A stretch of DNA of 64,000 nt from assembly GCA_903813345.2 (NCBI GenBank), contig CAIIXF020000005.1, positions 33,545,375-33,609,374 on the forward strand, read 5' to 3'. Below are positions 1 to 64,000 of this stretch, piece by piece; within the stretch, counting starts at the first letter, position 1, and each line of letters opens with the position of its first letter. This stretch comes from Owenia fusiformis (lineage: Eukaryota; Annelida; Polychaeta; Sabellida; Oweniidae). A program made the position numbers and the translations under genes. The notes beneath the pieces were generated by a model that searched no databases, was not told the DNA's origin, and saw only the letters and a list, made by a program, of their open reading frames with translations.

Positions 1-1497
1 TCCTGGTTCAAAAGCTCGCCTATTTACAAAATGGCCGTCACTTTTGTCTCTCGAAATTCACTTTTGACCCATTTCCTTTAAAACCTCTGTTGATAGGATT
101 CCTGTTTTAAGTTATTTCTGTTCAAGATCAATACAGAAAACTCCCCTATGACTCCTGGTTTCAAAAGCTCACCTATTTTTAAAATGGCCATCATTTTTGT
201 CTCGCGAAATTCACTTTTGACCCATTTCCTAGCTTTACAAATAATTTCAGGTGTCCTACACTGTAAAAATCCATGTCAATGTAAAGGGTAGATATATGTT
301 ATAATATTGTTACAAAAAATCAGCGAAAAATTATATCCATTTTTTTATTTTCAGCCATTTTAGTTAACATTGATTTGTCTATCTGACTCGCGAAATCCAC
401 TTTTCGTCAATAACAGTGGCACGTTTTAAAACCTCTGTCGATAGGATTCCTGTTTTAAGTTATTTCTGTTCAACATCAATACAGAAAACTCCCCTATGAC
501 TCCTGGTTCAAAAGCTCGCCTATTTTCCAAATGGCCGCCATTTTTATCTCGCGAAATTCACTTTTGACCCATTTCCTAGCTTTACAAATAATTTCAAGTG
601 TCCTACATTGTAAAAGTCCATGTCAATGTAAAGAGAAGATGTATGAAATAATTTTGTTACGAGAAATCAGCGAAAAATTATATCCATTTTTTTATTTTCA
701 GCCATTTTAGTTAACATTGATTTGTCCATCTGTCTCGCAAAATCCACTTTTGGACCATTTACGTTAAACCCTCTGTCGATAGGATTCCCGTTTTAAGTTA
801 ATTTTGTTCAACATCAATACAAAAAACTCTCCTATGAATCTTGGTTCAAAAGCTCGCCTATTTTCAAAATGGTCGCCATTCTTGTTTCGCAAATTCACTT
901 TTTGCCCATTTCCTAGCTTTACAAATAATTTCAGCTGTCCTGCATTGTAAAAAGCCATGTCACTGTAAAGAGTAGTTGTATGAAATAATTTTGTTACAAA
1001 AAATCGGCAAAATATTATATCTGTTTTTTTTATTTTCAGCCATTTTAGTTAACATTGATTTGTTCATCTGTCTCGCGAAATCCTCTTTTGGACCATTTAC
1101 TTAAAACCTCTCTCGATAGGATTCCAGTTTCACATTATTTTTGTTCAACATCAATACAAAAAAAACTCCCCTTTGACTCCTGGTTCAAAAGCTTGCCTGA
1201 TTTCAAAATGGTCGTCATTTTTGTCTCGCGAAATTCAATTTTGGCCCATTTCCTAGCTTTACAAATAATTTCAGGTGTCTTGCATTGCAAAAAGCCATGT
1301 CACTGTAAAGAGTAGTTGTATGAAATAATTTTGTTCCAAATAATTGAAAAAAAATTATATCCGTTTTTTTTCAGCAATTTTACTTAACATCGATTTGTCC
1401 ATCTGTCTCTCCATGTCAGTCCAAAATAGTGGCAAGTGGCTTGAAATAATTTTGTAACAAAAAATCAGCAAAAAATTATATCCGTTTTTTTCTGTCA
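1..1497. repeat. Tandem array, about 340-bp unit
   Basis: About four copies of a unit of roughly 340 bp, plus partial copies at both ends. The same anchor (CTCTGTCGATAGGATTCC and close variants) recurs at about 85, 433, 771 and 1108, so spacing is 348, 338 and 337 bp. Each unit carries a block reading like AAAATGGCCGCCATTTTT and a TTTTTATTTTCAGCCATTTTAG block. The open frames at 764-958 and 1055-1315 are repeat sequence, not genes. The left edge of the array is outside the window. Confidence 0.85.
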
Positions 1498-1526
1498 CCA
1501 TGTGAGCCCAGTACCCACGGTACTAA

Positions 1527-2391
1527 TTTTTCACATTTACTTTGATCATTTTTCCCCCTGTCGCCTAAGAGTGTCAATTATTTTTATGAGAATATGTTTC
1601 CCTAAGTTACACAATTAAGGTCGGTTGAAAATTTAATAAATATTCATGTTTTGGTTAAAATAATAAAAATCAAAAAAATACAAATGTGCCTTGTCATCTT
1701 GATGTACGTTGTCCCAACGAACTTACATATCTGAATTCACAGTTAACCCTGACAACATATTTTTAATAACACTAATGGGCAGGGGGATCAGATTAATTTA
1801 AAACTGAAACTTAACAATCACAGTATTACTTAAACTTGATTGAACCATAGTATTGAACCTCAACACTTTCCAGATATTGCATAAAGAGGATTTTAAAAAG
1901 TCATCTTCGACTAGCTAGTATAAATCTCTCTATCAACTTCTTAAGATAATTAAAATTCATAAAAGTGTTTCTTATTACGTTAAAGTACAGATGTCAAGTG
2001 ATCAAGGGGTAAGAGGCTAACACCCCATGGTCACATATTAATCACCACACCAACACTTTTATAAAATGAAATGACATTCAACAAGATTTAAAAATCAAAT
2101 TTACCTTAACTTTAGAACATCTGTATTGGGGATAATTGAACATGTTCCTTAAACATAACTTGTTTAATTATTGCATTGTTCAATATAACATCTCGTGAAT
2201 TTCATTTACACTGACACCCTTCAGTGGAGTTGACAACTACTCTTCTGATTTTTTAAAATTACACCCAATACATAATATTTATCAAATCTTCACTCATCTT
2301 AAATTGTGTAGTTTAGAGAAACATATTCTCATAAAAATAAATGACACTCTTAGGCGACAGGAGAAAAAATGATCAAAGGAAATGTGAAAAA
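1527..2391. mobile_element. Inverted-repeat element, about 93-bp arms
   Basis: The left arm (about 1527-1619) and right arm (about 2298-2391) are reverse complements with some mismatches. They share CACATTTMCTTTGATCATTTTT, CTGTCGCCTAAGAGTGTCA and TTTTTATGAGAATATGTTTC, split here by position. The 680-bp interior has no convincing coding sequence. This looks like a non-autonomous DNA transposon. No clear target-site duplication was identified, so the family is unknown. Confidence 0.65.
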
Positions 2392-3217
2392 CCCAACATT
2401 TTCCAACCGATCAATTTTTGTTGGTAGACTTACTACGAAAAAATCAAGCATTGCTTTTAAATCTTTTAATGTAATCAGAAAGCTAAAAGTCGAATGCATA
2501 CAAAATTAAAGATGAAATTGAAATCTTTCAAGTATTCCCAAAATTAATTTTTGAAAACCTACATCACACCTGCATCATCAGTTTTTAGTGACACTGTACA
2601 ATATAAAGTGTGCAACGGTATATTTTGTCACTGTAAATTGTCGATGGTTAGGCATGTAAATATGAGTAATACTCTAGTTCGTTCATAATACATTATAATC
2701 TATTAGCTTCATCATTATACTAGCCCAAGTTCTAATTTAACGATTTCTAAAAAAATTCTGAAGTAAATTAGGGTCATATTCATCAAGTCTATCTTCGCAT
2801 TTTGTCAGATTCATCTTCTAGGAATTTACAATGGCTTTGACGTTTGCCACATAAATTGATCCCACCATATCACTGGCTTTGACTCAACAGTGAGAGTGTT
2901 CATTCCTATATAGAGAGATGCTATCTTCCCCAATTTCATCTTAAAGCTAAAGCTTCTTTTTCGAGATTGGTGCCATATTTGGCTCTAATGGCTCAATTAG
3001 TGATCTTTGATCTTGCTTGCTTTTTCTGTGTTGTATTGTGCAACAAATGAACATGCGCAATGGCAATCCTTGTATTGACATGCATACATGTTGTTGCTTT
3101 GGAAATAGCCAACATAAACTGCTCGCCGTTTTTTTGGTCTCAAACATCACCTGGAATTAAACAAAAGAAAACTATAATATTATTTAAGTAATATAATAAT
3201 ATTAAGTAATATTGCTG
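2392..3217. other. No gene recognised
   Basis: Single-copy-looking AT-rich sequence. Three minus-strand frames are partly open around 2990-3140 behind an acceptor-like TTTAATTCCAG. None matches a family I know or continues the alpha-2/delta reading, so no exon is called. Confidence 0.4.
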
Positions 3218-3345
3218 TACAGGGTGGTCAAAAAAAGCTGCAACCCTGTCGTTTTAGGAAATAACTACTTGATATGTAAAGTCATGTAACATTGTGACTA
3301 TATCAGGCTGGTAGTCATGAAATATGGTTGGTATGGTTAGTCACA
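3218..3345. mobile_element. Solo end of a TA-type (mariner-like) element
   Basis: The sequence begins TACAGGGTGGTCAAAAAAA and includes a stretch containing TTGTGACTAT, TAGTCATGAAATATGG. The same combination forms the termini of the complete element at 62477-63052. No matching opposite end was found nearby, so this looks like a truncated or solitary arm. Confidence 0.55.
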
Positions 3346-3600
3346 GGTGGTCAAAGATTTGTCCAGCTTAGGGGAGCATGCTATTTTTCATTAAAAAAAC
3401 ATTTTTAGCTCAAATATTTTGTCATACCAAAGAAAATAACCTATCCCATGCAATGGGTATATTATTTGCGGATAACCTTCACTTCTCTTTGAAGTCCAAT
3501 AACACTAAGAGTAAGATCTATTGAAAACGGCACCAGAGTATCACACTCTAAAATGTACCATTTCTTTTGATGGCACGATATAATGAAATGATAATATTAT

Positions 3601-4210
3601 AAGTTATTGAATGATTTGAAGTCCAATACAGTAGATATTCTGCTCGAGAAATTCTGTTTTGGCAAGAGACGGAGTCGATACAGGATATCGAGACAGAATA
3701 TATCCTGTATTGCACTTCAAATCATTCGATAACGTTTTTATCGTGTGGTCCTCTGTATTGCTACTGAGATTGTCCCTTTGTTACCAATATTTTATGTATT
3801 GCGACGGATATGATCGATGGGGACAATCTCAGTAGCAATACAGATAGGTACAGCAGAAGAACTGACCAATCAGAGGGCTTCATTTTACAGATCATACGAT
3901 GATGTAAGTTATTGAATGATTTGAAGTGCAATAAAGGATATATTCTGCTTGAGAAATTCAGTATTGGAAGGAGATGAAGTCAAGTGCCAATACAGAATAT
4001 CGAGACAGAATATATCCTGCATTGCACTTCAAATCATTCAATAACATTTTTATCGTGTTATCCTCTGTATTGCTACTGAGATTGTTCCCTCCGTACCAAT
4101 ATTTTCTGTATTGCGACGGAGATGATCAATGGGGACAATCTCAGTAGCAATACAGATTGGTAGAGCACAGGAACTGACCAATCAGAAGGCTTTATTTTAC
4201 AGATCATACG
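3601..4210. repeat. Tandem pair of about 305-bp units built of two hairpins each
   Basis: Two copies in direct orientation, both starting AAGTTATTGAATGATTTGAAG (3601 and 3906). Each unit has one foldback whose arms are TTGAATGATTTGAAGTGCAAT and its complement, and a second whose arms are CTGTATTGCTACTGAGATTG and its complement. There are no coding features. The paired hairpin layout suggests a duplicated foldback element. Confidence 0.7.
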
Positions 4211-4860
4211 ATGATAGCATATGTTTTCAGCATAACTCTGATGGTTTTAATAAGATCTATTGGATCTTTTTAATTTTTTCTATAAAAAAATAATGTTTAT
4301 TTTTTTTGTCCAGCTTGGGGGAGCAGTTTTGTATTCTACGTTTGAAATACAAAACTGGTCCAAGCTGGACAAACAAAGATACAATGAATATCTTTCCATT
4401 GGGCATTAAAGACTTTCCTTTGGTGGGGAACAATGAATTTAATTATATTTATGCAAAATTGATTCTACTTTTAAAGTAAATGGAATTGTTTAATTAATGT
4501 ATTACATAAGTGTATTTTGGAAATGAAGGATGCATGTAGGTTGTAATTATAATATATTCACCCTTGGTATACGCAGCTAACGAAAATTGACCGGTACGGG
4601 TCAAAAGCTGGACCGGTACGGGTTAACGGTTTTATTTGATTTTAAAATAGCCATAACTTGCTCAATATTGACTTCCTCGTGTCTAATTTGAAATATATGA
4701 TGCCTCCCGATGCTTTTAAGTACCCCAATTTTTTACAGATTTTTAAACGGACCAAAACTCTCTAAATGCGCATTTATGCTCTTTTCTCTCGAGAACGACT
4801 GTCTCATTTTCACGATAACTTTTATTTAGTACTTCTAACATATCAGATCTATTTTTCCCC

Positions 4861-5146
4861 ATCAAGGTATGATGTAAGTGACATGCTATTTACATCTTGT
4901 GAGTTTCAATGACGCGCGTTTGATTTTATAAAAAATGCCAAACTTTGTGACAAAGAATTTCATCAGCTATTGCCCCGAACCGGTCTGTCTTCTCGCTGCA
5001 AGCAAATTGCCCCGAACCGGTCCGTCTTCTCGCTGCAAGCAGGGGGAAATTCTTTGTCACAAAGTTTGGCATTTTTTATAAAATCAAACGCGCGTCATTC
5101 AAACTCACAAGATGTAAATAGCATGTCATTTACATCATACCTTGAT
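4861..5146. mobile_element. Near-perfect hairpin element, about 105-bp arms
   Basis: The left arm (4861 to about 4968) begins ATCAAGGTATGATGTAA and the right arm (about 5043-5146) ends with its reverse complement. The arms share GACGCGCGTTTGATTTTATA and CAAACTTTGTGACAAAGAAT. The loop holds two direct copies of a 35-bp segment with GCCCCGAACCGGTC and TCTTCTCGCTGCAAGC. High arm identity suggests a recent foldback MITE. The open frame at 4970-5188 falls in the loop and right arm and is not a gene. Confidence 0.75.
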
Positions 5147-8085
5147 GCAATAAGTTTTATTTTCCAAACTGCAAAATCAATGAATTGATCAGTTTGATAC
5201 AATGAGTCAACGTAAATGTCAAAAACGTGCAAAACGTGCAAAACAGCTAAAATATCTTCTGCCACAATTTCCTTTCTGAAAAAACTACATTTACCATTGC
5301 AAATATAATAGTTTTGAAATCATATACATAAACCTTACAATGACATGAGATAGTATAAAATCAGCTTTGTATCATAAATGCAGAATGGTTCATACATGTC
5401 ATATTCAACTTTAAACCCATTTTCTCAAAACCACAAAAATGTCATTTAGGAAACACTAGATCAGTCAGTTCTCTAAAGCTTACTTAGTATGATATAACCC
5501 TCTCCCCCTTATCACAACATTACTTAACATTACATAATTTTACTTGGGGAGGGCAAAAATTAACATTTTGAAATTTAACCCACTTGTATCAGTGTATCAG
5601 ATGCTAGAGGTGTGGATGTAACACAACTAACATGGGATATATTTTAAAGGGGTGGTATCATATACGTTTAATCTAAATAAGCTTCCTTTTCATTATGAAA
5701 TAACCTTCCTTTTCTAAAAAGTTTGAGATATTCCCTTTATAAAAAATATAAATGATCTGATTCAAATTCACGGTTTCGTGATTAATGATTTAAGGTCATG
5801 GAAAAAGTTTAGTGTTGACAAGTTGGTGATCACATCACTAAAGTAGGTTGATTAATTTGACATGTCCCTGGTACCAGAACTTTGGTATCAGCATTTGCAA
5901 GGAAGCATAAATAAGCTGTGTCCTTGAATCTTGTTATAAACCAAATACATAGTGGCTTCATTGTTTTAAAGCTTTAACATTATAACATAAAAAGTGTTCC
6001 TCTAAAACTGGATTTTAGCTGAGACATGTATGTACTCAAGAATTTGGGTGTAACTAAGTATTTTCACAATTTAATAATAGTCACAATAGTCCACAATGTA
6101 TCTTCAACTTTGATCAACTTTCTAATTTAACTTTGTATTTGAGGAACTTACATGTCATTACATAATTTTGAGTCAAATTGATAAGAGTATCTGTGATTAC
6201 AATTATATTTGTTGCATCTCAATTACTATCTTTTAGTCTTTCGCCGATATCGAAACACTTAGTATTCCCTAGAAAAATTGACACTTTGCCTTTGATACTT
6301 TGATCAATAATTATCACCCAAATCTTGACAATTAATATTCTCTTGGTGGCATGCTAACACATAACTTACCTCATAGCCCAAGGAATATAACAATGCTTTA
6401 GATTGAGGTTGAAACCTGATGAGCATCTGCTGTGTTTCATATTTATTTTTCCTATTAGTTGTTTATCCATTTTCTTCTTTGATGTTTTTGAACATTATTT
6501 CTAATATTTGCAATACATCAAATGAATTTTGAGCCCTTGCTGACACTTTAGCATCAGGATGGTCCTATTAGCCTATATTCATTTAGTATCAAGCTTGGCC
6601 CTGAATTGCATTTGAAACATGCTGTATTCTAACAAGGTTAAACTAGCCTGGATTCTGTATTTGACACATTTTATTAAAAAGAAATTCATAATCAAATTAG
6701 TTTTTATACGGTTAACATTCCCATTTTGAAGAAACTAGTCGTTCTTAAGGGTGGTCTATCACTGGATAATAAAGGGTGGTATTTTATTTATTTTAGTTAT
6801 TGGAAAGTTTGATCCATTTAAGTGGTAACTGTCATGTTCATTGGACTTCAGAATAGGAGAATCTGGGAGAATTTTAATGAGAAATGATGTAACCATTTAT
6901 TTAAAAAAACATATTTTTGTGATATATTTATTTCCAAACACAGCATTCTCTTTGTATTGCTCACATTTTTATGAACATTTGAAGCAATATAACCAAATTC
7001 AACTTCATCAGATTTCTCCAAACTTAAATCACGAAACTCAATCTAGAAGTTGATTTTATTATATGGTTCACAACTGAGTGATCCCAACCTATTGAAAAGT
7101 CTAGCTTTTGTGTAAAGATGTTATGCTATAGAAATGGATAAGTATCTGTTCGTGCTATATTATATAAGAAATCGCTAAGTGGTTTTGTGAATTTCAGATG
7201 GAATTTGTCATAATATCAAGGAGTTAAACATTGTAGTTGATATCAAATTCAATTATATGGCAGTGTAAATGCTTGTGCAATTTGTGGTTATTAGATATGC
7301 ATCTCAATTTCAAAGAATTTGCCCTTAAAAGATGTTCAACAAATATTCACTAAAAAATAAACAAAAGTGATGAATTAACTTTTAGGTTCATACTATAAGT
7401 AATTATTCTGTTTCGTTAATTTCTGTTGCTTTCCTTTTCCTTTATTTAATCATCTGTTTTTGTCTTTTTGTGAGGGTATACTCTGAATTTTAATGAGAAA
7501 TCTGTTCAGAGTAATACTGCATGTGAAGACCCATTTACTTCATCATAAAATTACTTGCTTTAAAATTTTTGTAAATTACCCCACTGAGATTGATATTAAA
7601 ATATAATTGATTTGTTAATTATCAATAAGGTTGAATTAATTATAATCAATTGAATAGTTGAGCATTTTATTTCTATGAATATCTTTGAAACATACTGCAT
7701 GCCTCATGTACCAATGTACATGATTAGTTAAATGTGTATTTGAAATCACTGCAAATAGGAATACCATACCCTTTTATATAGCAATTTATCATATACATTT
7801 CCCAGCAAACAAGTGATAATGTTTGTTTTCCCTGTGCCATTGTGTAATTTGGACTTTAAAGCAGGACATAAAATAAAGTATCTACATCATATGGGCTAAT
7901 GCAACAAAGTACAGATGGAACACTGAACTAGAACTTATAATGAATAAAAAGTAAGGAGTCAATTTCACAAGGAAAGATGTGGGCCCCAAAGGAAAGGGAA
8001 AAATGTTGAATATTGTTTCAAAATTCCAGGAAAAATTGTTTTAAAGAAAACAAGGCAAATAAACATGTTAGAATTAATTACTCAC
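5147..8085. other. No feature seen
   Basis: AT-rich sequence without a supported exon, RNA gene or repeat structure. The short open frame at 6841-7053 has no recognisable similarity and no flanking splice pattern, and I treat it as chance. Confidence 0.5.
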
Positions 8086-8158
8086 CTTTATCCATATGTT
8101 GGTAGCAGACTCTTCTTCACAATCAATATATTTTATGTTTGCATGTAGGGCTTTGTTC
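8086..8158 (-). CDS. Exon-like segment, unassigned
   Basis: On the minus strand a TTTTTTGTAG acceptor precedes 73 nt that end at a GTGAGT donor. One frame is open across the segment and reads NKALHANIKYIDCEEE followed by SATNIWIK. That frame needs two bases from the previous exon. Joined in phase 0 to the candidate exon at 8542-8647 it hits TGA after 11 codons. The sequence does not match any part of the alpha-2/delta family that I recognise. It could be an unrelated exon, a decayed exon, or chance. Confidence 0.22.
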
Positions 8159-8541
8159 CTACAAAAAATAATGTAAATTATAAATAGCTTTATATAATCA
8201 ACATTTTGCAGCAACAGTAATTTAACCCTATCATTGGTGGTTGAGTCCATGTTAGGAAAGACCACCATCATTGCACTATTATTCCCCTCTGAAGAGCTAG
8301 TGATTTATTCATCTAAAATTTTCAAATTCATCAGTTTTAAATAAACCAATATCATTCATTGAAGGGGCTGTGATTCATTCTTGGTTTAAAAGTTCTAGTT
8401 GGTTTAAGGGGGAAGCTCACATAATCCGCATTAATTCTAATCTTCAATATCTCTTTTTATATTTAAGATTAGTTGGATTTTCTTAAATTAAATGTAATTT
8501 TTGAAAAAGTATTTAAAACTATCTTAATAAAAATAACTTAC

Positions 8542-8647
8542 CCCTGCTATCATCAACATATTGGAAATAAATCCTAGAATCTTCTTCAAATTTCCAGCAC
8601 CTAGGATTTCTCCAACTGTCATGCTTTTGTTATTTTCCTTTTGTATA
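8542..8647 (-). CDS. Exon-like segment, unassigned
   Basis: On the minus strand an acceptor-like TTGATTATACAG precedes 106 nt ending GCAGGG, followed by a consensus GTAAGT donor. Only one frame is open. It reads IQKENNKSMTVGEILG then AGNLKKILGFISNMLMIAGG. The position (next downstream of alpha-2/delta exon 12) and a loose likeness to the segment after the VWA domain make a link conceivable. However, the phase does not fit exon 12 directly and the expected Arg-Pro is missing. It may belong to another gene. Confidence 0.28.
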
Positions 8648-9124
8648 CTGTATAATCAACTGTCCAATGGAAATTATTCTGTTTGAAGATGTTAATGTTA
8701 CTTTTGTGGTGTATATTGCATACAGATACAGTTAGTAGCACTTAGGGAATAAGCTTTCAGATCAGTCCATTGAATCACTGTGTACCCTTTTTGAAATATT
8801 AGACTGACCCAAACTTTACACTATCCAATGAAAGAAGGGATTTAAGTTACACCCATTCAAATTTTTGGCGGAAACAGGTTTAACAGACAATATTAGAAAT
8901 TATTAACATTTTGAAGAAAGAGATCTGAATTAAACAGTTAAACACTGGATTATTGGAACATGCTTATGTACAGTATGGCAGATACATCAACAGGGAATTG
9001 TGAATTTGGTAAGTCAATTTATCAGTTTATCATAATTTTAAGTCCAGAGTAGGATAGAAAGATGTAAAAATAATTTAGAAGAGGGTTAAGCTTGAGAGGA
9101 AAATTAAAAGTTTTGTGTAAAATT

Positions 9125-9431
9125 GGGGTGACTGGATAACTACCGGGTTGCCAGGTGACTTGGTAACATTCTTAGCAGGGCTAGGATTTGATTTTATGCC
9201 TTCCAGGTATTCTGATATTGAAAAAATAGTCGATTATTCAAAAAGTGCTTGGTCTCTGGTAGGTTTTTGATAAAAAGATAATGTTTAAAAATCGAACAGT
9301 ATAGTTTACACTTAGGAGGCTGGGGCTATCATGTCAATTTGCTACTATATTAGGGGAAAATGTCCAACTTTGAAAGTTGGTAACCCTGCTAGACACATTA
9401 GGTACCCTGAGTCACCGGCTACCCAGTCATC
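9125..9431. mobile_element. Small inverted-repeat element
   Basis: The left end reads GGGGTGACTGGATAACTACC and the right end contains CCGGCTACCCAGTCATC, an imperfect reverse complement. Further pairing includes GGTAAC..GCAGGG against CCCTGCTA. The element is about 307 bp and non-coding, so it is probably a diverged MITE. Confidence 0.45.
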
Positions 9432-9765
9432 TGTTTTTTAGGCAGACCCTAAATAATATACATTTCTTCATAAATAACTAATGTGACAGCCAAATGAAGG
9501 AGGATTTCCTCCCAGTGACGCCAATCAATATTCTGTTTCATATATGGGTATCACATAGCAATGTTATGAATACAAAATTCAATCAAGAATATCAGCCATT
9601 CTCCTGGCGGCCCTAGAAATATACAGGCAGGATCGGAAACTACCGCATGGATTGGAGATTAAAGAATATTGAGTTGGTACCCTGGCTTCAAATCCTCCTT
9701 AGGTGACAGCTTAATATGAGAATTCAAAATATTATAATGACTTTTATGGTTTTTAATCTTGTATT

Positions 9766-10697
9766 AGACAAAAACGTCAAGTCTGTGAGGTAAAATAATA
9801 TGTTAGCACTGTTTATTTTGCAGAACCGCTTATACTAGAAAAGAGAAGGCTTTAGATGTAGATCTTATGAAGACAACACTCCTAGATGCATTTACTTGTG
9901 GTAGAAAACACAATGCAAAACTAACTTGGAAAATATGAGATGGCGACTAAGGTACCAACATTTGAAACAGGGCCAATATCATTTGAATATCGACTTGCCG
10001 ATCGAGCTATACAAAGTGACAAAAGTCAGTGAACATAACGAAGAGAGTTTGCATATATTGGAAGGAATGTTTGCATTGCTAGTATGTAACACCATCATCA
10101 AAATGTATATTTAATTTTAAAAAAATTTTTGTTTGTTTTAAATTCTACTTAATTAATTAACTTATTCTTACTTGACATTGATAGACTGATAATTAATATT
10201 TCAGAAAATCCGGTCAAACTCTCATGGCTATATGAGAAGGACATACACATGAGTCAAAAAAGAAAGTGATTAATCTTAACAGCATTATTGAGCGAACAAA
10301 GTCGAGGTCTGCAGAAAAAGGTATGAGCATTACATTGAATCAAAACACAATAATGGTCAAAAAAGTATATTCCACTCAAATTATTATATTCCATTACACT
10401 CCATATGAAATTTGAAGTGTGGTATTTTCCCGCTTATTTTGTTATTTTTCTTTATTATTAGGAGTCTCTGTCTGCTTTTGTCTGTCCATCCGTCAAGTTG
10501 AGTCTTCATGATAACATAGATAAAACTGTTTAATCTATATTATTTCAGGTTGTAACCAGCAAATGTCCATTAAATCAGGGGGAAACCAGAGACCCCACCA
10601 AATAAGACAGAAGTTTGAGGTGGAATACATAGTAGGATATAGAATGAGTCCTGGTGAAGCAGTGAAGATTGGTTTGGTTGTGAAAATTAGACATTAA
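9766..10697 (+). CDS. Uncertain multi-exon coding region, unrecognised
   Basis: Several plus-strand pieces look coding. After a strong acceptor (TTTATTTTGCAG, exon from about 9824) one frame runs 38 codons to a TGA; it can be extended in phase by a 22-nt microexon at about 9766-9787. Immediately after comes GAGATGG, opening a 30-codon frame starting MATKVPTFETGPISFEYRLA. A segment at 10205-10320 ends with VINLNSIIERTKSRSAEK and a GTATGA donor. It joins in phase to 10549-10697 (CNQQMSIKSGGNQ ... EYIVGYRMSPGEAVKI, then TAA). The first half of 10205-10320 has a stop in that frame and reads well in another (NSHGYMRRTYT). This is either a real gene with splice sites that I have misplaced, or a decaying copy. 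No family recognised. Confidence 0.3.
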
Positions 10698-11514
10698 AAT
10701 TTACTTTTAACGGGATATCAATTGAACACGGCAAACTTTATATCCAATGGCATCTACTGAACCATGACTATTGACAGGGAACTTAAAATTGAAGTTAAGC
10801 ATTCGCTATAACACAGTCCAATTAATTGAATCCCACAACAAATCAGAAATAAGATCAACTTACAACAAAATTTAAAAAAAACATTGACACCCCCCGCCAC
10901 AATTCGAGACACACAGATAAATACTATTAATCTAGTATTTTGACAGCTACAAATTGTCAAATATCTATCAAATGAAGTGAAAGTGACATGGTTCACTTTT
11001 CCCTTGGGTTGTACATTGTATATTATACCTTTTATATTTACTATATAGTTACTATACTAGTATCATAATAGTTATTAACAAAAGAATTTGATTGTAAATA
11101 GTTCATCAATTTTAAATCAGCTTCAATCATGTGATGCAGAATGCACATTAACATCTCTAAGTTAAAAGGATCAAATAAATGAAAAATCAAATGAAATGGA
11201 ATGGAATAACTTAACAACTTTTTTGTATGTACTGAGTGGACTCAAAAATATGTGCTGAAATATATTATTAAAGTAGTCAGACATACAATTTGATGAACTT
11301 AAGGTTGAACATATACATTTTGTAATGATGTACAGTAGATTAAACCATGAGAACTGTCACTGAGAACCATATATAAAAAGAAATTGTTATTTTCTAATTA
11401 CTTTGATGTGAATTAGAGTATATTACGTCCATTTCTGTCAGAAAAGTATGTATAATGTGGTCATATGCAACATTGCATAACTTAATTAGGGTTCACCTCA
11501 CTATGATCAGTCCA

Positions 11515-11999
11515 TGTCTGAATTCAGACAGTTGAATCAGTTTTCTAACATGGAAAAGCCTATGTCTGAATTCAGACACAGTCTCATTATAGTGAGATGA
11601 ATTTGTTTATGTGTCTGAATTCAGACAAGATTTCAATCTGAGAAAATTGATACTGATTTCCACTGTCTGAATTCAGACACAACACATAAGATAAACAAAT
11701 TCATCTTACTATTATCAAATTGTGTCTGAATTCAGACAGTTGAAATCAGCTTCTGTTTTCTAATATGGAAAAGCCTGTGTCTGAATTCAGACACAAGAGA
11801 TAAACAAATTCATCTTACTATTATCAAGTTGTGTCTGAATTCAGACAGTGAAAATTTAGGTTTCTTATAGATTAGAAAGCCGCTGCCTGAATTCAGACAC
11901 AGAATATTCAAGTATAAGATACACTATATGTTTAGCTAAGGAATGTTTCTGTCTGAATTCAGACAACTTGTTTCCCTCTGAAATACATGTGCCTGAATT
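11515..11999. repeat. Array of a 16-bp palindrome, TGTCTGAATTCAGACA
   Basis: Nine copies of the perfect palindrome or a one-base variant start at 11515, 11563, 11612, 11664, 11723, 11778, 11832, 11884 (C variant) and 11950, with a degenerate half at 11990. Spacing is 48-66 bp. The spacers are not unique. One type contains TTTTCTAATATGGAAAAGCC and the other AAACAAATTCATCTTACTAT. Both recur, and the spacer at 11579-11611 carries the second type in reverse complement. Each core holds an EcoRI site (GAATTC). No coding sequence. This is not a CRISPR array, since the spacers repeat and the host is an animal. Confidence 0.85.
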
Positions 12000-12437
12000 A
12001 ATGTAAGAAGATGCAATGAATAAATATGTCATGAGTAAAAACACATATAAAACAGTTTTGTTTAATACTTTTGTCAAATTGGAAAAATGTCAAACTTCAC
12101 TGGAACCTGTTATTTTTGATTTTAATCATTGATTCATTTGAATCCCTGATACTTTATGAGTCAACTAATCAATGATTAAAATCAGAAGTGGTAAACATCC
12201 TAATAGTGAAGCATTTGTGTGGTATGCTCTACGATCCCGAGTGTGATTATGGGGAATGGGCAGTCAACAAAGGAAAGTTGATGCAAAACTGTCTTAAGCT
12301 ACTAACTTGCATAAACACTATCATAAAAGTAACTCATTAATAACAATAAAGTTGAAGAGGCAAGGGTCAGTGGTTTTTAAGAACATACACCTGAAAAAGC
12401 AAAAAAGGCTTAAAATAAACAATACTGTGATTTAATG

Positions 12438-13394
12438 AAGGACCCACGGTCCTGTGCTCACACAGTTTGGAACCTTCAGAGGAATTTATATCCTGACTTT
12501 CAAACAAAAATATTGACTTGGATTTGTAGTCTCGAACTTTGAGAAACTTAGATAGCATAGTTGTGTGACCTAGTTTGATGACCTTTGACCTTGAAAATTT
12601 TACTTATTCAGAGCTCAGTAAGGTCTTTTGTGATTAACCTGACCAAAATTTACATCCAAAAATCAATTTGAAAAATCAACTTTTTTTACCTTTCGAAGGT
12701 CACTGAAGGTCAAGTAAAGGTCAAATCCTAAAACTAATGTCAGATTTGAACTCCTGGCAACTTGTAGATGATTTTCAAAAAAAATTTGGTCAAATTGAAG
12801 GAAGTTGAAAAATAACTTATTTTTACTGTTTTTTGACGTATATCTCAAAAAGGGTAAAAATTTGATGCTGACATATATTGAGAAACATGTAGGGAATGCT
12901 TAAATCTATTAATGATGTAATTTATTGCAGGAAATAATCAAGTATAAGGCAAACTTTAAGAATCTTGTCAATCACAAAACCTGCCATTGACTTTATACAC
13001 GAGAAAGTTTCCTGAAAATGACTTAAGTCCTACTTTTTTTCAAATTTTATAGAGTAAACACCAAAAACTGTAATTCCAAGAGCTTTGAAATCTACAGAGG
13101 ACATAAGTTGCATATACACCAACTACTAAAAGTTATTTGAAAGTTCTACTTCAACAAAGTGTCTAGTATTTACAGAATATTTGACTTTTTGACGTCAAAA
13201 TCCGCAATTTCTCGGAAACTGGGCGAACTTGGGAAATAGCGATGATAGGTCAAATAGGCATTATGGATATGCATAAAATGAATGTGGATATGATTCAATC
13301 TGAATAGCAGTTTTAATTTGTGCGGCCAATGTTGACGGACGGACGGACGGACCAACGGACGCCTGGTCAATCCCATAGGCTCACTGTGTGAGCC
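12438..13394. mobile_element. Dispersed repeat, copy 1 (TIR GGCTCACACAG-like)
   Basis: About 957 bp. It starts GGACCCACGGTCCTGTGCTC followed by ACACAG, and ends GGCTCACTGTGTGAGCC. The whole segment recurs at 54441-55297 with high similarity, except that copy 2 lacks about 100 bp near the right end. That missing part includes the GGACGGACGGACGGAC microsatellite here (about 13334-13350). Internal TTTGACCTTGAAAATTT and AAGGTCACTGAAGGTCAA blocks are family hallmarks. The open frames in it are repeat sequence. Confidence 0.75.
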
Positions 13395-14051
13395 AAAAAT
13401 ACTGTCACAAATAAGTAATCCATGATGTTAGCTGTAAATGCCATCATTCAACAAATCAGCACTCTAACAATTGTTTCAAAACAAGATTCATGAACATTCA
13501 TGAACATTCATGAATTAACATAACATTACAGGCTCAACATATAAAAGTGGGAGGCAGAATTTGTTATAACAAACATGGTCAAATTGTAGGTGTTGCTGTT
13601 AAGTGTACCTGTACAAAGGAATAAAGCAACAGAATCATCAACAGCATTAGTATCATAGGACACATCTATAAATGGTTTATACTACTGCAAACCTATTTAC
13701 GCTGTGGAATAATTTCCCTATTATGTTCCCCAATTAGCCTTGACCAATTGAAACCCCTTATAAAGGTGTTTGAGAATGGACCAGAAAGTGAACTAAATCT
13801 CCCTTAAAATGCCCACATTAAACATCATGACCAATTACTTCAGGAAAACAGGTTTGATAGCAGTGATACATTCATTATGTGGGAATATTGGGTATAAGTG
13901 GGCAACTCCAATCCATATAGCATCAGTCCAAATTGATCCAGCCATTCTAACAAAGTGTGATTAATTAGCCAACGAAAACATGGTTACTGTTACACCGAAC
14001 GTCAACCTTAAGATGGGCATTTTGGCATAGCTCCATGCCAGTGCTACAAAC

Positions 14052-14136
14052 CTCTATTATGGCAAGCTATGTCTTTAACCGTTGGCACCTCCCCAGCCAC
14101 TGGTGAGGAGCCCATGACATGAGTAAATATCCGAAC
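14052..14136 (-). CDS. alpha-2/delta exon 12
   Basis: 85 nt, residues 378-405 plus one base. A TGACATTTTAG acceptor precedes [11 protein letters not shown], and the exon ends at KDIACHNRG with a GTTTGT donor. VRIFT continues the last VWA strand after KYNWPEKK of exon 11. IACHNRG matches the family's (W)MACxNKG motif. It enters in phase 0 and leaves in phase 1. The exon is too short to stand out as an open frame. It is the last exon I can place; the next should begin with the GY(Y/F) segment. Confidence 0.85.
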
Positions 14137-17100
14137 CTAAAATGTCAGATAACACTTTTAAGTATGAAGTGCTGCTAGATTAACATGTAAGGCTCTTGAA
14201 AACATTTATTTTATACACATACTTCTCATCAAGAACCCTTAGTAGGTCAAAGATGAGAGATATCCTAATAAAAGAAGGGCTGATCAGAGCCAGAGACATA
14301 GCTAGGGACCCTTCGGGTGAACTAAACTGAACATAAGAATAACAGAAACATGAAAAATGTCACTCCCTGGCTGCAATCACATATATGTAACCTTTTGTGA
14401 CAAATGTCACGACAGAACATTAAATATTAAGTGCTGGTCACCAAATATGTTGACTGTACATTGTTATTGAGTTATCAGATTAGCACCACTGATTGTTTGT
14501 TCAAGCATTTGCTGATCAGGAGCCTTTTAAACCTTGTACAATTTGAATGTAATTATTATTTCATGCAAGCATTATTTGAGTATTGCACTACTTTTTATAC
14601 AGGGTGTTCACTAAGTAATGACACTAGGTCTCCCATTTTGTCAAATTTTAAGGAATCTTGCTTAAATTTTCAACATGAAATTTGGTATGTGCACTCACAT
14701 GCAAAATAATATGTGCAAAATCTAGAAAGATTTGTTAAAACTGTAAAAATGGGAGACCTAGTGTCATTACTGAACACCCTATATCTCAGCATGTTATAAA
14801 GTATGTTTCCTTCCACCTATAAGTAAGTACATGTATAAAGCTACATTTATTTAGAACACAATATTCATTAAAGATAGCAGATAAGCCATATTTTTATGTT
14901 TGTGTGTTCTTTATCATATTTTATGTTATTGCAGAAACCATAACCATGTGGCGTGTCATGGCAAGCATGTGGTATGTCATGATACCTTTATTCTCGCAAG
15001 CAATCCATCTAATGCTCCAATGAGGATCTGGTTGACTTCCCAAGACATAGGAAAATACACGAATCTACAATATCTTACTGTGTTAAATCTCATGACTAAA
15101 CATATGACCTTGAATGTACCTGGTATATATTCATTATTATTACATACCTATGATGATGTATAGTAGGGGTCACACGGTTTGAGATTTCACGGTTCGGTTC
15201 GGTTATTGTATTTCACAGTTCGGTTCGGTTCTGATTGCGGTTCTCACGGGCCTCTTGAAATGAGCAAAAATATATGAAATTGATCCGAAAATCAGAAAAC
15301 ATACTAAGTATGTCACAGTGTTTTATTGTATTCAGTATTGTAAGTATCCAGTTTCACACAATGTTCGTTTGTTTGTTCAGTCTTTTTTCCCTCCCTCCCA
15401 AAATATCTGTGTGTTCACTGTGTTGATCTTCTTGTTTGATGTTCAAGTTTTTTCAACACATAAAATAACTTGTCAACTGTTGGCAAAATTAGCACAGTAC
15501 TTCACTAAACTGAATAAATGTTTTCTTTAGAAATATTACTTAAGTTCAACACTTTGTCAGGACTCAACATGGATCAAAGGCGAACGTAATACACAGAACG
15601 TGACTCGTTCGCAAATTCAATGCATTCGGCGTTCGGCTTTTTACAGTATACTGTTCTATCAACCAATAGGATTGCGCGAAATGTTTGGCGTAGGTCACTT
15701 CCGGGTCAATATGCCGGTGGAATTTATCAACATTTTCCTTTTGTTTTTGTTATCTGCCGTCTATATCAGAAGATCGTCGTAAATATCAGGTATGGTTCGC
15801 ATTATTGCATGATGATTAACGATTCCAGACGATGTTTAGTTATTTGGTATTACACGAAAGCTTGAAATGGAGTTTAATTCCGAGTTTACATTTTTATTTT
15901 TCTGAAGTGAAACTGAAAATGTCACGGTTCTTCAAGAACCGCGGTTTTCAAGATTGTGTGCGAGCTAACCGTCATGGAGGTATGAACCGCGGTAACCGCA
16001 AGCCACGGTTAACCGTGTGACCCCTAATGTATAGTGTAAACTGTTCACAAGACAGCGGGCCAATATAACTTTTGAAAAGCCCGCGCCCGCTAACTTTCTG
16101 ATTGGTCAAGCGATGGGACTACGTCATACATTAGGCCTAGGTCAAATTGACTCGTACATTCGTAAGATACAAACATGGGAATAAATCATCATTTCCGAAC
16201 CATTGCTAGTCAATTAGATAAGAAAACGGTACTCTCTGACCACACTAGATCATCATAGGTATGTTATAAATCGTTTATGTCACTATAGTTGCACATATGC
16301 CCTCGGTTCTCAGTGATCAATGTCCCTCCCAAGGTGGGGCATATATGCAACGATAGTGACATAACCTCTAAATAAAACTGTTCGCATTCATATAATCTTG
16401 AGCTCAGATGTCTGGCCTTATGAATATTTCATACAATTTAGCAAAAAACATAATACAATGAAATCTAGAGAATGCAATGCTAGTACTTGTTCGTAATAAC
16501 AAATCCCTTGAAAATGGATATTAATTTACCTTCTTCTCTGGCCAGTTATATTTCTTGAATACATCCTCCGGTTCTTCAGTACCTCCATCTGTGAAGAGCA
16601 TGATGATGCGATTACAATGTGCTCCCTCGCCAAGGTCATCAAAGAATGTAGCATTAAACTGAAATATAAACAGAATTACTCAAGGGACATGTTAGGAGCA
16701 ATTGAAACATTTTTAAATCTTCAGCTGATGAGAGAATTTAATAAATATCTATCCATGGATTTAAATCCTATGGAGGGGTATATTTAAAATAAACACTATT
16801 TTTATAACAAATATTAAAAATACTCAAAAATACACTTAACCTTTTTTTTAGATTAAGCATTACATATAAATCATAAATTATAGTGTGAGCTTTATACTGA
16901 CATATGATTAAACAAAATAAGTTTGAAAAATCAAATTCCCATCTCTCAGATGTCATTGCAGCAGTTGCTAAAATTTTATAGCCTTTATTTACTGCACGTG
17001 AAATGTTTTCTAATTTGAACAATTTATATGTGTTGCAATCACTGCCCATATGCACCACCCAACATGACATCATACATTGTTTATCAAAATGAATTATAGA

Positions 17101-20100
17101 TGCTTAAGTTCTTGAGACATTGCAAGTTCAACAAGATCATGCCACATCAAATTCTTAGAACCTTATCAGGGCCCCGTTTTAGCCCAAGGACTTAACAATG
17201 AACAATATAAAAACCCTGGATACTTTTTACTTTTTTTCAAATGAGTCATAATATGTACGTCCCCACGACATCCTTGGTATACTTTATGACCAATCTAAAA
17301 CTAGACAACAGCAACGACAAAGCGTAGCAAATCCCATCGAACAGCCATGGCTGGCATTCTAACAAACAAAGCATATACCAAAAATGGTAGCCATTTTTCA
17401 AGATGGCCACCTTCTACCAAATGTGTCATTGGACAGTGTGTCATGCTTATAATATTCAAATACCAAATATGAATAAAATCGCTCCACTACTTTTCGAGTT
17501 ACAGCAAAAATCGTAAAATAACGAGTAAAGGCCGCCATTTTTCAAGATGGCTGCCATGTGCTTCTTTAATATCTACATTTCTAGCTTTATTAATGTACTA
17601 TTTAATCTTTTTACATTTAAAACATATTGCTATTACAGTTTTACATATTGCACCTAAATAACTGTAAAATCGGCACTTAAATGGCCGCCATTTTTAAATG
17701 AGCGGCCATTTTGAAATTCAGCTTTCGAGCAGAACTTCTACCCCCATAGGGTATATGTGTACAAAATATGAACAAAATCAAGCCAACGGTATTTGAGTTA
17801 TTGCCTGGACGGATGGACAGTAGGAGGCGTTCCCTATATCTCTCCGAACTTCGTTCGATGGGATAATTAATGATCATTCAAAGAATCTGGAAGGTTTCTA
17901 ATTTTTTATCTATTTTTGACAAAGTAAAATTGTTAAAAATGAATTCAGAAGTGTAATGGCTCAAAAAATACTAGAAGACCTAAAATATTTTGTATTGTGT
18001 GCCTATTCACTTTGCAATTCAAACTTCCTCTTGAAAAAATAAATCTTCCAGCAGAAATCGCCTGCTCCCCTCTGTTCATTTTGTCCTAACGATTTCAATA
18101 CAATACCTTTATAAACTCCTCAAAAGCGAATGTGAAGCCATTGGCAAAGCTGGCCATCCCAAAGGATTGTATACTGTCCACAGCATCAAAGAATTTCTAA
18201 AAATACACAAAAGTAAATTATGACAGCAAAATATAAAGAGTGTATTTAATGGGAGGTTTTTGACACAGGGTATATCTGAGGGAAATACAATATACCTATG
18301 CGAGGGACCGAGGGTTGACATATTTAGGGCCATGGTTATACACGTACTGTACTGATGAGCGAAAAAAGCCACCAAACAAAATTCCCAGGAATTGCTAATG
18401 AGTGGGTGATATATATCTCCCGCTCACCTCAGGATTTATGCTCTTGGATCTTCTTATTTTCCTTTTAAAACTTTTTGTTTTTGATGCAGTGCTGATTGTT
18501 TAACGGAAATTATGGTCAACATTGAGTTACATACTATTACTACCACCTTGCCGGGCCAGTTCTAGGGGTTTAAGTGCTAGTTTACAAGGCATTCATTTTA
18601 CTATATCGACCTGAGCAATATGTGACGTCATAGTGGTTGTCCATATTGCCTGTTCAAGAACGCAATTCTCGACCTGCAATTTTACCCGGGAAATTAGATA
18701 TCATTCAGTGCGTAAGATTTTCTTGCTGTTTCAGACCTGGCCATAAAGGGTGGTAATAATACTAATAAAGTTATTGTTATTGCACTAATAACTGTTATAT
18801 ATATTTTATTGACTCAATAATCATGTCATATAAAATATAATTAACACATTCGTCACTATGGTGTATAAAAATTACCATACCTATTTATGGGGACTAAGTT
18901 AGCTTCATGAAATAAACTACGTGCATTTAGACACGGCTGCCAAATTGGAATTTCCAGTATGAGTAAAAAAAAATATATAAACAGTTTTATTCCCATGAAT
19001 CAACCACTAAACCTTTCAATAATTAAATAAACTATACTTGTAGAACTATAATGGTTGACGACATTTTGATTTAGAGGTGCATTAACCAACAAGTACTTAT
19101 TGGTATCGAAGATTATGTAAGCACAAGTGCCAACAAGAAAACCCCAGAAATGGTTACAAAACACAGCAAGAAAAAGAAAACATCTAAGAGTACACCAAAA
19201 GACACAAAGATATTAAAATTATATAATAGCTTAATGGGTACTTGACTGACTCACATGGGAAAACAAAGGTGTAAGTCACATTAAGCAAGAAAAATCAAGA
19301 ACCTAAAATATGAGCTAGCTGTAAAATGTCACCTAAATTGAGGTGATTTTTTTTTACTAATGGCCATCAAAAAGGTCAGGTGGTCATGTATGTTTATTTT
19401 ATTGACAAAAGGTGATACATCGCCTATGAACAAGCTAAAAATAAAGTTCTACTTAAACTTACATAAACTAACTTTTAATTAATGCACTCTTTAAATTAAA
19501 AAACTTCAAATGAATCATACAAGAATGGCCTTAATTTTTCAAAATATCATGAAACAGTTTAAGAGCAAAAATGTCTATAAATGGATACCATTTTTAAAAT
19601 GGCTATGTCATAGGCAAGTTGTCAAAAAATTTTGTTATGCTTCGAAGTATTCACATATAGAATATCAACAAAATTGCTCTTCTACTTTTCCAATTACAAT
19701 TGTGTAAATTACTGGTATTAATCCCCATAAAATGGAAATGAGTATTACCTCATTCAGACAATAGCTTTTTTCATGTGTCTGAATATTGCTGATAAAATAA
19801 ACAGACAGACAGATGAGTGGAAAATTTCACAGTCAACCAAAAACAGGCTACCAGAAAAAATTACCCAGCAAACTAACAGTGTGATAATTGAAAGCCTGTG
19901 ATATAACACATTCATCAAAGCAAGTTATGTTTCCATTTTTAAACCACATGTGATCATCAACAAGATATAATACTTCTTGTCTTGCACATTCTATCCATTT
20001 TTGTGATTTTGAAGGTCAGCCACAATACTGAACAAACATTGCTGGATGCCCTGGAGTCTGATTGTATATGTAATGCACAAGGCTTGTACTTTCAAGTGAA

Positions 20101-23100
20101 AAATGAATAACAAAATAAGGTTGTTCTTAACCATGATTTAATGAGAATGACTATTGCACTTCAGCCAATCAACGTAGTCGAACAATTTGTTTAAATAAGG
20201 GTATCCCTTGAACAAAGGACAGAATTACGCTAAGAGACACTGTAGAAAGATTCATAAAGAGCTGCACCTGTCAAAACATATCATGCCTGAGCTTCGTAAC
20301 ATCAATGAATATTGGCAGTTTGGAAGCCCATATCAGAAAACAACCAGAATACCATCAGAATACCAACAGTATACTGATGATGAGGATGCCTACTCATTAG
20401 GTAAATGCAGTTTTACTTAATGAACTTTAAATAGTCTATATAGAGTACATAAATGTATATATGGCAAATGTTGAAAGCAATATTTTCAAAAAAGCATTAA
20501 AACAATGTTTCTCTGGCAATCATTAAACTTTAAGGTAGTAGGAGTAATAAATATCTAGTTTGTTGGGAAATCCAACTTTGTTTTAATTGCATTCTCAGTT
20601 ACTATTTTTTGATCAGTTTGCCAGATGAGTAAAAAGCAGTAGGTATAAAATCTGCTTGCTTAAGTTTCCTGGCAATTTCAGGTTTCAATTTCAGAGATCT
20701 TTTGGGCATCAATTTTGTGGTTTTTCCCTTATAAAAAAAAACAACCATTTTTTCCGAAATTCAATGGTTTCATTGCATATCATGTAACCATCATTTCAAC
20801 CTTGAAGATCAAAGGAAAAATCATTATATCAACCATTCAAAACCATTGCGCAACCATTACTTCACCCAATCTTGCAGTGGTTACGCAACCATTTTTGAGA
20901 AACCATTGCAAAACCATTACAACCATTACCCATTGAAATTAACAGTTACAATTGATTGCAACCATTGATGGAGAACTGCAACTATTGCAACCATTAATCC
21001 TCAAAATGAATGCTCATGGGCAGACCTGTAGCCAGCTTTTGCACTTTTGACAAATTTACAAGGGGATTCATATTTTATAACTATGGCCAAAAATTGGCCA
21101 AAATCGCTTGAAAAGTCCTCAATATGGTGAAAAACTGCTTGAATTTGAAATAATTTTTGGCTATGGCTATGTTGATATTATTAGTATGTTTTTGTTTTTT
21201 TAAGTAAGCATGTCTGTAGTCTGCAGTCTATCACACTCTTCTCTCATTAAAGAATTTTTTTTGGACTTTGTGTGTCTCGGATCTTGTTCTCAATGACAAG
21301 TCTGACGTCACTTCCAGAACAACAAAAAACATACACTTATTTGTATAAATCATTTAATCTAATCCCTAGGATTTTAAACACTTATTTCTATGACTATTGC
21401 AATCACTTATCAGGTATCGTTTTTAAGGAGAATGAAAAATGCAGAAATCTTGTAAGAAAATAAGGGTTCTTTTTTGTTTCAATTCAATATTGTTTAATTT
21501 TGCTGGCTTATTTTCATTAAGAAAATTGTAGAAATACAAATTAAGATTTCACATTATTGAATTCAGATAAGGTACAAAGACAGAGCAGCAACAGTTGCAC
21601 AGACAGAGCGGCAACGGTTGAAATGCTAATTATAACCATTGAAAAGCTAATTATAACCATTGAAATGCTAATTATAACCCTTGAACAGCCAATTAGATAA
21701 AGTTCTGTTTTGAAAGTTTAACAAAATCATTACAAATTAATTCTTTTTTAAGAATTATTTTTGTCTGAATAATTTATTTTGAATTCCCCCTACCATAATA
21801 ATGACACAATCATAGTAAATTAGATGAGATTCACATTAAGATTTTTGAAGCCAGCTATGGTCTTGATGAATTCTCTTTTTTCTAGCGATAGTTAACTTAA
21901 GTTCATAATACAATTTTGAGACATATCCAACTTCAAGTTCATGCTCATAGGCATAAAACCATGTCTAGTAAAAGGAAATATCATCTATTCAAGTTTTTAA
22001 GATATTTCCCTTTCAGTCATTATGATTAAAGTTTAATCCAATAGTAATTAATATTTTTTGATTTGTAAATGATATTGAAGAAAAGACAATCAATCCGGCT
22101 CTTGCCTAATCCAAAGCATAAATACAAGGATGTTGATGTTTCAAAATCATGTTTTGGAAACATTTTCAGTTTAATCTACTTAATTGTTATAATAAGACTT
22201 CTTTGATATTGAAGAAGCAGTTATTTTGGCACTAGCTTAATCCAAATCATAAATAAGAGGCAGGAAATACAGTGTTTGATGTTTCATAATATGTATGTAT
22301 GTACTTTTAGTCAGAAACATTTTTTTGTTGAGACAGGAGAAAAACAGAAAATTTCCACAGAACGTTTTGTTGTATTGTTCACTAAAACTGAATGAATCAA
22401 GAAGGAATTTCCAAATAAACTACAAGAATGACCAGGGCCAAAAATGAATACACTTGATTCTCTTCAATAAAATAGAAATACTATCTCTACGAACATGAAC
22501 TTGAAGTAATATTCAGTACCAAAAATGAATAAACCTTATTCTTTATAGAAATAATATGCCTATGAGAATGAACTTGAAGTCATATCCAGTGCCAAAAATG
22601 AATAAACCTTATTCTCTTCAATTGATAAGGAATAATATGCCCATAAACATGAACTACTGTATTTTGAAACATAATAATGCATTCAATTTACTTGTATGTT
22701 CTTCATGTTTCAAATTGTCTCATTCTTAAACTAAATAATCTCCACAATATGGTTGAAAATAGTTGCAACCATTTGGTAAAATGCAACTTAAACAATCAAT
22801 GGTTTGTAATGGTTGCAAATGATTCCATAATTTCAATGATATGCAACCAAAGTTTTCAACCAAATTTTAATGGTTGCAATGTACATGTAATGGTTGGAAA
22901 CCATTTCAATTGGTTGCAGCAATGGTTATGCAATGATTTGTAATGGTTGCGCAATGGATTTTAACGGTTGAAATTCGAAAAAAATGGTTGTTTTTTTCCT
23001 AAGGGTATGTTCTCAGACTGATTACAAATTTTCAGGTAAAATTCTATAATGAATCAAAGTATGCAAAGTATAACAAGAACTCAAAAGTGTACAACACGTT

Positions 23101-26100
23101 CCTACCTATGGGCAATCCTTTATAATTTTTTCATCCTGAATGCCAAACACTTATCAGTTGAAGAAAACTTTTTAGAAAAAAATTCAAAATGGCCTCCTTA
23201 CCCTTTACCAAAAATCCAAAAAGGCAGTCAGTTTGAGATTTTCATATTCATAGAATCTTTCCTGAAAATTTGAAATCGATCCATCAAACAGTTGGCCTTG
23301 AAATGTGTAGACAAGACTTTACAGATGAGATTTTAGGACAGATAATCCAAAAATATCTCTAAATTATTCAGTTCTAGATTTTCATTTAAAGAATCATCCC
23401 TGAAAATTTGAAATTGATCTGTAAAGCAATTTACTTCAAAATCTGATAAGTTTACGCCATTTTGGATTTTCCATCTTAGAACCTATTATGTAATTCATAT
23501 TAGCCTCCTCAGGGAGGTTCATAGCCTTGCCCAAGTCGATATTTTTTACTTATGTGATCTTGAATTATTACCGCCTTGTACAATCCAATGCATCATCGCT
23601 GATATTATGCTAAGTTATTTAGCGGTTTCGAGATTCCCATAATACCTACGCTGTCTGGAGTATCGGGAAACCTTATTGATTGACAAGATCGCATGGACAC
23701 GACATGTGACTTCAGGCTGATTGACCAATCAAAACATTATCAGGTTGACCTGCTTAAACAAAGCAAACTACATTGCCTTGCCTGGGACTAGCTCTTTGTG
23801 CATTTTGTTCATCGCGAATTCAGTTTTGAACCAACATCGAATTGCATGATTTAATTTATATTAATGACTGCTAACATTCCAATGTACATTTAATTACATA
23901 ATATATAGTAACTCTAAAGAAACACTCGATCAGATCATTGAATTTCAAGTCCTAGTCGATCTGATTCAGTGATTGAATCTCAGCCTAGTGTTCGATCAAT
24001 TGAATTCAGCGATCGTTTCAATGTTTCTTGTTGAAATCTTCTCACCTCCGGGTATCCGACCAATGCTCCGCTATCCACTTAACTCTGATATTTATCTGAT
24101 AAAATATTTGTATTTTCATGATGAATTCGTGCAAGATTTGTTCGTGGAAAGTCCCGGTGAAAAGTGTATTTGTTTTTTACCATGCATAATAATGAGCTAA
24201 CGCGTCAGGGCTGTCGTTGATTGGTCAAATTTTACCGTCATAAACATTGGATCGGTAAAGCACATGGCTTTCTCTTGGGTACAAGGCGGTCATAATAGAA
24301 ATCAAGATAAGTAAAAGAGACTGACTTGGGCAAGGCTAGGAGGTTCATTGAAATTAAATTTAAATGTATTAGTTTTGGGTATGTTGGCTAAATTTTATGT
24401 AGCTCTGAAATCTTGCCTGTCAAATCTATTTTGTATCAGTTTCAAGAATAATTGATAAATTGATGAATGCTGTAGAGACAATATATTTCCCCCTGCCATT
24501 AATTGTAAATGCCAAACACTAACTGCTGAAGACTAACCCACAACAAAAAGGTTGAAGACTATAACAATATGCTACTTTTGGTAGTGACATAGTAAAAATG
24601 CATATACCAGTGTCTATTAATACTGTCTTGATTTTAGGCTATCAAGACATGCAAAACAGGCAGTCGGTGACTCAAAAGGATGAGGAAATCAAATATCTAA
24701 AGAGTCGTCTGAACAATAACAACAGGAATAATGATGATAGATTTGATATATTAGAGGTATCATTTATTCACTCCACAGAGTAGCAAATCCCACCAAATAA
24801 AACATATTTTTCTTATTATTGGCCATCTTGAAAATTCCTTCTTGAGCAGAGCTTGTTTGTCCCTAGGCATCAACATATAAAATGTAAACCATATCCATCA
24901 ATTAGCATTTGAGTTATCAAAGATTACATTCCTTTTACGAAAAATGTCAGTCATTTTGAAATTCAGCTGCAATTTTGAAAATCTTTCTCGAACAGAGCTA
25001 CTGTGTCCCTCAGCATCAGCATATAAAATTCAAAAAAAAATTCATTCACTGCTATTTGAGTTATCAAAGATTACATTTTTTTAGGAAAAATGGCCCCCAT
25101 TTTGATATTTAGCAGCCATTTTGAAAATTTCTTCTTCAGGGTAGCTTCTTTGTCCCTAGGCATCAGCATATAAAATTTAAACCAAATCCTTCAACTAGTA
25201 TTTGAGTTATCAAAGATTACATTTTTTTAACAAAAAATGGCCCTTCCTGGTACCCCTTCCTTAATCCCAAGAATTTTCTCTTTGAGGAATTTCCCATAGT
25301 AATCCAATGATGGGGACATTGGTAAATGTCTGCCTAGGGGGGGGGGGGGCATACTTTTGGGACACCCTGTACATTTCCACTGAAGATATTCCTAGAATAA
25401 TATCATAAAAGTATACAAAAGGCACTTTGGAAATATCAAGTATAATTCTGAAATAAATTATTAAAGCACTTAAGAAGTATGGTGTTATCATTACCTTTTT
25501 GTCCAATGCTTTCCACAAAGTAGCTTTGGAGTTTTTTAGTGAATTTCATTTCATTTTTAGGAGAAGATGAATAAAATCTTTGCAAAAAATATAGAAATGG
25601 AGGGAGAAGTGAACACAATCAAACAAGAGAATGCTGATTTGGAAACAGAACTAAAAAACACGAACGCAAAGGTATTAGACTTAACAAATGAACTCAAATC
25701 AACTGAAACAGAGTACCGTAATTTTAAAACAAAATTCAAAGCAAACGAAGAAGAAATCTCAGACATGAAAATCAAGCTTGAAACAGTAAGAGAGGATCAT
25801 GCAAAATCACAAGCTGAAATGACAGAGAAACTTCAGACATTAGAAGCACAGAAAACAGGACTTGAGGTAAATTAATCCAAAAATGTATATTAAAACAAAA
25901 TAATAAACTACTCATCTATCGATAATGTATAATACCAATATCATACTATACTGTTGATTTTATACTGGTACCCGATTTTTGTAACATTTTTACATTGTAC
26001 ATCCTTAGATTAATTGTTAATACCATTTTTATATACCTACATGTAACATAATATAAGTGTTTTCTTTTATATGTAGTCTAGTTGTCATTTTAATGATTTC

Positions 26101-29100
26101 TGTTAAACCGCAACATATACCCACTAGGGTGTCTAGCGGCTTGTTTTTATAGTGTATATTATATAAGAATTATGAAATAAATAATTGAATTGAAATTAAT
26201 AAACAAAAACAGAAAATTGTTTTTATCATAAAACTATAGTAAAACTAAAAATACTATTTTAAATGAACGTTCAGAAGCAAACTGAGAAGCAGCATAATCT
26301 GTTCAAATATCATAGGAACAAAATGTTGCCAGGGACATAGCTAAACATTTTAGATGTAGTGTTATGCAAATAACACAATAGTGCTATGAGTTGGTAGAGG
26401 ATGAGCAGCTCTCATCAGGGTACTTGTGTGAAGCTTTACCTAGAGCACTGAATCATTGGAGGCAAATCTGGGTGTTATCAATAATATGGAGGTGCTTATG
26501 TTATTATTCTTTGCATTTCAGGCCACAGTTCATGAGTTGAGACATGAAAATCATGACATGAAAGAAGAAATAAAAACCCTTGAAAGTAAAAACAACAATG
26601 CTGCTTCAGAGCTTGGCAAAATGCGAGATTATGGCACATTGAAATGGGTGGTAAAGGGGCGAAAACGTGCGAAGAAATTGGCTGAAACATTACAAGACAA
26701 AGACTACAAGTACAGTACAGGATCTTCAGCTTTTTATTGTCCAATCTCTTATGAGCAGTAATAATTTCATGAATTTCCTATTGTGTGAAATAAGGAAATC
26801 CAAAATAGTCGTCACTTTTAATCCCAAAAATTATGTTTTACCCCCACCCCTGGTGATTATTACTTTTGATCCATGGGAGGGTTGGGAAGTTGACTAAATT
26901 AAGAATTACTTTAAGTGCTGATCTGGTCAACATAACAAAGTAAAAATATATGATTATAAGGCCTGTTCATGGAAGGATTGGGAAACTGACTAAATTAAGA
27001 ATTTGCTGTCCTGATTAGTATAACAAAGTAAAAAAAAAATGTACATACCGCCTTATTTCTGTAGTTTGCTTGGACAAATGTTTGAAAACAGCTCACAACA
27101 TACTCTGCTTTTTGAGAAAACTGAAAAATAACAAGTGAAATACAATGATAAAGTACAAAATAATACAACATAACCAAGATGCTATAAGATCCATATATTT
27201 CTTTTTACATAGCATAACCATATAACATAACAAGGTTACAAAATTTATACTTACAGAGACTTATATTTCAGAAAGAGAATCTCTGTTTATGTACATATTT
27301 CAGTTTTCTAAGAATTATCAACTAGCAACAAAGTTCAATGATGTATTTAATTACTGAGATTGTCAATTTTTAGAGCAAATAGTTCCCACTTATGTCATTT
27401 TACAGTATTTATCCAGGGGAGCTAAGCGCCAAACACTGTATTCAAGAAAATTGTAAAATTATTTTGTCATTGTAATATATACCAGATTAGATGACCATGA
27501 CCTTATTAATGAATCACCTGTGTTATTGGTAAGTACCATTGCTCTTTTCTTGTATTTTGTAGATGTATATTTTCTACAAATTGTAAAATTGTTAAGTGTT
27601 TATTTGATGTTTATGAAGTCTAAAGTTCAATTATAAAAAAAAAAAAAAAAAGTCTAAAGTTCAATTCACAGTTCAGAAGTTTGCATTGCATGTATGGACA
27701 AATTCAGGACAGTCGAAATGAGCTGTATAATTGATTACCCATTTAAAAGATTACTAGGTGTTGTTTAGAGTCATTTAGGAATACTGTCAAGTAATTGTGG
27801 ACATTTATTGGTATTTATTACTTAAAATTCAAAAAGGTCACATAATAAGAAAACCAATTAATTTGATTAATTTGACATTGTAACCATGTAATTAAGACAA
27901 CACATAAATACTTGGAATTTCAGATTTTTTCTCAAGGTACTTATATAATACATATATTATGAACTTTATATGCACATATCCAAGAATAATATTTACACAA
28001 AATAAAAGTGTACCTTTAAGAAAAGAGTGAAGTTAAATATGATATTAAGAGACTGAAATTATTCAGCAGCATACAATGTATTTAACTTTCAATTCTTATC
28101 ATACTGGTACACAAAAAAAAGCAATCTGCCCTTTTATGTTTGTTTTATTGCTCTTTCTACTCACATGTACAATGTTGACAAAGTCATTCTCCCCAAGTGT
28201 ATCAAGTAGTGACTTGACAGAGGTCTTCATTAACTGTAGGGCTTGACCATGGGTACTGCCACTCCTGTAGGAAACAAATATCAATGAATGTTGGGTACAA
28301 TATTGTTTAGGGGAAAGGATTAGAATTCTATTTTGCTAAGTTAAAAACACTTAAAATGGGACATAAAGAAACACTAATGTAATTTCAATGCCCCTCACCT
28401 TAAATGAAGGGGTTCAATATTTTTGCAAGGAAAATATGTATTAATATTTTGACCCAATCTTTACCACTATCAATTGACCAATATTTGAATACTTTGTTAC
28501 GATGAATACAGTATATACAGGTAAAAACAAATGTGATTTCCATGCTAAATGTTCATAATGTATCACACTTTAACTTTCATTCAACTCAATACAAAAATTT
28601 TATTTCGATACTTCAAGTTTCAAGGCTATGACACCCTAATTTAACCCACACATCAAAAGTTGATTTCAAATTAATAGGCCTTTTATTCAAATTACTTGCA
28701 GAAAGATTCCAAAAGATTTTTAGATAGCAAATTGGATATTTTCTGTACATACGTGTCTATGAGGATTAACATATCTTTAGGAGAGCTGGCCCCCTGAGTG
28801 TACCAAGGGCGGCGTCTGACATCATACAAGTCAACACCCTCTCTGCGCCATTTTGATGCTACAAATAGATTGACAAACAATACAAAATGCTTGACATTCA
28901 ACTTATATCTTGAGAGCTGGCCCCCTTGATGTACAAAGGTCATCTGCCCACGTCATACAAGTTAACACCCTCTCTGCGCCATTTTGATGCTACAAATAGA
29001 TCGACATACAATACAAAATACTTGACATTCAACTTATATCTTGAGAGCTGGCCCCCTTGATGTACAAAGGTCATCTGCTCATGTCATACACGTCAACACC

Positions 29101-32100
29101 CTCTATGTGCCATTTTTATGCTTCAAATATATCATCATACAATACAAAATATTTTACTTTATTACTAACATGTGCCCATTCAAATGATATTCTAATTTAT
29201 TATTAAATTAACTGCACCAACACAGTGTTATATTCTCTCCAGTAAGCATCTGATCAGATCAAGGGAGATACACAAATGTAAAGAATAAACTGCTATGTGT
29301 TCAGTGTCAACCATGTGGAAAGTGCAGAAATATGTTTTTCCAAGAAAACGTTTTGCTTACAACGAATAACACATATTGCAAAATGAAGGCACACAGTGTT
29401 AGATTCTTAAACTGAGACTTAATAATTTCAGTATACTACTCAGACATTAGTATTATCTTTAAAATTCACAATGACTTAAAAGACTAAATTGTCCCCTATT
29501 GTTAGTTGATTGAAAATATACTATCACAAATCAAACTGTTATTAAGTTAACAAAGGCACACTTTTGTATTTATATCAATATCAAGGAAATTGAAATAAAT
29601 TGAAAAAAACAAAAAAACAAAAACAAATCAAACTTAGCAAGTAGGTACTGAGTAATCTACCTGGATAGTTTCTCATGAAGCCTTGCTGGCTACCAAAATA
29701 CTGCCACAAGAGGTCAGGGTAGTCTTCAGCATTCTTCTTCCATTGGTCCTCAATTGCTCGCGACCACTCGAGGCCATTCAGTATCTCTATGTCTGAAACA
29801 TATATGTGCTGGTTTTCAATATCGATTGTAAAAGAATGCAACTTTCACTATTTGTAGAGACTACATGTGTGAATGAACATATTATGAATGCTAAAAAACA
29901 AACAAATTAATGTTTCTCGTACCATTGGCTAATATTCAATTGCAATGACAAACTGACATCAAAAATCAGATGTCAAACCATTAGCCTATTGAACTCATTG
30001 AATATTTGTTTAACAAAAAATTATTGGTAGTATCGTTAATGGTTAAACACTCCAATGCCATCTATAGATTCACAAAGAAATTCATTCTCTAATGCACTTT
30101 TTTCAGAAATGTGTGAGAATTTGTTGAAATACATGATTTGTAAAATAATGTTCTGCATTCAGTTTGAACTATTTTTTAGAAAATTTTATCATAAATAGCT
30201 TGATTATAATTAACTTCATGAAATCCAATTTAATCCTCATACATTAGCAAATACTTAATAAACAACAATAGCTGTATATATACTGTATAGTGTCTGATCA
30301 AAAATATAAATACAGGTACAACATAGTACAGATTTTAGTCTCGCACCAAATCTCTGGTTAACCCCATCCCAGTCAAAGAGAGGAAATTGGCATTGGGGCA
30401 GAGGGGCTTGAGACAAGACTATATATGTATTCACTCTTCAACACAGTACTCTACTTCTCTCTGTATTAAATTTCATTATATGTGAAAATACATTTTATAT
30501 GTGAAAATACAGTATATTTATAAAAATACAATGTATATCCCTACAAATTCCTAAATATTGTAACAGTGTAACAATTGTATTAACATTTTAACAATAGGAA
30601 AGCCATGAGAAGATTGATGTCAGATCAGAGACTTGAGCTACTCTTCTAGCCTAGCCCCCCCCCCCCCCCCCCATTCATACAAAATGTTAAAATGAAAAGA
30701 AGAGTGATAATACACTTTTTTATCAAAAAATTCAAAATCGCCATAATGTAATTTACCCAGCAGTTTATTTCAATCTAGTACACAACCAGGTATACTTTAT
30801 TTGTTAATTATGTCTCTGATGCAACATAAACCTTTTAATAGCTTCTCTTTATAAAACATTCAATACAACAGATTGGGAACATTGTGTGTCATCACCTACA
30901 AACATTATCTAAAGAGTTAACTGTTTAAAACTTCCAAACAACAATCATGTAAACGATTTTCCCCATTTAATAATTTCACAGAATAATTACTATATCTAGT
31001 ATGCATTCACAAAGGATGGCTCACATTCTGAGTGACACTGTTCATGATATACAGTGTACAGGGTGTCCCGAAAGTATGCCCCCCCCCCTAGGCAGACATA
31101 CACCAATGTCCCCATAGTATGTATCATATATCATTTTAAAGCTTGTCCAAAGTTACATTGATTTGCCAAGTATCATGGTTCAATTCACAAACGGGAAAAA
31201 ATTACACACATTTCAAAATGTAGTGTTTTACCAAAATTAAAGTTTAGTTTTACACAAGATTAATAGTCGCTGTGTCTCTCTTGGCCATGTTAACAGCAGC
31301 AATTCTTTCCAGATATGACCTTAAATACACTGCAAATAGGGGTATGGCACTTAATAATCCTCACAAAACCTTTTTAAGGCATTTTAGAAGAGTTTCCTTG
31401 GAGTATCTGCCCTTACAGACCTCTCTTTACAACTCAATATCCACCCTCTCTTTAACGATAGCACCCATATTTTTGGTCACATTCAGGTTAGCGGTGTTTC
31501 CAGGATACTGATTTTAACTTTAATTTTGGCCAAACACTAAATTTTGAAATGCCTATAACTTTTTCCCATTTGTAAGTTGAACAATGATACTTGGCAAATC
31601 AATGTAACCTTGGGTGAGCTTTAAAATGATATATGACACATACTATGGGAACATTGGTGTATGTCTGCCTAGGGGGGGCCCCATACTTTCGGGACACCCT
31701 GTATAGTGCATTGGACACTTTTTTATAGAAATAAGCAGAGTTAGTAGATAAACTATGAGGAAAATCTCATGATTGATATGAAAGTTCTAATAGGAATGGT
31801 ATTTAGACAATGTACTGATACCCAGGGGATCATTTAAGCTTCAGTGATAACTATATTACAGCTCTGAATAAATTGGTCTGCAACTGAATAAATGGCTATC
31901 CAAACACTGTACAAACACCCAAATTGGGTATCTAGACAAGCTGTATAAATGCCCAGAATTGGGTATCTAGACACTGTATAAATACCCAGAATAACACATG
32001 GGGTTGGAATCTACACACTGTAGGAACAATCTGGATGGGTATCTAGACACTGTATAAACACCAAAAATGGGTATCCAGACACTGTACAAACACCTAGAAT

Positions 32101-35100
32101 GGGTATCTTAACACTGTATGAACACCCAGGATGGGTGTTTAGACAATGGTTAACACCAGAATAGGTATCTAGACACTATCTAAACACCCAGGACGGTTAT
32201 CTAAACACTACAGTTAGTAGTACCAAGTTGAGGCCGTGGAACTGTGCGTTCTGGAGGCGTCACATCTGGATCCCTAGTTACCTTCCAAGCTTAATGCAAT
32301 AATGAAAATTGTAAATTCAAATTTCAGTACAACTTGATAAACAGGCACACACAAAAAGTACATGTAAATAAATAAAAAACTAAGAAATAATTGAAATATT
32401 GTTCAGGCCTCTAATGAGTTTCTTAATCGCTTCTTATACTCGTAGTTTACTCTAATAGTCGTCCTAGAAGTTCGTAAAAATGCGGGTCACAAACAAAAGC
32501 AATACATCATTTCCAAGTATCTGATCTGAAGAAAGTTCTGCCTTATCTTGTATACAGTGAATACAGTCCTATTGATTTCCCTATCAAACAAATCAAAGCT
32601 ATTGATATATTATGGTGATAATTACCATGAAAACATGGATACAGATTACTTTAAACATAAGAAAGCTGACGCTATAATGTAAGATAACTTCAAAGGAATT
32701 AAATAGGATACTTCACTCTATAAAATGTGAGAGCTGAGATTGTGTTGAAAAAGTGTGTCATTTTTAAGTGTTATGGTTTATAATACAAATTGACTAATAC
32801 TTACTATTACTTGTACCGTATCACAGAAACTTAACTTTAAAGATTTGGAGAGACTTATTTGATATGTTTTTATCTCTTATCAATTTTGAATGATTTGAAA
32901 ATGGTGGATATTGATCGCAACTTTATCAACCCCTATAGCCCTGATTCTAAGTTTAACCTGCAAATAGGATTAAATACAAAAGTTGGAACTGTCCAAGTAA
33001 GTCATTTGAGGGCACAAATCAAAAAGAATTTGTATGCAATATCTTGCTTTGGCTAGTTAATTGGTGCTAAACTTTCCATTTTCTAGGTGCTTGATCTGAA
33101 GACAGTAAAGCAATAACAAAATACACATAACAAGTAATGATTCATTAAGTGAGCCTTGAGGGGATATCATCTTAAATGTGCTATTATCCTAAAGCTGCTG
33201 CACATGGCCAAAATTTGACATTCACTACTAGATAACCAATAAAAATTGGCAGTCATAGAACAAAATATTTTAATACAAATTGCAATCAAATGATATTATA
33301 ATTCTCATTCTATTATTAAAAGTAACGAAGATAATTCTACACAAAAAAACTCTTGAAAAAGATGATGTTTTGAAATTATCCTTTAATAGGTAACAAATAC
33401 AAGACAATGAAAGTTTCATAATATGTATTAAAACAATGTATTATGAAGGTACTACTTATATATTGAATCAATCTTATGTTATTACTATTCACCAGCCTAG
33501 CTGCAACTGTGTATAGGGCTAACAGATATACAACTGCACAAAGATAACAAAGATTTATTCTCAAACCAAGGAAGTACTAAAACTAGCTCTAAACAACTGG
33601 ACCATGACTGAAAGAAAATTGAAATCAAACCATGCAACAGAAGAGACCAAAGAATCATTGTAAATCTGAAATGAATTGGTTTTTTCTTTTCTCTTTTATA
33701 TGTTTTTATGGGTATGAGAAAAATCAATTTTGGAGGAAACTGAGCATTATTTAACTTCATTTTTGAGAGTTGACTCTTCATCATGCGTTTTTTAATTCAA
33801 GAATGTAGGTTATTATATCTGGATGAGATCATTCAATCGTTCATTTCAGAAAGATCAGTGCAGGATATCTTACCTCCTTCAAATATCTCGACGGGAATGT
33901 GTACACTTGATGCGTTCATGTTGACTCGTTGTTGAAAATGATGGTTCATCTCAAAGTTTGTATCATTTTCTTTCACTGTCTTTGCATTTATATAATCAAC
34001 ATCACCCTCCTGAAACAAGAACAAATGAACACATAATCATACAAGGCATTAAAATGCAAAATGTCACCACCTGCCATTTGTTACAGTGGTTGAACACCAA
34101 GCACCAAGCACCAAACACCAACCAATGAATGCCTTCCACAAAAAAGTTTGAGACTTCAAAAATATGTCACCATGTTGGAGACTGTAACAAAATGACATGA
34201 TAGGACAATATATATTCTAGGTTCATTTTGAGAAACACCATGTAGACTGGCATATATTGAACATGTCGTGTTATAAATGTATTTTATAATTCTAAAATCA
34301 GTTACATAGGTTTTAGCTTGTTGAGTAGGAGTTAAACAAGGACAACTTTGGATTTAATTAATTCAATTAACATGGTGGTACATTTTCATTTTAAGCTACT
34401 GTAGTTAAGTATGTTTTATGCTGTTTCAAACAGTGAAACTGGAACAAGAACCCAGTATTTTCTCCTGTGTACTTTCACAGGAAGGGAAGTACGAAGAACA
34501 CAGGGGTTCACCGTCTTGAGGCAATATTGTCATTCATATACAAGGCATTAGCATGACAATTGACAAATGTCACCATCTGCAATTGGTAACAAAAGTGTAA
34601 CATTTGTCACAGATACAGACCCCTGATGCTGAATGCACAAAAATAAACGCCATATTAGCACCTAAAGCAGGTGCTATTAATCAAAGGCTAAAATTACTAT
34701 ATAACTTTTCTTGGTAATCCTGAGATGATGCACCACAAAATATTGATTTCATTTTTTAATACAAAAGTATGTAACAAAAACTGGTATAAGAAAGAGTAAT
34801 TTCATATTTGCTGTAAATTAATAATCAGATGCCATGAAATCATATCTTAGTCAAGCTAGAAAAATTAATAAAGGGAAATCTAAAATAGAAAATTGCTTAT
34901 GCCGTAAAACCAGGCTTTAAACACCATTGGGACAAGCAAAAAATTTTCAGCAGGTGTTCACATTTTAAGGTTTTTAAAAAATAAATATGTCAATTAATGG
35001 GAATAACAAATTTTGAACTGTGAAAAAGTGTTCACATTAAGAGGTGTTCAGAGATCTGTCCACTTACTTTCAGATCTCCATTCCATTTGTAAACTTTGGC

Positions 35101-38100
35101 TACCTTTTCGGCATGCTTCACTGACTCCTGAAACAAGAGATAACATTACATATTTATACCTACGAGCTTACAGTTTTTCATATAGCTCTGCGATAATGCC
35201 ACATGAAGATTACTTTTTCCGGTATTAAAAGGAGATTGAAGAACTAGTGTTGTTAGGGTTATTGTACAATATAATTTATTACATTTTTTTTTTACATAAT
35301 GAGAGATTTTTAAAGTATTTAATTTGGTTGTAGATTTCACAGCTTTTATACTACTGTAAAGCTGGTAGATAGGCTCTTAATTCAAAGATGTTCACTTTTA
35401 ACAGCATACTGAACATTTCAACCCTACCACAAACAACCCCCCCCCCCCTCCCCAACTTTGCACCTCTAAGGATCCTTAAGATAAAGAATGAAAATGACAA
35501 TGACAGAATCTTAATAATAGCATATTAATACAATAAGAGTAAGGCTGCGCAATTTAACATAATAAACTAGAACAATGATTTCTATTTTTAGAAATTGTTT
35601 CTACCAATATTGATCTTTGGCGCAACTCTAGTCCGATTAGGGATATAACATGAATAGCATGGAGAATGGAACAATTCCAAGCTCTTATAATTAACCTCCA
35701 AGCTAGTACCAGCTGAAACTACATCTATTATAGACATCACATATATATACTGGTATGTATATGAGGGAAAATGATGTAGAAATATTAATTTTTAACATGA
35801 AAGATTTCTCAATTTTTTTTATCTCCTATAAGTCAGAGACAGACATCGTAAGAGTCAATAACAAACATATGCGTATTATGTATTCTGTATTTTCATCAGA
35901 ATTCCACAGTTAAACCCGCATCTTATTTGCAAAATGATCCGATACTTTCCCTGTAGACTTCTCTATGCAGTGCTAGCTTACCACAATTAATTGACAAAGA
36001 AATAATCATAAGCGATTCAGGTTAAAGCTGCAATGTTGAAATATCGCAAATAAGAGATATGGAAACATTCTTTTCTCTCAGAATGAGCTGGAAACAAAGA
36101 TTTGGTAATGCTTCCAGCAAGTGTCAACGAATCGGCATCATGATAAATTGTCACCTCGCCTCATTTAACATCAACCAAATCAACATCAAGTAAAACAGAG
36201 AGATATACAAAAGTAAAACATACAACTCTGTCATTATACAGCTCTAGGAAATGTATAATTCAAGAAAAACAAATCTCTAATTTGCTAGACTTATTGCGAT
36301 GAGACATAATATCTGACTATCATGCAAGCTATATTTCTCTAAGAAACTCATTAATTTCTCTTAGATAATTCTCTTGTGATATGCCAAGTCCTCTAATTAT
36401 TCTAAATGAAACACGCTTAGATTTATTGCATATACATTTGTAACAAGAATGGGGCAATTTGTCCAATCTTCTTCAATAACAGATTTATATCTTGTCGGGA
36501 AGGAGGTTAGTCCGATATTACGATGTAATATAATGAATGGCTTTTGTCTCTAGCCCGTAAAATACAAAATAATATGATAGAAATTATTGTTAATGATTCA
36601 CTTTATTCACACTAATATAAAGCTTCCCTGAATAAATGTTATCATTATCTTTATTTGTATTTAATGATACTTTTATAGACTACCGTGACAATGTTACATT
36701 TTTTTATTGAACACACATAACTATTTGAATGGAAACGGATGTTTTGTAGAGTTCATAAAACAGTTGATAAAGAAAATAATTGTTTTCAAAAAACTGAACA
36801 TGGAACTTTTTATCAAGCCAAGTCTTTACTAGGAATATAGAAAATGCCTAATAACCTTTTAGAATATTCCGATTTCCGTATAATATTACATCAATCAATC
36901 ATTTTCATGATTTTAAATCAAAGAAGTTCTAATTTAGAAAGATGCAAGTGATTTTTGTTGGGCTTCATTTAGTTCTACAGAATGAATACTACAGAACTAC
37001 GATAATGGATGTCAAACACAACATCATTCGCCTGTATAAAGTAAAATGTGGACAGATGTTTTACGACCTGCTTTCCTGGCTTATCAAACCTGAGTTGAAG
37101 TAACCTTTACATGCATAGATATTACGTTGTTTTTTTTACCATTTTAAGTCTAAGGCTGATCTGATACATTCTACATTTAAGTGGAAGAGCAGAATTTTTC
37201 ATGTGTGTACTAGGGCAAGGTATAACAGGTGGTAATTGATATATTGAATGCCATACCTCAAGAGCTATCATTTTATGACTAAGGAGTTCCGAGAGACTTG
37301 CTGCCATGTTGTCCACCAGGGTGCGCCCTTGTACTGTGGAGAAAGAGACTCGTGATGCTTGGGCACTGTTTTTATATTCCTGCAAAATATAAATTTTGAA
37401 TAAATAATCAGCACACTATGGTTTTGCTCTGAAAAGAGTAAGTAAAGAATCATAATCATCATGTAAATATGGTTAAAGCCAGCAGAGGTCCCTCTTACTA
37501 TTATTGAGCAAAAGAAAAATCAATTACATTTAATTGAATATGGAAAGTCTAAACACTCAAATTGCATGAAAATTACGCTATTCTTTTCAATATATGGAAA
37601 TCGCATCATTGTTCAGGAAATTGGTTCTATTGAGCATCTCTTGACATGAACCTCTTCTATTTTGGTTAATAAATCCACCAACAATTAAATGAAAGACATT
37701 TGAATGCACATTTATCATAAACATGCAATACCTATACCTCAAAATAATTAACTCAAAGACATAATTTAGATGCAAGTTATGGCAGTAAATTATGACAATT
37801 TTAACATCACACAGAATCCCGCATTAGCAGATTTCTAGATAATCAGGAACTTCATTAATAACTCGATTATCTGAAATTCCGTGAAAGTTATACTAATTCG
37901 AAGCACTTAATTTGTTTTTGTAGGCTAAGCATAGCTTCAAAGCTGATTACTTTGTGAGCTTTCTTGGGAGTTAAGGAATGCAGTAATATTGACGAACAAT
38001 TATGAGTTAGTTTTTACCAATGTTGCATCTTGGGAGATAATACTTAAACTATAGAAATGGAATTCTGTTTTGTGATTTTTGAAGAAAGATGATAAAATGT

Positions 38101-41100
38101 GTATTTTCTTTTAAATTAAATTGTACCATTTGCATTATAAACACCATACATAAGCATTAATTTGAGGCATTAATTCATGATTTACAGGGTTTTTAACGAG
38201 GGAGTCATTGTTGATATGTCTCAGAGAATGTTCACCTTTCAGAAGGACTAAGGTATTCTGCTTTGAGAAACATTCAACTTGAGAGGTCTGCTTTTAGGGG
38301 CATTCTTCATAAAATATACAGTAAAAACCATATTTAGTGAACACCTCTCTCTAGTGAACACCTGTCTCTAGTAGACACCCTTCTTCCACATATACTCTAC
38401 TGACTTATGTATAAATTACCCTCTCTGTAATAAACATCTACCAACACTGAACATTTTTTCTCTTCAATATACACAGGAGTTACTGTAATCAATAGAGTTG
38501 CTTAGCGAGGATCAAATATCTGGCGAGGCAAATAGGTGAGGCAAATTTAGATTGCATATTACTACCTTAGGACTTCATTTCAACAGTTTTATTTGACAAA
38601 ACATCTGAACATACTTCTGTAAACTTTTGGTGAGGCATTGCCTCGCCTGCCTCATGCCTAGCTATGTCTTTGACAGCAACTCAGAGAGGTGTTCACGTTC
38701 GCAGGTATCCCTGGACATAGAAGAACCATAATGATAAGATCAGTAGAAGCTTTGAAGCTAGATCCCCAATGTTCATTAGGCCATTGCTGACAGTAAGTCA
38801 TTTGATTAAGGTATATCTATAGATTCGTTGATTGCTACTTTGCTGTTGTCGTAATGACAAAATGCATTAATACTGAATCCGGGGAAATTATTACCTAACT
38901 CTCTCCAAGATTCACAAGGTTATAGTTATGTCAACAGAAAATCCATTCATAAAGCAAGAACACATATTCATGGATACAGTTGCTGTAATATGATTTATGT
39001 ACCAAGTCTCCTGAGAAATGGAAAGATTAGAGAGCTGACATACAATTGACCAAATGTCAATACTGTGAGATCTTTGCCCATTTCCATCGTCATTCATCAA
39101 CAGCAATTTCTTAAACATTCATGTTGAGCACTGAATCAATTTCTTAGCTTCGAAAATCTAGGAAATTGCCAAGATCATCTTGAACAGCTTTGAGCTTTGG
39201 CCAATGATTTCACATCACATATCGCAATATTTACATACAAGGTTTTTGAACCTCTAATCAGATTATATCAACAGGCAACACAGTGGCAATTCTAATTGAA
39301 TAACATGTTTATGTGTGCTATAATGAAACAGTCCCTTTCTTTCCTTGAATTAATATATAAAATAAAAATAGAATAATAAAATAAGTTTTTCTCCATTGAC
39401 CCTCTTCAAATTTGATTTCCTGACTACAATGGTATGTCAGAAACTACTGCAACTGGACTGTGCTGAATAAATGGACAATGCTTAGATGATGGTCAAATTA
39501 TTCAACCGTCATCTACAAAGGATGGAAAAACAGAATATTTCTGTGTACATTGAATTTTAATGAATAGAATGTAAATTATAATAAACCAGAACAACGGCAA
39601 CGCCAAAGCGTAGCGAATCCCATCGAACAGCCATGGATGGCATTTTTGCAAACAAAGTATATAGCAAAAATGGCAGCAATTTTTCAAAATGGCCGCCTTC
39701 TACCAAAAGTGTCATTAGACCATGTGCCATGCTTATAGTATTCACATACCAAATATGAACAAAATCGCTCTACTACTTTTCAAGTTATAGTAAAATACGT
39801 TAAAATGGCGGCCATTTTTCAAAATGGCCACCTTCTACCAAAAGTGCCATTAGACAGTGTGCCGTGCTTATAGTATTCACATACCAAATATGAACAAAAT
39901 CGCTTCACTACTTTTCGAGTTATAGTAAAATATGTTAAAATGGCGGCCATTTTTCAAAAAATTTTTCAAAATGGCTGCCTTCTACCAAAAGTGTCATAGG
40001 ACAGTGTGTCATGCTTATAGTATTCACATACCAAATATGAACAAAATCACTCCACTACTTTTCGAGTTATAGTAAAATATGTTAAAATGGTGGCCATTTT
40101 TCAAAATGGCGGCCATTTTTCAAAATGGCCGCCTTCTACCAAAAGTGTCTTTAAGCAGTGTGCAATGTTTATAGTATTCACATACCAAATATGAACAAAA
40201 TCGCTCCACTACTTTACAAGTTACAGCAAAAATCGTAAAATAATGAGTAAAGGCCGCCATTTTTCAAGATGGCTGCTATGTGCTTCTTTAATATCTACAT
40301 TTCTAGCTTTATTAATGTCCTTTATAATTTTTTTACATCTCAAACATATTGCTATTACAGTTTTACATATTGCACCTAAATTACTGTAAATTCGGCACTA
40401 AAATGGCCGCCATTTTGAAAATCGGCTTTCGAGCAGAACTTCTACCCCCATAGGGTATATGTGTACAAAATATGAACAAAATCGGGCCAACAGTATTTGA
40501 GTTATTGCCCGGACGGACGGACGGACGGACGGACGGATGTACGTACGGACGGACGGACGTACGTACGGACGGACGGACGGAGGCGTTCCCTATATCCCTC
40601 CGAACTTCGTTCGATGGGATAATAATCAACAGCCATGACATGAGTCTCACGATTTTGAAATGAAAGATCATTGGTCAGTAGATCAGACTGAATGTCCCAT
40701 CACGACAACTACGATTACCGCCAGATGAAATGTTTTGCAATCAACAGACCCTTATAAGATCAGGATGAACTACTTCATCATGTGAAAATTGAATTTCAGC
40801 AAGCTTAATTGAAACACACTCCCATATTATTGAATCATGAACATGCAATTTGGTAGACAGTATATTTCACTCTACTTTGATATCAAATCATATTGGGGAA
40901 TTGAGATGTAAAGAAAGTCTATTAAATAAACTCAAAATATGATTTATTACACTTATGGCTAAGTACTATGGATTCACTGCTTATTGAAATGTTGGAACCT
41001 TTGGCAGAATGACCCTCCTTTTTCACGATTTAGAGTTTGCATTGTTGCTCTCAATCAATGAAAATAGTAAGCGTAGAAAGAAGGTCACTGTTGGTTTTCC

Positions 41101-44100
41101 AAAGTTTACTGGACCTTTAGAAATGTTGCCAGACATTTAATTTTCAGGGAACTTTCCTCCCAGAACCTATTTACAAAAATCGCATTTCTTTCCATAATAT
41201 GGACACTTAGTTTTGCTTTATTTTGGTGTTATACAGAGAGTAGATATTTATGAAAAAAGATGGCCAACAGGCCCGTAGCCAGGGGGGGGGGGTTCGGGGG
41301 GTTTGGGCGAAAATTTCTTTCAAAATCATGCAGTTTTTCACCATTCTGACTTGCCAAAGTGAGACCCCCTTGAATTTTTGGGAAAAGTGAACCCCCCTTG
41401 GAAAATTCTGGCTACGGGCCTGGCCAATAATCATGAAAAATTATTAATTATTTGAATTTCTCTCAACCTAACAAAATGACATCATTTTAAAGGACTATTA
41501 AACGTTTTCATAATAATACAGAATTGAATCACATGATATAAACATCAAGTCAGTGATTTCTCTATATGTCTCTGCAGAAATTTCCATGAGATCTATGTGA
41601 TTGAATGCACATGAGACAAAGGAAAGGCAGAGTTTAAGTCCAATAAACATGTAAACGCCAGGGTAAGAACTAAGGCGAGTAAAACACTGGCCTCATAATC
41701 CTGGAAATCATTGATGCCTTATCAGTTGCCAGTCCAGGTGAAAAATCACCAAGAATGTCCAGTTAAGTCCAACACTTAATTTGTTCTGTGCTCAATAAAT
41801 GCATACCTGTGTTAACTTGTCATAACCAGACTTTGCTTTGCCACTGCTAATGATCTTCCCAGAGATGGAGTTGGCATGTGCCTTTAATCTGAAACAAAAA
41901 GCATAAGTCAAAAATTATATGATGCTAGATATACAAGCTATATCTTAAATTATCAATGAGATAAGGTTGACATGGTAACCTGTATTAAGGGTAGGCAGGT
42001 CAATTAAATTATAACATATAAGTATCATAATAACTTGTTATTTTAATTATTTTAAAGCATGCGGAAATCATGCATTTTTGTAAAAAAGTTTGGTATTGTT
42101 ACTCGTTGTTTGTTGCCAAACAAATGTTTACATGTGCTCAATATAACAGTCACAACAAATCACAATAACATTGTAGAACAGAATGGGCCAATTGACATTA
42201 CATGTTATGATACACACCAAAAATCAAATTGTCAGATGAGGTAAGTATGGCTGATGCAGAGTGTGACATTATCGGATACATTAGGGAATACCATTAGATT
42301 TTCTTTCAAGAATAAGTAAGAGGACACTGCCAGAGACATACATGAACTCATTAAGTGCATGAGCAAGGTGTTATATCTGCATACAGAATCTATAGGTAGT
42401 ATTGTAAAGAGGAAGACATGGTCACTGTTGAAGATCATCCACAATCTGGTTGCAAGAAGCTTGCGGACAGAGAATAACACTGCGATAAATTGAGATGTTA
42501 CTTATGAAAAGATAGCTATCCCACTGTATAAATTATCAAACAAGGGCAACATGGGTATGGAACAGATCAATGAATAGTTGGCAATGACTGGAAGATACGT
42601 TTGATCTGCTTAAAATAGGTACCGAGGAATGATTAAATTAACATATTTATCTATTTTAGACGTTATAATTTAACTGACCTGCCTACCCTAAATACAAGTT
42701 ACCATGGCAACCTTATTTCAAAATTGATTTAAGATATAGCTAAAACATTTTGGCATCATATGTGTAATTACATAATCTACATGTTCTGAAAAAATAAAAG
42801 GTATATGTGAAAAAATCAAAAAATGAGAGCATTTTTATCAGAATATATGGATCGCCCCTTGTATGTTTTAATCTGACATTACTTGAAAGGTCATCTTTTT
42901 AAGTTTGTTTCTCTTGCATTATTCCAAATTAATACCCTTTGCATTCGTTTGACTTCACTTCTTAAAAGAGAGCTTCGTCTTCACTCTTTCAAACTAAAAT
43001 AAACCTGTGAACTCACCGCGCCAATCAGTGGTCGTCGGCCAAATTTGACCGACGTTCTATATATGGCCATTCCTTCTGACGTCATCGTTGAGCCCGGAAT
43101 TGACCAATGACATGCGCATATATTTAATTAGAACGCATTTGGCGTATGTTTCTTCAATCTCGCTGATTGGTGGAAGAAAGGTCAGCGCGTAGGTCAAAAG
43201 TGATTTATTACCCAAACTGTCACCGGTACCCGTCGTCGGGGCGGGACTTCTAAAATGTAATATGGTCTCTACTAGGCAGAGTGTAGTTTAACTAGACTCT
43301 GCACGCAGGGTACCAAATTAACTGCATGGCTAAATCTTATGATGCATTGCGACAGATCATCCCTAGACCCTACCCTAGGTGTACATTGATCATCATGGAA
43401 TATAACAGATCATTGCAGAAAACCTGTTTTAATTGTTTTAACTTTACTCTTTTTATTAAAACAGATTTCACTTGTCTGCGACAGATAGTCTTACACAATC
43501 TTAGCTCGAGCTGAGCATGTTTTATTCATCTTCAAGTTTGCTACTTCAACTCTATGCAAATTGGTTTTTAAATGGGTGCATTTTCAAAATCTCATGAGAT
43601 GGCAGTCCCTATACTTCCATCACTGTTGGGAAGTCACGCAATTAACAAATTGGTCCAGGATAATCTTTTAATTTCCCAAGATCATTTTTTGTTCAACTTG
43701 TTTGGATTTAAATAAAGAACTTGCCTTAAACAACTGAAAAGTAGTCTCAATTTGCACTTCTTGATTCTGAATCATACATGTTTTTAGTTCAATAAAATAA
43801 GGACTGAAAAATTCAGATTTTCAGCTTTTCATAACGCCATTGAGTTCAAGGTCATTCAGAATACAGATTTTTAGTGCCTCCCTGAAAACTAAAATAAAAA
43901 TAAATTAATAAAAAAATATCTTTGTCCTTTATATTTCATTTCAAAAGAGAAATTGTTTCATGATGTCAGAGGAGAATTTCAGATGGTGAACCTCTGTCCC
44001 GTAAAGAACACGTGGTGATACAAAAAAGGAAGCTAGAACCATATTCATATGAATACTGATCTAATGTTCATTTTATTGTATAACATTATACCATAATCTG

Positions 44101-47100
44101 CAATTTATATCCTTTATCCTTAATTAGATTCCATTATAATCACCCCTAGTGTAATTTAGAGGAAGTAATTGGAAACGTAATTTGCAAGGGGATAGATATA
44201 TTTTGGCTATTCTTATGAGACTATTTGTTGCAAATTATTCAGAGAAGTGGCGTTCAATTGTCTGAAAACCAAATTGAATTCTATAATTACTTCCCATGAG
44301 CATTAAAACGTCATTCCAATCATGAGACAAAGTCACAAAAATCAGATATAAGCATTCAATATATAGCATTCACTGATGCATGCGATTAATATTTCTTTTG
44401 CCGAAGCCTTGGAATGTGCAAAACGAAAATTAAGTCAAAATAATTACTGGATTATCTCCCAAATACCTCTTTAGTTTAGATATCCTTAAGTTGATAAAAT
44501 ATGTACCTCTTTTTCAGTTTTTTTAAACAAAAATATTCTGGACAGCTCAGTAATAGTGACTCAACTCCCAGAGCAATTGAAGTATGATGTTTTTGGGGAG
44601 AGTGTTAGGTTGATACTGAATTTGTGATAAAGCATGGGCTTCAGTATTCTCAAAGGGATTTTTTCTTCAAGCAGATGCAAAGTTTGTATAATCACAATTC
44701 TGATCAAAGACTATAACAAACTAACAATTAGCTCTCTTTGTAAAGCAAAGTCAAAAAGAAGCAGAGTATAAAAAATAAACAATCAGACAGCTGGTATTTC
44801 AGCTAAGATTACATTTTCATGGAAAATTGCTGCCATTATAGATTGAGCGACCATACTGAAAACAAATGCAATTCTGAATTGATGATTTGCGATCACTGGA
44901 TGAATTCTATCATGTAGTGACGTCAAAATTAGGCCACACTGCTACAGCTTTTTGATTTTGAGAGATTATCTTCTGTATTTCGTACTTTATTGATTTATTT
45001 TTCACGAAAGTGTTCGATTTGACTAGATCAACATTCATTCTAAGCACATGCCAAGTCTAAGATCTTACTGACATGATTTAGATAGCGGTTAAGCTTATAG
45101 GCATCGATGTTTTGTATGAATTTCACCAAAACTTTACACATATAAAGATATACTCATGATCTAGTCAAATCGGCATACCTGGTAAATATCCGACCAATGA
45201 TTTTCATAAAGAAACAATAACATATTTAGCGCAAAACTGCCACATGTCCGCCATTTCGTCTCTCCATCATGTCTAATATCATTTCTATATGACGTCACAC
45301 CAATAAGACGAAATACATGACAACAGTATCCATAAACAAAATACCTGAATTCTGATCGCAAAAGGTCAATTCAACAGCTATCTTGAAAATGTCCAATTTT
45401 AGCTGATGTTCTTAGGCAACCGCTTCTAAAATTGAACCATCTACAACTTGTCTTTGAGTTCTGAGAGATAATATCTTTTACAAGAAATAGTGGCCATTTT
45501 TATCTAAGTGACCATTTCAAATATTCCTGCTCGAGCAGAGGTCCTAGTAAGGCCCATGAGGTATCAGCCTTAAAATTTGCACCATATCCATCAACATATA
45601 TTTGAGTTAATGCTCGGACAGACATACAAATGAACAGACAGACAACTTTTCTGTATCCCAACTCAAACTTTGTTCATTGGGATAACAACAATTAAGTTAT
45701 TTACCTTTACACTTTATGAAACATTTACATGGCATTTACTTATGGTACTGACTTTTGATTAAATGCATTTCATCTCATCAATATTTCATTTATTTGATCA
45801 ACATACAAAGGAAAACTAATTTGCACTTATACCCGATGCAATTTTAGACATCCTCTTGTTGATGTTAGAACAATGTTTGATCAGGCGGGAATCAAATATT
45901 CTCACGTCATAGTCATTTCTAGCATAATAAAAAAACTCTTAAGAGAATTGTTATTGATGTTTCCAGCGAGTTTCCCACTTCCAGGCCCGTATCTAGGGTC
46001 CAAAATTTAGTGAGAAAAAAATAATTTTACAAATCAAATTGTTGGTTGATGAATTGAAAGAGTAGCTACTGGCTTTGGGAGAAAAGAAAACATTAAAAAT
46101 GAGACAAAAAATTCCAACTGACATAAACAGGTTTCTAACAAAAATTTTAACTTCCAAAAAATAATTCAGAAAATGAGATTTTCCAAAGTTGATGCCACCA
46201 ATGTAAGTTAAGTGACAACAGATAAATATGGAACATCGACATGATGTGTCAAATGATCCAATTTACGTGGAATCAACAAGGCAGGATTTTTTTCATATAT
46301 TACATTTTTTTATCATAAAAAACACCGGGGTTCATTTGATCATAAAAAACACCGGCGTTCATTTGATTTCATTATTACCTTGCCATTATTCGGTAACATT
46401 ATTCAGGAACTACTTACAAGTGCTGAATTTTGAATCAGGACATCAAAAAATCATTCAAACATACTATTGTCTACCAATTTGAATGTCACATTGAGAGTTA
46501 CACAATGCAGTTCTTTGCATCTTATTAATAGTTGATGAGCACTCCTTATATGGTCATTCAAGCCTTATATGGACAAAACAATGTGATTAGAAAATGGAAA
46601 TCAGAAAATCATTCAAACATACTATTGTCTACCAATTTGAATGTCACATTGAGAGTTACACAATGCAGTTCTTTGCATCTTATTAATAGTTGATGAGCAC
46701 TCCTTATATGGTCATTCAAGCCTCATATGGACAAAACAATATGATGAGAAAATGGTAGAGGAAACAGCAATTTGTTCCAGATATAGAAAAGTAAATTATA
46801 CCTTACCATAGAAATATTCTAACATATAAGTACATCTAGTGATTAGCCTTTTACAAATGTTCAAATCATTTCTGCAAACATCTTTTTATAAAAGGTAAGG
46901 GATCATCCTGTGTATTATCATCAAAACATCCACCTAATTATGAATTTATTATATTAATTTAATTTCAACTTATTCTCCTCCATACAAACATCCAATGCCA
47001 GTACATCAATGCTAAAGTTACCAAGTTAATACCAACCAAATGAAACTTGCTCAATTTTACTTCATCTTACCCTAAAAGAAATTCCATTGTTTGGGTATAT

Positions 47101-50100
47101 ACATGGACAATTGGACATACTTTGGTATCATTGATACTGAAGCTAGTTGGTGCCTACTTAGTACCTACTGATATATTAAAAATACAAATAGAATTTGCAC
47201 CTGCCGGTACTTGAAAATCTTATCTTGATAACCTTAAAAATTTGAAGGAATATCCTGAAAGAATCGGGACTGTCGTACTTTATAGGCACGACCTAGAAAT
47301 GAAAGTGTAAAATTGTGACAAAATTCCCATTCTCAACTCGTTTCTGTCCTTTCCAGTCCATTTAACAGAAGTCTATATAATGGCTAATCAGCCAGACAGT
47401 CCATGCCTTATTGCCTCATCTCCAATTTCAACTCATTTTATTTTACGTAATTTGTGGGAAAATCTTCACAAAGCAATAATAACTAATTGGACCGTGGAAA
47501 GTTAATTGAATCTCCAAACTCTGCTAAGTGTGAGGCTCTCAAATTAACCAGAGTCGGGAAACCCTATTGACATTTCTGTGGGGCATTAATCTAATGCTCG
47601 GAAGGCAATGATAGTTAAATGTTCCCTCGTGTAGGAATATAAATCAGAACGACTTAAAGGATTTAGACACAAATGTCCACAGAGTTGGCCTCTTGACTGG
47701 AGGGGAAATTATACTAAGATGAGAAATTGAAAGTTGTTGAGCGAAATTATCTTGTAAATTAATGGATTGTCTGACTATCGCATGGGGCTATAACTCATGC
47801 ATAATGGTCCCTTTTCCATAGAATACAATTGTAAAGTCCCAGAATGTGCTCGTTGCATTGTGATCCCCAAGATAACATCATGAATAATTGCATACATGCA
47901 TCCTGACTCAAGATTCGTTAGAATACAATTAAACTAAATTCACACAATGCATTAAATTTCATATATCGTCGCTAGAGAATAATAATGTCCCTAGTGCCAT
48001 TTTTGAAAAATTGAGATTTTCATTAAATTTCACATATTGAAAATCATGTACTCCCTATATACAATATACAGGCCTCCTAGACTTCGCAAACCACTATGTA
48101 CAAGGAAATAGTGGTGCGCGATGTCGACTAAAAGTTTTACGTTCGCACGTTCGAGATGGAGAATTGTGCAAGGAACGTAGTTCGCGACGTCAGAACTGAT
48201 GTTCACATCGATGGAGGTCTAGGAGGCCTGATATAGAGCCATCTTATGATATGTTAGAAATAAACATATTCACAGTACAGCTACAGTTTTCTGTGCTTTA
48301 AAATGAGTAATAATGTTCTATACATAATGTCACAAAATTTTTCTAACAGGTGAGATTAGTAATTGATTTGCAGGGAAGGCAAGGAATGAGACATGCAGTG
48401 GCACCCAAAAATCAAAGGGGAACCCAATGTTGGTATCTTGCTAGTATTGTAGATAGTAGCGATACCACTTGACTTCTAGTTGTTTGACCAATCAGGAAGC
48501 ATCTAAAATATAATTAGATTAATCATACTTTGTAGCTGTGCTGGACTTCAACATCCAAATATGATGTTTTAAAGAGCAGATTAAGGATCAGAACCCAGGG
48601 GTAGGGAATATTTGACCAGATCTATTGCTCCAAGGGTGGAGAAATTGACTCATTTATTGACCCCATGGCAATGAACTTGACAGTCCAATCTTTCTTTTTT
48701 GTCAAATTCCCCAACCAAGCCTGTGGGTGTCTCACACAAATCTATATGCATTGCTACAGACTGAATAGGAAAATGAATATTCATTTTGAGTCAAATTGAA
48801 ATACACTTCATGGTCAAATTAATCAATTTTTTGTAGACACATTATATCATACTTCAAATATTGCTATCTAGCATTATATTCAAACAAACCTCAGCTGTAT
48901 GTTAAAGTACTTGATTAACCAATAGGCTTATATGCTTGAATAGTCTTTAATGAAATGTTATTTCCGAGAGAGATGTCTCTGATATTATATTAGAACAGAG
49001 ATATAAGATATCTTCCTCTTTGGAAGGGAATTCTTAGTAGATTCCAAACAGGGGGCTATCAAAATAAAATTGCCAATTAAAATAGCAACAACAACAACAG
49101 TGCTGTAATATGAACTTTAAATTCAGCTGAATGAATTGCTAATTTAAAAAAATCATATAATGCTAAAAAACAAGGTGCAAGTTTGTAAATATGGTATATG
49201 ACACCTCACTTATATATCCAAGACATGAAGATACTGTTAAATCAAAAAAGCAGTATTTAACTTCATTTGGCCTTAATTTTACTCAAGTGTATATATGTTA
49301 ATACATGTAATGTAAGAATAAACTGTATTTTTGCAAGGGCAAAATGTTGCCTCTGTATGTTATACTGGTTATATTTTCATATGTGATAAAGCTATAATAA
49401 TCCCATCCAGCAAGTATTTATAACACCAGCTCATGCAGTGTAATGATGCCAGTCAGAAGTCAGCAGCTTACAGGCAGACCAGGCATTCACAGTTTTAAAA
49501 CCCATGTACTGTCTTAACACTGAGTCTTCTTGAGATTTCATTGGGGGGGGGGGCAAATTACTTGTTTTATATGACAGGGTTTTCATAAGCAGCAGGCAAC
49601 ATGCGATTTTCACTGGTTGTTTTCACAAAATCATCTGTTGTTTTTAGGGACTTTTCAACTATTCAATGATAAAGGACAGGTGGCGGTAAATCCCTCTTTT
49701 AGCCCCCCTACAAAACAAGTATATATTGAGATGGAATTGAAGAGGAAGTATGACTTATTACTTAAAATGTGATTTCTGAGAGTTTTGACATTTGACCTTG
49801 ACACTAGGGTGGTTTAAAGGTCAACTTTGAGAGTTGCTATTTTTGTCAAAATTTTACTGTTTCTAATCCAAGAAATGACAGCAATTGGCTTTATTTTGAT
49901 TGTGACTGATAAAAAGACATGTGAATAGAAATAAAAAAAAGTTTAAATAAATTATCACGGGCAATTACCTGAAAATCTTGAGAATTGCTTCTCGCCAGTT
50001 TTCTAAACATGTTTGCTATATTCTAAATAGTTATAGGGTCACTTTTACTAAATGCCCATTGGCATTTGGCATTTTATTTGGCATTTGAAATTAAAATGTA

Positions 50101-53100
50101 CACTTACTTTTAAAGTTATTTGCCAATTTGCAGTTCCCATATTTGAAACACAAATAATTCAAAGAAATCCTCTCTCAATTATAAAATATAAGGCAGCATC
50201 ATGTATAAATAGCATGACACTCAAAGGATTGCCTGAAATAATTTCTACTTATTCCCTATTTAGAAAAACACTTAGGCCATTAAAATATTTTCTTATAATA
50301 ATGTCACTAAATTCTATGTTTTCAGAAAAAACAAAATGTCCCCATGTACTCTCTACTTGTAATGTATATAAATGACAAAGGGGATTGTGATCTTGGATTA
50401 TATTGTAGCGAAATGAGTTCCAAGATTGATTAAAAACTACATGTATATAAACTTCATTAACAAGGTCATCTGAACTCAAGAGGTGTGTTACTTGCTTTGG
50501 AACAATGTGTTATTGCATTTACACTCTTAAATAATATATAATAAAACCCATTAAATAAATGAAGGTTTTGTAGTTTTTAATATAAGGCTCTTCATCAGAA
50601 TGCCAACATATAATTAATTTTGAATGGCCTAATCTGTACATGCAGTTATGTAGTGTACATGTATGCCCAGGTTAGCAGCCATATTGAAAACATAAACCAG
50701 TCAGGCTTATTTTCATCACAAAAGTTAAGTTTTAGTGGTGAGCCCAAACTCCCACAAAAATGATATTTGCAGAGAAGCTACTTTACAGTCTCTGCATTAT
50801 ACAGTTTCAATATATTTTTTGTGGGAGTGTGGGCTGATGGTTAACTTTTCAATGAAAGGGAATGAGCACCATGCTAAAACTTGATTACAAAGTGAACGAA
50901 AAATGACAATGTTTTCTAGATTTGCATAGGTAAACTACATACATCGCTAGATTTTGTCAATTTTCTTCTCCGAATACTTGTATGCCATATGTTCCATATA
51001 TTAAATTCTATATAATGATAAGTTTTGATATTATTTTGATGGTAAACATAATGTGTACCCATATTCAGACAGCCTTGTGATAGGGGTTCTTACTGCCAAT
51101 TTTTCAAAGAAACGGAAAACTTATGGCACTTTTTGAAATTGCACATCTCAAGAAGAAAGGTTTATCTACAACTTGCAATCAGTTTTAAAAGTAAATGGAA
51201 GAATGAGTTTTTCAGAAAAAGTCTAAGTGGACCAATAGTCTGTTAAATGGACCTGTTCTTTATGATTTCCATTAATCTTAGGGGAGAACCATAAACAAAT
51301 GCAGAGATCATGTCACATCAGTCAAAAATTCTGTTGATGTATTTGGTGGAATATGAAATATCTAATGTATAATTCATTATTGATCTTATATGCTCTGCTC
51401 ATATCATTTTTTGTACGTTTGTATTGTTTATATCATATTCAGAATATTATGCTCTGTCTCTCATTGATTTCTGATATATCCTTTAATATTCACTTTTAAG
51501 ACCATTTCACAATTTGATTGACCCATCTTTTACTTTTTCTGCATTTAAATTATTTTGCAATATCCGTTTTGATTCTCAATAAACACAGAAGGAAGCTAAC
51601 ACCTTAAAATGGTTGAAAGAAGCAGAGCCACTGGGTGGCTAAGAAATTAGAATACAGTAAAACCTGTCTAATCCAATTACCTCTGGGACTGTCCAAAAGT
51701 GTTCGGATTAGCAGGTGTTCACATTTCAAAGTTTTATAAACATGTAATTCAATGGGAGAGAACAAATTTGGGAGAGTAAAAAGTGTTCACACTGAAGGGT
51801 GTTCAGACGAGAGAGGTATTCAGATATACATGTTTCCCTATATCTATTATATAAATAGTAATTTTGCTACCAATGAAAGCATAGCACGGAAGTTAAACCC
51901 AATCATGGCAACAAGAACATTCAGATTAATAAATGAAAGCTGTGGCATTGGGTTGAACTTGTTGAACAAGCGAGTTAATTGAGTTGAAAATATCTGAGGT
52001 GATCCAACTCCCGATTTTCTGAACTATAATCTTTTTCGTTGTCAAGGTATCTAAATGTTAGCTAGTTCGACTATCTTTCTCTCAGGATTGCCATGTCTCC
52101 CTTTGGGACTGGACTCATGTTTAATGTTACTAATGCATACAGGCATAAGTGAATTTACGCATCATGAAATTTTACACATGAATGAGGCTGAACTTGAAGA
52201 TCTAACTTCAGTAAGGTATAATTTAAAACCCTCAGGAATCATTATTAATCAGGCGCAAAATCATGTTGAGTGGTCATCATATTAAATAATGAGTTGAACT
52301 TCACAGGCCCGTAAGTAGGGGGGGGGGAGCTTGGATGGCACAAAATCTGCTCCTCCCCACATAAACTAGGCAATTTAGATAACAAATTGGCATTACGTAG
52401 GCATTGTTTTCTTAAATTTGGGCATTATTTTGAAAATTGGGCCAATATTTTTTCTCAGCTTTGTCAGTAAGCTCATTTTTCAAAATATCAGGACAGAAAT
52501 ATTGGCGGACACCAGTTAAGTGATTCAATTCATATAAGATTTTTGTTTGTTAGAATCCAAGGAATAAGCCAGTAATTTTATTAGTTTTGGTTCAGTTCGT
52601 TTGATACATACATCTTGGTCATTTCTTGGTTTTTTGTTGGTTTCCTGGAGTTGAAATATTTTCAAAATAGCACATTGTTCACCTACAAGACCGATTATGA
52701 TAGGTTAAGGACTAGGACTGACTTAATTCCATTGTTATATTATCATGAAATAAATAAATAAATACCTATTGAATAATTTTAGCCATAAACTTTGCATTTG
52801 TTCGACTAAGCTTCTCAAAAGAGAGCTTCGTCTTCACTAAGGTAGATGTGTATATCTCCTGAGGGACAAACCCCATATCCCAGTACATAACCCTTACATA
52901 TTTTCGGTCCACCATTTTTGCATAAGTTACATTGAAACAAAAATTCCATGGAACGAAACAAATCACTAGAAAAAAACACGCTACATGTGTTCATGTTAAA
53001 TCCAATCAGATTATTTGAATATTTTGCGCACATGAATTGTTTCATTCTGATACTCAGTCCATCTCTACAATGTACAAGAATTCTAGAAGGAAACTGAGAG

Positions 53101-56100
53101 AAGGCTGTGATATCTCATGATTAGAATTGTTTTATCTTGAGCACTTACTATTAAAGACTAACCTAGTTTCCTATACCCAGTGGAGTTTTCTAATTTTTTT
53201 TCAATAGTTTTTTCACATTTTTAAAAAAAATCATTTTTTTATAAAAATTTTTCCAAAATTTTAAAATTAAAAAAAACTCTACTTGGCATAGAATAAAGCA
53301 TGTTCTGTGAGAGTTTCTAAGATATCTGATCACAATTTACTCAAGCAGTCAACAAGACACACAGTGATAAATATCGCACTTTGAAGAGCAAACTGGCCAC
53401 CATGCAATTTAGCCAGCATGGCCAAAACCTAATCAGACCTTGGCACTAGTCTGCTCTTGCATCTGTAAACATTTCAAGTTGACAAGGTTAGCGGTTTTCC
53501 TGCAATTTTGATGACAAGAATTTATTTGTAGTCTTGAACTTTGGGAAAATTTAGATAACATCATTTGTGACCTAGTTTAATGACCTTGACTTTTGACCTT
53601 GAAAATTTCACTTTTTCAGACCTCAGTAGGTCTTTTGTAATTAAGCTGACCTAAATTTAAATCCAAAATATCAATTTAGAAAATCAACTTTTTTGACCTT
53701 TTCAAGGTCACTGAAGGTGAATGAAAGGTCAAATCTGAAATCTAAGGTCAGATTTGAACTTCTGAGAACTTGTAGATGTTTTTAAAAAAAAAAATTGGTC
53801 AATTTGGAGCAAGTTGAAAAATTCAAAATGGCCGCCAAATTCAAAAATTCAAAATGGCCACCATGTAATTCAGCCAGCATACCCAAAACCTAATCAGATC
53901 TTGGCAATAGTCTGCTCTTGCATCTGTAAAAATTTCAAGTTGAACGGATAAGTGGTTTTCCTGGAATTTTGATGACAAGATTTGTTGAAAAATTCAAAAT
54001 GGCCGCCACATAGTTTACCCAGCATGCCCTTAACCTAATCAGATCTTGGTACTAGTCTGCTCTTGCATCTGTAAAAATTTCAAGTTGAACAGGTAAGCAG
54101 TTATCCTGGAAATTTGATGACAAGATTTGGTTTATGTCCCGCCCGCACGCCCAAACGCCCGCACGCCCAAACGCCCGCCCAACAGCACAAGACGACGACA
54201 ATATAGCACTTTTTCAAAGTGCGATAATAATAATAAGATAATGCATTTAAATTTTTTAATATAAGGAATAGAATACAAGTTATTCAAAAGAAGCACATTT
54301 TCAATATACATGTAAAAACAAAATATTTTCTGACACAACCACGGGTCAAATCTGGGGTCAGAATCAGGGGTAAACGAAATGTCCCTTAATTCCTGAGGAA
54401 CAAAAAAAGTTCAGAAATCAAATGGAAGAACTATAGAAAATGAAGGACCCACGGTCCTGTGCTCACACAGTTTGGAACCTTCAGAGGAATGTATATACTG
54501 ACTTTCAAACAAAAATATTGATTTGGATTTGTAGTCTTGAACTTTGAGAAACTTAGATAGCACAGTTGTGTGACCTATTTTGATGACCTTTGACCTTGAA
54601 AATTTTACTAATTCAGAGCTCAGTAAGGTCCTTTGTGAATAGCTGACCAAAATTTACATCCAAAAATCAATTTGAAAAATCAACTATTTTGACCTTTCGA
54701 AGGTCACTGAAGGTCAAGTAAAGGTCAAATCCTAAAACTAATGTCAGATTTGAACTCCTGGCAACTTGTAGATGATTTTCAAAAAAAATTTGGTCAAATT
54801 GAAGCAAGTTGAAAATTAACTTATTTTTACTGTTTTTTGACGTCAAATATCTCAAAAACGGTAAAAATTTGATGCTGACATATATGGAGCAATATGTAGG
54901 GAATGCTTAAATTTAGTAATGATGTAATTCATTGCAAGAAATGATCAAGTATAAGGCAAACTTTGAGAAACTTGTCAATCACAAAACCTGCCATTGACTT
55001 TATACATGAGAAAGTTTCCTGAAAATGACGAAGTCCTACTTTTTGTCAAATTTTATAGAGTAAAAACCAAAAACTGTAATTCCAAGAGCTTTGAAATCTT
55101 CAGACGACATAAGTTGCATATACAGCAACTAGTAAAAGTTATTTGAAAGTTCTACTTCAACAAAGTGTCTAGTATTTACAGAAAATTTGACTTTTTGACG
55201 TCAAAATCCGCAATTTCTCGGAAACCGGGCGAACTTGGGAAATGGCGATGATAAGTCAAATAGGCCTGGTCGATCCCATAGGCTCACTGTGTGAGCCAAT
55301 GAGCAGGTAAAATTACATCAAGATTTTAGAGATGAATTACTGTGTCTATATCATCAAAACTTTTGCTTCATTTGTGTATTCTTTCCTTCAGATAAGAGTC
55401 TTACAGTTTATCTTGTAAATCATATTTACCAAAAAATGAGCATCTCCAAGGCTTCATACCAGCGTATTCATGATGCATTTGTCACGAGTTTGAGCTCACA
55501 TTTCACTAAATTGAAGTTAGGGGGATTTGTGATTCAATGCTCTAACTTATACAAAAATGGTGGAACAAATGCAGAATTAACAGCAAAATCACTTTGAATT
55601 TCTAAAGATTTATTTGCCTATGTTGTATTGTATTTTGTTTACCACCAGTGAAGGTAGCTATTACCTCTTAGGCATATCCCGTAATACGGTTGTAATTAAA
55701 CCTGCACATCGCTCCAAAACGCAATCTTGAGTTGTTTCGGGGGTGAACTTTATCATTTTGAGCTTAATGAAAGATTATAGAATGATGAACAAATGGGGCA
55801 AATCTTGTGTACAAAAACTCCAATAAATGTGTCATTACAAAGATTGTTCATTGAATTGCTTCGATTGTCGACGACGATATGATTTTTGGAAGGTTTCTAA
55901 ATTAAGAATTTGACGTCACTTCCGAATTATAGCATTCAACATAAGTAGCGTTTAATTACTTTCATCATTCATAATAAGTTGGTTGCCCTGCGGTAGAATG
56001 CACTCACTTTTTTATTTTTTTTAACTAAATGATTGATATATTGTTGTTGCAATGTGCCATAATCGTACATCGGCAATTTTCATTAGTAAACGTTCTAGAA

Positions 56101-58714
56101 AAGTCTGACCAAATTTACCACCATTATACAATGAATGAAATTCTGAATGCAATAAATAAATAATAGTATGATACTTCCGGTTGGTCACATGCGTAAATAA
56201 ATGTAAAAATGAAGGTTATTACTTCATTTAAATCAGCTAGAACATTTTTAGTGAAAGCAATCATCAGAGAATATTGGAAGATAATCCAAGGATTAAAAAG
56301 GGTATTATGGAATTTGCATGAAAATGAGAAAGGAAAAGGTGAAGTGATTTTTGCAGATTTATTTTTTGTAAAAACATTGATGTGTTGTTTCAGGCATCGA
56401 CCCATCGCCAAAATTTTGCTATTATAGACAAAAATTTCAAAGTGATTTTACCTGTTAATTCTGTCATCGGTCCGCCATTTTTGTGAAAGTTACATTGAAA
56501 CATAAACTCCTTGGAATGAAACAAAATCACTAGAAAAAAACATGGCACACATAGTGTGCATGTGCACTTGAGTTAAAACCAATCAGATTATTTGAATATT
56601 TTGCGCACATGAATTATTTGCTTCTGAGCACTTACAATACCATTAAAAGCTGACCACAAACCTGGCGGAGATTCCCCTTACTTAATTTTAGCGAAATGTG
56701 AGCTTAACGTGTGACAAATGCATAGAATCTTATCCCGTTCATTTGCCTGTACGATTACAACTTGGGAGAATTATCTACGCCCCTTACACTTAAGATACCT
56801 ACCTCAATGCATTATAGAACTCAAGATGTAACTTCTAATATATTGGAACCGCCGATTGTCTGGGTATATCGGCAGAACGGGAACATTTTCTCTTTTTCAT
56901 CGAGAGAGATTCCATCACTTTTCAAAATGGCGGTTGGATTTAAAAGGGGAATCCCCCGTTTGGCTGTCCCGGATGTAGCCCGGAAGTACCAATATGGAGG
57001 AATTTGACGGTTGAAATAAGTTAAATGTTACACGCAAATATTGCGATCAAAAACGAAAATGTCTTCGTTCTGCCGATAAACCCAGACAATTGTGGATTCA
57101 ACTACACGAAAAGAATGCTAAATTACCAAGGAATCTATTGAAGTAGGTATCTGAATAGTTCAACAAGTTAAACCCAATACCACGGCTTTCATCTATAATC
57201 TGAGTGTTCTTGTTGCCGTGGTTGGGTTTAACTTCCGTGCTATGCTTTCATTGATTGCAAATTCTCACAATCAGTTATTAATAAAACGCGCATGGAATTC
57301 CATGCGCTGCCATAGGCCATCATTAAAATTTTTTGCATCAAGGGCCGAATAGGCACGGATGTTAAACCTAGGGCGGGCCACAAGAAATGTCAGATAAGAA
57401 ATAAGGCCCAGACTAGGTTTAACTTGTTGAACTAGTATCTGAAGTGTAAAATGAGTAAAAAATTCTCCCATGTTGTAATCGCACAGGCAAAAGATTGAGA
57501 TGTTCACAGGACCATAGTCCGGGAACGGGATAAATAGAATCGACCTCTGTTTAAAAAAACACCTCTTATTTATTGGCTCAGCACTATAACACATCAAAAA
57601 CTAACTATTAAACACCCGCTTATACCACAGGTCATGTTCTGAAGACCAGGACCATGCACGACTAAACATGAAAAGGAGTGAGAACGTTGAGCTTGAGGAA
57701 TTTTTAGCAGGCTAGGGCCCTAGTATGTATCCAACAGACCGAATGTAATATTCGGTCTGTTATGATTGATATATTTCCTGTGGAAATCTCGGTGATATTT
57801 TTTGCACATAAATTTCTCGTTTATTACAAGAATGTTCACCTTGAAAATTGGTGAATATGTTGAAGAGATGTTCATCTTAAACTAGAAGCAAAAATATTTG
57901 TATAAGGCGGGTACAAGTTGATATAAAATAATGAAATGTTCAGACTCACCAAAACTTCAGGATGTGTTTATAAGTACATCGCGAAATCAATGTCAAGGAC
58001 GTTTGAGTTCACGAGATCCAAACGAGATATGCAAATTTTGAACTTTGACAACACATGACCACTTGATTACCTCGGCCTTCTTCATGAATATTTCCGCTCT
58101 ATTTACTATAAATGAAGAAAATTAACCGGGATAATGATAATAAATGACTAGATCTAATAAATTCCCGCACAAATGGAATTTATCAACACGCTTCCGTCCG
58201 CTCCACGTGTTATTTGTTTACAAATAGACTGACGTCACTGGCTAAATCTCGTTTATCGTGAGATTTGGCATTGCCAAAATGGCTTGACCTAATCAATGGC
58301 TTCGCTACAAGAAGCGTCTGTACATTTTATGAATATCTTCAGTAAGAGGACAATATACGAAAAAATAATATTGTAAGTACTTTATAAGGTAATCATTTTA
58401 TCATTTAACAAACTTATTTGTAACATTTATACAACACCACATTTTGCAATAGGTGACTTACAGTCTGAATATTTATTCAGACGAAGGATACAGTCTAGCT
58501 AGGGCCCTAGAAAAAATTCTGAACTGAAAAAATATTTATTTTCCCACATCCGAACAACCAGTCTGGTCCATTTTACGGCACAATTGACTTTGAATATGAA
58601 ACAATATACTTACGTGCTTTCATCTGGAACTTGAGCAAGTGTTTTAGCGTCAAATATAAGAAATAAAAGGCAAATTCCTGCCAAAAACATAGACAAACTT
58701 TTCTCCATCTTCAT
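14052..58714 (-). CDS. Voltage-gated calcium channel alpha-2/delta subunit, N-terminal part (12 exons)
   Basis: Auxiliary subunit of Cav1/Cav2 channels: an extracellular, membrane-anchored protein that promotes channel trafficking and synaptic function (family knowledge). Twelve exons join in one open frame of 405 codons plus one base. Residues 1 to about 27 are a signal peptide, then comes the VWA_N region to about 240 and the VWA domain from about 240. Family signatures seen are LLWQYFGS (about 197-204), YDVRRRPWY (223-231), [14 protein letters not shown] (MIDAS, D246-S250), [15 protein letters not shown] (D358) and [13 protein letters not shown]. Sequons are at N137, N154 and N336. Family members have about 1,000-1,200 residues, so roughly the C-terminal two-thirds (rest of VWA, Cache domains, delta peptide) are missing here. 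The start ATG at 58714 has an in-frame TAA 15 bases upstream. Whether it corresponds to vertebrate type 1/2 or 3/4 is unclear, as features of both are present. Confidence 0.93.
14598..14783. mobile_element. 186-bp MITE, TA target
   Basis: TIRs of about 40 bp: the left end TACAGGGTGTTCACTAAGTA and right end ATTACTGAACACCCTATA are reverse complements with few mismatches, extending through GACACTAGGTCTCCCATTTT. TA flanks both ends. A non-autonomous Tc1/mariner-type element about 460 bp upstream (in transcription sense) of alpha-2/delta exon 12. Confidence 0.8.
15164..16026. mobile_element. hAT-type non-autonomous element with 8-bp target duplication
   Basis: The 863-bp element starts TAGGGGTCACACGGTT and ends with the exact reverse complement AACCGTGTGACCCCTA. 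The 8-bp direct repeat ATGTATAG flanks both sides (15156-15163 and 16027-16034). Subterminal CGGTT/AACCG repeats are dense at both ends, for example CGGTTCGGTTCGGTT near 15190. TIR start, TSD length and subterminal repeats are typical of the hAT superfamily. No intact transposase was seen. It sits in the intron between exons 12 and 11. Confidence 0.85.
16277..16370. repeat. Foldback (hairpin)
   Basis: The arm GTCACTATAGTTGCACATAT near 16279 pairs with ATATATGCAACGATAGTGAC near 16347-16366, enclosing about 45 bp. Probably the core of a small MITE; its outer ends were not defined. Confidence 0.5.
16530..16658 (-). CDS. alpha-2/delta exon 11
   Basis: 129 nt, residues 335-377, phase 0 to 0. Acceptor TTATATTTCAG and donor GTAAAT. 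It encodes [12 protein letters not shown], then [12 protein letters not shown] with the MIDAS aspartate D358, then [10 protein letters not shown]349 lies at the position of the conserved Cys in this VWA region. A sequon is at N336. The KYNWP sequence resembles vertebrate types 3/4 more than type 1. Confidence 0.93.
17304..17866. mobile_element. Dispersed repeat family, short copy
   Basis: Begins ACAACAGCAACGACAAAGCG, followed by ATCCCATCGAACAGCCATGG, and ends CGAACTTCGTTCGATGGGAT. TCCCATCGAAC and GTTCGATGGGA form inverted ends. It is shared with 39590-40623, which has extra internal copies of a unit of about 150-180 bp. It carries GCCATTTTTCAARATGG tracts. The minus-strand open frame at 17677-17877 is part of the repeat. 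Confidence 0.75.
18107..18196 (-). CDS. alpha-2/delta exon 10
   Basis: 90 nt, residues 305-334, phase 0 to 0. Acceptor GTGTATTTTTAG and donor GTATTG. It encodes [12 protein letters not shown], then [28 protein letters not shown] aligns with the family's KKGFSFAFEQ. At the MIDAS threonine position (GIT in vertebrate type 1) this protein has GMA, so the metal site looks incomplete. Confidence 0.92.
18541..18755. mobile_element. 215-bp inverted-repeat element
   Basis: The left end TACCACCTTGCCGGGCCAG and right end CTGGCCATAAAGGGTGGTA are imperfect reverse complements. The interior is more GC-rich than its flanks and holds TGACGTCA. MITE-like; no clear target duplication. Confidence 0.55.
20200..20400 (+). 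CDS. Coiled-coil gene, first visible exon
   Basis: Encodes [20 protein letters not shown], then [20 protein letters not shown], ending DDEDAYSLG. It ends at a GTAAAT donor in phase 1. The 5' boundary is estimated (in-frame TAA at 20196; possible acceptor AAATAAG at 20199). The first in-frame ATG is in HIMPEL. Confidence 0.65.
20200..26761 (+). CDS. Coiled-coil protein, unrecognised, nested in an alpha-2/delta intron
   Basis: Four plus-strand exons (20200-20400, 24638-24756, 25561-25866, 26522-26761) join in phase to a frame of about 248 codons ending TAA. After a basic start ([15 protein letters not shown]) and a [14 protein letters not shown] linker, residues from about 80 to 225 are charged heptad-like sequence rich in Glu, Lys, Asn and Leu, typical of a long coiled coil. 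The last 20 residues ([15 protein letters not shown]) are not. The start codon and the true 5' end are uncertain: a TAA lies in frame at 20196, and the acceptor before exon 1 is weak, so an upstream exon is likely. I do not recognise the family. The gene is transcribed opposite to its host gene. Confidence 0.72.
20726..23005. mobile_element. 2.3-kb element with clustered AACCATT subterminal repeats
   Basis: The ends CCCTTATAAAAAAAAACAAC and GTTGTTTTTTTCCTAAGGG are reverse complements apart from two positions, and pairing continues through CATTTTTTCCGAAATTCAA. About 270 bp at the left end are filled with AACCATT-like heptamers. The right end (about 22745-22990) has the same motif inverted (AATGGTTG), 20 or more copies in all. 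The middle has repeated AATGAATAAACCTTATTC-type segments at 22440-22640. No transposase seen. It interrupts the first visible intron of the coiled-coil gene. No target duplication was clear. Confidence 0.75.
23522..24338. mobile_element. 817-bp TIR element with 9-bp flanking duplication
   Basis: TIRs TAGCCTTGCCCAAGTC and GACTTGGGCAAGGCTA, with weaker pairing for about 60 bp (GTACAAGGCGG against CCGCCTTGTAC). The direct repeat GGAGGTTCA flanks both sides (23513-23521 and 24339-24347). This fits a hAT-like 8-bp duplication plus one chance base. The interior has GATC-rich inverted segments but no transposase. Confidence 0.85.
24638..24756 (+). CDS. Coiled-coil gene, second visible exon
   Basis: 119 nt between GATTTTAG and GTATCA. 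It encodes [20 protein letters not shown], then [19 protein letters not shown]. It enters in phase 1 and leaves in phase 0. The asparagine run breaks the heptad pattern before the main coil. Confidence 0.75.
24786..25250. repeat. Three tandem copies of an about 146-bp unit
   Basis: TTTGAGTTATCAAAGATTAC recurs at about 24908, 25055 and 25201, with GTCCCTMGGCATCARCATAT between. Related single copies occur at about 45480-45690 and 62000-62200. The family seems widespread in this genome; non-coding. Confidence 0.7.
25309..25373. mobile_element. Solo terminus of the CAGGGTGTCCC family
   Basis: GGGGACATTGGTAAATGTCT, a 12- to 13-G run, then CATACTTTTGGGACACCCTGTA. It matches the right arm of the complete element at 31057-31703. 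No left arm is near, so it is a truncated copy. Confidence 0.65.
25561..25866 (+). CDS. Coiled-coil gene, third visible exon
   Basis: 306 nt, exactly 102 codons, phase 0 to 0, between a TTTCATTTTTAG acceptor and a GTAAAT donor. It encodes [20 protein letters not shown] and continues with strong heptad periodicity ([19 protein letters not shown] and similar). It is the core of the coiled coil. The minus-strand open frames here are its shadow. Confidence 0.88.
26522..26761 (+). CDS. Coiled-coil gene, last exon
   Basis: 240 nt including TAA at 26759, after a TTTGCATTTCAG acceptor. It encodes [20 protein letters not shown], then a basic patch ([17 protein letters not shown]), and ends [15 protein letters not shown]. 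The open frame extends upstream of the acceptor only by chance. Confidence 0.8.
   Translation, partial: ATVHELRHENHDMKEEIKTLESKNNNAASELGKMRDYGTLKWVVKGRKRAKKLAETLQDKDYKYSTGSSAFYCPISYEQ
27049..27120 (-). CDS. alpha-2/delta exon 9
   Basis: 72 nt, residues 281-304, phase 0 to 0, acceptor TATTTTTCAG, donor GTATGT. It encodes [20 protein letters not shown], then RNKA. Vertebrate type 1 has a closely similar CFQ..VQAN.RNK stretch at this point. Confidence 0.93.
27616..27666. mobile_element. Poly(A)-only retroposition scar
   Basis: A 17-bp direct repeat AAGTCTAAAGTTCAATT (27616-27632 and 27650-27666) flanks only AT followed by about 15 A. This is the expected footprint of target-primed reverse transcription in which almost nothing but the tail was inserted. 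Poly(A) sits at the 3' end on the plus strand. Confidence 0.7.
28165..28264 (-). CDS. alpha-2/delta exon 8
   Basis: 100 nt, residues 247 (split) to 280. The acceptor GTTTCCTACAG completes T247, then [16 protein letters not shown] and [16 protein letters not shown] follow, with a GTGAGT donor. The exon 7/8 junction falls inside the MIDAS motif D-T-S-G-S (246-250), an intron position within the metal site. Confidence 0.94.
28753..28858 (-). CDS. alpha-2/delta exon 7
   Basis: 106 nt, residues 212 (split) to 246 plus two bases. Acceptor ATCTATTTGTAG, donor GTATGT. It encodes [20 protein letters not shown], then [15 protein letters not shown]. It holds the triple arginine (226-228), which in vertebrate type 1/2 subunits is needed for gabapentin binding, and the first MIDAS aspartate, D246. 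Two degraded copies of its 5' part lie directly upstream in transcription sense. Confidence 0.95.
28912..29173 (-). pseudogene. Two decayed tandem copies of the exon 7 acceptor region
   Basis: The 131-bp segment 28781-28911 (intron end plus first 78 nt of exon 7) is repeated at 28912-29042 and 29043 to about 29173. Each starts GAGAGCTGGCCCCC on the plus strand. Copy 2 keeps the TTTGTAG acceptor (exon start 28989) and reads [16 protein letters not shown], then TGA. Copy 3 has a changed acceptor (AAG, start 29120) and an early TAA. Neither retains a donor. Copies 2 and 3 share changes absent from exon 7, so one arose from the other. Confidence 0.9.
29661..29792 (-). CDS. alpha-2/delta exon 6
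   Basis: 132 nt, residues 168 (split) to 211 plus one base. Acceptor CATATATGTTTCAG, donor GTAGAT. It encodes [18 protein letters not shown], then [20 protein letters not shown]. This is the conserved NGLxWS...LLWQYFGS block of the family's VWA_N region. Confidence 0.95.
30655..30672. repeat. Poly(C) run, 18 bases
   Basis: An uninterrupted run of 18 C. Similar C/G runs at 25338, 31079, 35439, 41282, 49544 and 52319 are mostly tied to repeat termini. Confidence 0.95.
31057..31703. mobile_element. 647-bp long-TIR element, TA ends, CAGGGTGTCCC family
   Basis: The left end is TACAGGGTGTCCCGAAAGTA and the right end its complement, TACTTTCGGGACACCCTGTA. Pairing continues for about 160 bp (ACACCAATGTYCCCATAGTA, AAATCAATGTAAC). 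TA borders both ends. The interior open frame 31272-31511 has no recognised similarity. Non-autonomous, Tc1/mariner-like by target and terminal sequence. It lies in the exon 5/6 intron. Confidence 0.8.
31895..32210. repeat. Minisatellite, about 32-bp unit
   Basis: About ten diverged copies of a unit of the form GGGTATCTAGACACTGTATA then AACACCCAGAAT. The units vary in length (about 31-36 bp) and are well diverged, so the array is old. Confidence 0.85.
32224..32289 (-). CDS. Candidate cassette exon of alpha-2/delta
   Basis: On the minus strand a plausible acceptor (TTTCATTATTGCATTAAG) is followed by 66 nt to a weak GTACTA donor. It lies between exons 5 and 6. It has the right phase on both sides (1 to 1) and a length divisible by three. 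It would insert 22 residues, [20 protein letters not shown] then QL, between G167 and D168. The proline-rich, GC-richer sequence contrasts with the surrounding intron. The donor is poor, and family members have no such insert, so this may be coincidence. Confidence 0.28.
33874..34009 (-). CDS. alpha-2/delta exon 5
   Basis: 136 nt, residues 123-167 plus one base, acceptor TCTTGTTTCAG, donor GTAAGA. It encodes [20 protein letters not shown], then [24 protein letters not shown] corresponds to the family's (Y)YNAK/YFNA motif, and [10 protein letters not shown] to VHIPTDIYEG. Sequons NDT (N137) and NAS (N154). Confidence 0.94.
35068..35127 (-). CDS. alpha-2/delta exon 4
   Basis: 60 nt, residues 103-122 ([20 protein letters not shown]), phase 0 to 0, acceptor TCTTGTTTCAG, donor GTAAGT. 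A helical segment equivalent to the RLVEAAEEAH... stretch of the family. The last bases and donor abut a GTGTTCACATT-type dispersed repeat (about 34900-35060). Confidence 0.9.
35128..37256. other. alpha-2/delta intron 3, nothing further seen
   Basis: AT-rich intron with a C run at about 35439. No coding or structured repeat that I can support. Confidence 0.5.
37257..37379 (-). CDS. alpha-2/delta exon 3
   Basis: 123 nt, residues 62-102, phase 0 to 0, acceptor TATATTTTGCAG, donor GTATGG. It encodes [20 protein letters not shown], then [20 protein letters not shown] and E. It matches the family's YEKY....V....LV..... ...L..K..AL pattern in the N-terminal helical region. Confidence 0.92.
37380..39589. 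other. alpha-2/delta intron 2, left part
   Basis: No exon seen. The segment at 38325-38420 has repeated (A/T)AGTGAACACCT motifs, related to the GTGTTCACATT dispersed repeat at 34900-35060 and 51660-51830. Confidence 0.45.
39590..40623. mobile_element. Dispersed repeat family, long copy with GGAC microsatellite
   Basis: Ends as in 17304-17866 (ACAACGGCAACGCCAAAGCG at left, CGAACTTCGTTCGATGGGAT at right). The interior holds four or five tandem units of about 150-180 bp, each with AAATGGCCGCCTTCTACCAA and CATACCAAATATGAACAAAA. A (GGAC)n/(GTAC) microsatellite lies at about 40509-40579. Open frames on both strands in that stretch (RTDGRTDG-type) are microsatellite translations. Confidence 0.8.
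41268..41422. mobile_element. 155-bp MITE, CAGGCCCGTAGCCAG ends
   Basis: CAGGCCCGTAGCCAG at the left and the exact complement CTGGCTACGGGCCTG at the right. The interior has a 10-G run and inverted CCCCCCTTG-type segments. A possible 5-bp GCCAA duplication flanks it. Related termini occur at about 45984 and 52306. Confidence 0.8.
41807..41888 (-). CDS. alpha-2/delta exon 2
   Basis: 82 nt, completing T34 then residues 35-61 ([27 protein letters not shown]), acceptor CTTTTTGTTTCAG, donor GTATGC. It joins exon 1 in phase 2 and exon 3 in phase 0. It corresponds to the start of the mature N-terminal helix (W/A......I.......G.....Y). Confidence 0.9.
41912..42770. mobile_element. About 860-bp inverted-repeat element beside exon 2
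   Basis: Long imperfect arms. AAGCTATATCTTAAAT ... ATAAGGTTGACATGGTAACC and GGGTAGGCAGGTCAATTAAA at the left pair with TTTAACTGACCTGCCTACCC, ACCATGGCAACCTTAT and TTAAGATATAGCT at the right. The interior (42200-42600) has a broken plus-strand reading resembling no family I can name. The left end is about 24 bp from the exon 2 acceptor, so it may influence branch-point choice. Confidence 0.7.
42771..46450. other. Intron 1 stretch with a GC-richer block
   Basis: The block 43010-43330 has several CpGs, ATTGGC/CCAAT-like boxes, TGACGTCATCG and the foldback GCAGAGTGTAG...CTAGACTCTGC near 43276-43302. It could be a MITE or an internal regulatory region, and I cannot choose. About 45480-45690 is a copy of the TTTGAGTTA(T) repeat. 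CAGGCCCGTA at 45984 is a solo MITE end. CACCGGxGTTCATTTGATCA is duplicated in tandem at 46323-46370. Confidence 0.4.
46451..46762. repeat. Tandem duplication, 156-bp period
   Basis: The segment starting TCATTCAAACATACTATTGT (46451) recurs at 46607 with almost no differences over about 150 bp. High identity indicates a recent duplication. No coding content. Confidence 0.9.
48069..48230. mobile_element. 162-bp CpG-rich MITE
   Basis: Ends CAGGCCTCCTAGAC and GTCTAGGAGGCCTG are exact complements, with further pairing TTCGCAA..., GTCGACT.... The interior is rich in CpG (GTTCGCACGTTCGAGATGG, GTTCGCGACGTC) in an otherwise CpG-poor region. Confidence 0.8.
48231..50719. other. Intron 1, nothing firm
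   Basis: No exon or defined element seen. A run of G at about 49544. The open frame 50052-50375 has no recognisable similarity or splice context. Confidence 0.45.
50720..50849. mobile_element. 130-bp hairpin MITE
   Basis: AAAAGTTAAGTTTTAGTGGT with GAGCCCAAACTCCCACAAAA pairs with TTTTGTGGGAGTGTGGGCTG, then ATGGTTAACTTTT. The interior CAGAGA...TCTCTGC adds a central stem. Confidence 0.65.
51872..51975. repeat. Dispersed repeat related to 57157-57260
   Basis: CAATGAAAGCATAGCACGGA and AAGTTAAACCCAATCATGGC recur in reverse orientation at about 57180-57260 (GGTTGGGTTTAACTTCCGTG, CTATGCTTTCATTG). The open frame 51752-51982 is this repeat plus the GTGTTCACA repeat, not a gene. Confidence 0.65.
53372..54226. 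mobile_element. 855-bp element, TATCGCACTTTGA ends, internal tandem units
   Basis: TATCGCACTTTGAA at the left, TTCAAAGTGCGATA at the right. The interior holds three direct units (about 53400, 53866, 54005) sharing AACCTAATCAGAYCTTGG and CTGCTCTTGCATCTGTAAA, AAATGGCCGCCA tracts, and a small CGCCCAAACGCCCGCACGCC minisatellite (54134-54181) next to the right end. Parts resemble the 12438/54441 family (GACCTTGAAAATTT), suggesting shared ancestry. Confidence 0.75.
54441..55297. mobile_element. Dispersed repeat, copy 2 of the 12438-13394 family
   Basis: About 857 bp, same ends and nearly the same sequence as 12438-13394. It lacks an internal block of about 100 bp before the right end, where copy 1 has the GGAC tract. 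It lies in intron 1 of the alpha-2/delta gene. Confidence 0.8.
56723..57541. mobile_element. Nested foldback complex
   Basis: The outer arms (CATAGAATCTTATCCCG..., GATTACAACTTGGGAGAAT) pair with 57440-57541 (ATTCTCCCATGTTGTAATC, CGGGAACGGGATAAATAGAA). Inside, 56848-57107 is another inverted pair (GATTGTCTGGGTATATCGGC against GCCGATAAACCCAGACAAT). From 57157 to 57433 a third pair has AGTTCAACAAGTTAAACC ends. It looks like elements inserted into, or grown within, one another. Open frames 56762-57007 and 57271-57597 are repeat sequence. Confidence 0.7.
57712..58510. mobile_element. About 800-bp element ending 100 bp from exon 1
   Basis: Both ends carry the palindrome CTAGGGCCCTAG (57712-57723, 58499-58510) followed inward by GTATCC-containing imperfect repeats. 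A 12-bp perfect hairpin, AACAGACCGAAT-loop-ATTCGGTCTGTT (57733-57761), sits just inside the left end, with a similar TGAATATTTATTCAGAC near 58467 at the right. No coding content. It lies in intron 1, close to the exon 1 donor. Confidence 0.55.
58614..58714 (-). CDS. alpha-2/delta exon 1 (start codon and signal peptide)
   Basis: 101 nt, 33 codons plus two bases, donor GTAAGT. It encodes [20 protein letters not shown], then [14 protein letters not shown] basic N-terminus, hydrophobic core and a likely cleavage near AKTLA|QVP make a typical signal peptide. A second ATG lies two codons later. An in-frame TAA lies 15 bases before the first ATG, which supports this start. Confidence 0.85.
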
Positions 58715-59019
58715 GCCCTCGTTTTCAGATTATTAGCCTCAAACTAAAACGTTTTCTAAATATAGCAGACAGCATTGGGGACCGGTCATTCTCAAATAAA
58801 TCCAGATAGGGATTATTGCTTTTTACAAAACCTTGCCAGATTCTAATATAAAGTCAAAGCTCTGTCTTACTTTTAAGATTCAAAATTTTATTATTGGAAA
58901 TTCAGGGATACATGAATCTTTATATTACATGTATAAAGCCTTTATGTATTTTGGGCGTGAAGAGTTCCCGTGCGTTCGCTATTTTAGAACGACCGTTCGC
59001 ATTTTTGTTGGATTACAAA
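58715..59019. promoter_or_regulatory. Shared upstream region of two divergent genes
   Basis: Only 305 bp separate the start codons of the alpha-2/delta gene (minus) and the TMEM128 homologue (plus). Both 5' UTRs and any promoter elements must fit here unless upstream noncoding exons exist. The half next to TMEM128 (about 58950-59010) is richer in CpG (GTTCCCGTGCGTTCGC, GAACGACCGTTCGC). No TATA box is convincingly placed for either gene. Confidence 0.55.
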
Positions 59020-59101
59020 ATGGCAGAAGCTGACGCGGAAGTATTGAGGAGAAGAGTGCAACAAAAGGTTGCTACAGAGCTACACGATGAGATATATAAG
59101 G
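59020..59101 (+). CDS. TMEM128 exon 1
   Basis: 82 nt: 27 codons (MAEADAEVLRRRVQQKVATE, LHDEIYK) plus one base, then GTAAAT. The open frame extends upstream of this ATG, but 59020 starts the family-like sequence and lies just after the CpG-rich stretch. Confidence 0.8.
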
Positions 59102-62100
59102 GTAAATTCTATTTTTATCGATCCATGAATATTTTCATCACATGTTCATACAAATAACAGTTGCTCATATTCGCAAGTTTTTAAGGAATCAGTCCACTGA
59201 GACTTTCAATATTTCAAGTTTTATTTTTCTGATTTTTTCCATGGGCTTCAAGAAAATCGTACCCAAGAAACACAGGGGCTTGGCTGGAGGGTCGGGCAAG
59301 CCCTCCGATGTGTCTGTACTGATTAAATATTCAAAGGAAGTTGCTTAAAAATCTAAAGAATATGTAGAAAATTGATTCTATGCCAAATCGCTAAATTTAT
59401 TTGGACAAAATTATTACCTGCTCTAAGCTTAGACTACAAATTACTCACTTCGAGAGCCATGTTAGATTTTGAAAAATATGGCTCTCCAACGGAGAAATGG
59501 ACAGCTGAATATTAGTGACCTTTGAAACAAGTTCGTGTATATCGCTTCTGGCAAACCGCCATATTGTAAATGGGTCGAAAAAACATTCACTCGATGAACA
59601 ATTTACAAGTTTGATCGAAAAAGAAGTATTTCAGCGCTCCAATACTTGCACGGATTGATGATACTGATGTAAGACACAGTTAGAGACCAAAAGTAAGCCG
59701 TGGGAAAGCTATTATATCAAAATCCACATAGCTTTCGCAGGAAGTAAACTCTAAAGTCATGTTTGGTACTCAATTGGTTACATGTACAGGGTGGTCCAAA
59801 AAATGGGACACTGGTATTTCAAAAATAAATATTGATTTTCTTGATGAAAACATGTCATATTATATACCAGTGGATAGGGAATTTACTTATCTTTAATTTG
59901 GTATATCATAAGTTCAAATTTATTATAATATCTGTCAACCAGTTTCCGTTATATAAATGATGTCATTTTAGTTTCAAAACGGGTTTTCCAAAACTTGCAA
60001 AAAACAAGATTTTTGTCAACTTAATCTACACAAACAGATGTTCAATATGTCCACCATTTTGATCAATTATATCCCTCAATTTTGGCCTTAACTGGTCAAA
60101 AATATCATTGATATTCTGTTGAGACAATGAATTCCACTTCTCAGCAAGTCTATCCTTAATAAGGGACTGAGTAGATGTAAGGGGTTCATGATAAACCAAT
60201 TCTGTTAGTTCTCCCAATACGTGGTAGTCGTGGACATTGACCTCGCAATATCCAATTATGTTGTTTTTAGACCATTCTGATATGAGCTCATTCTCGAATC
60301 ATTACATTCTCCAACAAGATGGGGCTCCAAGCAATAGAATTCTCAAGAGTGTCAAATGTTTAAAGGAAAATGTGCCTAGATTCATCCCCCTAATCACCTC
60401 CCCCAGATCACACGATCGCCCAACATCTGCCACAACCATGTATGTGGCGAACTAACAGAATTGGTGTACCATGAATCTTACATCTACATGTATTCAGTCA
60501 CTTGAGGGCAGAATTGAATTAATGAGAAGTCAAATTCATTGTCTTAACAGCATATCAATGATGCTATTGGCCAGTTTAGGCCAAAATTGAGGGGTACAAT
60601 TAATCAAAATGGTTGACATATTGAACGTCTGTTTATGTAAATAAACTTGACAATAAAACTTGTTTTTGTAAGTTTTGGAAAACCTGTTTTGAAATGAAAA
60701 TGACATCATTTATATTATAGACGCTGGTTGACAGACTTTCTAATAAATTTGAATTTATGATATGCCAAATTAAAGATAAGTAAATTCCCTATCCACTGGT
60801 ATATAATATGACATGTTTTCATCAAGAAAATCAATATTTTTTTTTGAAATACTAGTGTCCCATTTTTTGGATCACCCTGTATATTCACCCATTTGTAAGG
60901 ATTCCTAATAAAAGGGAAATTTTGCCTACAGTCTGCCTGGGTGCAAAGGAGCTCTTCTAAAGAAGATATTAAGTCCCTCGAGGGACCTGCCTTGGACCAT
61001 CCATATTTGCGATGTTTATAAATGACCTCCCAAACGCCACAAAGAGCAAACTTCTTATGTAAGCAGATGATGCCAAACTGTATGGGAGAGTTTAAGACCA
61101 AGAAGATAAGAAACAGTTACAAACAGATTTGGACAGTTTAACAAAATTGTCAAAAGAATGGCAACTCCCTTTCTATACAGACAAATGTAAGGAGATACAT
61201 TTACTTACGAACAATGAGAACGAAAACAACACCATGAAAAACAAAACTTTGGAGCAAACAACATTGGTTTTCACCAACATGTTGACATACAAGTATCCAA
61301 AGCCAATAGTATTATTGGGACAAAAAAGAGTCCTTTCTCTCATCTTGATAAAACTAACCTTACTACTCCTTAATATAAATCCGTGGTCCGGCCTCACCTT
61401 GAATATGGAAACAGTGTTTGGAACCCTCACACCAGTATGGATATTGACAAAATCAGAAGAGTACAAAGAGCAACAAAACTAGTACCATCATTGAAAGACT
61501 TAAGCTATGAAGACAGGATGAGACAACTAAAACTTCCCTCTTTACTGTATAGAAGTACAAGGGATGACCTAATCCAAATCTTCAAGATTGTCAAAGGTTA
61601 CAACTGGATGCAAATCAGTGACATCGCACAGAAATAAGATAATACCAGGACTAGAGGAAACACAGAAAAATTAAATTGCACATATAGCAGACTTGATGTG
61701 AGAAAAAATGTCCTTGGTAACAGAGTTGTTAACACCTGGAACAGTCTACCCCATGTCATAGATGTTGAAAGTATCAAGTGACTCAAGTCCAGTGAGCATT
61801 AAAACACCCCCCCTAATTATTAAGACACAACAACACAAAAATATCTGGATCATATAGGAAACATCCTTCTTCCAGAACTATTTGTATAAAGGTATAAAGA
61901 TGATTGCTTCATTTCAAAATGGCTGCCATTTTTTGTATAGATATAAGTTTTGATAACATACCATTTATTGACTAAATTAAGGAATTTGGTCATTTAGAAT
62001 TTATGGAAAATCATTGCCTTATGTCCTATGGGCAAAGGACTCAAGAAGACATTTAAAATATGGTCGCTCTTTTCAATAGCCAGTGCCACTATTTTTCGTA

Positions 62101-64000
62101 GAAAATAACTCAAATACCAGTAGGTAGATTTGATTCAAATTAGAGTCAAATGACAAGATTTTTATCAAAATATGTTTGTTTGGTGGGATTTACTACTCCA
62201 CTGAGTCGCTGTTTTCTAGTCATTTCAGAATCAGAAAAAATCAGCAGAGATATCTTTGTATTTTTAAATATTTCCAGGCACATCGAAAGATCCAAGAACC
62301 AAGTTGTTGAAGCGTAAGCATGGGAGCGCTTACAGTATTTCCAACATACTATGGATGGTCCTGGCCCTCATAACATTCTACATGACAGATTTCTACCTCA
62401 CAGTGCTATATGACCCAAGCATAAGAAGGTAAACAATGCACAATTGATGTGTTATATAAAATGAAGTTATATTATGTACAGGGTGGTCATAAAAAATGGA
62501 AACCGTAATACCATTTTACTCATATCTTTGTCATTTTAAAAAATGACTCTCTGATATTTTACATTTTTATACATCATTCAATTTGCTACCAGCCTACTTT
62601 ATTTCATGACCATCAGATTGATAGTCACAATGTTACAGTACTTTAAAGAACATGCCCAGTGGCCACTATTGCGTTGTGGGGAAACCTGTACTCATCGTCT
62701 AAAATGTCCCTACCTGTGGGGATATGGCAGAGATCGAGTATATGAGAATGATCTCAGGACAATTGCAAACCTCAAAAGTGAGATCATTTGTGTCATTCAG
62801 GCCATACCTGCTGAGGAATGCATTCGGTCATTGACAACTGTGCTGTTTTGCCTACAGCGCGATAATGGCCAAATCTAAAGCATGTTATTCAAAGTGCTGT
62901 AAGATTGTGACTATCAGTCTGATGGTCATGAAATATGGTAGGGTGGTAGGAAATTGAATGATGTACAAATGTGTGAAATATCAGGGAGTTATTCCTTAAA
63001 GAGACCAAGATATAAGGAAAATGCAGGGTTTCCATTTTTTGACCACCCTGTACTTAACAAGCTGCTAGTAAAAAGTAAACAAGCTAAATACTGTACTCCC
63101 GGTATTTTTCGTGTGTGATTTAGTTTCCCGCTTTTAACGATTGTGGTAAAAGCGGGAACATTAATCTTCGCGAAGTTGTCAATTAAATCCCCAAGGATTT
63201 GTGAAATATTTTATTACCTCGGACTTCATTGCATTTCGTGTTTTGTAAAATGTATGTCTAGTGTTTCAGGTGATAGATGGGATACTAAGTAACAATGTCT
63301 GTTATAGTGGCTTATTAGATTAAATATTAAATAAGCCAAAAAATTATGATGGAATAGAGGTTAAGTGTGGTTGACCAAGATGACATAGTATAGGTACTTA
63401 GTGAAATTCGTGAAAATAGCCGTGAAATCCTGTTTTCTCAAAATTCGCGAAATTAAAACTTGCAAAATTAACCGGGAGTACAGTATATGTTTCATTTTAA
63501 TATTAGTACCGAGTAGTAGTGGATGCATATTTGCATGACTTCGCATTTACCACTCCTCCCATTTTTCACAAGTGAATTCTTCAAGGGAAACTATGATTTT
63601 GAGAAAGCTTAATTGAGGCCAATATGTATAGCATAGGGATATGTAATGCGCATAAATTCATTGATATATTCAACAAATAAGCAAGAAAAAACAACATGAC
63701 AATTTCAATTTGTATTTTGTGATTTATGGGTAATTTGGACTGCAGATAGTATAAAATTACAGAGGTAAGGCTGATTATTCATATACTTGCAGAAAATGTG
63801 TCAATTCTGTGCAAAATTCCACAGGATCAAATCATCAAAATTTTGCAATTCTGTGCCTGAAGTCAAAATCCGTCTGTGCTCATCTGCTCATACATAATCC
63901 GGCCCTGGTTAACAGTCTTTGGAGAATTAAAGGGAAAGATGTTTAATATTTTTATCCTTGTCTTTCTTCAGGACCTGGTTGAACTTTGGTGTGATCCTGA
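59020..64000 (+). CDS. TMEM128 homologue, N-terminal part
   Basis: TMEM128 is a small conserved multi-pass membrane protein of uncertain function (family knowledge). Three exons (59020-59101, 62278-62428, 63972 onward) join in phase to 87 codons, open at the window edge. Exon 1 gives MAEADAEVLRRRVQQK, similar in length and charge to the vertebrate N-terminus. Exon 2 gives SISNILWMVLALITFYMTDF, the first membrane segment, with NI..(F/L)W....I..Y..DF as in vertebrates. Exon 3 begins TWLNFGVIL, matching the following WF.CG..L segment. Full-length family members have about 165 residues, so roughly half is missing to the right. Start context is AAAATGG. Confidence 0.85.
59784..60881. mobile_element. 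Inverted dimer of a mariner-type transposon 3' half
   Basis: The TA-bounded ends TACAGGGTGGTCCAAAAAAT and ATTTTTTGGATCACCCTGTA pair for about 200 bp. The left arm encodes, on the minus strand (60026 to about 60240), the C-terminal part of an IS630-Tc1-mariner transposase (GELTELVYHEP ... NGGHIEHLF). The right arm carries the same region on the plus strand (about 60309-60645), from the catalytic-region motif LQQDGAP through GELTELVYHE to a decayed NG*HIE. So two transposase tails point outward from a shared centre. Stops break the right copy; neither has an N-terminus. It lies in TMEM128 intron 1. Confidence 0.82.
60950..61790 (+). mobile_element. Non-LTR retrotransposon remnant (reverse transcriptase 3' end)
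   Basis: Frames on the plus strand read, with shifts and stops, like the end of a LINE reverse transcriptase. There is a decayed ADDAKLY (the (Y)ADD active-site block, about 61062), then DSLTKLSKEWQLPFYTDKCK. Another frame gives VRPHLEYGNSVWNPH, then IRRVQRATKLVPSLKDLSYE, then RMRQLKLPSLLYRSTRDDLI and QIFKIVKGY. These are standard thumb and post-RT motifs of CR1/jockey-like elements. It is 5'-truncated with no clear poly(A) or target duplication. It lies in TMEM128 intron 1. Confidence 0.85.
62278..62428 (+). CDS. TMEM128 exon 2
   Basis: 151 nt between TAAATATTTCCAG and GTAAAC. It completes G28, then TSKDPRTKLLKRKHGSAY (cytosolic, basic), then the first membrane helix NILWMVLALITFYMTDFYL, then TVLYDPSIR. 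It ends in phase 2. Confidence 0.87.
62477..63052. mobile_element. 576-bp long-TIR mariner-type element with transposase remnant
   Basis: Ends TACAGGGTGGTCATAAAAAA and GACCACCCTGTA, with about 175-bp imperfect arms (62477-62650, 62875-63052) sharing ATGACCATCAGATTGATAGTC. TA target. The frame 62606-62878 contains LWGYGRDRVYENDLRTIANL, then AIPAEECIRSL. This is the conserved region (FLWGxxKDxVY...IP) near the C-terminus of Tc1/mariner transposases. It is a collapsed copy keeping only the gene's 3' part. It lies in TMEM128 intron 2. Confidence 0.8.
63053..63971. other. TMEM128 intron 2, right part
   Basis: Contains an inverted pair at about 63090-63490: TACTGTACTCCCGGTATTTT at the left against TTAACCGGGAGTACAGTATA at the right, enclosing CGCGAA/TTCGCG-rich segments. 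That is a further MITE-like element of about 400 bp. No coding sequence. Confidence 0.6.
63972..64000 (+). CDS. TMEM128 exon 3, cut by the window edge
   Basis: After CTTTCTTCAG the bases complete Arg and read TWLNFGVIL, the start of the second membrane segment. The frame is open at the last base. Confidence 0.8.

What the first reader, a model, noticed from the sequence alone, without database searches (positions are those of the whole stretch)
28781..29173. Tandem triplication of an exon 5' end with its splice acceptor inside the alpha-2/delta gene
A 131-bp unit containing the intron 6 end and first 78 nt of exon 7 occurs three times at exactly 131-bp spacing. The copy next to exon 7 still has an intact TTTGTAG acceptor and 15 or so well-conserved codons ([16 protein letters not shown]) before a TGA. 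If spliced, it would truncate the protein just before the metal-binding site, so it could act as a poison exon or simply compete for the spliceosome. The exon encodes the triple-Arg drug-binding motif, making this a sensitive place for a duplication.
Basis: partly seen in the sequence, partly recalled or inferred. Interest (0 to 1): 0.72.

Follow-up and report, generated by a model that had tools for sequence, protein, structure and literature searches.

The report
Decayed partial copies of one exon
The beginning of one exon of an animal calcium-channel helper gene, with its splice site, sits twice more in a row in the neighbouring intron, and the extra copies look like decaying leftovers rather than a working switch.

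Summary
On the minus strand of an alpha-2/delta (CACNA2D-type) gene, a 131-bp unit (53 nt of intron end plus the first 78 of 106 nt of the exon with the RRR motif) occurs three times at 131-bp spacing. The third copy is recognisable without gaps over 109 bp. All three acceptor AGs are present.

The poison-exon reading has no positive support in sequence. It rests on the middle copy's intact acceptor and kept codons, but that half is probably kept because it is young: it resembles the real exon (4/66 differences), while the other half differs from it at 12/43 and from the far copy at 2/43. This fits an old duplication, decay, then one unequal crossover or conversion (p 0.003-0.005 ungapped; 0.11 if clustered changes are merged). 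The third R of RRR became a stop. No donor was copied. The RNA fold is unremarkable, and with seven long-period arrays in 64 kb an exon overlap is unsurprising (P 0.45).

Against this, the middle acceptor scores no worse than the real one, so some use cannot be excluded; no RNA data or relatives were available. Verdict: ordinary relic array, low interest.

The parts
   Evidence: splice sites and frame; part of the exon 6-8 peptide matching solved alpha-2/delta-1 at E 2e-37
28781..28911 (-). repeat copy 1: last 53 nt of intron 6 plus first 78 nt of exon 7 (the working copy)
28912..29042 (-). repeat copy 2: intact acceptor (first exonic base 28989), reads 16 codons then TGA; probable chimera of a copy-1-like acceptor half (28955-29020) and a copy-3-like exon half (28912-28954)
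29043..29151 (-). repeat copy 3: decayed, acceptor AG kept as TTTGAAG (first exonic base 29120), stop at second codon
29177..29190 (-). possible displaced end of copy 3 (14-nt match, 12 identical); weak
   Evidence: shuffle p 0.03, random-window p 0.016

Best explanation
It is a non-functional relic of small tandem duplication inside an otherwise normal gene. First, a 131-bp stretch spanning the intron 6/exon 7 boundary was duplicated; the downstream copy kept working and the upstream copy decayed. Later, unequal crossing over (or conversion) between the two made a middle copy with the acceptor half of the working copy and the 3' half of the decayed one. The gene presumably keeps splicing to the nearest acceptor (28858), giving the normal 106-nt exon; any use of 28989 or 29120 would give frame-shifted transcripts with stops that are probably degraded. 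Shown: copies, boundaries, stops, divergence pattern. Inferred: order of events, crossover, normal splicing, degradation.
For: Site pattern: in the acceptor half (66 columns) differences are 4 (copies 1-2), 11 (1-3) and 9 (2-3); in the 3' half (43 columns) they are 12, 12 and 2. Copy-1-only against copy-3-only sites, left 3/8 and right 11/1: Fisher p 0.0028, with the halves chosen after seeing the data; a maximum chi-square permutation that allows for the choice of breakpoint gives p 0.0054. A single crossover predicts similar youth for 1-2 left (6%) and 2-3 right (5%), as seen. Decay: in copies 2 and 3 the third R of RRR is a stop and W is L, while copy 1 keeps the residues of vertebrate alpha-2/delta-1; exon differences from copy 1 fall on all codon positions (first, second, third: 5,2,6 for copy 2 and 5,5,6 for copy 3; counts only, no test). 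Context: 7 arrays of period 100 bp or more (overlapping rows merged; 3,936 bp in all) lie in the window, and random placement of all seven gives P 0.45 that at least one touches one of 8 mapped exons. RNA fold z 0.77, 76 of 100 shuffles fold at least as well. Small tandem duplications are frequent in D. melanogaster populations (as cited in PMC2891723, passages).
Against: The chimera test weakens if clustered changes count as few events: p 0.0098 with an indel-aware hand count, 0.106 with full merging. Copy-2-only against copy-3-only sites (2 against 9) differ only at p 0.065. Three of the four copy 1-2 differences in the acceptor half are shared with copy 3, so a patchier conversion is possible. 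The middle acceptor scores somewhat better than the real one with a 7-site matrix (-1.3 against -3.9), so its use is not excluded. No relative was available to date any step.
Confidence: 0.82

Rival explanations
1. The middle acceptor (28989) works as a regulated non-productive 3' splice site: its use extends exon 7 by 131 nt, meets TGA after 16 codons and sends the transcript to decay, tuning alpha-2/delta level.
For: Intact TTTGTAG acceptor scoring no worse than the real one; the stop replaces the third R and lies before the metal site. A potential donor at 28951 (GAC|GTGGGC, score 1.4) outscores 3 of the 8 real donors (exon 7 1.2, exon 10 -0.2, exon 12 -0.5) and would even allow a 38-nt cassette.
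Against: No copied donor; 31 of 1074 other GTs between 14960 and 34060 reach 1.4 (rounded; the site itself may be among them). The acceptor matrix has little power: 282, 468 and 475 of 957 background AGs score at least as high as copy 2, copy 3 and exon 7. The preserved half is probably just young. An extended exon of 237 nt against 106 nt is less favourable for exon definition (general knowledge). No special RNA fold.
Confidence: 0.08
2. Occasional splicing noise: the extra acceptors are used at a low level without function. This is compatible with the best explanation, not exclusive of it.
For: Acceptor scores of the copies overlap that of the real site.
Against: No RNA data on hand; the nearest acceptor gives the right exon.
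Confidence: 0.3
3. Assembly artefact (false expansion of one unit or merged haplotypes).
For: Exact 131-bp spacing; one sequence only.
Against: Over the 109 alignable columns the copies differ at 16, 11 and 23, more than read error or usual haplotype differences would leave (general knowledge), and copy 3 passes into different intron sequence.
Confidence: 0.03
4. A former full alternative exon (mutually exclusive pair) now decayed.
For: [quoted passage not shown] the term CACNA2D does not occur in its main text).
Against: The exon's last 28 nt and donor are absent from both copies; the three units end at the same exon base.
Confidence: 0.02

Closest known systems
Partial tandem exon duplication (as proposed for intron gain in Drosophila, PMC2891723, passages)
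   Same: Short direct tandem duplication of exon sequence including a splice motif
   Different: There a duplicated proto-splice site makes a new intron inside an exon; here the copies lie in an existing intron, upstream of a working acceptor, and lack a donor
Tandem duplicated (mutually exclusive) exons (PMC9741552, PMC9013439, passages)
   Same: Homologous exon sequence side by side within one gene
   Different: Only 78 of 106 nt copied, no donor, stops present
Poison exons / non-productive alternative splicing (general knowledge)
   Same: Use of the middle acceptor would introduce an early stop
   Different: No sign of selection to keep it and no evidence of use; the simplest use would be an exon extension, not a cassette

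Membership tests
alpha-2/delta (CACNA2D) gene | VWA_N and VWA domains with RRRPWY motif and DxSGS metal site, similarity to solved alpha-2/delta | tested here: met
   D-T-S-G-S read across the exon 7/8 junction. Convincing matches cover only about residues 117-408 of the recalled vertebrate probe
Tandem duplicated alternative exon | Complete second exon with acceptor and donor | tested here: not met
   Unit stops 28 nt short of the exon end; no donor copied
Tandem duplicated alternative exon | Open reading frame in the extra copy | tested here: not met
   TGA in copies 2 and 3, earlier stop in copy 3
Poison exon / regulated non-productive splice site | Used in transcripts | not testable with these tools
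   no RNA data on hand
Poison exon / regulated non-productive splice site | Conserved between species | not testable with these tools
   no animal genomes on hand; one scan of bacterial/archaeal contigs with the 281-aa fragment gave no confirmed relative
Poison exon / regulated non-productive splice site | Premature stop if included | tested here: met
Relic tandem array | Extra copies decay without coding constraint | tested here: inconclusive
   Stop in RRR, W to L, changes at all codon positions point to decay, but counts are small and no formal test of selection was run

The most novel reading that the evidence does not exclude
A recent unequal crossover handed a dead exon copy a fresh working acceptor from the real exon, creating at one stroke a non-productive splice choice that now tunes the level of an alpha-2/delta calcium-channel subunit, with the stop inside its RRR motif and before its metal-binding site.
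Probability: 0.06. Interest if true: 0.5.

Novelty: new member of a known kind. Interest (0 to 1): 0.2.

Why it matters
As a relic it is a tidy small example of how tandem duplication and unequal crossing over can reshuffle exon edges. It also warns that an intact splice site with kept codons in an intron can reflect youth, not function. If the middle acceptor were used and regulated, it would show a one-step origin of non-productive splicing.

Tried and rejected
Whole-genome search: no genome is held for the window (error). Relatives among bacterial and archaeal contigs with the 281-aa fragment: 21 stretches matched a pattern, none confirmed; no animal genomes could be searched and viral contigs was not scanned, so there is no dating. 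RNA structure over 28753-29200: nothing special, z 0.77. Rfam (gathering threshold) and ARAGORN (bacterial code) scans of the window: 0 matches each. Acceptor matrix from 7 other exons: too small, since the real exon 7 acceptor itself scores at background (475 of 957 background AGs score at least as high), so it neither supports nor refutes use. Copies of the unit elsewhere in the window: best other hit 21 bp, E 0.002.

Literature, listings only unless said: CACNA2D with mutually exclusive exons (21 papers, 20 listed); tandem duplication with splice acceptor or partial exon duplication (144 papers, 20 listed); tandem exon duplication (54 papers, 20 listed); gabapentin/alpha2delta/RRR motif/invertebrate (44 papers, 12 listed); six phrases for duplicated splice sites (4 papers). 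From the titles and abstract starts shown I saw none that describes this case; the papers not listed were not seen. Passages were read in four papers: PMC2891723 (12 of 19 places), PMC9013439, PMC8119971, PMC9741552.

The placement test includes the given array itself, ignores selection, and used exon bounds typed by eye, up to 11 nt off those. The output (open frames) was cut and was seen in part.

Full report
What is there. The window is probably animal DNA (GC 0.32-0.36 per 4-kb stretch; the gene below has introns) and carries part of an alpha-2/delta calcium-channel subunit gene on the minus strand. A recalled human-like probe located the exons. I set splice sites for 8 exons between 34009 and 14986; joined they give 281 residues without a stop. 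The fragment matches Pfam VWA_N (E 3e-29) and VWA (E 2e-11). An exon 6-8 peptide matches solved alpha-2/delta-1 chains (best E 2e-37; 13 of 14 matched sequences are named alpha-2/delta-1, the other is VWFA and cache domain-containing protein 1). In mammals the third R of this motif is needed for gabapentin binding (PMC8119971, passages). Whether this animal's protein binds the drug is untested.

The repeat. TRF finds 28781-29151, period 131, 2.8 copies. Each unit holds 53 nt of intron end and the first 78 nt of exon 7. All three units end at the same base of the exon, 28 nt short of its end, so no donor was copied. Copy 3 aligns without gaps over 109 bp; a weak 14-nt match further upstream in the intron (about 29177-29190) may be its displaced end.

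History. Counting sites that single out one copy, the acceptor half (columns 22-87 of the unit, counted from 0 in minus-strand order) has 3 copy-1-only, 1 copy-2-only and 8 copy-3-only sites; the 3' half (columns 88-130) has 11, 1 and 1. The contrast of copy-1-only and copy-3-only sites gives Fisher p 0.0028 (halves chosen after the fact) and a maximum chi-square permutation p of 0.0054; an indel-aware hand count gives p 0.0098, and merging clusters gives p 0.106. Copy-2-only against copy-3-only sites, 2 against 9, give p 0.065. Because copy 1 keeps the residues shared with vertebrate alpha-2/delta-1, the amino-acid changes of the 3' half belong to copies 2 and 3. The simplest history is an old duplication, decay of the upstream copy, then one crossover near 28950 that gave the middle copy a fresh acceptor half. 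Under this history the middle acceptor is intact because it is young. This is the best-supported inference, not a proof: three of the four copy 1-2 differences in the acceptor half are shared with copy 3.

Consequences if used. The acceptor at 28989 gives a 237-nt exon reading [16 protein letters not shown]-stop; that at 29120 gives a 368-nt exon reading A-stop. Offsets of 131 and 262 nt also break the frame. Such transcripts would probably be degraded (general knowledge of nonsense-mediated decay). The best potential donor between the acceptors, at 28951, would define a 38-nt cassette; it scores 1.4, above 3 of the 8 real donors, but 31 of 1074 other GTs reach that score.

Can the sequence say whether 28989 is used? 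No. With a matrix from seven other acceptors the scores are -3.9 (exon 7), -1.3 (copy 2) and -3.7 (copy 3), all inside the background of 957 AGs. Pyrimidine content of the tract is 0.65, 0.59 and 0.47. The result against my reading is that copy 2 does not look weaker than the real site.

How surprising is it? The window holds seven arrays of period 100 bp or more, the given one included. Dropped at random they touch at least one of the eight exons with probability 0.45 (exon bounds approximate). The region's RNA folds no better than shuffled sequence (z 0.77). [quoted passage not shown]

Verdict. The regulatory reading is possible but has no positive evidence here.

Noticed in passing
31049-31244 and 31516-31711: Inverted repeat with 196-nt arms, 88% complementary, 271 nt apart, in the intron upstream of exon 6; pieces of an arm recur inverted at 25310-25373. 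Perhaps a dispersed hairpin or MITE-like element; not identified.
   Followed up: partly
24565-26758, + strand: Several plus-strand open stretches of coiled-coil character inside the large intron between alpha-2/delta exons 9 and 10: possibly a nested gene or a relic. Two pieces were scanned against Pfam; the matches shown (25 of 28, and 10 of 10) are all below the curated cut-offs.
   Followed up: partly
45-1409, 3600-4215, 24828-25241, 39667-40231, 46438-46755, 53843-54129: Six further tandem arrays with periods of 135-347 bp; four of them have periods of 135-158 bp, close to the 131 bp of the given array.
   Followed up: no
61374-61634, + strand: Open stretch that looks like a piece of a LINE-type reverse transcriptase protein (recognised from memory, not searched).
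   Followed up: no
28753-28858: Exon 7's acceptor scores at background level and its donor is CAC|GTATGT (1.2, lower than five of the other seven donors), which may matter for any acceptor competition.
   Followed up: partly
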